A stretch of 64,000 nucleotides of DNA, from assembly GCF_032116555.1 (NCBI RefSeq), contig NZ_CP134949.1:2542001-2606000 (forward strand). Direction: 5' to 3'. The translations under genes and the position numbers were made by a program. Each line of letters opens with the position of its first letter. Within the stretch, counting starts at the first letter, position 1. Of this stretch, positions 1 to 64,000 are shown one piece after another. Under the pieces are notes generated by a model, which saw nothing but the letters and a program-made list of their open reading frames with translations, was not told where the DNA came from and made no database searches. The DNA comes from Halobaculum sp. XH14 (GTDB lineage Archaea > Halobacteriota > Halobacteria > Halobacteriales > Haloferacaceae).

Positions 1-336
1 CTCCAGCGCGTCGAAGGTGACCTCGAGGACGCCGTTGTTGAACGACGCCGAGGCGGAGTGCTCGTCGACGCGGACCGGGAGGCGCACGCGCTCGTCGTAG
101 CGGCGCGTCTCGCTGTCGGCGGCGATGGTGAGCGTCCGCCCGTCACACTGGAGGTCGACGTCGTCCTTCCCGACGCCCGGGAGGTCCGCGACGAGTCGGA
201 CCAGTTCGTCCTCGTGCTGGACCGAGACGTGCGTGTCCGTGCCGAAGCCGGCGTCGCCCGTGCCCGCCACGTCGTTCATCATCCGCTCGATCTCGTCGAA
301 GATGTCGCCGAATGGATCGTCGCGGTCGTCCCGCAT
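1..336 (-). CDS. Hsp20/alpha-crystallin small heat-shock protein (C-terminus off the window)
   Basis: Reads from an ATG at 336 leftwards to the window edge, giving 112 residues with no stop, so the 3' end is missing. The alpha-crystallin core is clear: a strand ending in VADLPGVGKDD, then DGRTLTIAADSE, a basic VRLPVRVDE strand, and SFNNGVLEVTF, which is the usual FxNGVLxVxL signature. Small heat-shock proteins of this family are ATP-independent holdases that keep unfolding proteins soluble in the cytoplasm. A TATA-like gcttatc (minus strand) lies about 27 bases before the ATG, so the transcript is probably leaderless. A 24-base tandem repeat lies just upstream of that box. Two further Hsp20 genes are at 56017-57061. 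Confidence 0.9.
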   Translation of the reverse strand, partial: MRDDRDDPFGDIFDEIERMMNDVAGTGDAGFGTDTHVSVQHEDELVRLVADLPGVGKDDVDLQCDGRTLTIAADSETRRYDERVRLPVRVDEHSASASFNNGVLEVTFDALE

Positions 337-360
337 GAGCGGCCATAGCCCGGTGGCCCC

Positions 361-370
361 GATAAGCCTT
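361..370 (-). promoter_or_regulatory. TATA-like box of the Hsp20 gene
   Basis: The minus-strand sequence aaggcttatc sits 25-34 bases upstream of the ATG at 336, the spacing expected for a leaderless haloarchaeal promoter. It argues against extending Hsp20 through the open frame upstream, which runs in frame to a GTG near 446. Confidence 0.5.
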
Positions 371-378
371 CTCCCCCC

Positions 379-474
379 GGCATCGTTCGGGATACTCGTC
401 GCGGCGTCGATCAGGATGCTCGCCGCGGCATCGCTCGGGATGTTCACCCCGGCGTCGTTGCTGGCTCCTACCCC
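379..474. repeat. 24-base imperfect tandem repeat, four copies
   Basis: Four adjacent 24-base units start at 379, 403, 427 and 451. Units 1-3 share GGCrTCGnTCrGGATrnTC; the fourth is more diverged. The tract ends nine bases upstream (in Hsp20 transcription sense) of the Hsp20 TATA-like box. It could be a repeated regulator site or a minisatellite; the sequence alone cannot decide. Confidence 0.7.
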
Positions 475-580
475 ACGACCGTGATCCGGTTTCGCTCACG
501 CACGCCGTCTCCATCCCACGAACGGCAGCACGCGTCCGCCCAACGTCTTTCCGTGTCCGGGCACAAGTTCGGCCGGACCC

Positions 581-754
581 ATGAGCGTCCTGCAGCGGCT
601 CAGAGACGTGCTCGTTCCGGACACCGAGCGAGGAATCGTGTACGAGTGTGCGAACTGCGGTCACGTCGTCGAGGAGCCGCGGGAGCGGTGCCCCGAGTGC
701 GGTTCGACGGAGATCATCGAGCAGGAGGGGTTCGACATGCGACCCGACGGATAG
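581..754 (+). CDS. small CPxCG-type zinc-ribbon protein (57 aa)
   Basis: A 57-residue ORF beginning MSVLQRLRDVLVP and carrying two knuckles, CANCG and CPECG, about 14 residues apart, which is a typical zinc beta-ribbon. The tail is acidic (IIEQEGFDMRPDG). Such very small zinc proteins are abundant in haloarchaea and mostly have no assigned function; some affect biofilm formation or stress responses. It stands alone, in the same direction as the GAPDH gene about 100 bases downstream, which has its own promoter-like box. Codon third positions are GC-rich as in neighbouring genes, supporting coding. Confidence 0.75.
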   Translation: MSVLQRLRDVLVPDTERGIVYECANCGHVVEEPRERCPECGSTEIIEQEGFDMRPDG

Positions 755-817
755 CCGGTGTGGGCGGCGACCCGCCGGCGGATCGTGCGATCGGCGAAGG
801 ACGGACGGCGCGACGAC

Positions 818-828
818 TAAACAATTAA
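818..828 (+). promoter_or_regulatory. TATA-like box of the GAPDH gene
   Basis: taaacaattaa lies about 26-36 bases before the GAPDH ATG at 854 in otherwise GC-rich DNA, the expected position for a leaderless transcript. Confidence 0.5.
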
Positions 829-853
829 GACCCTCGACAGCAGTTATTCGGTT

Positions 854-1903
854 ATGAGTAAATCGGATCTCTCCACGGGGGCGGACGTGACCGACCCGGT
901 CCGCGTGGGGCTGAACGGCTTCGGCCGGATCGGCCGCAACGTCTTCCGGGCGGTCATGGACGACCCGCGGATCGAACTCGTCGGCATCAACGACGTGATG
1001 TCGGGCGAGGACATGCGCTATCTCGCCGCCTACGACTCGGTGATGGGCCGACTGGACGGCGTGAGCTACGACGACGGGAGCGAGGAACTGGTCGTCGGCG
1101 ACTCCGCCGTGCCGGTGCTGGACGAGCAGGACCCGGCCGACCTCCCGTGGGACGAGTTCGACGTCGACGTCGCGCTCGAGTGCACGGGCGTGTTCCGCAC
1201 CCACGAGGACGCCGAGCGCCACGTCGCGGCCGGCGCGGACACCGTCGTCATCTCGGCGCCGCCGAAGGGCGAGCAGCCGGTCAAACAGCTCGTCTACGGC
1301 GTGAACCACGACGAGTACGCGGGCGAGTCGGTCGTCTCCAACGCCTCCTGTACGACGAACTCGGTGACGCCCGTGGCGAAGGTGCTCGACGAGGAGTTCG
1401 GCATCGAGTACGGGCTGCTCACCACGGTCCACGCCTACACAGGCTCGCAGAACCTGGTGGACGGGCCGAAGGGCAAGACCCGCCGCGGGCGCGCGGCGGC
1501 GGAGAACATCGTCCCCACCTCCACCGGCGCGGCGAAGGCCGCGACCGAAATCCTGCCCCAGTTGCAGGGAAAACTCGACGGGATGGCGATGCGCGTCCCG
1601 GTGCCGAACGGCTCCATCACCGAACTCGTCGTGGACCTCGAATCGTCGCCGAGCGCCCCCGAGATCAACGACGCGTTCCGCGCGGCCGCAGACGAGGGTC
1701 CGCTGGCCGGCGTGCTGGGCTACACCGACGACGAGGTCGTCTCGCGGGACATTTTGGGTCTGCCGTTCTCCTCCTACGCGGACCTCCCCTCGACCAACAC
1801 CGTCGGGGAGGACGGGCTGGCGAAGATCCTGACGTGGTACGACAACGAGTACGGCTTCTCGAACCGCCTGCTCGACGTGGCGGCCTTCGTGGACGCGAAC
1901 TGA
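854..1903 (+). CDS. gap: type I glyceraldehyde-3-phosphate dehydrogenase
   Basis: A 349-residue class I GAPDH, the phosphorylating enzyme interconverting glyceraldehyde-3-phosphate and 1,3-bisphosphoglycerate. The Rossmann start GLNGFGRIGRNVF is at residues 19-31, the catalytic cysteine is Cys166 in SNASCTTNS, and the assisting histidine is His193 in TTVHAYTGSQ. The C-terminal WYDNEYGFSNRL is also conserved. The aspartate in VGINDV at the end of the second strand suits NAD binding. Haloarchaea have bacterial-type (class I) GAPDH, in contrast to the class II enzyme of many other archaea, and may carry separate catabolic and gluconeogenic copies; which one this is cannot be told here. Gene length is normal. 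Confidence 0.96.
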   Translation: MSKSDLSTGADVTDPVRVGLNGFGRIGRNVFRAVMDDPRIELVGINDVMSGEDMRYLAAYDSVMGRLDGVSYDDGSEELVVGDSAVPVLDEQDPADLPWDEFDVDVALECTGVFRTHEDAERHVAAGADTVVISAPPKGEQPVKQLVYGVNHDEYAGESVVSNASCTTNSVTPVAKVLDEEFGIEYGLLTTVHAYTGSQNLVDGPKGKTRRGRAAAENIVPTSTGAAKAATEILPQLQGKLDGMAMRVPVPNGSITELVVDLESSPSAPEINDAFRAAADEGPLAGVLGYTDDEVVSRDILGLPFSSYADLPSTNTVGEDGLAKILTWYDNEYGFSNRLLDVAAFVDAN

Positions 1904-2027
1904 GGCCGGGCCGGCACCGGCCGTCGATGACCGACCCGCGGTCGCCGACTGACCGGCCGACGGTCGCAGATCCCCGGCGGGAAGTCACGGAGTAGTTTTA
2001 TTCCCGATATTCACGTACCTCCCAGTC

Positions 2028-2234
2028 ATGCGTGCGCGAATCAAGCGAGCGACGAGTCGTGCGAAGTACGCCGCGATCGGTGCCGCCGTCGGCGCCGCCC
2101 TCGGCGGGTTGGTCAGTCGAAACGCCGCGAGCACCGGCGGCGGCCTCGGCGCGCTCGCGGGCGCGGCGGTCGGCGAGCGGCGGAGCGGGATGGAATCGGC
2201 GATCGAGGAACTCAAGCAGCGAACCGAGTCCTGA
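2028..2234 (+). CDS. small glycine-zipper-like protein (68 aa)
   Basis: A 68-residue protein with a basic N-terminus (MRARIKRATSRAKYA), a hydrophobic Gly/Ala-rich middle with small residues every four positions (AAIGAAVGAALGGLV and GGLGALAGAAVG), and a charged tail. The pattern is that of glycine-zipper membrane proteins. It may form a short helical hairpin in the membrane, but no function can be assigned. A TATA-like gttttattc at 1995-2003 lies about 27 bases before the ATG, so it probably has its own leaderless promoter. It is followed by gcvT, which has a separate promoter-like box (cattactt at 2326-2333). Confidence 0.7.
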   Translation: MRARIKRATSRAKYAAIGAAVGAALGGLVSRNAASTGGGLGALAGAAVGERRSGMESAIEELKQRTES

Positions 2235-2354
2235 CCGTTCCCGGGCGGCCGATCGACCGCCACGAGGTGCCCCCCGAGTGCCCGGACCGGGGGACGGGTG
2301 AGCCGCTCGCGGCCGAGGGACAAGACATTACTTGCCACCTGCCGAGGCACGGGT

Positions 2355-3458
2355 ATGACCCTACGGAAGCCGCCACTGCGCGAAGTCCACGCCGAGCGCG
2401 GCGCGTCGTTCACCGAGTTCGGCGGCTGGGACATGCCCGTGGAGTTCGACTCCATCCGGGCGGAACACCGGGCGGTCCGCGAGGCGGCCGGCGTGTTCGA
2501 CGTCTCCCACATGGGCGAGATCGAGGTCGTCGGGCCGGACGCGACGGCGCTGTTGCAGCGGCTCACGACCAACGACGTGACGGAACTGGAGCCGGGCGAG
2601 GCCCAGTACGCGGGCATCTGCCGCGAAGACGGCGTGCTGCTCGACGACACGGTCGTCTACCGCCTGCCGGACGAGCGCGCCGGCGACGCCGGGCCGGCGT
2701 ACCTGTTCATCCCGAACGCCGGCCACGACGAGCAGATGCACGAACGGTGGGTCGACCACCGGAACGACGCCGACCTCGACGCGGAGGTCCGCAACGCCAC
2801 CGAGGACTGGGCGATGTTCGCGGTCCAGGGCCCCGAGGCACCCGACGTCGTCGCGCGCGAGGCGACCGCGGACGTGCTGCCGCTCTCCAAGTTCGAGGCG
2901 ACGTTCTCCGAGGTCGCCGGCGTCGAGTGCTGGGTCGCCCGCACGGGCTACACCGGCGAGGACGGCTTCGAACTGCTCTGTCCCTGGGACGAGGCCGAGA
3001 CGGTCTGGTCGGCGTTCGCCGACGCCTGCGAGCCGTGCGGGCTCGGCGCGCGCGACACCCTCCGCATCGAGCAGGGGTTCCTGCTCTCGGGGCAGGACTT
3101 CCACCCGGAGGACGAGCCGCACACCCCCTACGAGGCCGGCATCGGCTTCGTCGTGGACCTCGACACCGAGTTCGTCGGGCGCGACGCGCTGGCCGAACAG
3201 GACGAGGTCGGCATCGAGGAGTCGTTCGTCGGCATCGAGCTGCTCGAACGAGGCGTCGCCCGCCACGGCTACGACGTCACCGACGAGGACGGCCACGTCG
3301 TCGGCCGCGTCACCAGCGGCACGATGAGCCCCACGCTCGACAAGCCAGTCGCGCTCGGCTACCTCCCCGTCGGACTCACCGACCCCGGCACGACCGTCAA
3401 CGTCGTCGTCCGGGGCAGCGAAAAGCGCGCGAACGTCGTCACCCCGCCGTTCAACTGA
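2355..3458 (+). CDS. gcvT: glycine cleavage system T protein (aminomethyltransferase)
   Basis: A 367-residue GcvT. It takes the aminomethyl group from lipoylated GcvH, releases ammonia and passes the methylene to tetrahydrofolate. The N-terminal stretch ASFTEFGGWDMPVEF, the GVFDVSHMGEIEV segment and the central folate-site motif ARTGYTGEDGFELL are all present; the tail ends KRANVVTPPFN. I chose the ATG at 2355, which gives the family N-terminus (LRKPPLREVH), over an upstream in-frame GTG at 2298. It is the first of the gcvT, gcvH, gcvPA, gcvPB series here, all on the plus strand. A small minus-strand gene overlaps its last 100 bases. Confidence 0.95.
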   Translation: MTLRKPPLREVHAERGASFTEFGGWDMPVEFDSIRAEHRAVREAAGVFDVSHMGEIEVVGPDATALLQRLTTNDVTELEPGEAQYAGICREDGVLLDDTVVYRLPDERAGDAGPAYLFIPNAGHDEQMHERWVDHRNDADLDAEVRNATEDWAMFAVQGPEAPDVVAREATADVLPLSKFEATFSEVAGVECWVARTGYTGEDGFELLCPWDEAETVWSAFADACEPCGLGARDTLRIEQGFLLSGQDFHPEDEPHTPYEAGIGFVVDLDTEFVGRDALAEQDEVGIEESFVGIELLERGVARHGYDVTDEDGHVVGRVTSGTMSPTLDKPVALGYLPVGLTDPGTTVNVVVRGSEKRANVVTPPFN

Positions 3459-3646
3459 GGCCGCCCCGTTCGAAACGAGGTCTCGTCGAGCACCGTCTCG
3501 ACGACGGCGAGGACGGCGAACGCCCCGACGAGCAGCGGGCTTCCCACCAACCCGTACTGGAACGGGTGGACCGTCAGCGCGAGCAGCATGATCGCGCCGA
3601 CGAACGGGATCAGCGCGACGAGGCTCGTTCGCGTGCGACGCTCCAT
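3359..3646 (-). CDS. small two-helix membrane protein overlapping gcvT
   Basis: A 95-residue ORF starting MERRTRTSLVAL. It has two predicted membrane helices, about residues 7-28 (VALIPFVGAIMLLALTV) and 32-54 (VGSPLLVGAFAVLAVVETVL), then a polar tail that runs antisense to the last 100 bases of gcvT. A minus-strand aaagccttt near 3672-3680 lies about 27 bases upstream of the chosen ATG, supporting a real leaderless gene. The antisense tail may be untranslated coincidence if the true stop has been lost. No family recognised. Confidence 0.55.
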   Translation of the reverse strand: MERRTRTSLVALIPFVGAIMLLALTVHPFQYGLVGSPLLVGAFAVLAVVETVLDETSFRTGRPQLNGGVTTFARFSLPRTTTLTVVPGSVSPTGR

Positions 3647-3829
3647 GTTCGACCCAGAGATTCGCGTCACTGAAAGGCTTTGTCCGGCCACGGATCGTCA
3701 CTCCGCGCCGGTCCGGTCGCTTCGGATCGACCCGGCCGTCCCCGGGTCGGGACCGCGACCTCGTTCGTCGGCCGCCGGAACGGGTGGCTTTTTCCTTCAC
3801 TCCCGGATAGTACCCCCAACGACGCCACC

Positions 3830-4210
3830 ATGAGCTTCGACGTACCCGACGGAAACCGCTACCGCGAATCGCACGAGTGGATCTCGACCGACGCCCCCCA
3901 CCGCGTCGGCATCTCGGACTTCGCCCAGGACGAACTCGGCGACGTGGTGTTCGTCGAACTGCCCGAGGTCGGTGAGACGGTCGAGGCCGGCGCGGAGTTC
4001 GGGGTCGTCGAGTCCATCAAGGCCGTCTCGGACCTCTACGCGCCGATCTCGGGCGAGGTGACCGCGGTCAACGAGGCGCTGTTCGACGAGCCGGAACTGG
4101 TGAACGAGGACCCGTTCGGCGACGGCTGGATGCTCGAGATCGACCCGGCGGACGGGGACGACCTCGACGCGCTGCTCCCGGCCGAGGAGTACCGCGAGCA
4201 GATCGAGTAA
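3830..4210 (+). CDS. gcvH: glycine cleavage system H protein
   Basis: A 126-residue GcvH, the mobile lipoyl carrier that shuttles the aminomethyl arm between the P, T and L proteins. The lipoyl-lysine motif [12 protein letters not shown] places the attachment site at Lys64, and the N-terminal RESHEWIS and [19 protein letters not shown] segments are standard. Length is normal. The start at 3830 gives the family N-terminus; longer in-frame extensions are unlike GcvH. It is separated from gcvT by about 370 bases that hold the promoter of the opposite-strand membrane gene, so it is probably transcribed from its own promoter. Confidence 0.96.
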
Positions 4211-4420
4211 GCTCGCCCTGCCCTCGCCAACGCTGGCTTACGCTGCTGGGGGTCGACACGCGGTTCCCTTTCTCGTGGATACGGCCCTGACGCCACCTCG
4301 ACCCGTCACTGGGGACGAGCGAGGACGACGGACGGGACGTGATGGATCGGCCGGATGCGGGGCGAGCGACCCGTGCCGAGGTCCGTTCGGGTCCGCCCAC
4401 TGGCCGCCGTCCGCGTTCGG

Positions 4421-5464
4421 CTACCCGGCGCCGTCCGCGCCCGCCTCGACCGGCGGCCGGTGGATCGGCTCGATCGTTCCGGCCGGGTCGGCACGCTCGT
4501 CGACGAGCGGCAGCGTCCTGAGCTGCTCGGCGTTCAGGTCGGCGATGACGCCGCCCCGCGCCGAGTGGTCGCGCCCCGCCTCGTACGCCTCCTCGATGTC
4601 GGCCTCGGTCGCGGCGGTGCGGCTCCGCACCGTCGTCCCGGTCGCGTCCACGTCGAGGAGGAGGTACGACTGGGGGAACGAGGCGAGCGAGGGGGCGATG
4701 AGCCCCCGGACGCCGAGTGGTCGGGTGAGCGAGAGCAGGTGAACGTGCCCCGAGAGGTGGAGGGGAACGTCGTGCTCGGCCAGCACGTTCACCAGCGCCT
4801 CCGCGTTCCCGACCGGCGGATGGGGCGCCCAGCCGTCGCCGCCGACGTGGGCTGGGAGCCCGGGGAGGTTGTGGTGGGAGACGACGATCGGCTCGCTCGT
4901 CCCCGGCAGCGTCTCGTCGAGCCACGCGAGCTGGTCCGCGGAGACGACGGCCAGTCGGGGGTCGTCGCCGTCGTCGGGCCACATCGCGGTGTTGAGGCCG
5001 AGCACGTCGACCCCGTCGAGATCGAGGTGGACGGGGAACCCGTCGTCGGCGAACCGGTCCGCGAACGCCGCGGCCGGGAACTCCTTCACGTCGTGGTTGC
5101 CCGGCACCGCGAGCACCGGCACGTCGACCGCCGCGAGCGCCGACTCGATCCAGTCGAGGTCCCCGACCTCGCCGTCCTTCGTGAGGTCGCCCGAGAGCAG
5201 GAGGGCGTCGACCCCCTCCGACTCCACCGCGGCGAGCGTGGCACGGAACCGGTCCCGCGTGCGGTGGAAGAGCTTCCACGTCCCGTCGTCGTCGCCGGCC
5301 ACGTGCGGGTCCGAGACGACGGCCAGTCGGATCGGTGCGTCGCTCCGCGGTCGGTCGAAGCGGGCGACGTGGTCGTCCTCGACCGCGAGGGCTTCGTACG
5401 CCGTCTCGTGGGCGGGGGCCGCCCCCGCGTACAGTCGTCGGTCGGCGAGCTCCCGAACTCCCAT
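4421..5464 (-). CDS. calcineurin-like metallophosphoesterase
   Basis: A 347-residue protein with the full metallophosphoesterase motif set: VVSDPHVAG (D-x-H), LLSGDLTKDGE (GD), VPGNHDVKEF (GNHD), VVSHHNLPG and LSGHVHLLS (GHxH). These bind two metal ions and hydrolyse phosphomono- or diesters. Substrate is not predictable; the layout resembles soluble 3',5'-cyclic-nucleotide-phosphodiesterase/Icc-like members. It lies on the opposite strand, between gcvH and gcvPA, so it interrupts the glycine-cleavage series without sharing its transcription. A minus-strand ccttatgg at 5491-5498 is 27 bases upstream of the ATG, giving a leaderless start. Confidence 0.88.
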   Translation of the reverse strand: MGVRELADRRLYAGAAPAHETAYEALAVEDDHVARFDRPRSDAPIRLAVVSDPHVAGDDDGTWKLFHRTRDRFRATLAAVESEGVDALLLSGDLTKDGEVGDLDWIESALAAVDVPVLAVPGNHDVKEFPAAAFADRFADDGFPVHLDLDGVDVLGLNTAMWPDDGDDPRLAVVSADQLAWLDETLPGTSEPIVVSHHNLPGLPAHVGGDGWAPHPPVGNAEALVNVLAEHDVPLHLSGHVHLLSLTRPLGVRGLIAPSLASFPQSYLLLDVDATGTTVRSRTAATEADIEEAYEAGRDHSARGGVIADLNAEQLRTLPLVDERADPAGTIEPIHRPPVEAGADGAG

Positions 5465-5527
5465 CTGTACCGTGAACTCCGTGCGAGTCGCCCATAAGGC
5501 TACCGCAAGAAATATTGTTTATCTCGA

Positions 5528-5541
5528 TAATCTATATAGAA
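5528..5541 (+). promoter_or_regulatory. AT-rich TATA-like element, probable gcvPA-gcvPB promoter
   Basis: taatctatataga is part of an AT-rich island (about 5508-5545) in GC-rich DNA. If used, transcription would start near 5562 and leave a leader of about 195 nt before gcvPA, unusually long for a haloarchaeon. The leader contains an 18-base direct repeat and ends in a strong ribosome binding site. Confidence 0.4.
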
Positions 5542-5594
5542 TTCTGCCGGATGCCCCCGCCGGTCCCCACCGACAGTCGCCGACGCCGGCGACC

Positions 5595-5647
5595 CGAACC
5601 GGCACCGCGACCTCGACGGCACGGTTGCTCGAACCGGCACCGCGACC
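5595..5647 (+). repeat. perfect 18-base direct repeat in the gcvPA leader
   Basis: CGAACCGGCACCGCGACC occurs at 5595-5612 and again, identically, at 5630-5647, 35 bases apart. It lies downstream of the only AT-rich promoter candidate and upstream of gcvPA. It may be a regulator-binding site; no known riboswitch architecture was recognised in this leader. Confidence 0.65.
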
Positions 5648-5740
5648 CGGGAACGAACGACTCTTGACGGCCCGGTCGTAGGCACACCCATGGACAGACG
5701 TGGATTCGCTCCGGCCCCCGGACTGCACGGACGTGACGAA

Positions 5741-5747
5741 GGAGGTG
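5741..5747 (+). promoter_or_regulatory. strong Shine-Dalgarno sequence of gcvPA
   Basis: GGAGGTG lies 10 bases before the ATG at 5758 and matches the anti-SD at the 3' end of 16S rRNA. Most genes here look leaderless, so it stands out and supports a leadered gcvPA transcript. A second GGAGGTG at 7074-7080, inside the end of gcvPA, precedes the gcvPB ATG by eight bases. Confidence 0.6.
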
Positions 5748-5757
5748 CCCCGTCACG

Positions 5758-7089
5758 ATGAGCGGACGGTCGGCGGGCTCGCCGTTCGCCCCGCACACGC
5801 TCGAGACGACCGCCGAGATGCTCGCGGCGGTCGGCGCCGACGACGAGGCCGACCTGTTCGACATCCCCGAGTCGGTCGCGTTCGACGGGGAGTTCGGGAT
5901 CCCGGCACGGAGCGAGCGCGAGGTCGTCGGCGACCTCCGGGACACGTTCGCCCGCAACGACGACCTGACGGAGTTCCTCGGCCGCGGCCATTACGGCCAC
6001 TACGTCCCCGCGCTCGTGGACGACCTCTCCGCCCGCTCGGAGTTCCTCACGAGCTACACGCAGTACCAGCCCGAGATCACCCAGGGGTTCCTCCAGGCGC
6101 TGTTCGAGTACCAGTCGATGCTCGTCGAGTTGACGGGGCTCCCGGTCGCCAACTGCTCGATGTACGACGCGGCGACGGGGCTGGCCGAGGCCGCGCTGCT
6201 CGCCGACCGCGTGCGCTCCGCGAGCGGCGACACGGTCCTGGTGCCCGAGGCGCTCCGGGACGGGAAGCGCTCCACGCTCGACAACTACGTCGACGGCTCC
6301 GACCTCTCGGTGGAGACGTACCCCTCCGACGACGGGACGGTCGACCTCGAGGCGCTCCGCGAGCGCGTCGGCGGGGACGTCTGTTTCGTCTACGCCGAGA
6401 ACCCGACCGTCACGGGCGCCATCGAACCGGAACTCGCCGCGGTCGGCGACGTCGCCGACGAGCACGACGCCCTGTTCTGTGTCGGCAGCGACGTCGTCGC
6501 GCTCGGCCTGCTACGGGAACCGGCGTCGGTCGGCGCCGACGTCGTCGTCGGCGAGGCCGGCGCGCTCGGACTCCCGACCGCCTACGGGATGGGGCTCGGC
6601 CTGTTCGCCTGCCGCGAGGAGTACCTCCGGCAGGTGCCGGGCAGGCTCGTCGGCGCGAGCGAGGACGCCGCGGACCACCGGGCCTACACGCTGACGCTCC
6701 AGACGCGCGAGCAGCACATCCGCAAGGAGCGCGCCACCTCGAACATCTGCACGAACCAGGCGTGGGTGGCGCTCCGGGCCGCGATGCACCTCGCGACCCT
6801 CGGGGCGTCCGGCCTCGCCGACCTCGCGGAGGACTGCGTCCGAGCGGCCCGCGACCTCGCGGCCGACCTGGACGAGGTCGACGGCGTGACCGCGCCGCTC
6901 CACGACCGCCACCACTTCCGCGAGTTCGCCGTCGGCGTCGACGACGCGCACGGCGTCGCCGCGGGCCTCCAGGAACGCGGCTACGCGGTCCACGTCCTCG
7001 ACGGAGACACGCTGCAGGTCTGTGTCACGGACCTCACCGCCGGGGAGACGGACGGACTGGTCGCGGCGTTCACGGAGGTGGCGAACTGA
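5758..7089 (+). CDS. gcvPA: glycine dehydrogenase (decarboxylating) subunit 1
   Basis: A 443-residue N-terminal half of the split P protein, which with GcvPB decarboxylates glycine using pyridoxal phosphate and loads the aminomethyl group on GcvH. Recognisable segments are [55 protein letters not shown] and [18 protein letters not shown]. The lysine-bearing catalytic motif belongs to the partner subunit, as expected. A strong Shine-Dalgarno precedes the ATG. The stop TGA overlaps the gcvPB ATG as ATGA, so the two halves are translationally coupled and should be made in equal amounts. Confidence 0.96.
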
Positions 7090-8567
7090 TGAACTACGAT
7101 CAGGCGCGGTACGGCGACGACGAGCGGTACGAACCGCTGCTCTCGGAGAAGGACGGGAAGGCGGTCGACCCGGGCGAGGACTCGGCGCTCCCGGACGAGT
7201 TGACCCGCGACTCGCTCGAACTCCCCGAGCTCTCGGAGCCGGAACTCGCCCGGCACTACACCCGGCTCTCACAGATGAACTGGAGCGTCGAGGCCGGGCC
7301 GTACCCGCTCGGCTCGTGCACGATGAAGTACAACCCGTCGTTCACGGACGTCGTCGCAGCCGACCCGAACGCCGCGGTCCACCCGGACCGGGACCCGGAG
7401 ACGGTTCAGGGGACCCTGAAACTGCTCTACGGGTTACAGGAGTACCTCGCGGAGGTCGGCGGGATGGACGCCGTGACGCTCCAGCCGCCGGCGGGCGCCG
7501 CGGGCGAGTTCGCCGGCATCACCGTCGCCAAGGCGTACCACGAGGCGAACGGCAACGACCGGAGCGAGATAATCGTCCCCGCGTCGGCCCACGGCACCAA
7601 CTTCGCCACGGCGGCGATGGCCGGCTACGACGTGGTCGAACTCCCGTCGGGCGAGGACGGCCGGGTCGACCTGGAGGCGCTGGAGGCGGCCGTCTCCGGG
7701 GACACCGCGGCGCTGATGCTCACGAACCCGAACACGGTCGGGCTGTTCGAGCGCGACATCGAGGAGATCGCGGGGATCGTCCACGACGCGGGCGGCCTGC
7801 TCTACTACGACGGCGCGAACCTGAACGCGCTGCTCGGCCGCGCCCGCCCCGGCGACATGGGCTTCGACATCATGCACTACAACGTCCACAAGACGTTCGC
7901 GACGCCTCACGGCGGCGGCGGACCGGGCGCCGGCCCGGTCGGCGTCGTCGACGACCTCGCCGAGTTCCTCCCCCGACCGCAGGTTCGTGAGGTCGGGAGC
8001 GACTCGGACGGGAGCGACGTGGACGGGGGAGCCGGCGACGACGCCGCCGGCTACGAACTGTTCGACCCCGAGCGGTCGGTCGGCAAGGTTCACGGCTTCG
8101 GCGGCAACTGGCTGGTGCTGATCAGGGCGTACGCCTACATCCACCGGCTGGGTGACGAGGGCCTGCTCGACGCCTCCGCGAAGGCGGTGCTGAACGCGAA
8201 CTACCTCGCCGAGCGGGTCGAGTTCGACGTGCCCTACGGCCCGTTCCACCACGAGTTCGCCGCGACCTCGGGCGACCGGGACGCGGCCGACGTCGCGAAG
8301 CGCATGCTCGATTACGGCGTCCACCCGCCGACGACGAAGTGGCCCGAGATGGTCCCGGAGGCGATGCTCACCGAGCCGACCGAGGCCGAGAGCAAGGCCT
8401 CGCTGGACGACCTCGCGGCCGCGTTCAACGCCGCCGCGGCCGACCCGGTCGAGGACCTCGAAGCCGCGCCCTCGAAGACGACTGCCCGCCGCATCGACCA
8501 GACGAGCGCGGCGCGGAACCCGCGGCTCTCCTGGCACGCGCTGGCCGGGTCGGACGACGACTCGTAG
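7089..8567 (+). CDS. gcvPB: glycine dehydrogenase (decarboxylating) subunit 2
   Basis: A 492-residue C-terminal half of the split P protein. The PLP-binding lysine is Lys268 in MHYNVHKTFATPHGGGGPGA, and TNPNTVGLFE, LYYDGANLNALLG and VHGFGGNWLVLIRAYAYI are conserved. A short acidic, low-complexity insert follows the catalytic region (around residues 300-318, GSDSDGSDVDGGAGDD), typical of haloarchaeal acidic insertions. The start is fixed by the ATGA overlap with gcvPA and a GGAGGTG eight bases upstream. Together with gcvT and gcvH only the dihydrolipoamide dehydrogenase of the complex is missing from the window; in haloarchaea it is often encoded elsewhere. Confidence 0.96.
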   Translation: MNYDQARYGDDERYEPLLSEKDGKAVDPGEDSALPDELTRDSLELPELSEPELARHYTRLSQMNWSVEAGPYPLGSCTMKYNPSFTDVVAADPNAAVHPDRDPETVQGTLKLLYGLQEYLAEVGGMDAVTLQPPAGAAGEFAGITVAKAYHEANGNDRSEIIVPASAHGTNFATAAMAGYDVVELPSGEDGRVDLEALEAAVSGDTAALMLTNPNTVGLFERDIEEIAGIVHDAGGLLYYDGANLNALLGRARPGDMGFDIMHYNVHKTFATPHGGGGPGAGPVGVVDDLAEFLPRPQVREVGSDSDGSDVDGGAGDDAAGYELFDPERSVGKVHGFGGNWLVLIRAYAYIHRLGDEGLLDASAKAVLNANYLAERVEFDVPYGPFHHEFAATSGDRDAADVAKRMLDYGVHPPTTKWPEMVPEAMLTEPTEAESKASLDDLAAAFNAAAADPVEDLEAAPSKTTARRIDQTSAARNPRLSWHALAGSDDDS

Positions 8568-8610
8568 CGGGCGGGCCGTCGTCGTCACCTGCCTGGAGAA
8601 CCGTCGACGC

Positions 8611-9093
8611 TCAGGGGTCCCCCCACGCTGCCCGTCGCCGCCTGAGCGCCCCAGACAGCGACTCGGCGGTGTCCCGGTCGGCGTACAGGTAGTAGGTTTT
8701 GTCCCCCGTCGCGAGTCTGAGCCGCACGAGCGGCTCGGTCGCGACTACCTCGTTCGCGTAGCGCGAGAGGCCGTGGGGCGTGACTGGGTTGGCGGTGGTC
8801 AGTCGCCGGCCGAGGGCGGTGGCGCCGGTCAACACGATGGCCGCGCCGAGGACGACGAGGTCGGCGACGATGCGCGTCTCGCCGTGCCGGTCGCTGACCG
8901 GGACCGAGTCCAGCGCGCGCAGGTCGACGTACCGGAGGATCGCACGCCGTCCGTCCCCCGAGAGCGTCAGCGTGTCCGCCTCGAGCACCGCCCGGGTCCA
9001 CGACTTCCCGAACGGCCCCGGCACCGCGAGCCGGTACGTCTCGCCCTCCCGGTCCGGCGGCTCCTCCCCGCCGCCGGGCGCGTCGTCGCTCAC
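8611..9093 (-). CDS. hypothetical protein with one membrane segment (160 aa)
   Basis: A 160-residue ORF with a GTG start at 9093. The acidic, disordered N-terminus is followed by a soluble-looking beta region (YRLAVPGPFGKSWTRAVLEA, ILRYVDLRALDSVPV), one hydrophobic stretch at about residues 83-103 (ADLVVLGAAIVLTGATALG) and a C-terminal region (LRLATGDKTYYLYADR) resembling a repeat of the first. A minus-strand ggcatag near 9119-9125 sits at leaderless-promoter distance. It converges on gcvPB with a gap of 43 bases. No family recognised. Confidence 0.6.
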   Translation of the reverse strand: MSDDAPGGGEEPPDREGETYRLAVPGPFGKSWTRAVLEADTLTLSGDGRRAILRYVDLRALDSVPVSDRHGETRIVADLVVLGAAIVLTGATALGRRLTTANPVTPHGLSRYANEVVATEPLVRLRLATGDKTYYLYADRDTAESLSGALRRRRAAWGDP

Positions 9094-9405
9094 GGTGCAG
9101 TCGCCGGCGTCGAGCGCCCTATGCCTTGCTACCAGTTGGTACGAGTCCCCGGGTCGGTGCCGACGCTCGCGGGGTCGACGTCGGACGGGTCGGGCGGTCG
9201 CCGGGGTGTGTCACGCCGTCCCAATTAAACGTCCTTCCAGCCTCAAAATGCATTATAGAATATTATCATTATAGTTCATTAACTTTATTTGGTCCCTCCC
9301 ACTCCATCCCGACGAGGTGCCACAGATGGGCGTACACGGACGACTCACCGACGATGGTAGCGCGCGACCGACCACACCCGAACCACCCACACCACCAGAA
9401 CGAGA
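9094..9405. promoter_or_regulatory. 312-base regulatory region ahead of the aceA operon
   Basis: Mostly GC-rich, with a sharply AT-rich block at 9232-9290. The block holds two identical CATTATAG octamers at 9251-9258 and 9267-9274 (16-base spacing) followed by aactttattt at 9281-9290, the best TATA candidate for the plus-strand aceA operon. That would give a leader of about 90 nt before the ORF at 9406. The 8-mers may be activator sites; isocitrate lyase genes are usually induced on acetate. The left end carries the promoter of the divergent gene at 8611-9093. Confidence 0.5.
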
Positions 9406-9534
9406 ATGCAGTTGACCTTCGACCCGAACCCGAGCACGGACATCGACCGAATCGACGACCGAGAACTGAGCCTGTTCGACGCCGAGGGGAGCGGCCCGAC
9501 CACGACCGCGGGGACGCGGGGGCGACGCCGATGA
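9406..9534 (+). CDS. tiny ORF (42 aa), first of the aceA operon
   Basis: [20 protein letters not shown] starts a 42-residue ORF that overlaps the next one by ATGA at 9531-9534. The first half is acidic with good haloarchaeal codon use (GC-rich third positions); the end is Thr/Gly/Arg-rich ([11 protein letters not shown]). It shows no resemblance to malate synthase, the usual partner gene. It may be a real microprotein or a translated leader that couples ribosomes onto aceA. Confidence 0.45.
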
Positions 9535-9701
9535 CCCGCCGCCGCCCGACGGTCGACCGGCCGGCCGCCCCCGTGGGCGAGGCGGACGCGCCGCTGGTTC
9601 CCGACCTCGGCCGTCCCGGCCGCGCCGGCGAACCCGGTCCCCGACCCCGCCGCCGACGAACCGACCCGTTCGAACTCGACCTCATGGAGGACGCCGAATG
9701 A
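9531..9701 (+). CDS. tiny ORF (56 aa), second of the aceA operon
   Basis: Begins [20 protein letters not shown] and ends [12 protein letters not shown]; overlaps both neighbours by ATGA (9531-9534 and 9698-9701). The composition is Pro/Arg-rich with an acidic tail, no cysteine and no membrane segment, so probably unstructured alone. The chain of two exact 4-base overlaps leading to isocitrate lyase favours genuine translation. No family recognised. Confidence 0.45.
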
Positions 9702-10735
9702 ACCCGACCGAACTCGACACCGACCCGTACATCCGCGACGTCGACAACCCGAAGGGCCGACAGCTGCGCGACATGCTCGACGAGCAGGAGTTCGTCTTCG
9801 CGCCCGGCCTGTATCACGCGCTGGACGCCCGCCTCGCCGAGATGGCGGGGCTCGACGCCGCCTACATGAGCGGCTACTCGACCGTGCTCGGCCAGTTCGG
9901 CTTCCCCGACCTGGAGATGGTGACGATGACCGAGATGGTCGAGAACGCGAAGCGCATCGTCGAGGCGACGTCGCTCCCGGTGATCGCCGACTGTGACACC
10001 GGCTACGGCGGCACCCACAACGTCCGCCGCGCCGTCCGCGAGTACGAGAAGGCCGGCGTCGCCGCCGTCCACATCGAGGACCAGACGACGCCCAAGCGCT
10101 GCGGGCACATCGCGGGCAAGCAGATCGTCTCCCGCGAGCAGGCCCGCTCCCGCTTCGAGGCGGCCGTCGACGCCAAGCAGAGCGAGGACACGGTCGTCAT
10201 CGCCCGCACGGACGCCTACGGCTCCGCCAACGGCGACTGGGAGGAACACCTCGAACGCGGCCGCATCTACGCCGACGCCGGCGTCGACATGGTCTGGCCC
10301 GAGATGCCCGACCCCTCGCGCGAGGACGCCGTCGAGTACGCCGAGACGATCCACGAGACCCACCCCGACCTCTCGCTCGCGTTCAACTACTCCTCGTCGT
10401 TCGCGTGGAGCGAGGAGGAGGACCCGCTCACGTTCGCGGAACTGGGCGACCTGGGCTACGAGTACATCTTCATCACGCTGTTCGGCCTCCACTCTGGCGC
10501 ACACAGCGTCTACGAGGACTTCTCGAAGCTGGCCGAGGCCGACGAGGAGGGCCAGTTCGATCTGGAGGAACGCTACCTCGGCCACGAGACCGAGAGCCAC
10601 CACGAACTCTCGTTCGTCGACCGCTTCCAGGACATCGAGACGCGGTTCGACCCCGAGGCCGAGGAGCGCATCGCCTCCTCGGAGGGGTTCAGCGAGGACC
10701 AGTCGGACCCCATCTCCTCGGAGACCGACGACTGA
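9698..10735 (+). CDS. aceA: isocitrate lyase
   Basis: A 345-residue enzyme of the ICL/PEP-mutase superfamily; it splits isocitrate into glyoxylate and succinate in the glyoxylate bypass, used for growth on acetate. The active-site motif is [11 protein letters not shown] with catalytic Cys135; also present are [11 protein letters not shown] (metal site), [11 protein letters not shown] and RTDAYG. At 345 residues it is of the short archaeal type. A methylisocitrate lyase would share the fold, but the KRCGH motif favours isocitrate lyase. No malate synthase gene is in the window, whereas in some haloarchaea aceB and aceA are adjacent. Instead it follows two tiny overlapping ORFs. Confidence 0.92.
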
Positions 10736-10867
10736 CCGGCCCGTTCGGCGGCGCGACCGCCGGAACCGGGACCGAACTCCGCGGCCGCCGTCCTCACACG
10801 CCGGGCCGCCGCGGCCACCCGCCCGGCGCATCACTTTACGGTGCCGCGGCCCGTATTTCTTCCACCG

Positions 10868-11542
10868 ATGAGCATCCTCGCCGAGTTCACGGTGCCGGCG
10901 GACGAGTTCGTCCTCGCGGACACGCTGACGGCGGCCCCGGGGATGCGGATCGAGATCAAGCGCGTCGTCGGGGGTGAGGCGTCCGTCACGCCGTACTTCT
11001 GGGCCGCCGACGGCGACTTCGGCAGGTTCGAGGACGCGCTCCGGGACGACGAGATGGTCCGGGAGGTGCTCACGCTCGAGGAGCACGACGACCCCGACGA
11101 GGGGCTCCAGCGGGAGGAGCGGTTCTACCGCGTGACCTGGGCGACGGACGTCCCCAACGTCATCGCCGCCGTCTCGGCCGCCAGGGCCACCGTCCTGGAG
11201 GCGGTCAGCGGCGACACCGGTCGCTGGGAGCTCCGCGTCCTCTTCCCGGCCGACGAGGCGCTCTCCGAGTTCTACGACTACTGTCTCGAGCACGGGTTCG
11301 ACGTCGAGCCGACCCGGGTGTACAGACCGGAGAACCCCGAGGAACGGGCCGAGTACGACGTGACCGCCGACCAGCAGGAGGCGCTGGAGGCGGCCTACCA
11401 CGCGGGCTACTTCGCCGTCCCGCGCGAGCGGACGCTGACCGACGTCGCGGCGGACCTGGACCTCTCGCGGAACGCCCTGTCGGCCCGCCTGCGCCGCGGC
11501 CACCGGAACCTCCTCGCCAACACCCTCATCCACGAGGAGTGA
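10868..11542 (+). CDS. HTH_10 (bacterio-opsin-activator type) transcription regulator
   Basis: A 224-residue protein. The N-terminal two thirds are the usual ligand- or signal-sensing fold of this haloarchaeal family (MSILAEFTVPADEFVLADTL, FPADEALSEFYDYCLEHG). The C-terminal HTH_10 helix-turn-helix covers about residues 172-218: LTADQQEALEAAYHAGYF-type start, VPRERTLTDVAADLDLSRNA, then LSARLRRGHRNLL. It lies directly downstream of aceA and in the same direction but with its own AT-rich stretch before the ATG. Regulation of aceA is possible but only positional. A second member is at 13928-14614. Confidence 0.9.
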   Translation: MSILAEFTVPADEFVLADTLTAAPGMRIEIKRVVGGEASVTPYFWAADGDFGRFEDALRDDEMVREVLTLEEHDDPDEGLQREERFYRVTWATDVPNVIAAVSAARATVLEAVSGDTGRWELRVLFPADEALSEFYDYCLEHGFDVEPTRVYRPENPEERAEYDVTADQQEALEAAYHAGYFAVPRERTLTDVAADLDLSRNALSARLRRGHRNLLANTLIHEE

Positions 11543-11654
11543 GTCGGGCCGCGGACGACGTCCGCGCCGGCACCGTTCAAAAGCAGTGGTCGTACGAACA
11601 CAGAACGCTCTCACCGCCTCGTCGGCAATACCGTCCCGGGGTAGCAGTGGTACC

Positions 11655-11792
11655 ATGACCAGTACAGACACGTCAGAGGCAGTCGAACGCGGGATGCAGC
11701 GTCGGACGATCACGCGTCGAGGGGTGTCGTCCGCGGGAACCTCGGGGGGGGCTGGCGGGCCCGGACGCGCGCCGGAGGTCCCCCCGGGATGA
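11655..11792 (+). CDS. possible 45-residue ORF preceding the HalOD1 gene
   Basis: MTSTDTSEAVERGMQRRTIT begins a 45-residue ORF whose stop overlaps the next ATG as ATGA. The second half is Gly/Pro-rich and contains a run of seven G at about 11744-11750, a plausible frameshift site. It could be a leader peptide, a decayed gene or chance. No family recognised. Confidence 0.3.
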   Translation: MTSTDTSEAVERGMQRRTITRRGVSSAGTSGGAGGPGRAPEVPPG

Positions 11793-12103
11793 CCGCCTCA
11801 CGCGAGCGTGGGGACCCGACGCCGACCAGCGAGCGGGTCGTCGAGGCCGTCGCGGCAGAGATCGGAACGACCCCCGATCGGCTCGACCCGCTGTACTACA
11901 CCGTCGACCCGGAGAGCCTGGACCGGTTGTTCCCGGCCGGCGTCGACGGGTCCGATCCGAACCGTCGGCTCCAGTTCACCTACGAGGGCCACGTCGTGAG
12001 CGTCCCGGCCGACGGGCCGGTCGACGTGTTCCGGCCCGGCACCGCCGCCTCCGACGGCTCCTCGGTCGCCCCCGACGGGGGAACGACCGGGACGCCGGAC
12101 TGA
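11789..12103 (+). CDS. HalOD1 output-domain protein (104 aa)
   Basis: A 104-residue protein in which residues 14-75 match the HalOD1 domain: SERVVEAVAAEIGTTPDRLD, PLYYTVDPESLDRLF, then QFTYEGHVVSV. HalOD1 was defined as a haloarchaeal output domain found alone or behind signalling domains; its molecular action is unknown. A disordered acidic/Ser-Gly tail follows. The ATGA overlap with the 45-residue ORF upstream suggests coupled translation if that ORF is real. Confidence 0.8.
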   Translation: MTASRERGDPTPTSERVVEAVAAEIGTTPDRLDPLYYTVDPESLDRLFPAGVDGSDPNRRLQFTYEGHVVSVPADGPVDVFRPGTAASDGSSVAPDGGTTGTPD

Positions 12104-12250
12104 GCGGAACCGACCGGACGCGACCGGCCGTGTTGCCGACCGGGACCCGAGCGTCGAGGAGTATCGGTCCGTTCCGATCGACGGGCGCGGGACCCCGGAC
12201 GGATGCTCCGACCGGCGGAACTACGTCGAAGCGGGGAGAGCCGACCCAAC

Positions 12251-12868
12251 ATGAGCGATGGCACGGCTGGTCCGACCGCCGACACGAGGCCGACGGCGGG
12301 CGACGGCGGGACCGACGGCGACCCCGAATCGGAACCGACCGTCGACGACCTGCTCGACCAGCTCGAGACGCTGGAGGAGACCGTCGACGAGGAGGAGGAG
12401 GTAGCGAAAGTCCGCGACGCGATGCGGACGGCCACGAAGCTCTCGCGGCCCACCGTGTTCGGCCGCATCGTCCACGGCTTCGACCGCGGCGACATCGCGG
12501 AGGCGCTGCTGGGCAGCATCATCTTCGGCGTCCCGATGCTGGTCGAGGGCGGCACCCAGGAGGTCGGCGCGCACCTGGCGACACACCCGGCGTACCTGGT
12601 CGGCACGTTCGTCGTGACCGTCGCGGCCGTGGTCGGCATCGTCTACGTCGCCGACTTCCAGGACGTCCGGGTAGACGACCCGTTCCTGGGGGTCGTCCCG
12701 CGACGGCTGGTGGGCGTGCTCGGCGTCGCGCTTGCGGTCGCCGTCCTGGGGTTGACGGCGTGGGGCCGGATCACCTGGGCGGAACCGATGGTGGCGCTCG
12801 GGAACGTCGTGGCCGCGCTCCTCCCGATGGCGGTGGGCGGTGCGCTCGGCGACCTGCTCCCCGGCTGA
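12251..12868 (+). CDS. DUF2391-type integral membrane protein
   Basis: A 205-residue protein with an acidic, coiled N-terminus (VDDLLDQLETLEETVDEEEE, residues about 32-52) and four to five membrane helices. The first helical segment GDIAEALLGSIIFGVPMLVE is the conserved signature of this family. Helices follow at YLVGTFVVTVAAVVGIVYVA, RLVGVLGVALAVAVLGLTAW and the terminal ALGNVVAALLPMAVGGALGD. The family has no known function. I preferred the ATG at 12251 to one at 12203, which would add an atypical basic extension. Confidence 0.8.
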   Translation: MSDGTAGPTADTRPTAGDGGTDGDPESEPTVDDLLDQLETLEETVDEEEEVAKVRDAMRTATKLSRPTVFGRIVHGFDRGDIAEALLGSIIFGVPMLVEGGTQEVGAHLATHPAYLVGTFVVTVAAVVGIVYVADFQDVRVDDPFLGVVPRRLVGVLGVALAVAVLGLTAWGRITWAEPMVALGNVVAALLPMAVGGALGDLLPG

Positions 12869-12908
12869 GGGGAGACCAAGCGGGGAACGGGCCGCCGTCC
12901 GAGCACGC

Positions 12909-12972
12909 CATCGGACGACGGATCTCACCGGACGACGAACCCACCGGAGGACGGACCCATCGGACGACGGTG
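12909..12972. repeat. 16-17-base imperfect tandem repeat, four copies
   Basis: Units begin at 12909, 12926, 12942 and 12958 with consensus CAyCGGAsGACGGAyC. The tract lies between two convergent genes, so it may be a minisatellite-like spacer with no coding role. Confidence 0.7.
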
Positions 12973-12984
12973 TCGTTCCGACCG

Positions 12985-13782
12985 CTACCGACACCCCCGG
13001 AGGAAGGCGTCGACTTCCGCCGAGATGAGCTCCGGCGCCTCGCCGGGCCCGCCGTGGCCGACGCCGTCGAACTCGACGAGGCGACTCTGGGGGAGCGCCT
13101 CGTGAACGCGGCGAGCGCTCTCGCGGAGGAACGCCGGACCGTCGGTGCCGGTCAGGACGAGCACGGGCGCGTCGACGTCGAGCCGGTCGGGAAGCCGATA
13201 CCGCTCGACGGCGCGGTTCATCCGGACGACCTCCTCGGCGAGCTCCACGCAGTCGGGCCAGACCGGCCACTCGGCCAGCCACGCGTCGAGGTCGTCGATC
13301 CCGTCGGGATGGAGGACCTGCTCGACGTAGCGTTTCACCGCCTCGCCGGGTTCGTCCTCCTCGACCAGCGCCTCCATGCGGTCGGCGAGGTCGGCCTCCC
13401 GCCGGAACTCGTCGGGGAGGACCGCCGGTTCGTACGCGAGGATGGCCCCGACGTCCGCCTCCGTCGCGGCCTCGATCGCGGTGAGCGCGCCGTACGAGTG
13501 GCCCAAGAGGATCGGATCGCCGTCCACGGCGTCGACGAGCGTTCGGACGTACTCGGTCTCGCGTTCCAGCACCTCGTCCGCGCTCGTCCCCGCCGGGTCG
13601 TCGAGACAGGTGCCGAACCCGGGACGCTGGGGGACGACGGCGGCGTACTCCTCGAAGTGGGGGACGACCGGGTTCCAGTACGCCGGGGGCGCCATCCCCC
13701 CGTGGAGCAGGATCAGCGGCCGCCCGTCGCCGTGTCGTTCGTAGGTCACTCCCGTGTCGTCTACGGATCGTGTCGTCTGCAT
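12985..13782 (-). CDS. alpha/beta hydrolase
   Basis: A 265-residue alpha/beta-hydrolase-fold protein. The oxyanion region LILLHGGMAP is at residues 23-32, the nucleophile elbow ILLGHSYGALTAI puts the catalytic serine at Ser96, the acid is likely the aspartate in VLTGTDGPAF and the histidine lies in GVGHGGPGEAP. The cap region is rich in acidic residues. Substrate cannot be predicted. It is transcribed towards the DUF2391 gene and divergently from the HTH_10 gene at 13928. Confidence 0.88.
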   Translation of the reverse strand: MQTTRSVDDTGVTYERHGDGRPLILLHGGMAPPAYWNPVVPHFEEYAAVVPQRPGFGTCLDDPAGTSADEVLERETEYVRTLVDAVDGDPILLGHSYGALTAIEAATEADVGAILAYEPAVLPDEFRREADLADRMEALVEEDEPGEAVKRYVEQVLHPDGIDDLDAWLAEWPVWPDCVELAEEVVRMNRAVERYRLPDRLDVDAPVLVLTGTDGPAFLRESARRVHEALPQSRLVEFDGVGHGGPGEAPELISAEVDAFLRGCR

Positions 13783-13927
13783 GCGGGTTCGCGTTCGAGC
13801 GCGACCGGGCTAACCCGTTCCCTCAGTGATGGGGCCTTTTATGAAGGGGCGATGGTGACGGGTCCCGGCCGTTCCGTCGGCCCGAACCGGTAGACTCTCG
13901 CGGTAGCACGGACAGGGGCGATACCGT

Positions 13928-14614
13928 ATGGGACTCGTCGCCGAGTTCGAGATCCACTGTGACGCGCTCCCGCTCGTTACGGTCCCGACAGCGGTCCCCG
14001 AGGCGACGGTGACGCTCGACCTGCAGTTCACCCACGGCGACCGGCCGCTGTTCATCGCCACCGTGACCGGGGGCTCCCGGACGGCGGTCGAGAACGCTCT
14101 CGACGACGCCGTCGACGTTCGGGCGTGGACCCTCGTGGGTCGCGCCGGGGACACCCGTCGGTACCAGGTCCACCCGGCGCTCAGCCTGGAGGAACAGCTC
14201 GGCGAGCGCCTCGACGACCTCGCGGGGCTCGAAGCGCTCGCCACGGCCGACGCCATCATCGAACGCATCGAGGTGGAGCCGGACGGGTGGCGCCAGACGG
14301 GCTGGTTCGCCGACCGGGACGCGTTCGGGTCGTTCTCGTCGTTCTGGCGGCGGAACGTCGGGTTTCGGCTGCACCGGCTCACCCGTGACGGCGAGCCCGA
14401 ATCGCCGGGCGACGGGCTCACCGACCGCCAGCACGAGGCGCTCCGAACGGCCTACGAACTGGGGTACTTCGACGTTCCACGCCGGACGTCGCTGGACGCG
14501 GTTGCGACGGAGTTGGGTATCTCGGCGTCCTCGGCGTCGGAGCGGCTGCGTCGCGCTCAGAGCCGGCTCATCGAGGAAACGGTGGCGACGACGTGGCCGC
14601 CCCTCCCGGACTGA
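13928..14614 (+). CDS. HTH_10 (bacterio-opsin-activator type) transcription regulator
   Basis: A 228-residue member of the same regulator family as 10868-11542. The N-terminal sensor part (MGLVAEFEIHCDALPLVTVP) is followed by a C-terminal helix-turn-helix at about residues 160-215: GLTDRQHEALRTAYELGYFD, VPRRTSLDAVATELGISASS, ASERLRRAQSRLI. It is divergent from the alpha/beta hydrolase, with a tttatgaa-like element in the shared region, so it might control that gene. No other target is suggested by position. Confidence 0.9.
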   Translation: MGLVAEFEIHCDALPLVTVPTAVPEATVTLDLQFTHGDRPLFIATVTGGSRTAVENALDDAVDVRAWTLVGRAGDTRRYQVHPALSLEEQLGERLDDLAGLEALATADAIIERIEVEPDGWRQTGWFADRDAFGSFSSFWRRNVGFRLHRLTRDGEPESPGDGLTDRQHEALRTAYELGYFDVPRRTSLDAVATELGISASSASERLRRAQSRLIEETVATTWPPLPD

Positions 14615-14734
14615 CGGCTGCGGGCGTCTCCGAAAACGGATGCGGAACGGACGGTCGCGGAACGACCGACGAAATCGACTCGACCGTCGCCCCACGAACC
14701 GTGACCGACGACGGGAGTTCGGCGGAGCGGTCGA

Positions 14735-14914
14735 TTACGCGTCGATGCGCGAGGAGTCGATGTCGGCCCCCTCGTTGATGAGCACGAAGCCGTAGTCGCA
14801 CTCCGGACAGCGCCACTTCGTCTTCTCGCCGAGGTGGACCTCCATGCTGGCGGTCCGCCAGAACGTCCGTGACTCCTCACAGCGCGGACAGCCGTGTTCC
14901 AGTTCGAGGCTCAT
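14735..14914 (-). CDS. small zinc beta-ribbon protein (59 aa)
   Basis: A 59-residue protein, MSLELEHGCPRCEESRTFWR at the start, with two CxxC knuckles (CPRC and CPEC) separated by 26 residues in a zinc-ribbon arrangement, and the tail YGFVLINEGADIDSSRIDA. It looks like one of the haloarchaeal DUF-type zinc beta-ribbon proteins with no known role. A minus-strand gttttga at about 14941-14947 gives a leaderless promoter. It was hidden in a longer frame; the ATG at 14914 is the only sensible start. Confidence 0.8.
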   Translation of the reverse strand: MSLELEHGCPRCEESRTFWRTASMEVHLGEKTKWRCPECDYGFVLINEGADIDSSRIDA

Positions 14915-15013
14915 ACGACCCCGTCGGACCCGGTACGGTTTCAAAACTCCGATTGCCGGGATGCCCGTGGTCGGAATCAACGAGTTCATCCGACGCTGCA
15001 CGAACGGGCCACC

Positions 15014-15499
15014 GTGAAACGAACGCTCGCGGAGGCGACGTACGCCGGCGCGCTGCTCGCGGCGGCGGGCGCGCTCGCGTGGGCGACCGGCAGGCCGCTC
15101 GTCTTTCCGAGCCTCGGCCCCTCCGCGTACCTGCTCGCGACCGCGCCCGAGCGGACGAGCGACCGCGAACTGCTCGGGGGCCACGCGATCGGCGTGCTCG
15201 CGGGGCTCGTCTCCTATCACGCGCTGGCGGCCGGCAACGGAATCCTGGTCGGCTTCGACCCCGGCGGCGCGGTCGGCGCCCACGTCGTCGCCAGCGGGGT
15301 CGTCTCGGTCGTCCTCACGACGGCCGGGATGGCGCTCACCGACGCCCGGCACGCGCCGGCCTGCGCGACGACGCTCATCGTCTCGCTCGGCCTGCTCCCC
15401 ACGCTGGGCGACGCGCTCGTCATCGCCGTCGGCGTGAGCGGCCTGTACGCCGCCTCGGTGGTCGCGGAACGACTGGGGTTCGCCGGCCGACCCCGGTAG
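15014..15499 (+). CDS. HPP family membrane protein
   Basis: A 161-residue protein with a GTG start at 15014. It has four to five hydrophobic segments, the first ending in RPLVFPSLGPSAYLL, which is the diagnostic HPP-family motif. Members are predicted integral membrane proteins; cyanobacterial relatives have been linked to nitrite transport, but substrate here is unknown. Upstream in-frame codons encode a polar sequence unlike the family, so the GTG is preferred. It is on its own between the divergent zinc-ribbon gene and the thioesterase. Confidence 0.78.
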   Translation: MKRTLAEATYAGALLAAAGALAWATGRPLVFPSLGPSAYLLATAPERTSDRELLGGHAIGVLAGLVSYHALAAGNGILVGFDPGGAVGAHVVASGVVSVVLTTAGMALTDARHAPACATTLIVSLGLLPTLGDALVIAVGVSGLYAASVVAERLGFAGRPR

Positions 15500-15583
15500 C
15501 CCGGACCGGGACGCCGGCACTCGACGGCCGTGGCGAATGCCGGGAACGGTACGCAAAAGCCCCCGCCCCGAGACGTGTCGACC

Positions 15584-15973
15584 ATGACCTTCGAGACGAC
15601 CGTGGAGCCGCGGTATCGGGACCTCGACACGATGGGTCACGTCAACAACGCGGTGTACGCCTCGTATCTCGAACACGGACGCGCCGCGTTCTTCCGCGAG
15701 GAGATCGGGACCGAGCTTCACGAGTCGAACGTCGCGCTCGCCTCGCTCTCGATCGACTTCCGGCGGCCGATCGAGGGGCTCGACGAGGTGACCGTCTCGC
15801 TGGCCGTCGAGGACCTCGGGACCACCAGCGCGACGATCGCCTACGAGATCAGCCACGACGGCGAGCCGGCCGCGTCGGCCGAGACGGTGCAGGTCGCGCT
15901 GGACGACGACGGCCGACCGACGCCGATCGAGGGCGCGGCCAGGGACGCGTTCGAGCGTCATCTCGACTCGTGA
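15584..15973 (+). CDS. hotdog-fold acyl-CoA thioesterase (4HBT type)
   Basis: A 129-residue single-hotdog protein. The segment PRYRDLDTMGHVNNAVYASY contains the 4-hydroxybenzoyl-CoA-thioesterase-type active-site region (aspartate then GHVNN), followed by EHGRAAFF and SIDFRRPIEGLD. It probably hydrolyses an acyl-CoA thioester in the cytoplasm. The start at 15584 is preferred to an upstream in-frame ATG at 15530 because it begins at the family N-terminus. Its TGA overlaps the GTG of the following transporter gene (GTGA), so the two are probably co-translated. Confidence 0.88.
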   Translation: MTFETTVEPRYRDLDTMGHVNNAVYASYLEHGRAAFFREEIGTELHESNVALASLSIDFRRPIEGLDEVTVSLAVEDLGTTSATIAYEISHDGEPAASAETVQVALDDDGRPTPIEGAARDAFERHLDS

Positions 15974-17181
15974 GCGACCAGCAGGTGGCCGACGGCGTGG
16001 CGACGGGCCGGACCGGAACCGGATCGCGGCGCGTGCTCGCGGTGGTCGCGGGCGCGAACTTCAGTCAGCTGGGCGTCAGGTTCCTGCTCGGCGCGGTCGT
16101 CCCGTTCGTCCTCGTCGAGTTCGAGACGTCCAAGTCGGTCGTCGGGCTCGCGCTCACCGGGATGTGGGCCGCCTACGCGCTGTTGCAGTTCCCGAGCGGC
16201 GTGCTCGCCGACCGGTTCGGCGAGCGCCCGCTGCTCCTCGCCGGGGTTGGTGGCGCGGCGGGCGGCGCGACGCTGGTGGCGGTCGCGCCCTCGGTCGCGC
16301 TGTTCGGCGTCGCGGCGGTCCTGCTCGGCGCGGGGGCGGGGTTGTTCTTCGCCCCCGCGTCGTCGCTGCTCTCCCGGCTCTTCGAGGCACGGGGCGGCGC
16401 GCTCGGCGCGCTGACGGCCGGCGGCGCGTTCGCCGGCGTCGCGTTCCCGGCGCTCGGCGGGGTCGTCGCCGAGGCGTGGGGCTGGCGGGTCGCCGTCGGG
16501 CTCGGCGCGCTGGTCGCGGTGCCGGTGCTCGGGGCGACGGCGGCGATCGTGCCCGACCTCGACCCGACCAACCCGGGCCGCGAGTTCGCCGCCGCCGTGG
16601 ACCCCGGTCGGCTGGTCGGGCTGCTGACGCGGCCGGGCCTCGCGTACACGACCGTCGTGGCCAGCTGCACCGGCTTCACGTTCCAGGCGGTCTCCTCCTT
16701 CTTCCCGACGTTCCTCGTCGAGTACCGGGGTCTCGACCCCGCGACCGCGGGGCTGGCGTTCGGAGCCGCGTTCGCCCTCTCCTCGCTCGCCCAGCCGCTG
16801 GCCGGCCGGGCGTCGGATCTCGTCTCGCGGGACGCCGCGATCGCGGGGAGCGTCACGCTCGCCGGGCTCGGGATCCTCACGCTCGTCGAGGTTCCCGGGA
16901 CGGGAGGGCTCTTCGTGGGCACCGCGGTACTCGGGGTGGGAATCTCGTGGCCCGGGACGATCCAGGCGCGGGTCATGGACCGGCTCTCGGACGCCGAACG
17001 CGGCTACGGCTTCGGGCTCGTCAGGACGACGTACATGCTGCTGGCCGCGTCCGGGAGCGTCGTGGTCGGCGCGCTCGCGGACGCGGGCGGCTGGCCGCTG
17101 GCCTACGGGACCGTCGTCGGGCTGCTGTCGTGCTGTCTGGCGCTGCTCGGGCTGAACCGGGCGCTTCGGCTCGGGCTGTAG
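15970..17181 (+). CDS. major facilitator superfamily transporter
   Basis: A 403-residue protein with about twelve hydrophobic helices. The MFS loop-2/3 motif appears as GVLADRFGERPLLL, and a related motif in the second half as PLAGRASDLVSRD. A soluble start (SDQQVADGVATGRTGTG) precedes the first helix. It uses a GTG start overlapping the thioesterase stop, fixing both gene boundaries. The substrate is not evident; coupling to a thioesterase suggests an organic acid or acyl product but this is only inference. Confidence 0.88.
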   Translation: MSDQQVADGVATGRTGTGSRRVLAVVAGANFSQLGVRFLLGAVVPFVLVEFETSKSVVGLALTGMWAAYALLQFPSGVLADRFGERPLLLAGVGGAAGGATLVAVAPSVALFGVAAVLLGAGAGLFFAPASSLLSRLFEARGGALGALTAGGAFAGVAFPALGGVVAEAWGWRVAVGLGALVAVPVLGATAAIVPDLDPTNPGREFAAAVDPGRLVGLLTRPGLAYTTVVASCTGFTFQAVSSFFPTFLVEYRGLDPATAGLAFGAAFALSSLAQPLAGRASDLVSRDAAIAGSVTLAGLGILTLVEVPGTGGLFVGTAVLGVGISWPGTIQARVMDRLSDAERGYGFGLVRTTYMLLAASGSVVVGALADAGGWPLAYGTVVGLLSCCLALLGLNRALRLGL

Positions 17182-17219
17182 GGAGTCCGGCGTCGGGACG
17201 GCCCGAACGGGACCCGACG

Positions 17220-17738
17220 CTACCCGTCCGAGAACGGCGCTTCCATCGCGCCAACGTCCAGAACGACCTCGTCCGCGGTCTCCGCGACCGCCTCGACCGC
17301 GCCGACGACCACGAGCTTCGAGACGGGGGTCGGCCCGACGACGACCGGATCGCCGACCGCGAGCCCGTCGACGGCCTCCTGGAAGTGGATCCGCGCCCGG
17401 CAGCGGTCCGGCTCCCCGACGTCGATCAGGTCGATCGTGTCGACGGTCGCGCTGACGCGGTCGTGTTCGTGCGCGAGGACGAGCCGTTCGGGCTCCTCGA
17501 GGTCCTGATAGCTCAGGACGTCGTAGGCGGCCGCGGTCGGCTTGTAGCCGCCTTTCGGCCCGGGAATCCCCTCGATCAGCCCCAGCGCCTTCAGGCTCCG
17601 GAACTCGTTGCGGGTGCTCCCCGCGGTCCGGTCGAGGGCGTCCGCGATGATCTCCCCCTTCACGGGCGCGCTCTCGTACTCCTCGAGCAGCGTCGCGAGT
17701 ATCCGTCGCTGCGTCGCGCTCAGCTCCACCTGGCTCAT
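17220..17738 (-). CDS. winged-helix transcription regulator (Rrf2/MarR-like) with C-terminal domain
   Basis: A 172-residue protein starting MSQVELSATQRRILATLLEE. Residues 6-62 form a winged helix-turn-helix (VKGEIIADALDRTAGSTRNE, FRSLKALGLIEGIPGPKGGY), the wording typical of haloarchaeal Rrf2-family annotations; the rest is a beta-rich region (RCRARIHFQEAVDGLAVGDP) perhaps for ligand binding. A minus-strand cctataaatg at 17759-17768 sits at leaderless distance. Its ATG also overlaps the stop of a 45-residue ORF that follows the NadE-like gene, so it could be read both alone and as the end of that cluster. Confidence 0.82.
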   Translation of the reverse strand: MSQVELSATQRRILATLLEEYESAPVKGEIIADALDRTAGSTRNEFRSLKALGLIEGIPGPKGGYKPTAAAYDVLSYQDLEEPERLVLAHEHDRVSATVDTIDLIDVGEPDRCRARIHFQEAVDGLAVGDPVVVGPTPVSKLVVVGAVEAVAETADEVVLDVGAMEAPFSDG

Positions 17739-17872
17739 GCCGGGAATCGTCGGTGTCCACATTTATAGGTGTGGGAGGAGGACGGTTCTGTCCCCGACCG
17801 TGACGATTTCGACCGAACGTCGTCAAAGACGCGAAGATAGTCGTCGTTCGTGAACGTCGAGCGAGTAGTCAT
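17735..17872 (-). CDS. possible 45-residue ORF bridging the NadE-like and winged-helix genes
   Basis: MTTRSTFTNDDYLRVFDDVR starts an ORF that overlaps the upstream NadE-like stop by ATGA and the downstream regulator start by ATGA. The first 20 residues look like the start of a small haloarchaeal HTH protein; the second half (SSRSGTEPSSSHTYKCGHRR) looks degraded and covers the regulator's TATA box. It may be a truncated gene or a coupling ORF. Confidence 0.35.
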   Translation of the reverse strand: MTTRSTFTNDDYLRVFDDVRSKSSRSGTEPSSSHTYKCGHRRFPA

Positions 17873-18732
17873 CCGGAAGTCGCCTCGTTTCGGTCGGGAC
17901 GTGCGGGACGACGCCGCTTGTGGCGGGTGCCCGCGTGCCGGCCGGCGAGGTGTTCGACCAGTTCCGCGTCGACGCCGAGCGCGTCCGCGGTGCCCTCGAC
18001 GGTCCGACCGTCCTCGATCGCCAGCGCGAGGACGCGATCGACCGTCTCGGCGGGGACGTCCCGGGTCGGTTCGTCCGCGAACCCGCCCCACCGATCCGGT
18101 CCCGCGGATGGTTCGATCACGAACTCGGGCACGTCGAGGTGGGCCGCGAGCGCCCGAACCTCCGTCTCGAACAGGTGGCCGAGCGGGAGCAGGTCGGCCG
18201 CGCCGTCGCCGTGTTTCGTCCAGTCGCCGAGCAGCCGGTCGGTACGCGTCGTCGACCCGACGACGAGTCGGCGGGTCGCGTTCGCCAGGAAGTACGCGCA
18301 GGTCATCCGGAGCCGGGCGACCACGTTCATCGTCGTGACCGTGTCCGCGGCGGGGGCCAGTTCGCCGCCGACGGTCTCCCGGAAGCCGGCGAGGAGCCTG
18401 TGGAGCTGAACCCGCGTCGCGTCGACGCCGAGCAGGTCGGCGACCGCCTCGGCGTCCCGGGCGTTCGCCTCGCTGCCGAGGGTGCAGGGCAACACCAGCC
18501 CGTGGACGTCGTCGGCTCCGAGCGCGTCGACCGCGACGGCGGCGGTCACCGTCGAGTCCACGTCGCCGCGGAGCCGGACCACGACGCCGTTCGCGCCGCT
18601 CTCGTCCACGACGCTCCGCACGAACGAGGTCGCTCGCTCGTGTGTCGACGCCAGCCGTTCCGGGTCCGTTCGCAGCGCCCGCCGTGGCTCGCTCCGGCCG
18701 GCGTCGGCCCCGCTCGTCTCGGTGCCCGTCAC
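17869..18732 (-). CDS. NAD synthetase-like protein with altered PP-loop
   Basis: A 287-residue protein of the NH3-dependent NadE family, which amidates deamido-NAD using ATP. The overall order is conserved: PP-loop region (residues 50-60), DAEAVADLLGV, GSTTRTDRLLGDWTKHGDGA and ADLLPLGHLFETEVRALAAH. However the ATP-gripping SGGxDS motif reads RGDVDS (residues 55-60); Ser to Arg and Gly to Asp could each arise by one base change. The usual Asn-x-Ser-Glu after the GT motif is also changed (TRTD). It is probably a divergent or catalytically changed paralogue. The GTG start at 18732 overlaps the upstream zinc-finger gene (GTGA). Confidence 0.78.
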   Translation of the reverse strand: MTGTETSGADAGRSEPRRALRTDPERLASTHERATSFVRSVVDESGANGVVVRLRGDVDSTVTAAVAVDALGADDVHGLVLPCTLGSEANARDAEAVADLLGVDATRVQLHRLLAGFRETVGGELAPAADTVTTMNVVARLRMTCAYFLANATRRLVVGSTTRTDRLLGDWTKHGDGAADLLPLGHLFETEVRALAAHLDVPEFVIEPSAGPDRWGGFADEPTRDVPAETVDRVLALAIEDGRTVEGTADALGVDAELVEHLAGRHAGTRHKRRRPARPDRNEATSG

Positions 18733-18905
18733 CCGCTCCAGTCTCCCTGAATGTCGTCGCCGATCCGATCCCGCCAGACCCCGAAGCGGGACTCGCAGTC
18801 GGGCGTCTCGTCGATGTGGTCGACGAACCCCGCCCCCGGCGACGGCAGCTGTTCGCCACAGAACGGGCAGCTGTTCGGGTCGGTCCACGTCTCGGTCGCT
18901 GACAT
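18729..18905 (-). CDS. small zinc-finger protein (58 aa, DUF7501-like)
   Basis: A 58-residue protein: an N-terminal CPFCGEQLPSPGAGFVDHID places two cysteines and a histidine, with a further cysteine in TPDCESRF, together a likely C2HC zinc site; the tail is RFGVWRDRIGDDIQGDWSG. A minus-strand gtttaatg about 27 bases upstream fits a leaderless start at 18905. Its TGA overlaps the GTG of the NadE-like gene, so it is probably the first cistron of that operon. Confidence 0.75.
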   Translation of the reverse strand: MSATETWTDPNSCPFCGEQLPSPGAGFVDHIDETPDCESRFGVWRDRIGDDIQGDWSG

Positions 18906-19140
18906 GGGAGACGATGGCGTCCGAGACGCATTAAACGTTGCCGGAGAACAACACAAACGGACTAATATTCCTTTTATCCATATCCGAACGTCACGCCGGT
19001 TCGCGTAATAACGAAGGAACACCCATTATTTATCGCTCAGGTGGACGGGCGGACAAGCCGGGTCGACACACCGGCCGACGAACTGGACGCCCGTCCGGAG
19101 CCGTCGGGAGGACCCGGGGTGAACCGGCGTGACGCGACGG

Positions 19141-19977
19141 TCACTCGGGCGGGCCGTCCCACTCCTCGCCCGCGTCGCGGGGGTCGTAGCCCACGGTCTC
19201 GCGGGCGTACGCCAGGTCGTCGAGCCAGCGGCGCTCGTTCGCGCTCACCCCGTAGAAGTGGTCCCACTCGACCGACTCGTCCTGCAGACAGCAGTCGACC
19301 ATGTGGGCCACGTCGCGGCGGGACTGCCAGAGCCCCTTCAGGCGGGCGACCTGCTCGTCGTACGCCTCGCTGCCCCGCTCCCAGTCGCCCCGGTCGACGC
19401 CCCGTTCGGCGTCGCCGTACGGGTGGTCGTACTCGGGCGGCTTCACGGAGCCGAGCCGGAGCCCGTAGAACCTGATCCCGTGCGCTTGGGCGGCCAGCCT
19501 GCCCAGGTCCTCGCCGTAGCTCTTCGTCAGCCCGTAGCGGGAGTCGGGTCGGTGCGGTTCGTCGTGGCCGGCCAGCACCTCGCCGTCGTGATAGACGTCG
19601 GGGGCGTTCCGGACCTCGACCATCCCGACGGCGTGATTCGAGGAGGCGAACACGAGCGAGTCGAGGTCGGCGTCGACGGCGGTCTCGGTGACGTTGTGGA
19701 GCGCCTCGAGGTTGTCCGCGAGCGGCTCGGACCAGCCGAGTTCGCGTGACCACGCCCCGCCGGTGCCCGGAACCAGCGCGAGGTGGACCACGGCGTCCTT
19801 GCCCTCGAAGTGCGGGCGAACCTCGTCGTACTCGCGCACGTCGGCGACGACGGTCTCGCCGGGACCGTCGCCGGGTTCGACGTCGAGCAGCGTGAACTCG
19901 TAGCGCGCGTCGTCGCCGAGGTAGTCGGTGATGGCGGTGCCGACGACGCCGTGCGCGCCGGTGATGAGGACGTCCAT
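19141..19977 (-). CDS. NAD-dependent extended SDR (epimerase/Azf-like dehydrogenase)
   Basis: A 278-residue extended short-chain dehydrogenase. The Rossmann glycine motif is VLITGAHGVVGTAI at the very N-terminus; DAVVHLALVPG, LVFASSNHAVGMVE and the catalytic SRYGLTKSYGE (Tyr-x-x-x-Lys) follow. The sequence order resembles the haloarchaeal NAD-dependent glucose-6-phosphate dehydrogenase (Azf) and uronate-dehydrogenase group (SSNHAVG is shared), but identity looks moderate and it carries an extra acidic/charged segment near residues 190-215. Substrate is therefore uncertain. It is transcribed alone. Confidence 0.82.
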   Translation of the reverse strand: MDVLITGAHGVVGTAITDYLGDDARYEFTLLDVEPGDGPGETVVADVREYDEVRPHFEGKDAVVHLALVPGTGGAWSRELGWSEPLADNLEALHNVTETAVDADLDSLVFASSNHAVGMVEVRNAPDVYHDGEVLAGHDEPHRPDSRYGLTKSYGEDLGRLAAQAHGIRFYGLRLGSVKPPEYDHPYGDAERGVDRGDWERGSEAYDEQVARLKGLWQSRRDVAHMVDCCLQDESVEWDHFYGVSANERRWLDDLAYARETVGYDPRDAGEEWDGPPE

Positions 19978-20343
19978 AGGGGGTTCTGGACTCGGACGGG
20001 GTTAGTCTCTCGGGGGTGGAAGAGCTCCGAACCGGTGCCGTTCAGATCTACGATGGGGAGCAGCGCTGGGTTCGAAAGCCACCTGGCGATCGGTTCGAGG
20101 GTTGGTTCGGTCGTAATGACGATTGCCTCGAAAGCCCCCGGCTGGCTACGCTCTCGTGAACGGCACGGACCGACAAGCACCGCAAGGGGCGACCGAAGTG
20201 AGCGACGAGGAGCACGGCGGCCGCACCGAGTCGAGCGCCGCGGGGCTTGCGCGGTCGTCACCACGAAACGGTCCTGACGGCCGTCAACCCGGCAAACCGC
20301 GAACCAACCGCAGATCCAAACTCGCCTCCGTCAACCCACACGA
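19978..20343. other. 366-base intergenic region with a repeat-element end
   Basis: No gene seen. The region holds CCTCGAAAGCCCCCG at 20126-20140, which matches (inverted) the right end of the intergenic element described at 48917-49046, followed by gaagtgagcgacgaggagc-like sequence typical of the inside of such elements. A TTCGAAAGCC also occurs near 20069. No matching left end was found, so this looks like a remnant. Confidence 0.5.
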
Positions 20344-20799
20344 CTACTCGCGCTCGTACTCCTTCTTGAACCCGCGGAACTCCGTCCGGTGGGCCTCCTC
20401 GTCGGCGAGCACCGTCACGCCGAGGTCCTCGGTCACCGGGTCGTCCGCCTCCCTGGCGGCCTCGATGAGCGACTTGTACGTCGAGATGGCGTCCTCCTCG
20501 GCGTCGAGCACGCCGTTGATGACCGCGAGCACGTCCGTCGTGTCCGCGGGCGGCTGGAGGCTGTGCTGGTTGGCCGTGAACTCCGCCGACCCGGGGGGGC
20601 GCGCGTCGAGCTGTTTGAGACGCTGACCGATCCGTTCGGCGTGCCCGAGCTCCTCCTGGACGTCGGCCTTGAGGCTCTCCTTGATCTCCTCGGCGCTCAC
20701 GCCCTCGAGGACGATGGCGTTCGCCTGGTAGTTCATCACCGTCTCCATCTCGTCGCCGTACGCCTTCCGGAGCAGTTCGATGACGCGGTCGCTGGACAT
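20344..20799 (-). CDS. ferritin-like (rubrerythrin/bacterioferritin-type) protein
   Basis: A 151-residue four-helix protein. Potential di-iron ligands sit in the helices: YGDEMETVMNYQAN, VQEELGHAERIGQ (ExxH), LDAEEDAISTYKSLIEAA and LADEEAHRTEF (ExxH). The spacing fits the ferritin-like superfamily; whether it stores iron, acts as a peroxidase or is a Dps-like protector cannot be told. No cysteine-type rubredoxin tail is present. Gene length is typical of the short archaeal members and it appears to be monocistronic. Confidence 0.82.
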   Translation of the reverse strand: MSSDRVIELLRKAYGDEMETVMNYQANAIVLEGVSAEEIKESLKADVQEELGHAERIGQRLKQLDARPPGSAEFTANQHSLQPPADTTDVLAVINGVLDAEEDAISTYKSLIEAAREADDPVTEDLGVTVLADEEAHRTEFRGFKKEYERE

Positions 20800-20889
20800 G
20801 ACGGTTCGACGTTCGGCCGCGAAGGGGAAATAGCTACTCGCCGCGTGCGCCGGGGTGGCCCGTCCGCGACTCGGCGGAGCGCCCGCGAC

Positions 20890-21411
20890 TCAGCGGACCG
20901 TCCGCGAGCAGGTGCCACAGAGGTTCTCCTCCTTCACGTCGACCTCGCGCACCGTCGGGGAGAAGCTCATCACGCACTTGTTGTTGTCACAGTGTTCCAG
21001 CCCGAGCGTGTGGCCGATCTCGTGGACGATCTCCTTGCGGACGCGGTCCGAGAACACCTCGCCGGAGGGCTTCGAGGAGATGCCGCCGTCCGAGGAGGTC
21101 TGCAGTCGGTAGGTGGAGATGACCGAGCCGTTGCCGTTGAGGTAGGCGAGCCCGAACACGTAGTTGCGCCGCCGGTAGTAGAGGTCCTCCGAGGTGATGC
21201 CGATGTTCTTCTCGCCCTCGCCGACCCGGGAGACGAGCTCGATGAACTGCTCGGCCCGGTACTGGCTCCGGCTGCGGTCGTACGCGCCCTCGGGGATGGT
21301 CTGCTCGTCGTGTACGGACACCTCGCAGTCGTACACGGAACGGAGCGCCGCCGACGCCTCCCGCTTTTCCTCGGCGGAGACGTCCCCCACGGGCACGATG
21401 TCGACGAGCAT
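20890..21411 (-). CDS. amzA: archaemetzincin zinc metalloprotease
   Basis: A 173-residue archaemetzincin. The signature EIVHEIGHTLGLEHC supplies the three zinc-binding histidines (His130, His134, His140) and Glu131, followed by a four-cysteine set (Cys141, Cys146, Cys165, Cys168) that binds a second zinc; the Met-turn methionine is in KCVMSFSP. I chose MLVDIVPVGDV (21411) rather than an ATG at 21438, because the former is the common archaeal N-terminus and a TATA-like cttatg lies 25-30 bases upstream of it. It is divergent from the UPF0146 gene. Physiological substrates of archaeal members are unknown. Confidence 0.9.
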   Translation of the reverse strand: MLVDIVPVGDVSAEEKREASAALRSVYDCEVSVHDEQTIPEGAYDRSRSQYRAEQFIELVSRVGEGEKNIGITSEDLYYRRRNYVFGLAYLNGNGSVISTYRLQTSSDGGISSKPSGEVFSDRVRKEIVHEIGHTLGLEHCDNNKCVMSFSPTVREVDVKEENLCGTCSRTVR

Positions 21412-21417
21412 GAACTG

Positions 21418-21441
21418 GTTTATGCGTGGCCCCTCCATAAG
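21418..21441. promoter_or_regulatory. overlapping divergent TATA-like boxes
   Basis: tttatg at about 21420-21425 fits a plus-strand leaderless promoter for the GTG at 21452, and cttatg on the minus strand at about 21436-21441 fits the archaemetzincin ATG at 21411. The two promoters overlap within 24 bases, so the genes may exclude each other's transcription. Confidence 0.45.
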
Positions 21442-21451
21442 TTTCCCGCCC

Positions 21452-21880
21452 GTGTCCGAGAGTCGCCGTCACGCCGTCGCCGAGTTCCTCGCCCGGTACG
21501 CGACGCTCTGTGAGGTCGGCGTCGGCCGCCGCCCGGAGGTCGCCGCCGACCTCGCCGAGCGCGGCCGAACGGTCACGGCGACCGACGTCGAGGAGCGGCC
21601 GGCCCCCGACGGCGTCCGGTTCGTCCGCGACGACGTGGTCGACGCCGCCGACCGCGCGGACCCCGGCGACCACTACCGCGCCGACGCGGTGTACGCGCTG
21701 AACCTCCCGCCGGAACTCCACCGGCCGATCCTCGCGGTCGCCCGCACGGTCGACGCCGATTGCCTGTTCACGACGCTCGGCGGCGACCCACCGACCGTCG
21801 ACGCCAGGCCGGTGACGCTCGCGGGGGGCGAGACGCTGTACGTCGCCCGCGAGCGCCACGGAGCGGCCGACCACGAGTGA
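21452..21880 (+). CDS. UPF0146 family protein
   Basis: A 142-residue protein with a GTG start (SESRRHAVAEFLARYATLCE). A Rossmann-like beginning, CEVGVGRRPEVAADLAERGR, then TATDVEERPAPDGVRFVRDD and ADAVYALNLPPELHRPI, is the UPF0146 pattern and resembles a reduced methyltransferase-like fold. The end (TTLGGDPPTVDARPV, ETLYVARER) is also typical. Function unknown. The GTG at 21452 sits about 28 bases downstream of a TATA-like box. Confidence 0.8.
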   Translation: MSESRRHAVAEFLARYATLCEVGVGRRPEVAADLAERGRTVTATDVEERPAPDGVRFVRDDVVDAADRADPGDHYRADAVYALNLPPELHRPILAVARTVDADCLFTTLGGDPPTVDARPVTLAGGETLYVARERHGAADHE

Positions 21881-21958
21881 CGATCCACCCGCCGAAGGGC
21901 AGCCGGCTACCGGACCCGAGTCGCAACGCACATACGCCGCGGCCGCGCCCCTTCCCCC

Positions 21959-22825
21959 ATGCGAGTTGACGCGGTCGTGCTCGACGTGGACGGCGTGCTC
22001 GTCGACGTCGCCGACTCCTACCGCCGGGCGGTCGTCGAGTCCGTCGAACGGCTCCACGGCGACACGCTGCCGAAGGCGGACCTCCAGGCGTTCAAGGACG
22101 CCGGCGGGTTCAACAACGACTGGCTGCTGTCGGACGCGGTCGCGCTGTACGTCCTCGCCCGCGAGCGGGGGCTGGCGGCCGACGTGGCCGAGTTCACCGA
22201 CCGGATCGCCGAGCGCGGCGGCGGGCTGGCGGGGGCGCGAGCCGTCGTCCGAAACGCGCTCGGCGACGAGGCGGCCGACGCGGTGGAGGCCGACCGGGAC
22301 CACGACCGACTGCGCGAGACGTTCCAGGCGCTCTACCTCGGCGGTGACCTGTACCGCGACATCGAGGGCGGCGAGCCGCCGTTCGAGGCGCGCGGGTTCA
22401 TCCACGACGAGCCGGTCATCCTGACGCCCGAAACCCTCGGCGCGCTCCGCGACGGGTACGACCTCGGCGTCGTCACCGGCCGGCCGCGGGACGAGGCCGA
22501 CATCGCGCTGGAGCGCGCCGGGGTGGCCCTCCCCGAGGAGCACCGGTTCACGATGGACGACTGGGATGAGGGGAAGCCCCACCCGCGAGCGCTCGTCACG
22601 CTCGCCGAACGGCTCGGGGCCGACCGGATCGCGTTCGTCGGCGACACGCTCGACGACGTGCGGACGGCCGTCAACGCCGCCGCGGCCGACGACGAGCGCG
22701 CCTACTTCGGCATCGGCGTCCTGACCGGCGGATTGACGGGCGAGGAGGGGCGGGCGAAGTACGCCGACGCGGGCGCGACCGCCGTCGTCGGGAGCGTGAA
22801 CGACCTGCCGGGGCTGCTGGAGTGA
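21959..22825 (+). CDS. HAD-superfamily hydrolase (TIGR01548-like)
   Basis: A 288-residue HAD hydrolase. Motif I is [17 protein letters not shown] (nucleophile and acid aspartates at residues about 9 and 11), motif II falls in [13 protein letters not shown], and motif IV in [15 protein letters not shown] cap domain rich in acidic residues occupies residues 20-150. The [20 protein letters not shown] wording matches the haloarchaeal subfamily annotated TIGR01548. Likely a phosphatase on a small metabolite; substrate unknown. A small membrane gene follows after one base. Confidence 0.85.
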
Positions 22826-22826
22826 G

Positions 22827-23024
22827 ATGCGCCGAACGCGACTGCTGCAGTTCCTGACGTACGTCGCGCTGCTGGACGTGCTTGCGCTCGCGCTCGCAGC
22901 GCGGTTCGCACCGCCCGACCCGTTCACGCAACTCGTCGCGCTCGGTCCGATGCTGCTCGTCGCGCCCGTGCTCGCCTACTGGTTCGTGTACGTCCGCGGG
23001 CGGACCGAACCCGAGCGGGACTGA
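22827..23024 (+). CDS. small two-helix membrane protein (65 aa)
   Basis: A 65-residue protein: basic start MRRTRLLQFLTYV, helix 1 ALLDVLALALAARF, helix 2 LVALGPMLLVAPVLAYWFVY, then a charged tail RGRTEPERD. The ATG begins one base after the HAD hydrolase stop, so it is probably co-transcribed with it. No family can be named. Confidence 0.7.
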   Translation: MRRTRLLQFLTYVALLDVLALALAARFAPPDPFTQLVALGPMLLVAPVLAYWFVYVRGRTEPERD

Positions 23025-23068
23025 TCGAAGCCGTCCGAGCGAGATCGACCGAAGCGGTCGGACCGTTT

Positions 23069-23581
23069 TCACGCCGCGTCGCGCCCGTCTTCGTCCGGCG
23101 CCTGCTCGTCCAGCGGGAGCAGCCGCGTGCGCCCGCCGGGATCGAAGACGGTCGGCTCCGCGCCGGCCTCGCGTGCCAGTCCGCGGAGCGCCCGAGCGAG
23201 TGCGACCGCCTCCGCGCGCTCGTCGTCCGACCGGAACGCGAGCCTGATCTCGTCCGGCCGGTTCGCGACCCTGAGGTGCAACGAGAAGCCCGTCGGCCGG
23301 ACGAACGGCGCGAGGCCCTCGATGTCCGCGTAGCGAACCCGAACCGTCTCGGGGTCGTGGGTCGCCTCGGTCCGGGAGACTGCGTGCGGGTCGTACAGAC
23401 CCAGCGACTCGGGAAGGTGCCCGAACAGCCCGTTGACCGCGCCGCCGGCGAACCGCGCGAGCCGGCCGTGCCGGGAGTGAGCGAGCAGGACGTCGTCGTC
23501 GCCGAGGAAGACTCTGCCCGGACGAGCGCTCTCGTCGGGAGTCGGGCGGAGGATGACGTCGAAGGCGTCGGGACCGTCCAT
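23069..23581 (-). CDS. hypothetical protein (170 aa)
   Basis: A 170-residue acidic soluble protein beginning MDGPDAFDVILRPTPDESAR. It has an N-terminal beta region (GRVFLGDDDVLLAHSRHGRL), a possible short membrane-proximal loop (GGAVNGLFGHLPESLGLYDP), and a second region resembling a PH-like or bacterial-PH-type strand pattern (VRVRYADIEGLAPFVRPTGF, SLHLRVANRPDEIRLAF). It ends in an Asp/Glu-rich tail. No confident family. It is divergent from the F420 reductase gene. Confidence 0.65.
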   Translation of the reverse strand: MDGPDAFDVILRPTPDESARPGRVFLGDDDVLLAHSRHGRLARFAGGAVNGLFGHLPESLGLYDPHAVSRTEATHDPETVRVRYADIEGLAPFVRPTGFSLHLRVANRPDEIRLAFRSDDERAEAVALARALRGLAREAGAEPTVFDPGGRTRLLPLDEQAPDEDGRDAA

Positions 23582-23798
23582 GGATCGGCGTGTTCCGCCG
23601 GTCGTATCAACGTGTCGTCGCGAGCGCGAGCGCGGCGGCGGTCATCGCGCCGGTCGACCGCGAGCGGCTCGACGACGGCGAGCGGTCCGCTGGCAGCTCT
23701 CCCGACGACGACGAGCGGCCCGCCGACGGCCCGGACCGATACCGACAGCGCTGTCCGGTCACGCAACGCTTACCGCCGGCCCCCACGCAGACCCGGGC

Positions 23799-24467
23799 AT
23801 GCGAATCGCGTTACTCGGCGGTACCGGCGACGTCGGCGAGGGGCTGGCCCTCCGCTGGGGGCTGGAAACGAACCACGAACTGCTCGTCGGCTCCCGCGAC
23901 CCGGAGAAAGCACGCGACGCGGCCGAGTCGTACGTCGGGACCGTCTCGGCGGCCGGCGGAGACGCGACCGTGAAGGGGTTCACCAACGGGATGGCCGCCG
24001 ACCGCGCGGACGTGGTCGTCCTCTCGGTCCCGCCGTACCACGTCTCGGACACGGTCGAGTCGGTCGCCGACGTGCTCGACGACGACGACGTGGTCGTCAC
24101 GCCCGCGGCGGGGATGAAACGGGACGACGACGGCTTCCACTATCACCCGCCGGGCGCGGGCAGCGTGACGGCGCTGGTCCGCGAGGCCGTGCCCGAGCAC
24201 GTTCCGGTCGTCGGCGCGTTCCACAACCTCGCGGCCGGTCGGCTGGCTGACCTGGAGGCCGACCTCGGCATCGACACGCTGGTCATCGGCGACGACGCGG
24301 ACGCGACCGCGACGGTCTCGCGGCTGGCCGAGGAGATCGAGGGGCTGCGGGCGCTCGATGCGGGCGGGCTGGCGAACGCCGCCGAGGTGGAGTCGCTGAC
24401 GCCGCTTCTGGTGAACGTGGCGACGAACAACGAGGGCATGCACGACCTGGGCGTTCGGTTCTCCTGA
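23799..24467 (+). CDS. npdG: F420H2:NADP+ oxidoreductase
   Basis: A 222-residue NADPH-dependent F420 reductase, which moves hydride between coenzyme F420 and NADP. The N-terminal MRIALLGGTGDVGEGLALRW is the NADP-binding glycine motif, followed by ELLVGSRDPEKA (phosphate-recognising Ser-Arg), VVVLSVPPYHV and VVGAFHNLAA, the F420-binding side with the conserved AFHN. Length and order match archaeal Fno. Haloarchaea make F420, so the assignment is sensible. It appears monocistronic. Confidence 0.92.
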   Translation: MRIALLGGTGDVGEGLALRWGLETNHELLVGSRDPEKARDAAESYVGTVSAAGGDATVKGFTNGMAADRADVVVLSVPPYHVSDTVESVADVLDDDDVVVTPAAGMKRDDDGFHYHPPGAGSVTALVREAVPEHVPVVGAFHNLAAGRLADLEADLGIDTLVIGDDADATATVSRLAEEIEGLRALDAGGLANAAEVESLTPLLVNVATNNEGMHDLGVRFS

Positions 24468-24864
24468 ACCGCGTTTCGGGAGCGTCGGGTTCCGGGGCTC
24501 CGTGAGATTCGGGTTCAGTCACGTCGCAGGAAGAGCTCGGCAGTCCCGCCCCGTGGACGGTCGGGCCCGTCGCGTGGGCTCCCCACGCCTCCCCGGTGGG
24601 CGCGGCTCGCTCCTCGCGTCGCTCGCGTGTGCGCCCGCCGCATCCCGCCGACCGTCGGCCGGCCAGCGTCACGGTGGACTACCCGCGGCGTGTACGGGCG
24701 GTAGTCGGGCCGGCGTAGGCTCGGCCGGAAGACTGGCAGGGTTGGACTGGAAGGGACCGTCGGGAGTCACGGGGGCTTCCGAAGACACGGAAGTGGCCGT
24801 CGTGCTCGAATCGACGTCCGGAAAGAGACGATCGAAAGACGGCGTTTACGCTCGAGCCAACTGC
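24468..24864. other. 397-base intergenic region with a minimal repeat element
   Basis: No gene seen. It includes an internal GC-rich stretch (about 24550-24700) with ctcgctcctcgcgtcgctcgc-like sequence. TGGACTGGAAGGG at 24743-24755 and GGGGGCTTCCGAAGAC at 24771-24786 are the two ends of the intergenic element family, here only 15 bases apart. Confidence 0.5.
24743..24786 (+). repeat. minimal copy of the intergenic element (both ends, 15-base middle)
   Basis: The left end TGGACTGGAAGGG and the right end GGGGGCTTCCGAAGAC match the ends of the longer copy at 48917-49046, but almost nothing lies between. This shows the ends are kept together while the middle varies. Confidence 0.5.
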
Positions 24865-26391
24865 TCAGACGGACGATTCCAGTTCGTACAGCTCCCCGTA
24901 CTTGTCGGCGGCGTACGACGTGAAGTAGTCGGCCGTGAACTCCTCGCCGGTCGCGCGCTTCACGAGTTCGTTCGTCTCGTACTTCGCGCCGTGGCGGTGG
25001 ACGTTCTCGCGGAGCCAGTCCTGCAGGTCCTCGAAGTCGCCCTCGCGGATCTTCGACTCCAGGTCGTCGATCTCGTCGCTCGCGGCCTCGAACAGCTGCG
25101 TCGCCATCACGGAGCCGAGCGAGTACGTCGGGAAGTAGCCGAAGTTGCCGTGGCTCCAGTGGATGTCCTGCAGGCAGCCCTCGGCGTCCGTCTCGGGACG
25201 GATGCCGAGGTACTCCTCGTACTTGTCGTTCCACACCTCGGGCACCTCCGAGACGTCGAGTTCGCCCGCGATCAGGGCTCTCTCGATCTCGAACCGGATG
25301 ACGATGTGGAGGTGGTAGGTGAGTTCGTCCGCCTCGACGCGGATGAGGTTGTCCTCGTACACCTGGCTCGCCGATTCGTACGCCTCCTCGACCGACGCGT
25401 CGGTGTCCGGGAACTGTTCGCGGACGCTCGGCAAGATCTGCTCCCAGAACGCGCGCGACCGACCGACGTGGTTCTCCCAGAGGCGGCTCTGGCTCTCGTG
25501 GACCGACAGGTCGCGCGACTCGCCCAGCGGCGTCCCGAAGTGCTCCCGCGGGAGCCCGAGGTTGTAGTACGCGTGCCCGAACTCGTGGACCGTCGCCATC
25601 AGCGCGCCCAGCGGGTCGGCCTCGTCGAAGCGCGTCGTGACGCGGCAGTCGAACTGGTTCCCCGAGGTGAACGGGTGGCTGGAGACGTCGAGGCGCCCGC
25701 GGTCCCAGTCGTACCCGAGCGTCGAGAGCACGTCACGCGAGAGCGCCTCCTGGGCGTCGGTGTCGAACGTGCCCGTGAAGGCGTCGGTCGTCACGTCGGC
25801 GTCGCTTTCCCGGATCTCCTCGATCATCGGGACGAGCGTCTCCTTCAGGTCCGAGAGGATCTCCTCGGCCTGCGAGAGCGGGAGGCACGGCTCGTACTCC
25901 TCGAACAGCACCTCGTAGGCGTCCCGGTCGGGGTCGACGTGCTCGGCGTACTCGCGCTTGAGTTCGACGTGTTTCTCCAGGTACGGCGCGAACGTCTCGA
26001 AGTCGTCCTCCGCCTTCGCCTCCTCCCAGGCGGAGAGCGCTTCCGCGGACGTGCTCGAGATCTCCTCGACCAGGTCGCGGGGCACGGCGTCGGCGCGCTC
26101 GTACTTCCGTCGCGCCTCCCGGAGGACCGCCGCCCGTCCCTCGTCGAGATCGAGTTCCTCGCAGGCGTCGAGCAGGTCGCCGGTCCGCTCGTCGGTGAGC
26201 ATGTCGTGGCTCACCGACGAGAGCACCGAGAGCTGTTTCGACCGCGCGGGGGTGCCGCCCTCGGGCATCATCACCTGCTGGTCCCAGCCCAGCACGCCGC
26301 CCGCTCCCTCCACCGCGTTGACCCGTTCGAGCCTGTCCGTCAGTTCCGCGTAGGCGTCGGCCTCCCCGTCCGACGTCGCCTCTGTTGCCAT
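24865..26391 (-). CDS. M32 family metallocarboxypeptidase
   Basis: A 508-residue carboxypeptidase Taq-type enzyme that removes C-terminal residues. The zinc motif is ATVHEFGHAYYNLG (His269, Glu270, His273), with the third ligand Glu299 in LSVHESQSRLWENHVGRS; the N-terminal ERVNAVEGAGGVLGWDQQVM and MPEGGTPARSKQL are hallmark segments, and IRPETDAEGCLQDIHWSHGN is also conserved. I use the ATG at 26391; a GTG is one codon upstream. A minus-strand cgtttgaagg lies about 29 bases upstream. Cytoplasmic; no signal peptide. Confidence 0.95.
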   Translation of the reverse strand: MATEATSDGEADAYAELTDRLERVNAVEGAGGVLGWDQQVMMPEGGTPARSKQLSVLSSVSHDMLTDERTGDLLDACEELDLDEGRAAVLREARRKYERADAVPRDLVEEISSTSAEALSAWEEAKAEDDFETFAPYLEKHVELKREYAEHVDPDRDAYEVLFEEYEPCLPLSQAEEILSDLKETLVPMIEEIRESDADVTTDAFTGTFDTDAQEALSRDVLSTLGYDWDRGRLDVSSHPFTSGNQFDCRVTTRFDEADPLGALMATVHEFGHAYYNLGLPREHFGTPLGESRDLSVHESQSRLWENHVGRSRAFWEQILPSVREQFPDTDASVEEAYESASQVYEDNLIRVEADELTYHLHIVIRFEIERALIAGELDVSEVPEVWNDKYEEYLGIRPETDAEGCLQDIHWSHGNFGYFPTYSLGSVMATQLFEAASDEIDDLESKIREGDFEDLQDWLRENVHRHGAKYETNELVKRATGEEFTADYFTSYAADKYGELYELESSV

Positions 26392-26483
26392 CACGGGAAA
26401 ATCGCGTCCCGAGAGCCTTCAAACGTGCATTCCCGGACGGTCGATCGAACGGCTGCGAGCACGCCCGAGACGGTCGGTTCGGC

Positions 26484-27605
26484 CTAGTCGACGAACGCGG
26501 TTCCCGCCTCCGCGACGCCCCGGTAGATCCGGTAACACCGGGCGAGCACGTCGAGCGAGACGCTCTCGGTGTCGGTGTGGGCCTCGCCCGGTTCCGACGC
26601 GCCACAGACGACGCAGGCCGTCCCGGCGTCCGAGAGCCATCCGGCGTCGGTCGCGTGGGGTTTCGAGACGTGCTCCGGGTCGCCCGCCTGTGCGTCCCGC
26701 GCGGCCGCCAGCACGGCGTCCGCGAACGCGTCGTCCGAGCAGGCCATCGGCGGGAGGTCCTGGTCGACGCGCCACTCCACGCCCTCGATTCGCTCAGCGT
26801 CCTCGAGCGAGGCGTACTCGCCCGGCACCGTCCGCTCGTCGACGGTCACCTCGCACTCGTCCGGGATGACGTTCCAGGCGCTCCCGCCGTCGATCCCGGT
26901 GACGGCGACGCTTCCCCGGACCCGCTCGCCGAGCACCTCGACCTCCGGGAACTCGAGTTCCCGCACCACGTCGACCGCGTCGCAGGCGCGGTAGACGGCG
27001 TTGACGCCGTTCTCCGGGACGCTCGCGTGGGCGTTCTCGCCGCGTGCGACGAGCGTGCTCGCGCGCCGGCCCTTGTGCGCGATGACGACGTCCGTGACGC
27101 CCGTCTTCGAGTAGTTCGTCGAGCCCTCGGCGACGACGGCGTAGTCGGGAGCGAAGCCGTCGGCGATGGCGCCGCGTGCGCCGACGCCGCCGACCTCCTC
27201 GCCGACGAACGAGGCGAAGACGAGTTCGAAGCCGGACTCGAGGTCCGCGTCCCGGAACGCCAGCATCGCCGCGGCGACCGCCCCCTTCATGTCGGCGCTC
27301 CCGCGGCCGTACAGCCGTCCGTCGCGCTCCTCGACGGCGTAGTTGCCCTCGTCGTCGACCTGCGGTTCCCCCGGCGGGACGACGTCGTGGTGGCCGACCA
27401 GCGCGAGCGACGGTGCCGACTGGTCGCCGCGCCGGGCGATGACGTTGCCGTGCTCGTCGCGGGTCACGTCGGCGTCGGTCTCCGCGCGGAGCCAGTCCTC
27501 GATGGCGTCGCCGGCTGCGGTCTCGTCCTCGTGGCTCGGGATCGAGACGAGTTCGCGCGTCAGCGAACGCAGTTCCTCCTCGGTCCGTTCGGGGGGCGTC
27601 TCCAT
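26484..27605 (-). CDS. M20 family metallopeptidase/deacylase (DapE/ArgE-like)
   Basis: A 373-residue M20 protein. Zinc ligands lie in ALVGHHDVVPPGE (H-x-D), YGRGSADMKGAV (Asp), FVGEEVGGVGARG (catalytic Glu-Glu) and a C-terminal GEAHTDTESV (His). A dimerisation lid (HASVPENGVNAVYRA) interrupts the catalytic domain. Family members hydrolyse N-acyl amino acids or dipeptides; the desuccinylase-like annotation is only a guess because no lysine-biosynthesis genes are adjacent. The ATG at 27605 is chosen; a TATA-like gaattaagcc lies 27 bases upstream. Divergent from the PIN-ATPase gene. Confidence 0.9.
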   Translation of the reverse strand: METPPERTEEELRSLTRELVSIPSHEDETAAGDAIEDWLRAETDADVTRDEHGNVIARRGDQSAPSLALVGHHDVVPPGEPQVDDEGNYAVEERDGRLYGRGSADMKGAVAAAMLAFRDADLESGFELVFASFVGEEVGGVGARGAIADGFAPDYAVVAEGSTNYSKTGVTDVVIAHKGRRASTLVARGENAHASVPENGVNAVYRACDAVDVVRELEFPEVEVLGERVRGSVAVTGIDGGSAWNVIPDECEVTVDERTVPGEYASLEDAERIEGVEWRVDQDLPPMACSDDAFADAVLAAARDAQAGDPEHVSKPHATDAGWLSDAGTACVVCGASEPGEAHTDTESVSLDVLARCYRIYRGVAEAGTAFVD

Positions 27606-27627
27606 GTCTACGATCGGGTCCCGACGC

Positions 27628-27675
27628 GGCTTAATTCCGGTCCTCCCGACCCCGCGTGTGAGCACGCTTAAAGGG
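27628..27675. promoter_or_regulatory. divergent promoter pair of the M20 and PIN-ATPase genes
   Basis: ggcttaattc (27628-27637) reads as a TATA-like box on the minus strand for the M20 ATG at 27605; gcttaaagg (27667-27675) does so on the plus strand for the ATG at 27697. Each is about 27 bases from its start codon, so both transcripts should be leaderless. Confidence 0.55.
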
Positions 27676-27696
27676 TTCCCGACCCGACGTAGTCGC

Positions 27697-29571
27697 ATGA
27701 ACGTCGTACCGGACACCAGCGCCGTCGTCGACGGCCGCGTGTCCGAACGCATCGAGGACGGCAGCTACGAGGGGGCGACCGTGTTCGTCCCGGAGGCCGT
27801 CGTCGCCGAACTGGAACGCCAGGCGAACGAGGGGCTCGACACCGGCTGGGACGGCATCGCCGAACTCCAGCGCATCGCGGAGGCGTCGAAGGCGGGGACC
27901 CTCCAGGCCGAGTTCGTCGGCCGGCGACCCTCCGCGGCCGAACAGGAGGGGGCCGGCGAGGGCGACGTCGACGCGCTCATCCGCGAACTCGCCCTCGAGC
28001 ACGACGCGACGCTCCTGACGAGCGACTACGTGCAGGCCGAGACGGGCGAGGCGACCGGCCTCGACGTGGAGTACGTCGAACCGCAGGTCCGCGGGCGCGA
28101 GGACGACGGGCTCGCCATCGAGTCGTTCTTCACCGACGAGACGATGTCGGTCCACCTGAAGACGGGGACCCGGCCGAAGGCCAAGCGGGGCACCATCGGC
28201 GAGATGCGCTACGAGTTCGTCGACGACGAGGTCGTCGGGGAGGAGCAGATGGCCGACTGGGCGAACGACGTGGAGGCGACCGCCCGCGCGTCCCCGCAGG
28301 GGTTCATCGAACTCTCCGAGCCGGGGATGACCATCGTCCAGTACCGCAACTACCGGGTCGCCGTCGCGCGCCCGCCGTTCTCGGACGGCATCGAGATCAC
28401 CGCCGTCCGGCCGATCGCCAAGACGACGCTCGACGACTACGAGTTCGCGGACGAACTCCGCGACCGGTTCCTCGAGCGCCAGCGCGGCGTCCTCATCGCG
28501 GGCGCGCCCGGCGCCGGCAAGTCGACGTTCGCGCAGGCGGTCGCGGAGTTCCTGAACGACAACGACTACGCGGTGAAGACGATGGAGAAGCCGCGCGACC
28601 TTCAGGTGTCCGAGGAGATCACCCAGTACACCGCGCTCGCGGGCGACATGGCCAAGACGGCCGACTCGCTGCTCCTGGTCCGCCCCGACTACACCATCTA
28701 CGACGAGGTGCGCAAGACCCACGACTTCGAGGTGTTCGCGGACATGCGCCTCGCGGGTGTCGGCCTGGTCGGCGTGACGCACGCCACCCGCGCCATCGAC
28801 GCGCTCCAGCGCCTCGTCGGCCGGGTCGAACTCGGGATGATCCCGCAGGTCGTCGACACCGTCGTCTTCATCGAGGCCGGCGAGGTCGACACCGTCTACG
28901 ACGTGACGACGGAGGTGAAGGTGCCCTCGGGGCTCACCGCCGAGGACCTCGCGCGGCCCGTCATCCAGGTCGTCGACTTCGAGACGGGCACGCCCGCCTA
29001 CGAGATCTACACGTTCAACCGCCAGGTCGTCACCGTCCCGCTCGGCGACGAGTCGGAGGCGGAGGCCGAGACGGGCGTCGGCCGCATCGCGAGACAGGAG
29101 ATCGAACGCGAGATCCGCTCGGTCGCGCGCGGCCACGTCGACGTGGAACTCCAGGGGCAGAACGACGCCGTCGTCTACGTCGACGAGGACGACATCAGCT
29201 ACGTCATCGGGAAGGGCGGCGGCCGCATCACCGACATCGAGAACCGCCTCGGCATCGACATCGACGTCCGGACCCACTCCGAGCGGCCGGCCGGGGCCGG
29301 CGGCGTCGAGGCCGCGAGCGGCGGGTCGGGCGGCGGGACGCCGAAACCGCAGGGCGAGATCGTCCAGCCCGAGATCACCAGCCGCCACGTGGTCATCCGC
29401 ATGGACGAGCACGTCGGCGAGACGGTCGAGGTGCGCGCGAACGGCGAGTACCTGTTCACGGCGACGGTCGGGCGCGGCGGCGACATCCAGGTGTCGCGCG
29501 GCTCGGCCATCGCCGAGGAACTCGAGGACGCCATCGACAGGAAGCAGACGGTAACGGTAGTGCCGGCCTGA
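27697..29571 (+). CDS. PIN domain-ATPase-KH protein (PINA family)
   Basis: A 624-residue archaeal three-domain protein. An N-terminal PIN nuclease domain (MNVVPDTSAVVDGR, conserved Asp6; TLLTSDYVQAETG) is followed by a PilT/secretion-type ATPase (Walker A GAPGAGKST at 269-277; later GLVGVTHATRAIDALQRLVG) and a C-terminal KH domain with GKGG at 505-508. A flexible Gly/Ser linker lies near 535-550. In Sulfolobus, PINA proteins form hexameric rings that unwind DNA and act with Hjc/Hjm on Holliday junctions. Nuclease activity here is inferred only. A leaderless promoter and a downstream hairpin bracket the gene. Confidence 0.9.
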   Translation: MNVVPDTSAVVDGRVSERIEDGSYEGATVFVPEAVVAELERQANEGLDTGWDGIAELQRIAEASKAGTLQAEFVGRRPSAAEQEGAGEGDVDALIRELALEHDATLLTSDYVQAETGEATGLDVEYVEPQVRGREDDGLAIESFFTDETMSVHLKTGTRPKAKRGTIGEMRYEFVDDEVVGEEQMADWANDVEATARASPQGFIELSEPGMTIVQYRNYRVAVARPPFSDGIEITAVRPIAKTTLDDYEFADELRDRFLERQRGVLIAGAPGAGKSTFAQAVAEFLNDNDYAVKTMEKPRDLQVSEEITQYTALAGDMAKTADSLLLVRPDYTIYDEVRKTHDFEVFADMRLAGVGLVGVTHATRAIDALQRLVGRVELGMIPQVVDTVVFIEAGEVDTVYDVTTEVKVPSGLTAEDLARPVIQVVDFETGTPAYEIYTFNRQVVTVPLGDESEAEAETGVGRIARQEIEREIRSVARGHVDVELQGQNDAVVYVDEDDISYVIGKGGGRITDIENRLGIDIDVRTHSERPAGAGGVEAASGGSGGGTPKPQGEIVQPEITSRHVVIRMDEHVGETVEVRANGEYLFTATVGRGGDIQVSRGSAIAEELEDAIDRKQTVTVVPA

Positions 29572-29637
29572 GGCCGGCGGCGACGCCGCGCGGCGGCGCG
29601 ACGTCAGAGCACGGGTATCTCCACGGAGACAGCTCCG

Positions 29638-29666
29638 GTCCGCCGACGGCCATGGCGTCGGCGGAC
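29638..29666. terminator. perfect 11-bp hairpin downstream of the PIN-ATPase gene
   Basis: GTCCGCCGACG (29638-29648) and CGTCGGCGGAC (29656-29666) are exact inverted copies around a seven-base loop. It lies 67 bases after the stop codon. There is no T tract right after, so it may stabilise the 3' end rather than terminate. Confidence 0.45.
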
Positions 29667-30049
29667 GGGAGTGGTGTCGTTGGGCGGGTCGGGCTACTCG
29701 CGTCCCACCTCCCGGGCCGAGCGGCTGCTCGACCCGAACGCGCCGGTCACCCACGTCGCTCCCACGGTGCGAGGTCGGGAACCGACGTCGCCGGATGAGC
29801 GGACGAACGTTTTCTTTTCATCGGACATTGCATCCGATTCGAGAAGGAAATGACGGATAAGGTTTTTCTATAGCCACCCTATTCGCCTTTAAGGTGTATG
29901 GATGGGCGACCTTGATACTCGGACGGTTCGCGCTCCGGCACGGGGTCGGCTTCGGAACGAACGGTCAGTTACGCGGTCGTCCGTTGGGGGCGGTCCGGGC
30001 GAGGCCGGGTGCTCGGACCGTCGGAGCCGGTGAGGGGGCGGGGCCCCGC
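29667..30049. other. 383-base intergenic region with an AT-rich pocket
   Basis: No convincing gene. An AT-rich segment at about 29808-29895 includes cgttttcttttc, aaggtttttctatag and gcctttaagg, i.e. T tracts and TATA-like boxes with no long ORF behind them. An ATG-led frame of about 43 codons at 29902 is not convincing. A small RNA promoter or terminator region is possible. Confidence 0.35.
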
Positions 30050-30370
30050 TCAGAAGTGGTCGCTCGACTCGGTCGAGTACTGGAGGTCGCCGCCGCGGCC
30101 GCCCTCCACGGTGCTCGCACCCATGTCGCCGGTGTCGGGCACCTTTACCTGCACGTCCTCGACCTCCTCGAAGTCCATGATGAGATCGCGCGTGATGTTC
30201 TGGGCGGTGATGTCCGAGATGCCACAGCCCGAACAGGTGCCGCCGAGTTCGACGACGACCAGCCCCTCCTCCGGGTCGGCCTCGCGCACGACGCTCGTGC
30301 CGCCGTGCATCTGAATGATGGGCATCTGCCCCACCATCCACTCCTCCACGCGCTCGGCGAGATCGGTCAT
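30050..30370 (-). CDS. NifU-like Fe-S scaffold (NifU C-terminal domain)
   Basis: A 106-residue protein consisting of the NifU C-terminal (Nfu) domain. The cluster-binding CxxC is in [20 protein letters not shown] (Cys46 and Cys49). Nfu proteins receive or assemble an Fe-S cluster at a dimer interface and pass it to client proteins. The sequence [20 protein letters not shown] gives the start at 30370; upstream residues in the same frame are basic and unlike the family. A tail of about 20 residues ([16 protein letters not shown]) is extra. Confidence 0.9.
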
Positions 30371-30443
30371 TACCCGACGATAGCGGGCCGAGCCTTGAAA
30401 GCTTGCGGTTGCGCCGGCCCTGCGACGCCGGAACGAAAGTGTC

Positions 30444-31940
30444 TCAGGATTCTTCACGGCCGCTCAGCCGGCGCCAGGCCGCGAGGCCCGCGCCGCCGAG
30501 CGCGGCCGGCGCGCCGAATCCCGGCACCGACGTCTCCGAGGCGGGGCTCTCGGGTTCGGTCACCACGTCGGTCGGTGACCCCGTCGGCGTCGGATCCGGC
30601 GTCGGCGAGTCCGTCGGCGGTTCGGCGGTCGACGCCGGCGACTCGGTGGCTGCCGGCGTCCCGGTCGGCTCCGGGAACGGCTCCACCGACCGCCCGTCGG
30701 CGTCCGGGAACACGTAGAGGCGCGCGGGCGCATCCTCGTCCGGGATACCCTTGCTCGCGGCCAGGAACGTCTCGCCGGGCGTGAGCACGCGGGCGGTCCA
30801 CATCGACGCGGCCATCGGCCGACGCCAGTTCGTCAGTTCCGTCGGGTCCGTCGGGTCCGACACGTCGTGTCGCTTCACGCCGCCCCGGTACCACGACGAG
30901 TAGAGGACGCCGTCGCGGAGTTCGAAGTTGTGCGAGGTGGCGTCGACGCCGGTTCCGAGGTCGCTGTCGGGCGATTCGGGCGGTTCGATGGTCGCCAGTG
31001 CCGTCGGGTTCGCGGTGTCAGACACGTCGTAGAGGTCGATGCCCGAGGGCCCGCCCTCGCCCTCCATCGTCCAGGACTCCCCGCCGACGCCCAGCAGTTC
31101 CCCCGCGTCGTCGGTGGCGACGTAGTGGGCGTTTCCCGGCGGGCGGAACGTCTGGAGCCGCCGCTCCTCCTCGGACATGTCGGCGAGTTCTTCGGGCGGG
31201 ACGCCGCCGACCGACGAGAGCGCGGTCGGCGCGCCCGGGTCCGACACGTCGACGAGCCACGCGCCGGCGTCCCAGCAGGCGAGATATGCGACGTCGTCAC
31301 GGACCCAGAGGTCGTGGGCGGCCGGCGAGCCGCCCGGGTACACCTGGTCGTAGCCGGAGTCGGCGTCCAGCACGCCCCAGCCGCCGAGCCGCTCGACGCC
31401 GTCGTCGCCGACGTCGTAGACGCTCATGGACTCGGTCACGTCGGCGCTCGCCCCGAAGTAGGCCCGCTCGCCGTCGAAGAAGCCGTTGTGGATGGGGAAC
31501 TCGGTCTCGTGGAACAGCACGCGCTCCGGCGAGGCGGGGTCGCTCACGTCGACCAGCAGGAAGCCGGTGAACCGCTCCTCGCGCCGGAAGTCAGTCTGGG
31601 CCATCACGAGCAGGCGGTCGTTCGCGTACTTCACGTCCCAGACGCCCGCGAGCGTCGCTTCCCCCTCGCCCGGCGCGAGTCCGCGTCGCTCCGCGAGGAT
31701 CGTCGGGTTCGCCGGGTCCGAGACGTCCACGGACGCGTAGCCGTCGTCGACGGCGAGATACGTCACGTCGCCGTCGCCCCGGACCGCCTCCTTTGCGGTC
31801 TCGATCTCGACGCTCCCGAGCGGTCCGTACTCGTCCTGGCTGCCGGTCGAGCGGGCGGAGCCGGCGGCCGATCCGACGCCGAGGAGCGCCGTCGTTCCGA
31901 GTCCGGCGGCGCCGGCTCGGAGGAGGGTCCGTCGATGCAT
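30444..31940 (-). CDS. Tat-exported LVIVD-repeat protein with PGF-type C-terminal anchor
   Basis: A 498-residue secreted protein. The N-terminus [20 protein letters not shown] is a Tat signal. The body has at least five DVSDPxxPT-type LVIVD repeats ([70 protein letters not shown]), predicted to form a beta-propeller. A Thr/Pro/Ser-rich stalk of about 55 residues leads to [20 protein letters not shown] and a basic tail, matching the PGF-CTERM sorting signal processed by archaeosortase. A closely related gene lies next to it. Ligand unknown. Confidence 0.85.
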
Positions 31941-32049
31941 GGCGAACGGTGCCGGGGCGGCGCAAAAACGATGTCCGTTACTCAAATCGCCGCTTCACCG
32001 ACCGGGTTGGACCGGAGACCCCGCCGGAGCGCCGTCCCGAGCCCCCACC

Positions 32050-33510
32050 TCATCGCCGGCCGAGCAGTCGCCACGCGGCCAGGCCGAGCCCGCCCAGCCC
32101 GGCCAGCACGCCGAAGCCCGGCGCGGCGGCGCTCGACCCCCCGGTTCCGGTCGCCGTCCCCTCCCGGACCGAGGTCGCGCTGGCGGGCGTCGCGGTCGCC
32201 GACGGCGTGGGGCTGTACGCGTCGGCCGGGTCCGTCTCGGGCCGCTCCCGTAGCGCCTCCGGGTCGCCGCCGGTCCCCGCCTCGTCCGGGAACGTCCAGA
32301 GGCCGGCGGACGCCTCGCCCGTTCCCATCGAGGACGCGACGAAGCTATCACCGGCGGCGACGCGGGCGGTCCAGAACCGCGTCTCGCCGGGTCGAACCCA
32401 CCAGGTCTCCTCGACGGGGGTCGCGGGGTCCGACACGTCGTGGCGCTTCACGCCGCCACGATACCACGACGTGTACAGCGTCCCGTCGCGGAGTTCGAGG
32501 TTGTGCGCGGTGGTCCAGACGCCGCCGTACGTCGGATCGGCCGCGGACGGCGGCGAGATGCCGGCCAGGCGTGTCGGGGCGCTCGGGTCCGAGACGTCGT
32601 AGAGGTCGACGCCGCTCGGGCCGCCCACGTACTCGCCCTCGACGCGCGCCCCCCAGGACTCCTTCCCGACCGCGAGGAGGTCCTTCGTCGGGTCGGTGGC
32701 GACGTAGTGGTGGTTCCCCGGCGGCAGCAACGACGCCCGGAGCGGCGGGTCCGACAGTTCCGCCGGGTCGCCCGCGGGGATCGTTCCGACGTGGATCGGG
32801 TCCGCGGGGTCAGAGACGTCGAGGAGGTACGTCCCGGCGTCCCAGTAGGCCAGCGCGGCGAGGCCGTCCCTGACCCACACGTCGTGGAGCGGCCGGAGGC
32901 CGCCCGGCACGTCCCGCCAGGCGGCCTCGTGGTCGGTGAGGCTCCAGCGCGCGAGTTCGGCCGGCTCGTCGCCGCTCACGTCCACGACGACGAGCGGGTT
33001 GCCCGACGGGCCGTTGGCGGTGAGATACAACTCAGACCCGTCGAGGAAACAGTTGTGGATCGGGTACTCGGTCGGGAACACGGCCCGTCGGGTGGGTGCG
33101 GCCGGGTTGGACACGTCCACGATGACCGCGCCGGACCAGCCCTCGCCGACGGGGTTCGCGGGCCCGACCACGGCGAGAGTGTCCCCCGACAGCGTGACGT
33201 CGTATATCTGGGCCATCGCGCCCGCCTCGGTGTCCGACTGCAGGGTTCGTCGTTCCGCGAGGACGGTCGGGTCCGCCGGGTCCGAGACGTCGACGATGCC
33301 GTAGCCGTCGGTGAGCGCGAGGTAGACCGTCTCGCCGTCGGGGCCGACGACGGCCTCCTTGGTGCCGGCGAGTTCGAGGTGCCCGAGCGGTCCGTAGTCG
33401 GACTCCCGACCTGCCGCGGTCGCGCTGACGGTCCGCGTCCCCCCGGACGCTCCGAACAGCCCCGTCCCGATCAGGGCTCCGCCCGCTCGGAGCGCATCGC
33501 GTCGTCGCAT
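32050..33510 (-). CDS. Tat-exported LVIVD-repeat protein with PGF-type C-terminal anchor (paralogue)
   Basis: A 486-residue paralogue of the next gene. The Tat signal is MRRRDALRAGGALIGTGLFG, six LVIVD units can be read (IVDVSDPADPTVLAERR, IVDVSNPAAPTRR, VVDVSGDEPAELA, LLDVSDPADPIHV, YDVSDPSAPTRLA, HDVSDPATPVEET), and a Thr/Ser-rich stalk ends in APGFGVLAGLGGLGLAAWR plus LLGRR. Both proteins share the order and phrases such as [20 protein letters not shown], [18 protein letters not shown] and the start SxYGPLGxxEx. This upstream gene has room for a promoter; the pair appears to be a tandem duplication separated by 109 bases. Confidence 0.85.
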   Translation of the reverse strand: MRRRDALRAGGALIGTGLFGASGGTRTVSATAAGRESDYGPLGHLELAGTKEAVVGPDGETVYLALTDGYGIVDVSDPADPTVLAERRTLQSDTEAGAMAQIYDVTLSGDTLAVVGPANPVGEGWSGAVIVDVSNPAAPTRRAVFPTEYPIHNCFLDGSELYLTANGPSGNPLVVVDVSGDEPAELARWSLTDHEAAWRDVPGGLRPLHDVWVRDGLAALAYWDAGTYLLDVSDPADPIHVGTIPAGDPAELSDPPLRASLLPPGNHHYVATDPTKDLLAVGKESWGARVEGEYVGGPSGVDLYDVSDPSAPTRLAGISPPSAADPTYGGVWTTAHNLELRDGTLYTSWYRGGVKRHDVSDPATPVEETWWVRPGETRFWTARVAAGDSFVASSMGTGEASAGLWTFPDEAGTGGDPEALRERPETDPADAYSPTPSATATPASATSVREGTATGTGGSSAAAPGFGVLAGLGGLGLAAWRLLGRR

Positions 33511-33583
33511 ACCTCCCGCTGCGGGGTCGGCGGGGATAGGAATGGCGGAGTCCCCCACGTGAACGTCCCGGCCGGTCGCCCCG

Positions 33584-34552
33584 TCAGAGCCGGGCGCGGT
33601 CGCCGGTGCCGTCCGTGAGCGCGGAGGCGAGCGCACCCTTCACCACGACGTCGTCGCCGTGTTCGGTGAGCCGGACGTCGGGGACGTTGGTGAACACCTC
33701 GTCGGCGAGGTGCTCCCGGACGTGGCCGACGACGAGGTCGGGGTTCTTCAGCGCGACCGCGCCGCCGACGAAGATCACGAGCGGGGCGTACGCGTGGACG
33801 ATGTTCGTGACGCCGATGAGGTTCCAGCGCTGTATCCGCTCGACGACGAGGTCCGCGAGCGGGTCCTCGCCGTGGGCCGCGAACACGTCCGCCGCGCCGA
33901 AGGAGTCGGCACCGACCCGCAGGTCCGTCGCCACGTCGGTCGTCTCGTGGAGGTGGCGGGCGTACGCGGGCACGTTCTCGCCCGAGCAGTACGCCTCCCA
34001 GTGGCCGTCACGCCCGCACCCGCACGTCATCGCGCCCTCCGGGTCGACGACGACGTGCCCGAACTCGCCGGCGTTGCCGTCCCACCCGGAGAGGACGCGA
34101 CCGTCGACGCAGACGCCGGTGCCGATGCCCGAGGAGACGGTCAGATACACCATGTCGTCGGGGTTGCGCTCGCTGTGGAAGCGCTCGCCGATGACGCCCG
34201 CGGCCGTGTCGTTGTGGAGGTGGATGTCGTCAGTGTCGAGCAGTTCAGCGAGCGGGCCGGTGAGCGGGATGCGACCCACCGTGTCGGGGAAGTTCGCGGG
34301 GTTGTCGACCGCGCCGTCCGCGAGGTCGAACGGGCCGAAGGAGGCGACGCCGGCCGCGCGGACGGTTCCGGGGTCGACGTCGGCGTCGGCGCAGGCGGCA
34401 CGGACCACGTCCAGCACGGCCTCGGTGATCGCGATTCCGGTCGGGCCGTCGGGGGTCGGCCGGCGCGCTCTACCGCGGATCCGTGCGTCCTCGTCGCCGA
34501 CGACGGCGCGGACGTTCGTCGCGCCGAGGTCGACGCCGACGTACGAAGCCAT
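33584..34552 (-). CDS. ROK family sugar kinase (glucokinase-like)
   Basis: A 322-residue ROK protein. The ATP-phosphate motif YVGVDLGATNVRAVVG is at the N-terminus, the catalytic aspartate lies in IHLHNDTAAGVIGE, SSGIGTGVCVDGRVLSGWDG and NAGEFGHVVVDP hold the ExGH motif, and the zinc site reads CGCGRDGHWEAYCSG: its third cysteine is a histidine, which can still bind zinc. Probably phosphorylates a hexose in the cytoplasm. I use the ATG at 34552; a GTG lies one codon upstream. It may share orientation but not transcription with the LVIVD genes. Confidence 0.9.
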   Translation of the reverse strand: MASYVGVDLGATNVRAVVGDEDARIRGRARRPTPDGPTGIAITEAVLDVVRAACADADVDPGTVRAAGVASFGPFDLADGAVDNPANFPDTVGRIPLTGPLAELLDTDDIHLHNDTAAGVIGERFHSERNPDDMVYLTVSSGIGTGVCVDGRVLSGWDGNAGEFGHVVVDPEGAMTCGCGRDGHWEAYCSGENVPAYARHLHETTDVATDLRVGADSFGAADVFAAHGEDPLADLVVERIQRWNLIGVTNIVHAYAPLVIFVGGAVALKNPDLVVGHVREHLADEVFTNVPDVRLTEHGDDVVVKGALASALTDGTGDRARL

Positions 34553-34659
34553 CACTCCGAGGGTACGCGGGGCGCTACGTAACGGTTCGGTTTCTCACCC
34601 GGTGACGAGTGAACGTTCGTGACGGAGCGGTCGGCGTTCGACCCGCGGGCGTCACCGCC

Positions 34660-35100
34660 TCACTCGCGGACGAACGTCACCGGACACGGCGCCGAGAGGA
34701 GAATCTCCTGGGCGGTGCTGCCGAAGACCGCCTTCCCGGTCGGCGAGCGGCGTCGGCCCCCGACGATGACGCGGTCGGCACCGATCTCGCCGGCAAGATC
34801 CGAGATGGCCTGGCCGGGCTCGCCGACGACGCCCCTGACCTCGAACTCGACGTCGGCCGCCTGGAGCTCCGTGCGGGCGACCCGGACGCTCTCCAGTCGT
34901 CTCGTCACGTCGTCGGCCGATCCCCCTTCGCTGTCGAGCCGGTCGAGCGCGTCGTCGACCGCGCGCTGTGATTCGAAGGCGTGGGCCACGACGACCCGTG
35001 CGCCGGTCGTCGCGGCGAGGTCGGTCGCTGCCTCCGCCATTCGTTTCATCCGGGCGTCGTCGTCGCGTCCGACTGCGAGCAGGACGGTTTCGATCGGCAT
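34660..35100 (-). CDS. universal stress protein (UspA family)
   Basis: A 146-residue single-domain Usp. MPIETVLLAVGRDDDARMKR starts the Rossmann-like fold, VVVAHAFESQ follows, and GADRVIVGGRRRSPTGKAVF plus GSTAQEILLSAPCPVTFV supply the G-2x-G-9x-G-S/T ATP-binding pattern. Such proteins bind ATP or AMP and modulate stress survival. ATG at 35100; a minus-strand cttttgcc lies about 27 bases upstream. Confidence 0.9.
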   Translation of the reverse strand: MPIETVLLAVGRDDDARMKRMAEAATDLAATTGARVVVAHAFESQRAVDDALDRLDSEGGSADDVTRRLESVRVARTELQAADVEFEVRGVVGEPGQAISDLAGEIGADRVIVGGRRRSPTGKAVFGSTAQEILLSAPCPVTFVRE

Positions 35101-35245
35101 GTGCTGGCACTCGAAGCCCCGTGGCAAAAGCGTAGCGACGATTGACCCGGTTTCGGATCCGGGTACTCCCCGGTCGCCGGGGCGCGCCCCACGCGGTGCC
35201 CGCGCGGTGGGCACCGTTTTGTCCCCGGCACCCGACCGTCTGCGT

Positions 35246-35980
35246 ATGACTCCCGACCTGCGCGGACGGACCGCGCTCGTCACCGGCAGCGCGTCGGGCA
35301 TCGGCCGGGGCTTCGCGCTTGCCTGTGCCGAACACGGCGCGGACGTGGCGGTCCACTACCGATCCAGCGGGGCCGAGGCGACCGCGACCGCCGGCGAGGC
35401 GCACGAGCACGGCGTCGAGGCGCTCGCGGTGCAGGGCGACGTGACCGACCCGGACGGGGTGGACGAGATCTTCGCGGCGGTCGAGGCCGAACTGGGGAGC
35501 GTGGACGTGCTCGTGAACAACGTCGGCGCGTTCGCGCCCGAGCACTGGGCGGAGCTCGACTTCGGGACGTGGCAGACCGTCCTCGAGACGAACGTCAACG
35601 GGACGTACCTCTGCTCGAAGCGCGCGCTCCCGGGGATGCGCGAGGCCGGGTGGGGTCGGATCGTCAACGTCGGCTACGCCGGCAGCGAGAGGGCGCTCGT
35701 CAACCCGAAGAACGCGCCGTACTTCATCGCCAAGACGGGCGTGTTGATGTTCACGCGGATGCTCGCGGCCGACACCCAGGACGACGGCGTCACGGTCAAC
35801 GCGGTCTCGCCGTACGTCGTCGAGACCTCCGACGAGTTCCCCGAGGACGCGCCGCGGGGCCGCTGGGCGTCGGTCGAGGACCTCGTGAACGTCCTGCTGT
35901 TCTTCCTCCGCGAGGAGTCGGGCTACGTCTCGGGCGAGAACGTCGAGGTCGACGGCGGCTACCTGCCGGAATCGGTTTGA
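35246..35980 (+). CDS. short-chain dehydrogenase/reductase
   Basis: A 244-residue classical SDR. The nucleotide motif is TGSASGIGRG (residues 14-22), NNVGAFAPEHW occupies the NNAG position, and the catalytic YFIAK gives Tyr159 and Lys163. The usual catalytic serine about 13 residues before the tyrosine is not in place: the segment reads IVNVGYAGSERALVNP, so Ser147 is one residue off. The C-terminus has EESGYVSGENVEVDGGYLPE. It may be a 3-oxoacyl-type or sugar-alcohol reductase; substrate unknown. accgttttg at about 35212 is the probable TATA region. Confidence 0.85.
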   Translation: MTPDLRGRTALVTGSASGIGRGFALACAEHGADVAVHYRSSGAEATATAGEAHEHGVEALAVQGDVTDPDGVDEIFAAVEAELGSVDVLVNNVGAFAPEHWAELDFGTWQTVLETNVNGTYLCSKRALPGMREAGWGRIVNVGYAGSERALVNPKNAPYFIAKTGVLMFTRMLAADTQDDGVTVNAVSPYVVETSDEFPEDAPRGRWASVEDLVNVLLFFLREESGYVSGENVEVDGGYLPESV

Positions 35981-36105
35981 TCGGGACCCCGCCGCGGCGG
36001 ATTTCGAGACGGACGCCACCGGGGCTCGCCTCGGGGATCCGACCTGCCACACGCCGAACGGACCCCACGGAGCCTTTTTCGCCGTTCGAACCCAACTACG
36101 ACGCC

Positions 36106-36327
36106 ATGAGCCAGTCCACCGAACCCGAGGACCCGAGCCTGGTGTGGAGGGCGTACGACACGGTGACGCCCGGCTACCGTGGCCGCCCGGACGTGGAGAT
36201 GAACGCCGTCGGGTGGGGACTGTTCCTCGGCCTCGTGATCCTGCTCGTCCCGCTGTTGCCGTTCCTGGTCGTCGTCTGGCTCGTCGGAAAACTCCTCGAC
36301 GCGGTCGTCCCGACGGAGAGGGAGTAG
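36106..36327 (+). CDS. small membrane protein (73 aa, DUF7535-like)
   Basis: A 73-residue protein: soluble start (MSQSTEPEDPSLVWRAYDTV, TPGYRGRPDVEMNAVGWGL) then one long hydrophobic stretch FLGLVILLVPLLPFLVVVWLVG, perhaps a re-entrant hairpin. Codons and the phrase GRPDVEMNAVGWGLFLGLVI resemble a haloarchaeal DUF7535-type family, recalled not searched. Role unknown. Confidence 0.72.
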   Translation: MSQSTEPEDPSLVWRAYDTVTPGYRGRPDVEMNAVGWGLFLGLVILLVPLLPFLVVVWLVGKLLDAVVPTERE

Positions 36328-36370
36328 CCGCCGGTCGTCCGTCGAATCCAGCCCACCTGCAGACCCGAAC

Positions 36371-37363
36371 TCAGTCCGCCAGGCCGAGCAGGTCGAACGG
36401 GTAGCCGTTGTCCCGCTCGTTCGCGTGCTCGTAGACGACGTGGGCCGCAGCGACGTCCTGGATCGCCAGGCCCGTGGAGTCGAAGACGGTGATGCCGTCG
36501 GCGTCGGTGCGGCCCGCCCGGTCGCCGACGAGGATCTCGCCGATCTCGCCGTAGATGTCCGCGTCCGTCAGCACCCCGGCCGCGTACGGGACGTTGATCT
36601 CGCCGGAGTGGGTCGTCTGCGCGTGGTCGTCGATGACGATCTTGGCGTCCAGGAGGAGGTCGTCCGCCAGTTCGTGTTTCCCCTCGGCGTCCGCGCCCAT
36701 CGCGTTGACGTGGGTGTGCTCGCCCACGGCGTCGCGCGGGACGATGGGGTCTTCGACCGGGGTCACGGTCGAGAGCACGTCGCAGGCGGCCGCCTCGGCG
36801 ATGGAGCCGGCCCGAACCGCGAATCGGTCCTCGAAGGCGTCGATGAAGCGGGCGACCCGCTCCTCGTCGAGGTCGGAGACGACGACCTCCTCGATGTTCC
36901 GCACCGAGGCGATCGCCTCCAGTTGCGTGTACGCCTGGACGCCCGCGCCGACGATGCCGAGCGAGGAGGCGTCCGCGACCGCGAGGTGGTCCGTGGCGAC
37001 CGCGGCGGCCGCGCCCGTGCGCTTCATCGTCAGTTCCGTGCCGTCGAGGATGGCGAGCGGGAACGCGTTCCGGGGGTCCGAGTAGATCATCGTCCCCATC
37101 ACCGTCGGCAGGTCGTACTCGTCCTCGTTGTCGGTGTGGACGTTGACCCACTTCACGCCCGCCGCGTCCCAGTCGCCCGCGTCGAGGTAGGCGGGCATCG
37201 ACCGGAAGTCCCCGTTGTACTCGGGGAGGTCGATGTAGGACTTGGGGGGCATCTGGGCGTCGCCGCGTTCGTAGGCGGCGAACGCCTCCTCGACGGCGGG
37301 CACGAGCTCCGCCATCTCGGCGTTCTCGTGGACCTCGTCGCTGTTGAGCAGCAGCGTCTCCAT
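36371..37363 (-). CDS. alanine dehydrogenase (ornithine cyclodeaminase/mu-crystallin family)
   Basis: A 330-residue protein of the OCD/mu-crystallin family. GVKWVNVHTDN holds the substrate lysine, TELTMKRTGAAAAVATDHLA binds the ring or amine, and SLGIVGAGVQAYTQLEAI is the NAD-binding glycine motif, followed by FDSTGLAIQDVAAAHVVYE. Archaeoglobus members of this type are alanine dehydrogenases, so this annotation is reasonable; ornithine cyclodeaminase or ketimine reductase activity is the alternative. Length is normal and the gene is monocistronic. Confidence 0.85.
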   Translation of the reverse strand: METLLLNSDEVHENAEMAELVPAVEEAFAAYERGDAQMPPKSYIDLPEYNGDFRSMPAYLDAGDWDAAGVKWVNVHTDNEDEYDLPTVMGTMIYSDPRNAFPLAILDGTELTMKRTGAAAAVATDHLAVADASSLGIVGAGVQAYTQLEAIASVRNIEEVVVSDLDEERVARFIDAFEDRFAVRAGSIAEAAACDVLSTVTPVEDPIVPRDAVGEHTHVNAMGADAEGKHELADDLLLDAKIVIDDHAQTTHSGEINVPYAAGVLTDADIYGEIGEILVGDRAGRTDADGITVFDSTGLAIQDVAAAHVVYEHANERDNGYPFDLLGLAD

Positions 37364-37504
37364 GCGCGCAAAATTTGCACGCCGGGATTAGAAGCCTCCG
37401 AAAGCGGTCGCCGTCGGTCGTCGTCCGCCGGTCGAAAGAAGTCGTGAGTCGGTCGGAAGGCGGTGCGCGGTCGGATCGGGTGTGACGTGTGCCTCAGTCG
37501 AGGG

Positions 37505-39175
37505 TCACATCGCGCCGCCCATGCCGCCCATTCCGCCCATGCCACCCATGCCGCCGCCGGGCGCGCCGCCCTCGTCGTCGTCGCCGGCGGTCGACAGGTC
37601 GCCCGCGGCGATGATGTCGTCGATCTTGAGGACGAGGTTCGCGGCCTCGCTGGCCGAGGAGAGCGCCTGTTCCTTCGAGTGGGCCGGCTCGACGACGCCC
37701 GCCTCGAACGTGTCCTCGACGTCGCCCGAGAACACGTTCAGGCCGGCGTTCGCGTCGCCCTCCTCGTGGGCCGCGCGGAGGTCGACCAGCGTGTCGATGG
37801 AGTCGAGCCCGGCGTTCTCGGCCAGCACGCGCGGGACGAGTTCCAGCGCGTCGGCGAACGCCTCGACCGCGAGCTGCTCGCGGCCCTCGACGGAGTCCGC
37901 GTAGTCGCGGAGCCGCGAGGCGAGTTCGACCTCGATGGCGCCGCCGCCCGGCAGCACGCGGCCGTCCGAGACGGTCGTGGCGACGACGTCGAGCGCGTCC
38001 TCGACGCCGCGCTCGAGCTCGTCGACGACGTGGTCGGTGGAGCCGCGCAGGAGCAGCGTGACGCCGTGGGCGTCGTCGCCGCCCTCGACGTAGAACAGCT
38101 CGTCCGCGTCGTCACGCGAGACCGAGCCGTGGCCCAGGTCCGCGGCCGTCGCGGACTCGACGTCGGAGACGACGGCCGCGTCGAGGATGTTCTGCAGGAA
38201 CTGGAGGTCGGACTTCTTCACGCGGCGGGCCGCGAGGATGCCCTCCTTCGCGAGGTAGTGCTGGGCCATGTCGTCGACGCCCTTCTGGCAGAAGACGACG
38301 TTCGCGCCCGTCTCCTTGATGGCCTCGACCTTCGCGCGGAGCTGCTCCTCCTCCTGGTCAAGGAACTGCTGGAGCTGGTCCGGGTTCTCGATGTTGACGG
38401 AGGTGTCGACGTCGGCCTCCTCGACCTCGATGGGGTCGTTGAGGAGGAGCACCTTCGCGTCCTCGACGCTGCTCGGCATGTCGTCGTGGAGGGGGTCCTT
38501 GTCGACGACGGCGCCCTGCAGCAGTTCGGACTCGCCGGCCGAGCGGCCGGTCTGGGTCTCGATGGCGACGTTCTCCAGGTCGACGACGTGGCTGCCGTCG
38601 TCGGCCTCGACGGTGACCTGCTGGACCGCGCGGTAGATGAGGTCCGCGAGCACCTCCTTCTCGAGCTCGGCGCCCTTGCCGGTCATGGAGGTCTCGGCGA
38701 CCTTCCTGATCCGGTCCTCGTCGTCGGGGTCGACGTGGGTCGCGATGTCGTCGACCTCGGCGCGGGCCTGCTCGCTCGCGAGGTGGAAGCCCTTGATGAT
38801 CGCCGTCGGGTGGATCTCCTGCTCGATGAGGTCCTCGGCGTTCTTCAGGAGTTCGCCCGCGATCGCGACGGCCGTCGTCGTGCCGTCGCCGGCCTCGTCC
38901 TCCTGGGTCTCGGCGACCTCGATGATCATCTCGGCCGTCGGGTTGTCGATGTCCATCGTCGTCAGGATGGTGACGCCGTCGTTCGTGATGGTGACGTCGC
39001 CCATCGAGTCGACGAGCATCTTGTCCATGCCTTTCGGGCCGAGCGTCGAGCGGACGGCCTCGGCGACGGCGCGTGCCGCGGAGATGTTGTATTCCTGAGC
39101 GTCCTTGTCCTTCACGCGCTGGGAGTCCTCACCCATGATGATCATGGGCTGACCCTGCATTCGTCGCTGACTCAT
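37505..39175 (-). CDS. thermosome subunit (group II chaperonin)
   Basis: A 556-residue group II chaperonin subunit that assembles into a double ring and folds proteins using ATP. The nucleotide loops [20 protein letters not shown] and [18 protein letters not shown] are intact, the apical domain lies in the middle, and [19 protein letters not shown] is conserved. The C-terminus carries the haloarchaeal (GGM)n tail. Haloarchaea normally have two or three subunit genes; only one is here. Two promoter candidates exist: a weak box near 39203-39213 and a strong TATATAAA near 39352, which would give a leader of about 150 nt. Confidence 0.95.
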
Positions 39176-39348
39176 GGTCAGTCCTGAGTGTGGTTGTGAT
39201 TCTACAAAAGTTTTTCCTTCCCGTCCCGCTCCCCCGTGCTCCGGCCAGCGTTACTGAACCGCGGAGAAGGAGGGACGTGACGGCCCTACACCGTGTCAAC
39301 GACTGCCACAATGATCGCGTCCCGTGTTGGTTCCGCGCCGAGCGAACG

Positions 39349-39360
39349 GTCGTTTATATA
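39349..39360 (-). promoter_or_regulatory. strong TATATAAA-type box upstream of the thermosome gene
   Basis: Minus-strand cagtatataaac is the strongest TATA match in the window. It lies about 180 bases before the thermosome ATG, so use would imply a long leader; it might instead serve an unrecognised transcript on either strand (the plus strand reads gtttatatactg). Confidence 0.4.
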
Positions 39361-39385
39361 CTGGTCCCGACGGGGCGATCCGCGG

Positions 39386-39802
39386 TCAGCCGTCCGAGGG
39401 CGCGGCGTCCTCGGCACCGGCCGGCTGCTTCCAGTGGACGCGGACGGTTCCGACGGCGAACGCGTCGTCGGTTCCCTCGTCGCGACGGACCGCGAGGACG
39501 TTCTCACCCTCGATCAACGACGCGCCGGTCACCGCGTCGGTCCAGTGTTGCCACCCGTCGTTGGGCGGGATGTCGAACCCCGAGAGCGGCTCGCCGTTGA
39601 GCAGGATCTCGTGACCGTACTCGCCGACGTCGAACGCCTGGATGCCGACGAACGGGTCCCGCGGGTCGTCGGTTCCGACCTCGAACCCGTACTCGTCGGT
39701 CACGTCCCCGACGTCGTCGGCCCAGTCGAGCGAGAGAGAACTGTCGGACGGGCCGAGGTGAGCACCGACGTAGACGGTGGCGTAGGTTGCGTGGGTTCCC
39801 AT
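39386..39802 (-). CDS. hypothetical beta-rich protein (138 aa)
   Basis: A 138-residue soluble protein beginning MGTHATYATVYVGAHLGPSD. Several strands alternate with loops (GEYGHEILLNGEPLSGFDIP, GENVLAVRRDEGTDDAFAVG, TVRVHWKQP), suggesting a jelly-roll or galactose-binding-like fold. It ends in a short disordered tail (AGAEDAAPSDG). It looks like a haloarchaeal DUF family; I do not name it with confidence. It lies downstream of the small basic protein at 39852. Confidence 0.7.
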   Translation of the reverse strand: MGTHATYATVYVGAHLGPSDSSLSLDWADDVGDVTDEYGFEVGTDDPRDPFVGIQAFDVGEYGHEILLNGEPLSGFDIPPNDGWQHWTDAVTGASLIEGENVLAVRRDEGTDDAFAVGTVRVHWKQPAGAEDAAPSDG

Positions 39803-39851
39803 TCCCGTCCAGTTCGGACCGGCCGGTACAAAGAATCGCGGGTCCCGGGGG

Positions 39852-40025
39852 CTACTCGTCGGTGTCGGCGGGGGCCGACAGCAGGTCCGAGTCCGTCTCC
39901 GTGGGCGGATGCTCTGGTTCGTCCTCGGCGTCGATGGTCTCCACCTCGCGCCGGTTGAGGCGGGCTTCGAGCTGCTCGCGCTTCTTGCGTCCCTGACGTT
40001 CGCGCCCACGTTTCGTGTCTGGCAT
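39852..40025 (-). CDS. small basic protein (57 aa)
   Basis: A 57-residue ORF: a highly basic N-terminal half (MPDTKRGRERQGRKKREQLE, ARLNRREVETID) and an acidic, disordered tail. The pattern is seen in small conserved haloarchaeal proteins of unknown role; nucleic-acid or ribosome binding is possible by charge only. The ATG at 40025 is preferred over in-frame codons further upstream. Confidence 0.65.
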   Translation of the reverse strand: MPDTKRGRERQGRKKREQLEARLNRREVETIDAEDEPEHPPTETDSDLLSAPADTDE

Positions 40026-40071
40026 TGACGTGTGTGTCAACTATACCCATGGTAAAGAAGCTTTCCGCCCG

Positions 40072-40081
40072 CCTCATTTAT
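40072..40081 (+). promoter_or_regulatory. TATA-like box of the acylase gene
   Basis: catttatcag lies 25-34 bases before the ATG at 40106 and fits a leaderless promoter. Confidence 0.5.
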
Positions 40082-40105
40082 CAGGCCACACCAGACTGAA
40101 CGAGC

Positions 40106-42526
40106 ATGGATCGAGAGACGACGAGGCGGTCCCTCCTCGCCGCGATCGGTGGCGGCGCCGCGGCCGGGGGGTTTCTCGGACCGGTGCGCGGCTATCTCGA
40201 CGGGTTCGCGCCGCTTTCGGGGGACGCGTGGCGTGCCGCCCGCGACGACCCGCCCGAGCGGATCGAGAGTCCCTACGGCCCCGCGGCGCTCCGCTACGAC
40301 GGGGAGGCCGTCCCGCGCGTCGACGCCGACGACGAGCTGGCCGCCTACTTCGCCGTCGGCTACGCGCAGGGGGTGGACCGGCTGTTCCAGATGGACCTCC
40401 AGCGCCGGCAGATGCGCGGGGAGCTCTCGGAGGTCGTCGGCGAGGTGACGCTGGCCTCCGACCGCTTCCACGTCGAGATGGACTTCGCGGCCGCGGCCGC
40501 GGCGACCTGGGACGCCGTCGCCGGGAGCGACGCCGGCGCGGTGACCGAGGCGTTCTGCGAGGGCGTCAATCGCGCAAGGGAGGATCTCCCCCTCCCGCTG
40601 GAGTTCGGGCTGCTCTCGTACGAACCCGACCCCTGGACCCCCGAGGACGTGATGCTCGCCGAGAAACAGATCTCGTGGGGGCTGACCGGGAGCTTCCGCA
40701 CGCTCCGAAAGGAGTCTCTCGCCGCCCGACTGGGGGAGGAACGGGCCGATCAGCTCCTGCCCGACAGGCTGGATCACGACGCCGCGATCCTCGGCCACGG
40801 GGGCGCGACCGACGACTGGGAGCCCGGGTCCGGCGCCCGAATCTCCGAGCAGGTCGGCCGACGGCCCCGCGAAACCGACCCGGCCCTCGAAGCGCGCCTC
40901 GCCGCGTTCGAGCCAGCGCCCTGGATCGGTTCGAACTCGTGGGCCGTCTCCGGCGAGCACACCGACTCCGGCGCGCCCATCCTGGCGAACGACCCGCACC
41001 TGTCGCTCATGGCGCCGCCGATCTGGTACGAGCAGGTCGTGCGGGTCGGCGACCAGACCGTCCGCGGCGTCACGTTCCCGGGCGTCCCCTTCGTCGTCAT
41101 CGGCGAGAACGATGCGGGTGCCTGGGGGTTCACGAACGCCGGCGCGGACGTCATCGACTGCTACGAGTACGAGACGCGGGGCGGCGGGGCCGAGTACCGG
41201 TACGGCGACGAGTGGCGCGAGTTCGACACCCGCGAGCACGTCGTCGGCGTCGCCGGCGGCGAGGACCGAACCGTCACGGTCCGGAAGTCGGTCCACGGCT
41301 CCGTCGTCGGTGCCGAGTCGGACGGCGACGAGTTCCGCTCGGCCGTGGGGATCGCCTGGACCGGGCTCTCGGCGACCCGAACGACCCACGCGATCCGCGA
41401 CATGACCTACAGCGAGGGGATCGACGATTTCGAGGCGGCGGTCGAACGGTTCGACGAGCCGACCCAGAACTGCGTCTACGCGGACCGGGACGGGAACGTC
41501 CTCTACCGGACCATCGGGAAGGTGCCCATCAGGCGAACGGACGGCGACCCCGTGGCCGGGAACCGCGTGTTCGACGGCTCCGCGCGCAAGGGCGAGTGGC
41601 CGGGCTACACGCCGTTCGGCGAGTCGTCCTGGGACGGGTTCATCCCGTTCGAGGAGATGCCACACGACCGGACCCCCGACTACGTCGGGACGGCGAACCA
41701 GCGGATCGTCGACGACGCCGACTACCCCCACTACCTCGCCGAAGCGTACGGCGCGCCGTTCCGCGGTATCCGGCTGTGGGAGCGACTGGACGACCTGGTC
41801 GGCGACGGCGACGTGACGCCCGCGGACATGCGGGAGCTCCAGCGGGACGTGGCCGACACGCGGGCCGACGTCCTGTTGCCACACGTCGAGGCCGCGGCCG
41901 ACTCGCTCTCGGGCGATCCAGCGGACGCGGCCGCGGTGCTGCTCGACTGGGACCGGCGGATGGACCGTGACTCGCGGGCCGCGCTCGTCTTCGAGTTCTT
42001 CTGCCGGGAGTACCGACGGGAGGTCGTCGGAGAGGTGCTCGCGGACGCGATGGGGGCCACGCGCGACCCGACCGAGTACTACCCGAACTACTGGGCGCTC
42101 GCGGCGCTGCCGGAGGCCGATCCCTGGTTCCCGGACGGGCGTGCCGCGACCGTCGAAGCCGCGCTGACCGCCGCCCTCGAGACGCTGGAGTCCGAGGGGT
42201 GGGAGACCTGGGGGGAGTACAATCGCACGGCGATCGACCACCAGTTCGACCGCCCGTGGTTGAACTACCCCCGATATCCGATCGACGGCTCGGAGGCGAC
42301 GCTGTTCAACTTCCGCCGCGAGTCGGGCATCGGCAGCAGCTGGCGACAGGTGTGTCCGATGGACGGCGAGTCGCGCTGCATCCTCCCCGGCGGCAACGCG
42401 GGGTCGGCCTACGACGAGGAGTATCACGGCCAGTTGCGCCGCTGGGCGGACGGCGAGTTCAAGCCGATGGACCGGTCGATCCGCGGCGACGTCGCGGTGC
42501 GGTTCACGGGGGAGACCGATGAGTGA
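40106..42526 (+). CDS. Tat-exported penicillin-acylase-family hydrolase
   Basis: An 806-residue Ntn-hydrolase. The N-terminus DRETTRRSLLAAIGGGAAAG is a Tat signal, so it is probably folded in the cytoplasm and exported. The autocatalytic nucleophile is Ser276 in APWIGSNSWAVSGEHT, with the oxyanion/structural Asn295 in ILANDPHLS; the alpha chain region (YFAVGYAQGVDRLFQMDLQR) and later the beta chain (DYVGTANQRIVDDADYPHYL) are standard. Family members cleave amides of hydrophobic acids, including acyl-homoserine lactones and beta-lactam side chains; substrate here is unknown. It overlaps a small membrane gene by eight bases. Confidence 0.9.
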   Translation: MDRETTRRSLLAAIGGGAAAGGFLGPVRGYLDGFAPLSGDAWRAARDDPPERIESPYGPAALRYDGEAVPRVDADDELAAYFAVGYAQGVDRLFQMDLQRRQMRGELSEVVGEVTLASDRFHVEMDFAAAAAATWDAVAGSDAGAVTEAFCEGVNRAREDLPLPLEFGLLSYEPDPWTPEDVMLAEKQISWGLTGSFRTLRKESLAARLGEERADQLLPDRLDHDAAILGHGGATDDWEPGSGARISEQVGRRPRETDPALEARLAAFEPAPWIGSNSWAVSGEHTDSGAPILANDPHLSLMAPPIWYEQVVRVGDQTVRGVTFPGVPFVVIGENDAGAWGFTNAGADVIDCYEYETRGGGAEYRYGDEWREFDTREHVVGVAGGEDRTVTVRKSVHGSVVGAESDGDEFRSAVGIAWTGLSATRTTHAIRDMTYSEGIDDFEAAVERFDEPTQNCVYADRDGNVLYRTIGKVPIRRTDGDPVAGNRVFDGSARKGEWPGYTPFGESSWDGFIPFEEMPHDRTPDYVGTANQRIVDDADYPHYLAEAYGAPFRGIRLWERLDDLVGDGDVTPADMRELQRDVADTRADVLLPHVEAAADSLSGDPADAAAVLLDWDRRMDRDSRAALVFEFFCREYRREVVGEVLADAMGATRDPTEYYPNYWALAALPEADPWFPDGRAATVEAALTAALETLESEGWETWGEYNRTAIDHQFDRPWLNYPRYPIDGSEATLFNFRRESGIGSSWRQVCPMDGESRCILPGGNAGSAYDEEYHGQLRRWADGEFKPMDRSIRGDVAVRFTGETDE

Positions 42527-42896
42527 GGACTCGACCGTCGAGGCTCGCGGCGACACGGCCGGCCGAGCCGGGCCCTCGCCGTCGCGCTGGGCGGCGACGC
42601 TGCTGCTCGCGCTCGTCGGCCTCGGACTCGCGTGGTCCCACTGGCTCGGGCTGGTCGCGGGCGCCGCGCTCGTGTCGCTCCCGCAGCGGACGCTCGCACG
42701 CGGCGTGGCCGCCGGGCTGGCGTTCGGCGCGCTGGCCGCGCTCGCCAACGCGTTCGTCGTCGCCAGCGCGGGGCCCGCTGCGCTGGAGACGTATCTGTCG
42801 ATGGGACAGGCGTTCGCGGTGAGCGTCGCCATCCCGCTGGTCGCGGGGCTCGCCGGCGGACTGTTCGGCGGGCTCTCGGCGGGAGTCAGGGGCTAA
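42519..42896 (+). CDS. small membrane protein (125 aa) coupled to the acylase
   Basis: A 125-residue protein with a polar start (MSEDSTVEARGDTAGRAGPS) and three to four hydrophobic helices (ATLLLALVGLGLAWSHWLGL, AAGLAFGALAALANAFVVAS, FAVSVAIPLVAGLAGGLFGG). The ATG lies inside the last codons of the acylase gene (8-base overlap), so the two are translationally linked. It may help anchor or localise the exported acylase, but this is inference. No family recognised. Confidence 0.75.
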   Translation: MSEDSTVEARGDTAGRAGPSPSRWAATLLLALVGLGLAWSHWLGLVAGAALVSLPQRTLARGVAAGLAFGALAALANAFVVASAGPAALETYLSMGQAFAVSVAIPLVAGLAGGLFGGLSAGVRG

Positions 42897-43115
42897 CTGG
42901 CGGTCGTTGATCGGGTCCGCCGAGGGGGCGACCGCACGACCGCTGGCCCCTCGACGGCGGTGTTCAGGTCACGGCGGGGATGCTCCCGTCATCCGATTTG
43001 AACTCCGGGGCTGGACCAGGACGGGCCGGTTAAGTGGCTCGGACCCCTGAACCGGTACAATGAGAGATCGGGTGTCGAGCACCCCGGGCCGGGTGCTCCG
43101 ACGGGGTGGTCGGTA

Positions 43116-46094
43116 GTGGCGAAAGAGTTCATCGAGGTCACCGGCGCGGAGGAGCACAACCTCAAGGACCTCGACGTGACGATTCCGCGAGAGGAGTTCA
43201 CCGTCGTCACGGGGCTGTCCGGGTCGGGCAAGTCCTCGCTCGCGTTCGAGACGGTGTACGCCGAGGGCCAGCGGCGCTACATCGAGTCGCTGTCGGCGTA
43301 CGCCCGGAACTTCCTCGGGCAGATGGACAAGCCGCAGGTCGAGAGCGTCGAGGGGCTCTCGCCGGCCATCTCCATCGACCAGAAGAACGCCGCGAACAAC
43401 CCCCGCTCGACGGTCGGGACCGTCACCGAACTGCACGACTACCTCCGACTGCTGTACGCGCGCGTCGGCCAGCCGCACTGCCCCGAGTGCGGCCGCGAGG
43501 TCGGCGAGCAGTCCGCCCAGCAGATGGTCCGCCGGGTGTTCGAACTCCCCGAGGGGACGCGGGCGAAGATCGCCGCGCCCGTCGTGCGCGACCAGAAGGG
43601 CGCGTTCGATGACCTGTTCGAGGAGCTGCGCGGGGAGGGGTACGCCCGCGTCGAGGTCGACGGCGAGGAGTTCGACCTCGCTACCGAGACGCCGGATCTG
43701 GACGAGAACTACGACCACACGGTCGACGTGGTCGTCGACCGCGTGAAGGTGCGCGAGGCGGATCGGTCGCGCATCACCGACTCCGTTGAGACCGCGCTCG
43801 AGGAGGCCGACGGCGTGCTCAACGTGATCCTCCCCGACCCGCCCGAGGACGTCGACCTCGGCACCGAGGCGCGCTCGACGGGCGACCTCGCCGGCGAGGA
43901 GGCGGAGCGGCTGGTCGTCGAGTTCTCCGAGGAACTCGCCTGCACGCACTGTGGAATCGACTTCTCGGAGATCGAGACGCGGTCGTTCTCGTTCAACTCT
44001 CCGCACGGGGCCTGCCCGGAGTGTGAGGGGATCGGCTCCACCAAGGAGGTCGACGAGGACCTCGTCGTCCGCGACGAGTCGAAGCCGATCCGCGACGTGT
44101 TCGAGCCGTGGAGCTACAACCGGAACTACTACCGGACCCGGCTGGACAACGTCGCCGAGCACTTCGGCGTGAGCGTCGACGCCGCGTTCGCGGACCTGGA
44201 CGACGCGGTGCAGCGCCAGTTCCTCTACGGCACCGACGAGGAGGTGAACTTCACCCAGCAGACGAAGAACGGCGTCCGCCGCAAGACCCAGCGCTTCGAG
44301 GGCATCATCCCGAACCTGGAGCGTCGCCACGTCGAAACGGACTCCGACCGCACGCGCGAGCACATCGAGGAGTTCATGGCCGTCACCGAGTGCCCGGCGT
44401 GTGAGGGAACCCGCCTGAAGCCCCAGTCACGCTCGGTGTACGTCGCGGAGACCGGCATCGCCGAGGTGAACCGGATGTCGATCGGCGACGCGCTCTCGCA
44501 CTTCGAGGGGATGGAGGCGACGCTCACCGAGCGCGAGCGCACCATCGCCGAGGAGATCCTGAAGGAGATCCGCGCGCGCCTGGGCTTCATGGAGGAGGTC
44601 GGGCTGGAGTACCTCACGCTCGACCGCGAGGCCTCGACGCTTTCGGGCGGCGAGAGCCAGCGCATCAGGCTCGCCACGCAGGTCGGATCGGGGCTCGTCG
44701 GCGTGCTGTACGTGCTCGACGAGCCGTCCATCGGCCTCCACCAGCGCGACAACGACCGCCTGCTCAACACCCTCGAGGGGCTCCGCGACCTGGGGAACAC
44801 GCTCATCGTCGTCGAACACGACGAGGCGACGATGCGCCGGGCCGACGAGATCATCGACATGGGTCCCGGCCCGGGCAAGCACGGCGGCGAGGTCGTCGCG
44901 CAGGGCGACTTCGACGACATCGTGGCGTCCGAGGAGTCGGTCACGGGCGACTACCTCGCCGGCCGGAAGGACGTCGAGGTGCCCGCCGAGCGTCGCGAGA
45001 GCGACGCCGCGCTGACGATCCGGGGCGCGCGCCAGCACAACCTCAAGGACGTCGACGTGGACGTTCCCATCGGCCAGTTCACCGCCATCACGGGCGTCTC
45101 CGGGTCGGGCAAGTCCACCCTGATGCACGACGTGCTGTACAAGGGGCTCGCCCGGACGATGAACGACAACACCGAAGTCGACCCCGGCGAGCACGACGCC
45201 ATCGAGGGCACCGAGCACGTCGAGGGCGTCCGGCTCATCGACCAGTCGCCAATCGGCCGCACGCCGCGCTCGAACCCCGCGACGTACACCGACGTGTTCG
45301 ACTACGTCCGTGAGCTGTTCGCCGACACGAAGCTGTCGAACCAGCGCGGCTACGAGAAGGGCCGCTTCTCGTTCAACGTGAAGGGCGGCCGCTGTGAGGA
45401 GTGTGGCGGCCAGGGCACCGTGAAGATCGAGATGAACTTCCTCTCGGACGTGTACGTCCCCTGCGAGGAGTGTGGCGGCGCGCGCTACAACGACGAGACG
45501 CTCGACGTGACGTACAAGGACGCGACCATCTCGGACGTGCTCGACATGACCGTCGAGGAGGCGTACGACTTCTTCGAGTCCCACACCGGCCTCCGCCGCC
45601 GGCTCGGCCTCCTGAAGGACGTCGGCCTCGACTACATGCGGCTCGGCCAGCCATCGACGACGCTTTCGGGCGGGGAGGCCCAGCGCATCAAGCTCGCCGA
45701 GGAACTCGGCAAGAAGGACTCGGGCGACACGCTGTACCTGCTCGACGAGCCGACGACCGGCCTCCACAAGGAGGACGAGCGGAAGCTCATCGACGTGCTC
45801 CACCGCCTCGCGGACAAGGGCAACACGGTCGTCGTCATCGAGCACGAACTCGACCTCGTGAAGAACGCCGACAACGTCCTCGACCTGGGCCCCGAGGGCG
45901 GCGAGGGCGGCGGCGAGGTCGTCGCCACCGGTACCCCGGAGGAAGTCGCACGGACGGAGGGCTCCTACACCGGGGAGTACCTTCGCGACTACCTCCCGGA
46001 CGTCGACATGGAGGGGCCGCGCGCCGACCGTCGGCTCCCCGCCCAGGAGGACGAGACGGAGGACGCCGAGGCCACGGCCGCGACCGACGACTGA
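43116..46094 (+). CDS. uvrA: excinuclease ABC subunit A
   Basis: A full-length 992-residue UvrA, the damage-recognition ATPase of nucleotide excision repair. It has a GTG start (43116), Walker A motifs GLSGSGKSS (residues 33-41) and GVSGSGKST (660-668), and ABC signatures TLSGGESQRIRLA and TLSGGEAQRIKLA. The zinc modules are seen at CTHCGIDF to CPECEG and at RCEECGGQGT to CEECGGARY. The C-terminal tail is acidic. Bacterial-type UvrABC in haloarchaea is horizontally derived; uvrB and uvrC are not in this window. Confidence 0.96.
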   Translation: MAKEFIEVTGAEEHNLKDLDVTIPREEFTVVTGLSGSGKSSLAFETVYAEGQRRYIESLSAYARNFLGQMDKPQVESVEGLSPAISIDQKNAANNPRSTVGTVTELHDYLRLLYARVGQPHCPECGREVGEQSAQQMVRRVFELPEGTRAKIAAPVVRDQKGAFDDLFEELRGEGYARVEVDGEEFDLATETPDLDENYDHTVDVVVDRVKVREADRSRITDSVETALEEADGVLNVILPDPPEDVDLGTEARSTGDLAGEEAERLVVEFSEELACTHCGIDFSEIETRSFSFNSPHGACPECEGIGSTKEVDEDLVVRDESKPIRDVFEPWSYNRNYYRTRLDNVAEHFGVSVDAAFADLDDAVQRQFLYGTDEEVNFTQQTKNGVRRKTQRFEGIIPNLERRHVETDSDRTREHIEEFMAVTECPACEGTRLKPQSRSVYVAETGIAEVNRMSIGDALSHFEGMEATLTERERTIAEEILKEIRARLGFMEEVGLEYLTLDREASTLSGGESQRIRLATQVGSGLVGVLYVLDEPSIGLHQRDNDRLLNTLEGLRDLGNTLIVVEHDEATMRRADEIIDMGPGPGKHGGEVVAQGDFDDIVASEESVTGDYLAGRKDVEVPAERRESDAALTIRGARQHNLKDVDVDVPIGQFTAITGVSGSGKSTLMHDVLYKGLARTMNDNTEVDPGEHDAIEGTEHVEGVRLIDQSPIGRTPRSNPATYTDVFDYVRELFADTKLSNQRGYEKGRFSFNVKGGRCEECGGQGTVKIEMNFLSDVYVPCEECGGARYNDETLDVTYKDATISDVLDMTVEEAYDFFESHTGLRRRLGLLKDVGLDYMRLGQPSTTLSGGEAQRIKLAEELGKKDSGDTLYLLDEPTTGLHKEDERKLIDVLHRLADKGNTVVVIEHELDLVKNADNVLDLGPEGGEGGGEVVATGTPEEVARTEGSYTGEYLRDYLPDVDMEGPRADRRLPAQEDETEDAEATAATDD

Positions 46095-46130
46095 CAAGGG
46101 TTTTCCGCTCGCGTTTCCATCCCCATCCGG

Positions 46131-46517
46131 ATGCCCTCCCGACGCCCCGGCGACCTGGCGTTCGCGTTCGTCGGCTGGTACCTGCTCGCGTTCGCTCCGG
46201 TCGTCGAGGTCGGCGAACTGCTCACGTCCGACCTCGTCGTCGGCGACACGACGTTCCTCGTCGTGGCGGTCGTCGCGCTCCCGCTCGCCGTCGGCCACTG
46301 GCTCGACCGCCGGTCGGTCGGCCCGCTCGGCGCGATGTTCTTCTGGACGCTCGCGTTCGGCGTCGTCGTCGGCCTCCCGCTCGCGTACCTTCTGGACGAG
46401 TTCGGCGTCGCCGGCGGCCTCGGCGAAGCGGGTGCGAGACTGCTGTTCCTCGCGGTCGTGTACGGCGCCGCCTACGCCGTCGGCGTCCGTCGCCGTGCCG
46501 ACGCGAGACTTTTGTGA
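46131..46517 (+). CDS. four-helix membrane protein (128 aa)
   Basis: A 128-residue hydrophobic protein with about four membrane segments: FAFVGWYLLAFAPVVEV, TTFLVVAVVALPLAVGHWLD, AMFFWTLAFGVVVGLPLAYL and ARLLFLAVVYGAAYAVGV, ending in a basic RRRADARLL. The ATG follows uvrA by 36 bases. No family recognised. It may share an operon with the propeller gene downstream, 21 bases away. Confidence 0.7.
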   Translation: MPSRRPGDLAFAFVGWYLLAFAPVVEVGELLTSDLVVGDTTFLVVAVVALPLAVGHWLDRRSVGPLGAMFFWTLAFGVVVGLPLAYLLDEFGVAGGLGEAGARLLFLAVVYGAAYAVGVRRRADARLL

Positions 46518-46538
46518 TTCTGCGTCGCATACTCGCGT

Positions 46539-47558
46539 ATGAGCACGGCTTACGCCGCCATGCGCGACCGGTTCCTCGCGGTCGACCTCGACACCGGATC
46601 GGTCCCGACGACGTCGCTCGACGGACGGTCGCTGGAATGTGTCGCCGTCCACCCGGCGTCCCCCGAGCGCGTCTTCGTCGGCACGTTCGAGTCCGGCCTC
46701 CACCGCTCGACCGACGGCGGCGAGTCGTTCGAGCGCGTCGACGACGTCCCTCACGACGCCGTGATGTCAGCGGCCGTCTCGCCACACGACACCGACGTGG
46801 TCTGGGCGGGCACCGAGCCGTCCCGGGTGTACCGATCGACCGACGGCGGCGGCTCGTGGGAGCACCTGGACGGCCTCGTCGACCTCCCATCGAGCGGGAG
46901 CTGGTCGTTCCCGCCGCGGCCCCAGACCCACCACGTCCGGTGGCTCGAACCGGACCCCGCCGACCCGGACCACTGGTACGTCGCCATCGAGGCCGGCGCG
47001 CTCGTCCAGACCCACGACAGGGGCGCGACGTGGGAGGACAGAGTCCCCGATTCCCGGGTCGACAACCACACGCTGGCGACGCATCCGGACGCGCCCGGCC
47101 GGGCCTGGGTCGCGGCGGGCGACGGCTACGCCGAGACCGACGACGCCGGGGAGACGTGGCGGCACCCCCAGACCGGGCTCGACCGGACGTACTGCTGGAG
47201 CGTCGCCGTCGACGCCGGCGGCGACCGCGACCACGAACTCGTGCTCGTCTCCGCTGCGCGCGGCGCGTACGAGGCACACACGGCCTCACGGGCGGAGACG
47301 TACGTTTACCGCCGCGAGGGGGACGCCGACTGGGAGCGACTCGACGGCCGTGGCCTCCCGCTCGGCGAGGGCGTCACCCGACCGGTGCTCGCGCGTGGCC
47401 CCGCCGGCGGGTCCGACGAACGAGGCGAGTTCTACGCGCTCTCGAACCGCGGACTGTTCCGCACGGTCGACGCCGGCGACTCCTGGACCGCGGTGAAGAC
47501 CGACTGGTCGGACCGCTTTGCCGACCAGACGGCCCGCGGACTCGCGGTCGTCCCGTAA
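46539..47558 (+). CDS. BNR/YCF48-like beta-propeller protein
   Basis: A 339-residue protein with repeats of the sialidase-like S-T-D-G-G-x-S/T-W Asp-box: HRSTDGGESFERVDD, YRSTDGGGSWEHLDG, QTHDRGATWEDRV, ETDDAGETWRHPQTG and RTVDAGDSWTAVKTD. These turns define a photosystem-assembly/glycosidase-like propeller. There is no signal peptide or catalytic dyad, so a protein-binding scaffold or a sensor is more likely than an enzyme. Start codon is the ATG at 46539. Confidence 0.82.
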   Translation: MSTAYAAMRDRFLAVDLDTGSVPTTSLDGRSLECVAVHPASPERVFVGTFESGLHRSTDGGESFERVDDVPHDAVMSAAVSPHDTDVVWAGTEPSRVYRSTDGGGSWEHLDGLVDLPSSGSWSFPPRPQTHHVRWLEPDPADPDHWYVAIEAGALVQTHDRGATWEDRVPDSRVDNHTLATHPDAPGRAWVAAGDGYAETDDAGETWRHPQTGLDRTYCWSVAVDAGGDRDHELVLVSAARGAYEAHTASRAETYVYRREGDADWERLDGRGLPLGEGVTRPVLARGPAGGSDERGEFYALSNRGLFRTVDAGDSWTAVKTDWSDRFADQTARGLAVVP

Positions 47559-47640
47559 TTCGCGGGCACCCCGTCTCGCCGTCGTCCCGTAGGTTCAAGT
47601 CCGAAACCGGAACCAGCACCCCCGATGACGTAGCGAGTCG

Positions 47641-47681
47641 CCGGGCGGAGCGCCGCGGGTGTGCGACGCACCTCCGCCCGG
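47641..47681. terminator. 10-bp perfect hairpin between propeller and reductase genes
   Basis: CCGGGCGGAG (47641-47650) and CTCCGCCCGG (47672-47681) form an exact stem around a 21-base loop. Probably a 3' stabilising structure or terminator for the upstream gene; no T tract follows. Confidence 0.35.
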
Positions 47682-47780
47682 ATCCGTCGTATCACCGTCC
47701 CGACCATCCCGTCAGGACGTGCACGTCGCCTGTCAACTTCAAACCACGAGACATATCTTCCCCCGTGCGTACTCGGACCC

Positions 47781-48860
47781 ATGTACGATTTCGTCGTGGT
47801 CGGCGTCGGCCCGGCGGGGGCGCGCTTCGCCCGACGCGCCGCCGAGTCGCGGTACGACGTGCTCGCGCTGGAGAAGGGCGAGGTGGGGACGCCGCTCGCC
47901 TGTTCTGGCCACGTCTCCACGGACCTCTGGGACTACGTCCCCGATTCGGCGCGCGAGGACCTGTTCCAGAACCGCGTGTACGGCGCGGAGTTCCACGTCG
48001 GCGGCCCCGACGAGGACGGCTACCGCTTCTACAAGAACGAGGCGGTCTCGAACGTCATCGACCGCGTCCGGCTGGACGAGACGCTCGCCGAAGCCGCCCG
48101 CGAGGCCGGCGCGGACGTGCGCGAAGGCCACACCGTCACGAGTGTCGAGGAGCGCGCGGGCCACGTCGCCGTCACCGCCAGCGTCGGCGGCGCGGAACGC
48201 ACCTTCGAGGGGCGGATGGTCGTCGGCGCCGACGGCCCCGTCTCGCGCGTTCGCCGGGGGCTTGGGCTCCCGGAACCCGACGAGACGCTCCACGGCGTGC
48301 TCGCGTTCGACGAGACGCCGGACGACGGCGACTACGTCTCCGTCCACCTCACCGCGCCGCGCTTTTTCGCCTGGCGCATCCCCCGCGGCGACGCGGGCGT
48401 CGAGTACGGCCTCGCCGCGCCGCCGGGCCACGAGGTGAACGACCTGTTCGAGGAACTCACCGACGCCTACGACGTGGAGACGGACCACTTCTGCTCGGGC
48501 GCGATTCCCATCGGTCCGCCCGAGCGGACGACGGCAAAGCGTGGCTTCCTGCTGGGCGACGCCGCGGCCCAGACGAAGCCGTTCACCGGCGGCGGCATCC
48601 TCTACGGGATGCGCGCGGCCGACGTGGCGGCCGACGTCGTCGACCCGGAGGACCCGACGACGCTCCCGCGCTACGAGGCGGCCTGGCGCGAGGAACTGGA
48701 ACGCGAGATACGGTTCGGCCACTGGATCCGGCGGGCGTACTCGCTCCCGGAGCCGGTTCAGCGGGCCGGGCTGTGGGCGCTCTCGGGCGAGATCGGCGTC
48801 CACATGGACGAGCCGAGTTCGTTCTTCTCGCGTAAGCATCTGCGGAAGCTGTTCTCCTGA
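47781..48860 (+). CDS. geranylgeranyl reductase family flavoprotein
   Basis: A 359-residue FAD protein. The dinucleotide motif is MYDFVVVGVGPAGARFARRA at the start; the family-specific LACSGHVST, GRMVVGADGPVSRVRR and GFLLGDAAAQTKPFTGGGIL motifs follow. Members reduce the double bonds of the isoprenoid chains of archaeal lipids or of menaquinone. The haloarchaeal copy number is more than one, so the particular substrate is uncertain. A catatctt at about 47749-47756 is a probable TATA box; the ATG at 47781 is preferred over longer upstream frames. Confidence 0.88.
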   Translation: MYDFVVVGVGPAGARFARRAAESRYDVLALEKGEVGTPLACSGHVSTDLWDYVPDSAREDLFQNRVYGAEFHVGGPDEDGYRFYKNEAVSNVIDRVRLDETLAEAAREAGADVREGHTVTSVEERAGHVAVTASVGGAERTFEGRMVVGADGPVSRVRRGLGLPEPDETLHGVLAFDETPDDGDYVSVHLTAPRFFAWRIPRGDAGVEYGLAAPPGHEVNDLFEELTDAYDVETDHFCSGAIPIGPPERTTAKRGFLLGDAAAQTKPFTGGGILYGMRAADVAADVVDPEDPTTLPRYEAAWREELEREIRFGHWIRRAYSLPEPVQRAGLWALSGEIGVHMDEPSSFFSRKHLRKLFS

Positions 48861-48916
48861 ATTAGCTCGTGGCCCGGTACGGTCACACCCTGATGGGTTT
48901 GGGATGACGGCCATCA

Positions 48917-49046
48917 ACCAGCGGTTGGAAGCCCCCGCTCGCTGACCGGCCGCGCCTCGCTGCGCGCTTCGCGCTCACTTCGTTCGCGCTCCAGTGCTTG
49001 CGTCGTCGGGGCTCGGTCAGCGAGCGGCCCCTTCCAGTCCCACCCG
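48917..49046. repeat. intergenic palindromic element with conserved ends
   Basis: About 130 bases between convergent genes. The ends are GGTTGGAAGCCCCC (left, plus strand) and CCCCTTCCAGTCCCACC (right), i.e. near-inverted copies TTGGAAG and CTGGAAG. A 13-base perfect inverted repeat CGCTCGCTGACCG (48936-48948) and CGGTCAGCGAGCG (49014-49026) lies inside, and the middle is full of cgcttcgcgctc-like words. Matches to these ends occur at 24743-24786, 20126-20140, 52651-52665 and 60582-60598. No ORF is inside. Confidence 0.6.
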
Positions 49047-49100
49047 GACCGTAAGCGAAGGCGACGCGTCCCGTCGGAAAAGTGGCCCCGTCGCCGTCGG

Positions 49101-50204
49101 TCACTCGGGGTACGTCGGGAGGCGGGCCGAGGACGCGCCGCCTTCGACGAAGGGGAGGGCGACGCGCTCGACGGGGACGTCCTCGCCGTCGATGCGGACG
49201 GACAGGTCCACGGCGTCGGTGCCGAAGTCGACGAACGCGAGGGCGGCGGGCGCGTCGAGCGTCGGCGACTCGGCGGCGCGGGTCACCTCGCCGACCGCGC
49301 CGTCACCGTCGAAGACTGCTGCCCCCGGGTCGGGGAGTTCCTCCGGTCGGAGGCCGACGAGTCGCCGGCTCGGCCGGCCGCGGTTCTCCACCTTCGAGAC
49401 GACCTCCTGGCCGACGAAACAGCCCTTCTCGAAGTCCACCGCGTTGCGGAGGCCGACGACGTTCGGCAGGCGACCCCGGAGCTCCGGCTCGAACCGGGGC
49501 GTCCCGGCCTCCAGGGTGAGCGCGTCCCACGTCTCGTAGCCGAACGGCGCCGAGTTCAGCCCGCGGGTGAGCAGCGTGTCGAACACGTCCGGCGCGTCCG
49601 CTGCCGCACAGATGACCTCGTACCCTTCCTCGCCCAGCGGCGCGTCGGTCGCCACGACCGTGACGCCGATGTCGTCCTCGGGGCCGCCGTCGACCCGCCC
49701 ACGGACGAACGAGAGCTCCGGTTCGGGCGCGCCGGCGCCGTTGAGCACGGAAGCGATCTTCTCGGTCGCCGTGGGACCGTGGACGCCGAACACACCGAAC
49801 TCGTCGCTCGCGTCCCGTAGCTCCACGTCGTCGATGAACACCTTCTCGGACCAGTCCGCGACGAGCGGCTCCGCGCGGTCCGGCGGCGTGAACAACAGCA
49901 GGCGTTCGCCCGCGTTGTACACGTACATGTCCGTCTCGACGGCCCCCTGCGGGTCGAGCAGCAGCGCGTATGTCCCCTCGCCGTCCGCTCCGGGAATCCG
50001 GTTCGAGACGGCGTTGTCGACGAACTCGACCCGGTCCTCGCCCTCGACGACGACAACGCCGTACCCCATCTCGATGGTTCCGACGCCGTTTCGTATCGCA
50101 CGGGCGGCGCTCTCGGGCCGGCCGTAGTTGGCGACGACCTCCCGACCGCCGCGCTCCTCGAACGCCGCGCCGTGGTCCTCGTGGAGGTCTGCGACGAGAC
50201 TCAT
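49101..50204 (-). CDS. YgfZ/IBA57-like folate-binding Fe-S protein
   Basis: A 367-residue protein of the GcvT-like fold. FEKGCFVGQEVVSKVENRGR contains the KGCFxGQE signature of the YgfZ/CAF17/IBA57 group, which uses tetrahydrofolate and the cysteine to support maturation or repair of 4Fe-4S enzymes. The N-terminal region (DRVEFVDNAVSNRIPG, GEGTYALLLDPQGAVETDMY) is also diagnostic. It is thus not a second glycine-cleavage T protein. Start ATG at 50204. It is divergent from nothing close and apparently monocistronic. Confidence 0.88.
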   Translation of the reverse strand: MSLVADLHEDHGAAFEERGGREVVANYGRPESAARAIRNGVGTIEMGYGVVVVEGEDRVEFVDNAVSNRIPGADGEGTYALLLDPQGAVETDMYVYNAGERLLLFTPPDRAEPLVADWSEKVFIDDVELRDASDEFGVFGVHGPTATEKIASVLNGAGAPEPELSFVRGRVDGGPEDDIGVTVVATDAPLGEEGYEVICAAADAPDVFDTLLTRGLNSAPFGYETWDALTLEAGTPRFEPELRGRLPNVVGLRNAVDFEKGCFVGQEVVSKVENRGRPSRRLVGLRPEELPDPGAAVFDGDGAVGEVTRAAESPTLDAPAALAFVDFGTDAVDLSVRIDGEDVPVERVALPFVEGGASSARLPTYPE

Positions 50205-50274
50205 TGCCGGGGATAGGGCCCCCGGGGCAAAAGGACCGCCGTTCGACGGCGACGACGACGTCGCGACCGGCCGG

Positions 50275-50574
50275 TCACAGGCCGAAGCGATCGCGGATGG
50301 CGTCGAGGATGCTTCCGTCCTCCTCGGGAGCCTCGCCGGGGTCCGGGACGACCCGGTTCTCCGGGAAGATGCGGATGCGGTCGCCGTCGTCGTCCACCTC
50401 GATGAGTCCGTCCTCCTTCAGTCTCGCGAGCGCCTCCTCGAGTTCGTCGATTCCGGCGTCGACGCCCGAGCGGAGTTCGAGGACCGTCATCCCGTCCTCC
50501 CGTCGCCCCACGAGGGCGTCCAGCACCGCGACGTCCACGTCCGCCCTGTCGCGGAACTCCGGCCGCGCCTTCAT
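50275..50574 (-). CDS. winged-helix-like protein (99 aa, DUF6432-like)
   Basis: A 99-residue protein starting MKARPEFRDRADVDVAVLDA. Residues about 9-75 follow a MarR/ArsR-like winged-helix pattern (VLDALVGRREDGMTVLELRS, GIDELEEALARLKEDGLIEV) with a beta wing (DDGDRIRIFPENRVV). The tail EDGSILDAIRDRFGL is amphipathic. It resembles the haloarchaeal DUF6432 family by memory. Likely DNA-binding, target unknown. Confidence 0.75.
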   Translation of the reverse strand: MKARPEFRDRADVDVAVLDALVGRREDGMTVLELRSGVDAGIDELEEALARLKEDGLIEVDDDGDRIRIFPENRVVPDPGEAPEEDGSILDAIRDRFGL

Positions 50575-50679
50575 GGGCCGACGTTCAGCGGGCGGCGGTT
50601 TACGTGTACCGGCGGCCCGTATGTCGGGCGTCAGACGCTGAGGGAACCCTTTTGTCCACGAAGCCGGTGGTGGTCGGTA

Positions 50680-52065
50680 ATGGGACTCAGGTGTCTGCTC
50701 GGCCACGACTTCACGGAGCCGTCGACCGAGCGAGAGCGGGAGGAACGGGGGGACGAGGTCATCACTACCATCAGGGAGGTGAAAGAGTGCCGACGCTGTG
50801 GCGAGACCCAGGTCGTCTCCGAGAACACGGAGGTCACGTCGATGGGTGGGGCCGCCGGCGGCGCCGACGCAGGCTCGTGGCAGGCGGGCGCGAGCGCCAC
50901 GGCGGCCGGAACCTCGGACGCCACGGACGGGACCGGCGACGCCGGGAACGTCATCGACGAGGCCGAATCCGCAGGCGGGGACGCAACCGGGACTGCCGCC
51001 GAACACACGAGCGAGGGGCCGACGGAACCGACGGGAGAATCGACCTCGACGCCGTCGTCGGCGGACGAGGGGTTCGACCATCCGCGGGGCGACCCGGGCG
51101 ACGTCGACCCGTCGGTCGAGGACGACGCCGAGATCATCAGGGACGGTCCCGCCGGCGAGACGCCCCCGAAGTCGGCCGACGGATCGGCGAACCAGTCGAA
51201 TCAGCCCGCCAGGCAGTCGGCCGAGCCGACGGCGGACGAGGAACCCTCCACCGAACGGGGCCACGGCGAGTGGCCCGACTCCGACCGGCCCGCGGCCGAC
51301 ACCCCGTCGGGCCGGGAGTCGGACGAGTCCGCCCCCGGGTGGCCCGATCCGGACGCCAGCGCCGACGCGGCTGCCGATTCGCAGGCCGAGGGGCGCGACG
51401 TGGAGGACGCGGCGGCATCGGAGGCGCGCTCGGGCGTGGCTTCCGACACGGAACGGCAGGCCGGGGACGCCGGCGCGCCGACCCCTGCGGGCGAGGAGGA
51501 CGCGGAGTTCATCGACGCCGACGAGTCGGAGCCGACGGCCGAATGGCCCGAACAGGCGGGCGAGGACGAGGGGTTCGACGCCGAGGTCAGCGACGGGCGA
51601 CCGGACGAGAACGTCACCGTGGACGGCAACCTCACCCCGCGGGTCGACCCGAACGCCGAGGTCGACGACGACGCGGAGTTCATCGAAGCGTCCTCCGACG
51701 CGACCGGATCGTCCGACGGGCGACCGCGCGAGGATGGGGTCGGCCGCTCGGCCGGCGAGCCCGAAACGAACGGGGCCGCGGGCTCGGCGAACGCGGCCGA
51801 CCGATCCGGACCGGCCGGGGGTGCCGGCCAGTCCCCCGGTTCCCCGACGTCGACGCCCGAACACGCCAAGAACGGGGGCGGCGCGACGGGCGAGCGGTCG
51901 GGGCCGACCCACGACGTCGAACTCCGGACGACCGTCGACGACCGGGCCAGGGAGTACCGCTGTCCCGAGTGCGGCAAGCGCGAGCCGGTCGGCGCCTCCT
52001 CGATGCGCGCGGGCGACATCTGTCCCGAGTGCAAGCGCGGCTACATCGAGGAGCACGAACTGTAA
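50680..52065 (+). CDS. large acidic, disordered protein with terminal zinc ribbons (DUF7093-like)
   Basis: A 461-residue protein with an unusual plan. Residues 1-53 hold a first ribbon (LGHDFTEPSTERE, VKECRRCGETQ), about 350 residues follow of low-complexity Asp/Glu/Ser/Gly/Pro/Ala sequence including three near-copies of a DDAEFIxA/EDAEFIDA/DDAEIIRD motif, and the C-terminus has two CPEC-type knuckles (YRCPECGKREPVGASS and GDICPECKRGYIEEHEL). The small domains bind zinc; the middle is probably disordered in high salt. Function unknown. Confidence 0.8.
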   Translation: MGLRCLLGHDFTEPSTEREREERGDEVITTIREVKECRRCGETQVVSENTEVTSMGGAAGGADAGSWQAGASATAAGTSDATDGTGDAGNVIDEAESAGGDATGTAAEHTSEGPTEPTGESTSTPSSADEGFDHPRGDPGDVDPSVEDDAEIIRDGPAGETPPKSADGSANQSNQPARQSAEPTADEEPSTERGHGEWPDSDRPAADTPSGRESDESAPGWPDPDASADAAADSQAEGRDVEDAAASEARSGVASDTERQAGDAGAPTPAGEEDAEFIDADESEPTAEWPEQAGEDEGFDAEVSDGRPDENVTVDGNLTPRVDPNAEVDDDAEFIEASSDATGSSDGRPREDGVGRSAGEPETNGAAGSANAADRSGPAGGAGQSPGSPTSTPEHAKNGGGATGERSGPTHDVELRTTVDDRAREYRCPECGKREPVGASSMRAGDICPECKRGYIEEHEL

Positions 52066-52200
52066 CGGCCGGGCGACCACGGACGGTCGACGATTCTCGT
52101 GTTCGGTCCACGACCGACGAGTCTCGACTCCGGCGCGTCAGGTCCCTCTCGCCGGGCGTCTGACGAAACTCGTTTAGGGCCCCCTGCCGAATCCCCGTCC

Positions 52201-52584
52201 ATGAAGGAGTACAAGATGCGACGGGGGGAACACCTCGAAGACCGGATGCCGGACCTGAAAGCCGAGATCGAAGAGCGATTCGGCACCGTCTCGGGCACCG
52301 ACGAGTTCAACGGTCACGAGCTGTACGTCGTCGAGGACCCGGACAACCCGGTGTTCGAGCGCGTCGTCGCCGGCCCGGCCGCCTACTCGGGGAAGAAGGA
52401 CAAGCTCGCGGTCCACTTCGAGGAGCGGCCGGCCGAGGACGTCATCGCCGAGGGCAACGCCGACGCCGCCGCGGACGCGGTGGACGCCAAGAACTCCTTC
52501 CTGCTCGACGCGACGGGCCGGGACGCGAAGTCCCGCCGCGACTCGCTGAAGCGCGAGGTCGAGGACGACGCGCCCGACTACTGA
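52201..52584 (+). CDS. DUF5611-like protein (127 aa)
   Basis: A 127-residue soluble protein starting MKEYKMRRGEHLEDRMPDLK. ELYVVEDPDNPVFERVVAGP and YSGKKDKLAVHFEERPAEDV are consistent with a small alpha/beta domain; the C-terminus is helical (AVDAKNSFLLDATGRDAKSR). Recalled as DUF5611, function unknown. The preceding tttaggg near 52171-52178 may be its promoter. Confidence 0.75.
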   Translation: MKEYKMRRGEHLEDRMPDLKAEIEERFGTVSGTDEFNGHELYVVEDPDNPVFERVVAGPAAYSGKKDKLAVHFEERPAEDVIAEGNADAAADAVDAKNSFLLDATGRDAKSRRDSLKREVEDDAPDY

Positions 52585-53075
52585 TTCCTCGGTGAGTTTT
52601 CGGTTCCCGATCCGCCCATCCTCGATACCGTCACAGGTGACGTGACGACCGTCTCGAAAGCCTCCACGGGCATCGACTCGTGCGGCCGCTGTCGTTCGAG
52701 AATCGAAGCCTCACGTGCTGCTGTCGGATTTCGGCCGAACCCGACTGCTGACCGGAAACGGGTGGTCTCCGTACCGACGAAAAACGTTCACATCTTCGAA
52801 CCACGCGCCTCGGGCGCTCGCTTCGCTCGCGCCCTGCGTTGCTGTGGCGCCCGTCTCTCCTACGCGTTCGCTCGCCCCTCCGGGGCTCGCCGTCGCGCGG
52901 GCCACCGCCATCGGTCCCTGCTCGACCCACGACGACCGGCCGGCGCGGCCGATTTCCCCCGACACTCGGCCACGAACCACCCCAAAGCTGACCACTCCGG
53001 CCGGAACTCCCGCCGGAGTCCGACAGTTCGATGGAAAGGGATATGGGCCGAAGCCGACCACGTTCCACCAAGAGA
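52585..53075. other. 491-base intergenic region with repeat-element sequence
   Basis: No gene seen. GTCTCGAAAGCCTCC at 52651-52665 matches the conserved end of the intergenic element. Palindromic stretches such as gggcgctcgcttcgctcgcgccc (about 52812-52834) and cgttcgctcgcccctccggggctcg follow. A gggatatgg near 53038 is a likely TATA region for leuS (start at 53076). Confidence 0.5.
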
Positions 53076-55778
53076 ATGTCCGACGAGGGATACGACCACG
53101 CCGCGGTCGAGCGACGCTGGCAGGCGGCGTGGGACGAGGCCGACGCGTATCGGACGCCCGACGAGGTCGAAGACCCCACCTACGTCCTGGGGATGTACCC
53201 GTACCCGTCCGGCCAGCTTCACATGGGCCACGTCCGCAACTACACCATCACGGACGCGTACGCCCGGTTCCGCAGAATGCGCGGCGACGAGGTGCTCCAC
53301 CCGATGGGGTGGGACGCGTTCGGCCTGCCCGCCGAGAACGCCGCCAAGGAGCGCGACACGAACCCCCGCGACTGGACGGTCGACTGCATCGAGACGATGA
53401 AGGGCCAGATGGAGTCGATGGGCTTCGGCTACGACTGGGACCGGGAGGTCACCACCTGCACGCCCGAGTACTACCGCTGGAACCAGTGGCTGTTCCGCCG
53501 CTTCCACGAGGAGGGCCTGGTCGCGCGGGAGGCCGCCGAGGTGAACTGGTGTCCCACCTGCGAGACCGTGCTGGCCGACGAGCAGGTCGAGGGTGGCGAC
53601 GCCGAGGGCCCCGGCGCACACGGGAACTGCTGGCGCTGTGGCACGGCCGTCCAGCGCCGCGAACTGGAGCAGTGGTTCCTGAAGATCACCGAGTACGCCG
53701 ACGAACTGCTGGAGGACATCGACGACCTGGAGGGATGGCCCGACAGCGTCCGCCAGATGCAGCGCAACTGGATCGGCCGCCAGGAGGGCTCGCGCGTCTC
53801 GTTCGGCGTCGAGGGCCACGGCCCCGTCGAGGCGTTCACCACCCGCCTGGACACGATCTTCGGCGCGACGTTCTTCGCGCTGGCACCCGACCACCCCATC
53901 TCCGAGGAACTGGCCGCCGAGGACGACGACGTCCGCCGGTTCATCGAGGAGGAGGCCGACCCCGACGGCGACGAGCCGAACGGCGTCCGCACCGACCTGA
54001 CCGCGACCAACCCCGCGACCGGCGAGGCGGTCCCCGTGTTCGTGGCGGACTTCGTCCTCTCGGACGTCGGCACGGGCGCGCTGATGGGCGTGCCCGGCCA
54101 CGACGACCGCGACCACGCGTTCGCCTCGTCGATGGGCGTCGACGTCGTGCCGGTCGTCGCGCCGAAGCCGTCCGACGGCAAAGCCCCGGAAGCACCCGAC
54201 GTGAGCGAGTCGGCGTTCACCGACGACGGCGTGCTGGTGAACAGCGGCGACTACGACGGTCTGCCCTCGGCCAAGGCGCGCGAGGAACTGACCGCCGACG
54301 TCGACTCCGCCGAGTTCCACACCCAGTACCGGCTGCGCGACTGGGGCATCTCCCGGCAGCGCTACTGGGGCACTCCCATCCCGGTGGTCAACTGCGAGGA
54401 GTGCGGCCCGGTGCTGGTGCCCGACGAGGACCTGCCGGTCGAACTGCCCGAGTTCATCAACACGACCGGGAACCCGCTGGACGCCGCCGAGGCGTGGAAG
54501 CACGTCGCGTGCCCGGAGTGTGGCGGCGACGCCGTCCGCGAGACGGACACGATGGACACGTTCGTCGACTCCTCGTGGTACTTCCTGCGCTACGTCTCGC
54601 CCGACCTGGAGACGGCGCCGTTCGACGTCGAGCGCGCGAACGACTGGATGCCAGTCGAGCAGTACGTCGGCGGCATCGAGCACGCCGTGATGCACCTGCT
54701 GTACTCGCGGTTCGTCACGAAGGTCGTCGCGGACATGGACATGCTGGAGCACCGCGAACCGTTCGAGAACCTGCTGGCCCAGGGGATGGTCCAGCTGGAG
54801 GGCGAGAAGATGTCGAAGTCGAAGGGCAACACCGTCTCCCCCCAGCGCATCGTCGAGGAGTACGGCGCCGACACCGCCCGCCTGTTCATCATGCAGGCCG
54901 CCCAGCCCGAGCGCGCGTTCGACTGGTCCGAGGAGGGCGTCCGCTCGACGTACCGCTTCCTGACCCGGCTGACCGAGCTGACGTCGTGGTTCGCCGACGG
55001 GCCCGGCGGCGGAGCCGGGAGCGGAAACGGCGCCGACGACCCGGTCGCGGCGTACGTCCGGAGCGAGGCGGACGCGACCGTCGCCGTCGCCACCGAGGAC
55101 TACGATGACCTGACGTTCAACACCGCGTTGCGGGAGGCGCAGGGACTGGTCGGCACGCTCCGGTCCTACCGCGAGTACGCCGGCGAGCGCGGCGAGCCGG
55201 TCCACGCGGACACCTTCGAGCGGGCGCTGACGACGGCCGTGAAGCTGCTGGCGCCCGTCGCGCCCCACGTCGCCGAGGAGCTGTACGACGACCTGGGCGG
55301 CGACGGCTTCGTCGTCGACGCCGACTGGCCCGAACCCGCGGGCGAGGTGGAGGACGCCGACGAGCGCCGTCGCCTGGTGGAGAACACCCGCGAGGACGTC
55401 CGTCAGATCGTCGACGTCGCGGACATCACCGACCCGGAGCGCATCGACGTCGTGATCGCCCCCGAGTGGAAGCACCGCGCGCTGGAGATCGCCCTGGAGA
55501 GCGACGCGCCGAACCTGATCTCGGAGCTCATGCAGGAGGACGAAATTCGGGAGCAGGGCGACGCTGCGGCCTCATACGGCCAGGACCTGCAGGCGGAGCG
55601 CGAGGCGCTGCGGCCCGCGATGGTGCCCGACCGAGAGTACGAGTCGCTTGAGGAGGCGGCCTGGTTGATCGAGCGCGAGTTCGACGCGCCGGTCCGCGTC
55701 CTGCGCGCCGGGGAGGTGGCGGACGACCTGGCGAACGAGGCGGACCCGGGCCGGCCGGCCATCGACATCGAGGAGTAG
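53076..55778 (+). CDS. leuS: leucyl-tRNA synthetase (bacterial type)
   Basis: A 900-residue class I synthetase that charges tRNA-Leu. HMGH is at residues 49-52 (PYPSGQLHMGHVRNYT), and KMSKS (578-582) is in EGEKMSKSKGNTVSPQR. The editing (CP1) domain lies in between and includes AFTTRLDTIFGATF and SDVGTGALMGVPGHDDRD with the editing aspartate. The bacterial wording is well known in haloarchaea, where the ancestral archaeal enzyme was replaced by transfer. I start at MSDEGYDHAAVERRW (53076); an upstream in-frame ATG would add a basic extension. A TATA-like box lies 38 bases upstream. Confidence 0.95.
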   Translation: MSDEGYDHAAVERRWQAAWDEADAYRTPDEVEDPTYVLGMYPYPSGQLHMGHVRNYTITDAYARFRRMRGDEVLHPMGWDAFGLPAENAAKERDTNPRDWTVDCIETMKGQMESMGFGYDWDREVTTCTPEYYRWNQWLFRRFHEEGLVAREAAEVNWCPTCETVLADEQVEGGDAEGPGAHGNCWRCGTAVQRRELEQWFLKITEYADELLEDIDDLEGWPDSVRQMQRNWIGRQEGSRVSFGVEGHGPVEAFTTRLDTIFGATFFALAPDHPISEELAAEDDDVRRFIEEEADPDGDEPNGVRTDLTATNPATGEAVPVFVADFVLSDVGTGALMGVPGHDDRDHAFASSMGVDVVPVVAPKPSDGKAPEAPDVSESAFTDDGVLVNSGDYDGLPSAKAREELTADVDSAEFHTQYRLRDWGISRQRYWGTPIPVVNCEECGPVLVPDEDLPVELPEFINTTGNPLDAAEAWKHVACPECGGDAVRETDTMDTFVDSSWYFLRYVSPDLETAPFDVERANDWMPVEQYVGGIEHAVMHLLYSRFVTKVVADMDMLEHREPFENLLAQGMVQLEGEKMSKSKGNTVSPQRIVEEYGADTARLFIMQAAQPERAFDWSEEGVRSTYRFLTRLTELTSWFADGPGGGAGSGNGADDPVAAYVRSEADATVAVATEDYDDLTFNTALREAQGLVGTLRSYREYAGERGEPVHADTFERALTTAVKLLAPVAPHVAEELYDDLGGDGFVVDADWPEPAGEVEDADERRRLVENTREDVRQIVDVADITDPERIDVVIAPEWKHRALEIALESDAPNLISELMQEDEIREQGDAAASYGQDLQAEREALRPAMVPDREYESLEEAAWLIEREFDAPVRVLRAGEVADDLANEADPGRPAIDIEE

Positions 55779-55842
55779 CGGCCCGTCGCGAGCGAGCGGG
55801 CGGAGCAGTCTGCGGAAAACGGGCGTCAAAACGGTCGAAACC

Positions 55843-55947
55843 GTGACGTTCGAGGGGGTCACCCTCGACGTTGCCCCGCCCAAGCGCGGCGGCGACCTGC
55901 CGGCGGGGTGGCGCGAGGCGGTCGCGCGGGCCGCCGATGGGGTGTGA
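55843..55947 (+). CDS. possible 34-residue ORF after leuS
   Basis: A GTG-led 34-codon frame, MTFEGVTLDVAPPKRGGDLP and so on to AADGV. Codon third positions are GC-rich and the sequence is not low-complexity, but there is no promoter or ribosome site. It could be chance, a decayed gene or a microprotein. Confidence 0.25.
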   Translation: MTFEGVTLDVAPPKRGGDLPAGWREAVARAADGV

Positions 55948-56016
55948 TTCGGCCGAACCGGGTCCTGCCGGTGCCGGACCGGCCGACGCCAACCGGCGTC
56001 GGTCGGGTCGTCCCGC

Positions 56017-56457
56017 CTACTCCACGTCGATGTGGTGGTCCTCGCCCTCCTCCTCCTCGACGTGAACCCGCGGGAGGGTGACGGTGAGCACGCCGTTCGT
56101 GAACGTCGCGCTCGCGTCGTCCTCGCGGACCTCGTCGGGAAGGCGGATGCGCCGGTGGACGGACTCGGCGCGGCGCTCGCGACGTACCCAGGCGTCCTCC
56201 CCGCCACGCTCGTCCGCCTCGATCTCACGCTCGGCGGCGATGCCCAGCGTGTCACCGCGCACGGTCAGGTCGATGTCCTCCTTCTCGAACCCGGGGAGGT
56301 CGACCACGACGACGAGTTCGTCGTCGTACTCGGCGACGTCGACGGCGGGGCCCTCGATGCAGGCCATCGGGTCGAAGCCGCCCCACGTCTGGTCGAACTG
56401 GCGGGACATTCGGTCGAACATTCGGTTCATGTCGTCGAAGGGGGTCATGCGAGTCAT
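56017..56457 (-). CDS. Hsp20/alpha-crystallin small heat-shock protein
   Basis: A 146-residue Hsp20. The core strands VAEYDDELVVVVDLPGFEKE, RGDTLGIAAEREI, RRIRLPDEVREDDASATF and TNGVLTVTLPR are in order. N-terminal region is methionine/arginine-rich (MTRMTPFDDMNRMFDRMSRQ), typical of a mobile N-terminus. C-terminal extension is acidic and His-containing (EEEEGEDHHIDVE). It precedes another Hsp20 on the same strand after 157 bases. Cytoplasmic holdase; expression is probably heat-regulated. Confidence 0.92.
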   Translation of the reverse strand: MTRMTPFDDMNRMFDRMSRQFDQTWGGFDPMACIEGPAVDVAEYDDELVVVVDLPGFEKEDIDLTVRGDTLGIAAEREIEADERGGEDAWVRRERRAESVHRRIRLPDEVREDDASATFTNGVLTVTLPRVHVEEEEGEDHHIDVE

Positions 56458-56614
56458 CGTCGTTTCACCGGTCCAATAGAGGGTCGCCGAGGTATTAACC
56501 GTAGCTGGACGTTAGATAGCCAATCGCACGGCTCGTGGCCGCTATCCGTCTTTGAGACCACCTGAGTCGACTCGGAAAACTGCCCGTAACTCGGCCGGCC
56601 CGTGGCGAGCGCCG

Positions 56615-57061
56615 TTACGCCACGTCGATCCGCGTGCCGCCGTCCCCGTCGCCGGTTTCCTTCGGGAACGTGACGGTGAGCACGCCGCTGGTGTACTCCG
56701 CGTCGGCGTCCTCCTCCACTACGTCCTCCGGAAGGCGCAGTCGGCGGGTGACGCGGCTCCGCGTGCGTTCCCGGCGGTGGTAGCGTCGCTCGTCGGCCTC
56801 GTCGCTCTCCTCGCGCTCCTCCTCCCGCTCCGCCGAGAGGGTGAGTTCCCGGCCCGCGACGGTCACGTCGATCTCGTCGGTCTCGAACCCGGGCAGGTCG
56901 GCGACGACGACGACCTCGTCGTCCGTCTCGGCAACGTCGACGTCGACGTCGCCGACGAACTCGCCCTCGAACTGGCGGCTCAGCTCCTCCAGTTCCTCGT
57001 TCATCCGGTCGAACACGCTCTCGATGTCCTCGAACGCGTCGAAGGGGCTGCGTCGGGGCAT
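56615..57061 (-). CDS. Hsp20/alpha-crystallin small heat-shock protein
   Basis: A 148-residue Hsp20 with MPRRSPFDAFEDIESVFDRM, VAETDDEVVVVADLPGFETD, RELTLSAEREEE, RRLRLPEDVVEEDADAEY and TSGVLTVTFPKE. It differs from the neighbouring copy (56017-56457) over most of its length, so the pair is not a recent duplication. A basic insert (RRYHRRERTRSR) sits between the strands. It is immediately downstream of pheA on the same strand with a repeat tract between. Confidence 0.92.
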   Translation of the reverse strand: MPRRSPFDAFEDIESVFDRMNEELEELSRQFEGEFVGDVDVDVAETDDEVVVVADLPGFETDEIDVTVAGRELTLSAEREEEREESDEADERRYHRRERTRSRVTRRLRLPEDVVEEDADAEYTSGVLTVTFPKETGDGDGGTRIDVA

Positions 57062-57171
57062 ACCCCATCTCGGCCGCGATTCCTCTTGAATCTTGTCGCA
57101 ACCGGTGGGACGGATTGGGGCGGGGGAAAGCCCGAACGGCCGGTCATCGGCTCCGCCCCCGTCCGCCCCGC

Positions 57172-57271
57172 GTCCGCCTACTCCACGACGCGTCAGCTAC
57201 TCTACGATGCGTCCGTCTATTCCACGACGCGTCCACACTACCCGACGATATGTCCGCCTACTCCACCACGT
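57172..57271. repeat. 20-base imperfect tandem repeat over the end of pheA, five copies
   Basis: Units start at 57172, 57192, 57211, 57231 and 57252 (19-21 bases each) with plus-strand consensus GTCCGyCTACTCCACGACGC. The unit at 57252 contains the pheA stop codon (57258-57260) and the codons for Val-Val-Glu; the other four are serial copies just downstream of the gene. Each copy keeps CTA, i.e. TAG on the coding strand. Confidence 0.8.
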
Positions 57272-58079
57272 GCTCGGTGTCGTACGAGCCCAGCACCCGG
57301 ACCCAGCCGTTCGAGGCAAGCTCCTCCACGTCGGCCAGCGCCGCCCGGGTGCGCTCCTCGTAGAGGCCCGCCTCGAAGTCGACGTGGAAGAGGTAGTCGC
57401 CGAGTCGGTCGCCGCTCGGCCGCGACTCGATGCGCGTGAGGTTGATGTCCCGATCCGCGAACGCCGACAGCAGTTCCAGCAGGAGTCCGGGGTAGTTCGC
57501 GCTCGGGTACACGACGATGGAGGTCTTTCCGCCCGCATCCGTGCGTTCCGACGCCGGCGCGATGACGAGGAACCGGGTCGCGTTCGACGAGCGGTCCTGG
57601 ATGTCCTCGGCCAGCAGCTCCAGGGCCACCCCACCGTCGTCCGGCTCCGCGGTCGCCGGATGCCCGATCCCCGCCACCGTGGGGTCCTCGCGTGCCCGCT
57701 CGACGCCGCGGGCCGTGGAGGCGACCGCCTCGTGGTCGACGTCGGGGTACTCCCGTTCGAGGAAGTCGCGGCACTGCGCGAGCGCCTGCGAGTGGGACGC
57801 CACCACCGAGAACTCGTCGGACTGGGCGAGCAAGCCGTGTCGGATCGGCGTGACGACCTCGCGGACGACCGCGACCTCGCCCCGGGAGAGCGCGTCGAGG
57901 CTCTCCGAGACGCTGCCCTCGATGCTGTTCTCGACCGGGACGACGCCGCGCTCTGCCTCGCCGTCGGCGACCGCCTCGACGATGGCCGTGACGGACTCGC
58001 GGAACGTCACGTCCTCCGCCACGGACCGGGCCGCACGGTGGGAGTAGGTTCCGGTCGGCCCGAGGGTGACTGCCTGCAT
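57258..58079 (-). CDS. pheA: prephenate dehydratase
   Basis: A 273-residue monofunctional prephenate dehydratase, turning prephenate into phenylpyruvate for phenylalanine synthesis. Catalytic-domain segments VTLGPTGTYSHRAARSV, VVPVENSIEGSV, VASTARGVERAREDPTVAGI and SNATRFLVIA (with the Thr-Arg-Phe motif) are intact. A C-terminal ACT domain (TSIVVYPSANYPGLLLELLS, NLTRIESRPSGDRLGDYLFH) should bind phenylalanine for feedback control. The last codons and stop are serially duplicated downstream. No other aromatic gene is adjacent. Confidence 0.95.
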   Translation of the reverse strand: MQAVTLGPTGTYSHRAARSVAEDVTFRESVTAIVEAVADGEAERGVVPVENSIEGSVSESLDALSRGEVAVVREVVTPIRHGLLAQSDEFSVVASHSQALAQCRDFLEREYPDVDHEAVASTARGVERAREDPTVAGIGHPATAEPDDGGVALELLAEDIQDRSSNATRFLVIAPASERTDAGGKTSIVVYPSANYPGLLLELLSAFADRDINLTRIESRPSGDRLGDYLFHVDFEAGLYEERTRAALADVEELASNGWVRVLGSYDTEHVVE

Positions 58080-58163
58080 GCCACACGCTGGGCCGGGACC
58101 GCGGATAAACGCTCGGGTGGGACAAATTCTCGCGTGGGGCCTCCCGCGTGGCGGGTCCGGCGA

Positions 58164-58802
58164 CTACCGGTCGGCGCAGTAGTCGACGAAGTTCCGGAGG
58201 ATGCGCAGGCCCGTCTCGCCGCTCTTCTCGGGGTGGAACTGGGTGCCGAACACGTTGCCGGCCTCGTTGGCGACGACGGCGGGGAAGCGGCCGCCGTACT
58301 CACAGCTAGCGACGACGGCCTCGGGGTCCTCCGGTTCGGCGTAGTAGGAGTGAACGAAGTAGGCGTACCCGCCGTCGACGCCGTCGACGACCGGGTGGTC
58401 GCGCTCGACCGTGAGGTCGTTCCAGCCCATGTGGGGGACCGTCTCGACGTCTCGGAAGCGGACGTTCGTTCCCGGAATCAGGTCGAGCCCCTCGACGTCG
58501 CCCTGGCCCGCGCGCTCGGCCTCCTCGCTCGTGGTGAGGAGCATCTGCATGCCGAGACAGATGCCGAACAGCGGGCGGCCCGCTTCGGCGTGCTCGACCA
58601 GCGCGTCGCGGTACGGTCCGGCGTTCTCCATCCCCTCGCGGAACGCGCCGACGCCGGGGAGTACGACGCCGTCGGCGGCGGCGAACGTGGTCGGGTCGTC
58701 CGAGACCGTCACGTCCGCGCCGGCCCGCTCGAGCCCCCTGGTGGCGCTCCGGAGGTTCCCCAGCCCGTAGTCGACGAGCACGATGTCGGCTCGGCTGCTC
58801 AT
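58164..58802 (-). CDS. hisH: imidazole glycerol phosphate synthase glutaminase subunit
   Basis: A 212-residue class I glutamine amidotransferase. The triad is Cys82 in RPLFGICLGMQML, His190 and Glu192 in FGTQFHPEKSGE. It supplies ammonia to HisF in histidine synthesis. The start at 58802 (MSSRADIVLVDYGLGNLRSA) is preferred to longer frames. HisF is not in the window. The gene is on the same strand as pheA and hisE but separated from them by about 85 and 110 bases, so it may be monocistronic. Confidence 0.95.
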   Translation of the reverse strand: MSSRADIVLVDYGLGNLRSATRGLERAGADVTVSDDPTTFAAADGVVLPGVGAFREGMENAGPYRDALVEHAEAGRPLFGICLGMQMLLTTSEEAERAGQGDVEGLDLIPGTNVRFRDVETVPHMGWNDLTVERDHPVVDGVDGGYAYFVHSYYAEPEDPEAVVASCEYGGRFPAVVANEAGNVFGTQFHPEKSGETGLRILRNFVDYCADR

Positions 58803-58912
58803 GGGGAGCCGTTGCCGGCGGGAGGATAAGTAGTCGTCCGTTGCGGCACCGGTTCGCGGCCCGTCCGGCGCTTCCGCGTCGCCGCGACCGGGCACGTCCC
58901 CCGGTCGTCCGA

Positions 58913-59260
58913 TCAGAACCGGTCCCGAAGCTCCGCCCGCAGGTCCGCCACGTCGAGGTCCTTCATCGAGAGCAGCACGAGCAGGTGATAGACGAGGTCG
59001 GCGCTCTCGGCGAGCAGTTCCTCGTCGTCGTCGTCCGTCGCCGCGAGGATGGTCTCGGTGGCCTCCTCGCCGAGCTTCTCGAGCACCTCGTTCTCGCCCT
59101 TCTCGTGGGTGAACAGCGACGCCGTGTAGGAGTCCTTCGGGAGGTCGGCCTTGCGCGACTCGATGGTCGCGAACAGGTCGTCGAGGACCGCCTTCGTGTC
59201 CGTGGGGGTCGCCCCGTCCGACCCGCCCCCGTCCACGGAAGGGTCCGTCCGGTCGCTCAT
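58913..59260 (-). CDS. hisE: phosphoribosyl-ATP pyrophosphatase
   Basis: A 115-residue HisE, which removes pyrophosphate from phosphoribosyl-ATP in histidine synthesis. The MazG-like helices are clear: LDDLFATIESRKADLPKDSY, TASLFTHEKGENEVLEKLGE, EATETILAATDDD and LLAESADLVYHLLVLLSMKD, with the metal-binding Glu/Asp positions. A short acidic N-terminal tail precedes the domain. The ATG overlaps the pdxT stop as ATGA, so translation is coupled to pdxT; that pairing is unusual functionally but fits a shared operon. Confidence 0.93.
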   Translation of the reverse strand: MSDRTDPSVDGGGSDGATPTDTKAVLDDLFATIESRKADLPKDSYTASLFTHEKGENEVLEKLGEEATETILAATDDDDEELLAESADLVYHLLVLLSMKDLDVADLRAELRDRF

Positions 59261-59874
59261 TCGGCCACCTCGACGTCCGCGTCCGGCGCGACCGCCTTCG
59301 CCGGGAAGAACGTGAGGTCGTGGATGCGCGCGTCGTCGGTCAGTTCCGGGTGGAAGGAGGTGCCGACGACCGGGCCCTGCTTCACGGCGACCGGGTCGCC
59401 GTCCCACTCGGCCAGCACGTCGACATCGCCACCCACTTCGTCGATGACCGGCGCGCGGATGAACACGGCCGGGAACGGCTCGGTCAGTCCGTCGACGTCG
59501 AGTCCGGCCTCGAAGGAGTCCGCCTGTCGGCCGAACGCGTTCCGGTCGACGGTCACGTCGAGCAGGTCGAGCGTGTCGACCCTGTCGTCCTTCGCGTCGC
59601 GCGAGGCGACGATGAGCCCCGCACAGGTCGCCAGCACGGGCTCGCCCTCGCGGACGTGGCGGACGAGTTCCTCGTCGATTCCCTCCTCGCGGAGCAGCCG
59701 CGAGATGGTGGTCGATTCACCGCCCGGCAGCAGGATGACGTCGCAGTCGGGGACGAGTCCCGCCTCGCGGATCTCGACGACCTCGGCGTCGATCCCGTGG
59801 CTCGCCGCGGCGCGGCGGACCGCGTCGGCGTGCTCGGAGACGTCTCCCTGGACGGCGATGACGCCGGCTCTCAT
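59257..59874 (-). CDS. pdxT: pyridoxal 5'-phosphate synthase glutaminase subunit
   Basis: A 205-residue glutaminase. Cys84 is in PVLATCAGLIVASRD, His175 and Glu177 in VGTSFHPELTDD, and GVIAVQGDVSEHADAVRRA and VILLPGGESTTISRLL are characteristic. It provides ammonia to PdxS for pyridoxal phosphate synthesis; PdxS is not in the window. Pyridoxal phosphate is a cofactor of the GcvP proteins encoded at the other end, a connection that is metabolic only. It leads the pdxT-hisE operon. Confidence 0.95.
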   Translation of the reverse strand: MRAGVIAVQGDVSEHADAVRRAAASHGIDAEVVEIREAGLVPDCDVILLPGGESTTISRLLREEGIDEELVRHVREGEPVLATCAGLIVASRDAKDDRVDTLDLLDVTVDRNAFGRQADSFEAGLDVDGLTEPFPAVFIRAPVIDEVGGDVDVLAEWDGDPVAVKQGPVVGTSFHPELTDDARIHDLTFFPAKAVAPDADVEVAE

Positions 59875-59952
59875 GGGTGGAAGTCGGCGCGTTGGGCGGG
59901 AAAAGCTATCGTTCGTGTGGGAGCGGCTGACCCGGCGGGTGCGGGACGCGAG

Positions 59953-60114
59953 TCAGTACGCGAAGTTCAGGAGGATGATCATGATGCCGAAGAGGACGCC
60001 GAACGCGACCACGGTCTTCGGGTCGATTCGGATCGCGTTCCGGTCCTCGGCGTCGAAGTAGCGGACGAGCCCCGCACTGGACATGAGCCCGCCGCTGTTC
60101 TGTCCGCTGCTCAT
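59953..60114 (-). CDS. secG: preprotein translocase Sec61-beta/SecG-type subunit
   Basis: A 53-residue archaeal Sec-beta. Soluble N-terminus ([35 protein letters not shown]) and one C-terminal helix [18 protein letters not shown], the standard Sec61-beta topology with a single transmembrane anchor in the SecYEbeta channel. A minus-strand aaggctta about 27 bases upstream supports a leaderless start at 60114. Located divergently from the thioredoxin gene. Confidence 0.9.
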
Positions 60115-60244
60115 GTCCACACCGTTGCGGCTGGTCCGCCTAAGCCTTTCGACTCGGCCGACCGGCCGGACGCGGACGGCGCCGGCCGGAGAAACGTCCG
60201 GGTGAGTAACCCTTATGCGCGGCCCGCCGAAAGTCGGGGTCGTC

Positions 60245-60511
60245 ATGAGCGTCCGACTCAAGGACTTCTACGCGGACTGGTGTGGCCCGTGCAAGACGCA
60301 GGACCCGATCCTCGAGGAGCTCGAAAGCGAGTATCCGGATGTGAGCTTCGAGAAGGTCGACGTCGAGGAGAACCAGGACGTCGCGAACCAGTATCAGGTC
60401 CGCTCGCTCCCGACGCTCGTCGTCGAGAACGACGACGGCGTCGTGGAGCGGTTCGTCGGCGTCACCCAGCGCGAGGACATCGAGGACGCGCTCTCCTCGG
60501 CCAACGCCTGA
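60245..60511 (+). CDS. short thioredoxin-fold protein (88 aa)
   Basis: An 88-residue thioredoxin. The redox site is WCGPC (Cys13, Cys16) in [20 protein letters not shown], followed by [20 protein letters not shown] and the cis-proline strand, then [15 protein letters not shown]. Compared with the usual 105-110 residues it lacks the first beta-alpha unit. The ATG at 60245 is chosen; an upstream GTG at 60215 would add only ten non-thioredoxin residues. It should still reduce disulphides in the cytoplasm. Confidence 0.85.
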
Positions 60512-60581
60512 TTCCTTTTCGGTAGGCATTCCGGGGTAGCTCGTGTCTCTGGAAGCGCTAGCTACCCACAGGTGACGACTG

Positions 60582-60598
60582 CGAGGGCTTTCGAGGCC
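60582..60598 (+). repeat. conserved end of the intergenic element
   Basis: CGAGGGCTTTCGAGGCC matches the right end of the element at 48917-49046 and the inverted matches at 20126 and 52651. It lies between the thioredoxin and L40e genes, without a recognisable left end. Confidence 0.4.
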
Positions 60599-60691
60599 GT
60601 CGTCGGGCCGGAACGACCTTCCACGCCGGGACGAACACACTGTCTTGATTGGCCGACACCGAGCACCGGGACACGAAATACGCGACTCGCA

Positions 60692-60701
60692 ACCGTTAAC
60701 A
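60692..60701 (+). promoter_or_regulatory. TATA-like box of the L40e gene
   Basis: ccgttaacac lies about 25-34 bases before the ATG at 60726, consistent with a leaderless ribosomal-protein transcript. Confidence 0.45.
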
Positions 60702-60725
60702 CGGGTCCGGCCACTTCACCATAGC

Positions 60726-60875
60726 ATGGCGAAGTTCGAAGCGGCCGAACGCCGCATCCTCGACAAGCAGATCTGCATGCGGTGTAACGCTCGCAACCCC
60801 CAGCGCGCCGACCGCTGTCGCAAGTGCGGCTACTCCCGGCTCCGACCGAAGGCAAAGGAGCCCCGGACCGCATAA
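60726..60875 (+). CDS. rpl40e: 50S ribosomal protein L40e
   Basis: A 49-residue zinc ribosomal protein: [20 protein letters not shown], then [20 protein letters not shown]. The four cysteines (CMRC and CRKC) form a C4 zinc ribbon and the sequence is strongly basic, as expected for rRNA binding. It is an archaeal/eukaryotic-type protein absent from bacteria. Monocistronic with its own promoter-like box. Confidence 0.95.
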
Positions 60876-60969
60876 CGCGACCGGGTCGCCCGCGACGGGC
60901 GACCGACCGTTCTCCCGGCCGCCGTTCCGCCCGGAGCCGCGGCACCGTTTTCCGGGATCAGCTCCCGCC

Positions 60970-61593
60970 TCACTCGTCCGGGTACTTGGGCTCGCGCCGC
61001 TCCGCGCGCGAGAGCGCCCGCTCGATGACGTCCCTGACCGACTCCTCGTCGGTCGCGTGGAACGGGTCGCCGTGGCCCGCGTACATCGACGTGACCGACT
61101 CGGGCAGGCGGTCGAGCAGGTCCCGGAGGCTCTCCACGAGCCGTTCGCGTGACTGGCCGGCCATGTCCGTCCGGCCGAACGAGCCGTCGTCGAACGCGCC
61201 GTCGTTGTAGACGACGACGTCGCCCGAGAACAGCGCCGTCTCGCCGACGAGCGAGACGTGATCGCCCGCGTGGCCCGGCGTGTAGACGACCTCGAACGTC
61301 TCCTCGCCCAGTTCGATCTCGTCGCCGTCGGCCAGCGCGCGGTCCCGGCGGGGATGGTCGGCGTAGGCGGACAGCTCCGGGTCGAACGCGTCCAGCACGG
61401 CGTCGAGTTCCCCCACGTGGTCGTGGTGCTGGTGGGTGAGCACGACGCGGTCGAGGTCGCTCGTGTACCTGGTCACCACGTCCTCGACGCCGGGCATCGT
61501 CCCGGCGTCCACGAGCGCCGGCACGTCGCCGTCGAGCAGGTAGGCGTTGCAGGTGAACTCCTCGGCGTCGGCGGTCACGTTCACGACGTCCAT
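60970..61593 (-). CDS. metallo-beta-lactamase-fold hydrolase
   Basis: A 207-residue MBL protein. The dinuclear metal site appears as VVLTHQHHDHVGELD (HxHxDH), the next histidine in VVYTPGHAGDHVSLVGE, an aspartate in ALFSGDVVVYN and a late histidine in SMYAGHGDPFHATD. The substrate class (glyoxalase II-like thioester or other) is unclear. Start ATG at 61593 (MDVVNVTADAEEFTCNAYLL); in-frame codons upstream encode an unrelated extension. Its neighbours do not suggest a pathway. Confidence 0.88.
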   Translation of the reverse strand: MDVVNVTADAEEFTCNAYLLDGDVPALVDAGTMPGVEDVVTRYTSDLDRVVLTHQHHDHVGELDAVLDAFDPELSAYADHPRRDRALADGDEIELGEETFEVVYTPGHAGDHVSLVGETALFSGDVVVYNDGAFDDGSFGRTDMAGQSRERLVESLRDLLDRLPESVTSMYAGHGDPFHATDEESVRDVIERALSRAERREPKYPDE

Positions 61594-61766
61594 GCCCGGC
61601 CACAGGGGCCCGCGGGTGAAAAACGCCCCCCGCGTGGCGGGGGTTGCCGCTATCAGGGAGCGGGGCTCGCCGGGCCAGGGCCGAACCCACGTGTCGGGGA
61701 GCGGCAACGACGCGGTCGGAAATCGCCCCCGGGATTTTTCCCTCACAACCGTTTAGTTCACACCGT

Positions 61767-61943
61767 ATGGGCTTCGGTAGCTACGACGAATCCGAACAGG
61801 AGAACCAGGACGTCGACGCCGACCTCGACGAGGAGACGGTCTCGACGGGGGAGGCGGACCACGAGGGCAGCGTCGAGTTCGAGATCGGCGCCTCGAACGA
61901 CGAACTCCTCGACACCCTTTCGGACATCAAGGACGACGACTGA
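61767..61943 (+). CDS. small acidic protein (58 aa, DUF5786-like)
   Basis: A 58-residue, highly acidic protein beginning MGFGSYDESEQENQDVDADL and ending DELLDTLSDIKDDD. It resembles the haloarchaeal DUF5786 family, seen with conserved N-terminal MGFGSYDESEQ. No cysteine or membrane segment. The next gene's GTG starts one base after the stop, implying cotranscription with the DUF99 gene. Confidence 0.8.
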   Translation: MGFGSYDESEQENQDVDADLDEETVSTGEADHEGSVEFEIGASNDELLDTLSDIKDDD

Positions 61944-61944
61944 C

Positions 61945-62532
61945 GTGAAAGCCGGTGCGCGCGCGCTCGGGCTGGCGGTCTCGACGCCGCCGGACGCGGA
62001 GCCGACCGCAGCCACCGTCGCCGGAGCGCTGGTTCGGGCCGACCGCGCGCTCGACGGACTCGTCTTCTCCACCTGTACCGTCGGGAGCACCGACTACACC
62101 GACGCCGTGCTCGACTGCGTCGCGTCGCTCGACCGCGAGGACGTCCGGTACGTGCTCGCGGCCGGCATCGCCCCCGCGTGGTTCAACGTGCTCGACCTCC
62201 GCCGGGTCCACGAGGCCGTCGACCGGCCGGTCCTCTCGGTCTCGTTCGAGGCGAGTCCCGGGCTCGAGTCGGCGCTGCGCGAGCAGTTCGCGGGCGACGC
62301 GCTCGCCCGGCGACTCGAGACGTACCGGCGCCAGCCCGAGCGCGTTCGGGTCGACGGGCTGGACGCCTGGGTCCGCGCCGTGGGAACCGACGCCGACGAG
62401 GCGGCCGCGGTCGTCCGCGCGCTGACCCCCCAGAGCGAGCGCCGGCCGGAACCGCTCCGCGTCGCGCGCATCGCGGCACGGGCCGGCCGGTCGCTCCACG
62501 CACCCGCGGGGAGTGACGACCGTGGAACCTAA
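61945..62532 (+). CDS. DUF99 (endonuclease V-like) protein
   Basis: A 195-residue protein with a GTG start. The segments LDGLVFSTCTVGSTDYTDAV, YVLAAGIAPAWFNVLDLRRV and RPVLSVSFEASPGLESAL match the DUF99 fold, which is related to endonuclease V. However the family's acidic catalytic residues are not clearly retained (an expected GVDDG-like acidic segment is replaced by VSTPPDAEP), so it may lack nuclease activity. A uracil-DNA glycosylase gene follows by 25 bases; a shared DNA-repair theme is possible but speculative. Confidence 0.75.
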   Translation: MKAGARALGLAVSTPPDAEPTAATVAGALVRADRALDGLVFSTCTVGSTDYTDAVLDCVASLDREDVRYVLAAGIAPAWFNVLDLRRVHEAVDRPVLSVSFEASPGLESALREQFAGDALARRLETYRRQPERVRVDGLDAWVRAVGTDADEAAAVVRALTPQSERRPEPLRVARIAARAGRSLHAPAGSDDRGT

Positions 62533-62556
62533 TTCCCTGCCCGCCCGTCCTCACCC

Positions 62557-63153
62557 ATGGACCTCGACGACGACCTCCGCGTGACCGGGTGCGAGCGCTG
62601 TCCCGCGCTCGTCGACTCGCGCTCGCGGATCGTCAACGGCGTCGGCCCGACGGACGCGGACCTCGTGTTCGTCGGCGAGGCACCGGGGGCGAACGAGGAC
62701 GAGCAGGGCGAACCGTTCGTCGGGCGCTCGGGCACGGTGCTCGACGACGCGCTCCGGGACGCCGGTCTCGCGCGCGCCGACGTCCGAATCACGAACTGCG
62801 TCCGCTGTCGTCCCCCCGAGAACCGCGACCCGCACCGGGAGGAACTCGACAACTGCCGGGGCTATCTCGCCGAGGAACTCGACCGACTCGACCCCGAACT
62901 CGTCGTCACGCTCGGCAAGGTGCCCTCCGAGCACCTGCTGGACCGCTCGGTGGCCGTGACCTCCGAGGCGGGCGAGGTGTTCGACGCCCGCGTGGGAGAG
63001 ACGGCGATCCGGCTGCTGGTGTCGGTCCACCCGGCGGCGACGCTGTACGACCGGAGCCAAGAGGAGACGTTCGAGGAGACGATTCTGCAGGCCGCGGAGC
63101 TGGCCGGCGTCGGGGAGGGCGGGGGCGGACAGTCGCGGCTGGGCGAGTACTGA
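62557..63153 (+). CDS. uracil-DNA glycosylase (family 4-like, Fe-S type)
   Basis: A 198-residue UDG that removes uracil from DNA. Motif 1 is VFVGEAPGANEDEQGEPFVG, motif 2 SVHPAATLY. Cysteines expected to bind a 4Fe-4S cluster are in GCERCPAL, ITNCVRCRPPENR and LDNCRGYLAE, matching family 4 enzymes of archaea. Repair of cytosine deamination is important in GC-rich genomes. Length is normal. Its stop is followed directly, in the same frame, by a truncated RibD-like reading frame. Confidence 0.9.
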   Translation: MDLDDDLRVTGCERCPALVDSRSRIVNGVGPTDADLVFVGEAPGANEDEQGEPFVGRSGTVLDDALRDAGLARADVRITNCVRCRPPENRDPHREELDNCRGYLAEELDRLDPELVVTLGKVPSEHLLDRSVAVTSEAGEVFDARVGETAIRLLVSVHPAATLYDRSQEETFEETILQAAELAGVGEGGGGQSRLGEY

Positions 63154-63456
63154 GGCGTCTCGTCGGGGGAGGCCGTCGCGGACCTCAAGCGGGAGCGCGG
63201 CGACGTGATCCTCGTGCAGGGGAGCCACGAGCTGATCCAGACGCTGCTCGCAGGGGACCTCGTCGACGAGTTCTGGCTCTGGATTTTCCCCCTGGTCCTG
63301 GGGGACGGAAAGCGACTGTTCGGGGACGGGACGATCCCCGCGGCGCTGGAACTGACGAGCGCGGAGACGTCGAGCACGGGAGTCCAGCTGCTCTGGTTCG
63401 AGCGGGCTGGCGAGATTGAGTTCGGCTCGTTCGCGCCGGACGACGTGGCGGAGTGA
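63154..63456 (+). pseudogene. C-terminal remnant of a RibD/dihydrofolate-reductase-family gene
   Basis: The open frame directly after the UDG stop encodes GEAVADLKRERGDVILVQGS, then HELIQTLLAGDLVDEFWLWI, FPLVLGDGKRLFGDG and later SSTGVQLLWFERAGEIEFGS. This is the last half of a RibD C-terminal (dihydrofolate-reductase-like) domain; the N-terminal half with the NADPH-binding start is missing. An internal GTG at 63205 could not produce a working domain. It looks like the 3' end left after a deletion that joined UDG to this gene. Confidence 0.75.
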
Positions 63457-63539
63457 GTGGTGGGACGGGCGTGGATTCGTCTAGCGAGCGATTCAGCGTC
63501 TCGCTACGTACAGGTGAAGGACCAACCGTCCAGTCCAAC

Positions 63540-63686
63540 TCACAGGATGAACAGAACTACGAAGACAGCTATCACCACGAGAAGGAAAAGAAGAAACCAG
63601 CGACTCCCGCTTTCATCATCCTTCTGTAGCTGTTCACTTCGGTGTTTGGAGTGAGAGTGCTGTTCATACCCTGTGTCGTCGTTCAT
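63540..63686 (-). CDS. small AT-richer single-helix membrane protein (48 aa)
   Basis: A 48-residue ORF: MNDDTGYEQHSHSKHRSEQL, then QKDDESGSR and the helix WFLLFLLVVIAVFVVLFIL to the end. Third codon positions are much less GC-rich than in neighbouring genes (for example cta, ata, gta, ctt), so it may be recently acquired or under less selection. Upstream (minus strand) ataagataata gives a promoter-like region 10-20 bases before the ATG. No homologue named. Confidence 0.55.
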   Translation of the reverse strand: MNDDTGYEQHSHSKHRSEQLQKDDESGSRWFLLFLLVVIAVFVVLFIL

Positions 63687-63916
63687 CCTTGTATTATCTT
63701 ATGGATCTGGCGGGATAAAGATAACTTCGCAGGCCGATTCATCGGACGACTCTCCCGAGCCGACCGTAAAATCAACGCCGTGTGACTAGTTCTCCGACGT
63801 TCTCCCACGGAGTGGTCGGGGGTGCGCCGGTGCCGAGTACGGAGTGACGCTGCGAACGTTCCGCGAACCGGTGGCTACTACGGTGTAATCCCTGAAAACG
63901 CCGAAGCGGAACCGCG
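63687..63916. other. 230-base right-edge spacer
   Basis: No gene seen. AT-rich at 63690-63730, including ttgtattatcttatgg; otherwise mixed composition. Probably promoter sequence for the small gene at 63540-63686 and the 3' flank of the gene at 63917. Confidence 0.3.
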
Positions 63917-64000
63917 TTACTTCCCGCCGCGGTCGCCGCGCGAGACGGACGGCCGTGTCTTCTCCGCGCCCTTGCCGCGGTTGTTCAGCCCGCGGTTCTT
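63917..64000 (-). CDS. C-terminal end of an unidentified basic protein
   Basis: The last 27 residues of a minus-strand gene entering from the right edge: KNRGLNNRGKGAEKTRPSVS then RGDRGGK and a TAA stop. Very basic, Gly/Arg/Lys-rich and with GC-rich third positions, so probably coding; it could be an RNA-binding tail. The family cannot be named from this piece. Confidence 0.5.
   Translation of the reverse strand, partial: KNRGLNNRGKGAEKTRPSVSRGDRGGK

Follow-up and report, generated by a model that had tools for sequence, protein, structure and literature searches.

The locus examined here raises the question of whether a protein with the family features of an NAD synthetase, but with an altered ATP-binding loop, can still make NAD, and what it might do otherwise. 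Cells depend on NAD synthesis, and when an indispensable enzyme has a catalytically dead paralogue, the latter is often a regulator. The window, i.e., the whole stretch of 64,000 nucleotides from Halobaculum sp. XH14 that was analysed, carries the gene and its two altered sites on the minus strand:

17869..18732, minus strand: NadE-like paralogue of 287 aa, read from a GTG at 18732 to a stop codon that ends at 17869
18553..18570, minus strand: altered PP-loop, with RGDVDS at residues 55-60 in place of the expected SGGxDS; codons CGC GGC GAC GTG GAC TCG
18238..18252, minus strand: altered N-x-S-E, reading TTRTD, residues 161-165

Results

Fold of the NadE-like protein

The open reading frame given in the original prediction was recovered with exactly the same coordinates, on the minus strand and with 287 codons for amino acids. 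Its product carries a full-length NAD_synthase domain, with PF02540 matching at E 2.2e-50 and 171.5 bits (cut-off 21), residues 32-276 against positions 3-242 of the 242 in the profile. The TIGR00552 model was also passed (150.7 bits, cut-off 63.65), while the score for the NAD+ synthase equivalog NF010587 was under its cut-off (201.1 against 255). The top solved relative was 2e18_A, the NH3-dependent NAD synthetase of Pyrococcus horikoshii (E 7.1e-32).

An AlphaFold model built from 28 aligned rows reached a mean pLDDT of 84.0 and a pTM of 0.83. Superposition on 2e18_A gave a VIA-align Z of 29.6 over 255 residues (rmsd 3.4), and Foldseek returned E 1.7e-16. Low confidence was seen at both termini and in residues 211-220 (block mean 51), which lie within the P2-loop region. 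Because the Pfam, solved-structure and AlphaFold/Foldseek matches agree, the product is modelled as having the NadE fold, and the earlier claim that the fold is retained was borne out by the PF02540 match over nearly the whole profile and by the model match to 2e18_A.

Altered and conserved sites

For the evaluation of individual residues, 105 NadE-family domains from the fetched loci were aligned; after removal of two out-of-frame matches (L021 and L028), 103 rows were left, a set biased towards the kin of the NadE-like protein, as the searches were ranked by similarity to it. The SGGxDS loop was kept in 84 of the 103 domains and was missing from 19. A column was considered conserved when it reached at least 93% among the 84 SGGxDS relatives, which gave 60 such columns.

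The broken PP-loop, RGDVDS in place of SGGxDS, was confirmed by reading the codons directly. Each of the two changes is one base away from the codon of a relative, as had been proposed, namely AGC to CGC at the first position and GGC (in the sister species) to GAC at the third; among the four SGGLDS relatives read, the first loop codon was AGC in three and AGT in one. The alteration of the later Asn-x-Ser-Glu, now T-x-T-D within TTRTD, was likewise found as described, and the N and E columns of this motif were conserved in 84/84 SGGxDS relatives.

In total, the NadE-like protein was changed at 14 of the 60 conserved columns. These were S55 and G57 in the PP-loop, G135, T160, N162, E165, Y170, Y188 and K189, and, in or near the P2 loop, K208, A212, Q218, G225 and Y228. 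In Bacillus subtilis numbering, taken from the 1ee1 chain, the changed equivalents include S46, G48, T157, E162, F167 and K186 (the K186 equivalent being E), while N133, R137, R139, Y144, K170, D173, D177, H257 and K258 were kept. We take the changed group to serve ATP and Mg and the kept group to serve NaAD at the dimer interface; the Glu of N-x-S-E is presumably Mg-binding, and the Y/F167 equivalent, which is lost in the NadE-like protein, is assumed to stack on the nicotinate. The columns of S46, G48, K186 and five P2-loop equivalents were each kept in at least 80 of the 84 SGGxDS relatives.

When the columns were grouped post hoc by these presumed roles, 10/14 of the ATP/P2 columns were changed against 0/11 of the dinucleotide/dimer columns (Fisher p 0.0005). 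With column 170 (F167) counted as a dinucleotide column, the same post hoc comparison gave 10/14 against 1/12 (p 0.0017). In the first of the two groupings, changed columns 135, 162, 170 and 188 lie outside both sets. Because the loop retains D59 and S60, and E165D is a conservative replacement, some ATP binding is conceivable. PMC6946656 describes the NaAD site at the dimer interface, with a His and a Tyr of the human enzyme contacting NaAD, and a P2 loop that shuts over the ATP site.

Intact NadE in the same genome

The search for a canonical NadE elsewhere in the genome, suggested in the original prediction, was successful. An intact gene lies at G000:C1:492318-493094, with SGGIDS, GNRSE and a Pfam E of 1.6e-82, and judging from these motifs it is probably the enzyme that makes NAD. 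The NadE-like protein thus combines the features of a dead paralogue: the fold is kept, catalytic residues are lost, and a paralogue of the active type is present. The pattern extended to other genomes, as another NadE of at least 244 bits was found in 40/40 genomes (38 carrying an LDG-type gene, described below, or the NadE-like gene, plus G195 and G196). This other NadE was read in 30 of the 40, and all 30 had both SGGxDS and N-[KR]-[ST]-E.

Orthologues within the genus

The genus sample comprised three species, the source genome, G196 and G195. The G196 orthologue (L043) was 71% identical, with an RGGLDS loop and VTRTD. In G195, the protein search reported the intact NadE alone, and the NadE-like locus was located via the neighbouring regulator. 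It contains a frameshifted remnant (L134:7817-8290, G195:C1) that has also lost a large internal segment and whose start and end align to the NadE-like protein; the frames of DUF7501 and of the regulator are open on either side. The remnant loop begins with Arg-Gly, and the rest of it is not readable in one frame. As for the origin of the deletion, the direct repeats listed in the two intact genes were all imperfect (73-83%).

The replacement of Ser by Arg at the first loop position was therefore common to 3/3 genus members, and orthologues uniformly carrying SGGxDS, the finding that would have spoken for a strain-specific mutation, were not what was observed. The loop as a whole was less constant, being RGGLDS in G196 and a remnant in G195. 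Because the first change is general and the loops differ, RGDVDS is neither a peculiarity of one strain nor a loop under strict conservation. A sequencing slip or strain-specific error was rejected as well, since the frame is open and the 71%-identical sister shares both the Arg and T-x-T-D.

The dN/dS of the NadE-like gene against its G196 orthologue was 0.353 (bootstrap 0.252-0.478), close to the 0.310 (0.209-0.466) obtained when the intact NadE genes of these two species were compared; the neighbouring genes gave 0.24 (DUF7501), 0.33 (thioesterase-like gene) and 0.69 (regulator). The value of 0.353 points to purifying selection over much of the divergence from G196, as a whole-branch average that cannot date a loss of function and whose signal could predate it. 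The gene is weakly held in the genus, having decayed in one of the three species.

The LDG family across the order

A profile of 13 rows (the NadE-like protein, its sister and 11 rows with an LDG loop) served to search 392 genomes of the order, a sample from a larger group; the scores of the 13 profile rows themselves follow from its construction. Scores of at least 379 bits were obtained in 36 genomes, including the source genome, itself a profile row, and two more genomes had matches of the same kind at 314 and 303 bits. LDG-type NadE-like genes, in which LDGx[VIL][EGA]x replaces SGGxDS, were thus present in at least 37/392 genomes. This is a lower bound, because no gap separates the scores (the last LDG sequence at 303 bits, the next match, with SGGxDS, at 300 bits) and the lower matches were mostly unread. 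The 37 LDG sequences fall in groups f4 and f7. In a phylum sample of 294 genomes, of which an unstated share lies outside the order, the kind was found in six, the source genome included, all within the order.

In all 37 LDG sequences, Asp stood for the first Ser and the C-terminal HKR was kept; the loop Asp was replaced by E in 29, G in four and A in four. Among the 14 LDG rows of the alignment, many of the same columns were lost as in the NadE-like protein, and N136, R140, R142, Y147, N151, K173, D180, H271, K272 and R273 were kept in 14/14. The D176 column was E in 10/14. Given this and the loss of the Y/F167 equivalent, the NaAD site of the NadE-like proteins is not wholly intact. The family evolves under purifying selection, with dN/dS values of 0.11-0.45 in 12 pairs, all below one; for the six g30 pairs the range was 0.11-0.16. 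The NadE-like protein of the window does not carry the LDG-x-[VIL]-[EGA]-x motif and reads LRGDVDS.

Two LDG-type genes are annotated as nadE, NAD(+) synthase, both with the loop LDGSIES: HAH_RS18880 on Haloarcula hispanica plasmid pHH400 and RR_RS03280 on H. marismortui plasmid pNG700. Named records such as these indicate that the order sampled is that of the haloarchaea.

Recurrence of loop changes

Trees were built without the PP-loop and N-x-S-E columns, from thinned subsets of 84, 72 and 69 rows. A single origin of all broken loops was rejected when the 15 broken rows were held together (p-AU 1.9e-5). The starred branches force four loop state changes in two trees (84 and 72 rows) and three in the third (69 rows, with the second domain of L090 omitted). 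The state changes are taken here as losses of the loop, although their counts alone cannot separate loss from regain.

In the more carefully built trees, the NadE-like gene and its sister were placed beside the LDG clade without firm support (82/59 and 88/30); the quick tree set them apart from it. The alternative placement with g2-type relatives was not rejected (p-AU 0.17). On these alignments the gene appears related to the LDG family, and common descent of the loop loss is a candidate only. Single broken rows were found elsewhere in L080 (DGGVES), in L103 (GGGLDS) and in the L090 fusion gene, whose second domain reads GAGVDA.

Neighbouring genes

The genes around the NadE-like gene and a putative promoter element are as follows:

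18729..18905, minus strand: DUF7501, a small CxxC zinc-finger-like protein of 58 aa (PF24333, E 4.2e-29)
18930..18936, minus strand: TATA-like GTTTAAT, a candidate promoter some 30 bp ahead of the ATG of DUF7501
17220..17762, minus strand: winged-helix regulator, HrcA_DNA-bdg (PF03444, E 3.9e-25)

An operon with a zinc-finger protein and a regulator had been proposed, of which only the zinc-finger part stood. The stop of DUF7501 overlaps the start of the NadE-like gene in GTGA, as read directly, and the TATA-like box was placed by the haloarchaeal promoter rule; the spacing of GTTTAAT together with the overlap fits a leaderless two-gene transcript of DUF7501 and the NadE-like gene. For the regulator, ATG 17738 (MSQ) is a start codon also present in G195. 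The gene lies 110 bp downstream of the NadE-like gene and has a separate TATA-like element, TATAAA, 29 bp ahead of this ATG. A promoter and terminator scan found nothing, its consensus being bacterial, and neither tRNA nor Rfam matches were obtained in the window.

In 3/3 genus members, DUF7501 lies next to the NadE-like gene or, in G195, to what remains of it. DUF7501 was found in 43/99 order genomes (E 0.001), and no NadE-like matches occurred near the other DUF7501 genes in six loci (L144, L183-L187; 1.5-4 kb on each side). DUF7501 was therefore rejected as a general partner of the NadE-like protein, being widespread and seen paired with it in the genus only, and the pairing looks local to the genus.

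Relatives of the regulator occurred in 168/170 family genomes, so a NadE-specific regulator was rejected and only adjacency is informative. A PF03444-type regulator adjoined a NadE paralogue in 27/29 g2-type loci (genera g2, g3 and g74; divergent), in L103 (divergent) and, in convergent orientation, in the two g9 fusion loci. It was located downstream on the same strand in 3/3 genus members and 71-77 bp downstream in 3/3 DGRVGS loci. Beside the other LDG genes it was found in 0/11 loci, within flanks of 1.5-3 kb. This pattern therefore links the regulator to some NadE paralogues, intact or broken, and not to the broken loop. The link is probably older than that of DUF7501, because the regulator adjoins several other NadE paralogues. 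The regulator apart, no metabolic neighbours conserved across lineages were seen in the loci read.

Several further observations were made in the window. A relative of Azf (NAD-dependent dehydrogenase; 153/400 bits, below the model cut-off) lies upstream of DUF7501 at 19141-19977 and was unmatched in the sister loci searched. A gene of the isocitrate lyase/PEP mutase family followed by a BAT-HTH_10 regulator was located at 9698-11542, and a ferritin-like protein beside an M54 metallopeptidase at 20344-21438.

NadE paralogues in other contexts

In L299 (Haladaptatus pallidirubidus plasmid, NZ_CP085302.1), noted along with L112 and L118, amt and a PII gene are followed by a two-domain NadE fusion and one more NadE-like gene, annotated there as 7-cyano-7-deazaguanine synthase. 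This arrangement suggests that NadE paralogues are tied to ammonium supply. Tandem NadE fusions beside a PF03444-type regulator were found in L090 and L106, the second domain in L090 being the one with GAGVDA. In L113 and L080, a NadE paralogue adjoins a putative E1-like gene, presumably of ThiF/UbaA type, the loop being intact once and broken once. The DGRVGS-type copy lay 5.9-6.6 kb from a high-scoring NadE in 3/3 genomes (G059:C1, G103:C2 and G172:C1).

Searches of other records and of the literature

A genome-contig scan returned two Bradyrhizobium loci only, and among phage records 11 had a match, none of which covered 80% of the query. In the open-access literature, no paper on a degenerate NadE in haloarchaea was found by title or abstract start, and no paper on DUF7501 was found. 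PMC8305020 has a passage on NAD biosynthesis and no occurrence of NadE.

Discussion

The reading preferred here, to which we give an even chance, is that the gene encodes a NadE-fold pseudoenzyme without efficient NAD synthesis, which perhaps binds NAD or NaAD or regulates a partner. With the ATP-pyrophosphatase loop, the Mg/ATP positions and the P2 loop altered, the protein would not make NAD at a useful rate, and NAD would be supplied by the other, intact NadE. The loss of NAD synthesis suggested originally is in agreement with the changed PP-loop and the changed E162, K186 and P2-loop equivalents, and with the other high-scoring NadE found in every one of the 40 genomes. A published S48N change in the SGGXDST motif of Salmonella NadE raised the Km for ammonia about 70-fold and left the enzyme active (PMC3376133); it illustrates the cost of a damaged loop and also makes residual NAD synthesis conceivable. 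Through its kept dimer and dinucleotide face, the protein might bind NaAD or NAD, or a nucleotide like them, or it might form mixed dimers with an active NadE; in either case it would act as a sensor or regulator, which is a guess. A regulatory role, by analogy, is possible. The adenylating role offered beside it is disfavoured, because the ATP side is the altered one.

The main rival, which we consider a real possibility though a less probable one, holds that a redundant extra NadE is becoming a pseudogene: the ATP site has failed and the gene drifts without present function. The frameshifted and deleted G195 copy between an intact DUF7501 and regulator fits this, as do the variation of the loop among genus members and the persistence of the neighbours without the NadE-like gene. 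Drift alone is harder to reconcile with a dN/dS of 0.35 (0.25-0.48) against the sister and with frames that stay open in two species whose proteins are 71% identical, and it would not be expected to concentrate the changes on the ATP side.

A still-active enzyme of altered chemistry or substrate, either a slow synthetase or a ligase of another carboxylate or nucleotide, appears improbable. The loop Asp and Ser are kept and the Mg-ligand change from E to D is conservative, and the solved structure 3fiu is that of a NadE relative bearing the title NMN synthetase; against it, the equivalents of S46, G48, K186 and five P2-loop residues are all changed together. That the loop codons reflect an error of sequencing or assembly has next to no probability, as the Ser-to-Arg change is common to the sister species and the remnant, and the other changed columns show the same pattern.

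Beyond the pseudoenzyme reading of this one gene, it is a speculative and rather unlikely proposal that surplus NadE copies were recruited repeatedly in haloarchaea as regulators that bind NAD or NaAD without catalysis. They would make up an unrecognised family of NadE-fold sensors or regulatory subunits, present in about one-tenth of the species sampled, filed as NAD synthase and in some cases accompanied by a winged-helix regulator, and the NadE-like gene would be an early version or a side branch of it. The larger finding is that NadE paralogues of the order have lost the ATP loop repeatedly; the NadE-like gene on its own is of moderate interest. The automatic label 'NAD(+) synthase' is doubtful for LDG-type genes (37/392 order genomes, two labelled so in the records). 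If NAD or NaAD sensing were true, it would offer a handle on archaeal control of NAD pools.

Comparison with known systems

The closest known system is NadE itself (2e18 of P. horikoshii and 1ee1 of B. subtilis), with which the NadE-like protein shares the whole predicted fold and the equivalents of R137, Y144, D173, D177 and H257. It differs in the replacement of SGGxDS by RGDVDS and of N-x-S-E by T-x-T-D, in the K186 to E change, in the altered P2 loop and in its score below the NF010587 cut-off.

A NadE paralogue of Francisella has been described as an NMN synthetase. The Francisella tularensis structure 3fiu, so named in its PDB title, is a likeness in that a NadE fold serves another named role; unlike the NadE-like protein, 3fiu keeps its PP-loop intact in the alignment. 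Control of bacterial NadE through PII, described in PMC7196632, lends some plausibility to the guess of a sensor or partner role.

Dead paralogues of the prozyme type are retained beside the active enzyme in trypanosomatids (AdoMetDC and deoxyhypusine synthase), with partner activation reported (PMC5201418, PMC3663545). These are other enzymes, and partner activation is only a guess for the NadE-like protein, one to which they add some precedent. LDG-type proteins resemble the NadE-like protein in that the PP-loop is lost, most dinucleotide-side columns are kept and the genome encodes a further high-scoring NadE, and they differ from it in the loop, which is LDGx[VIL][EGA]x instead of RGDVDS.
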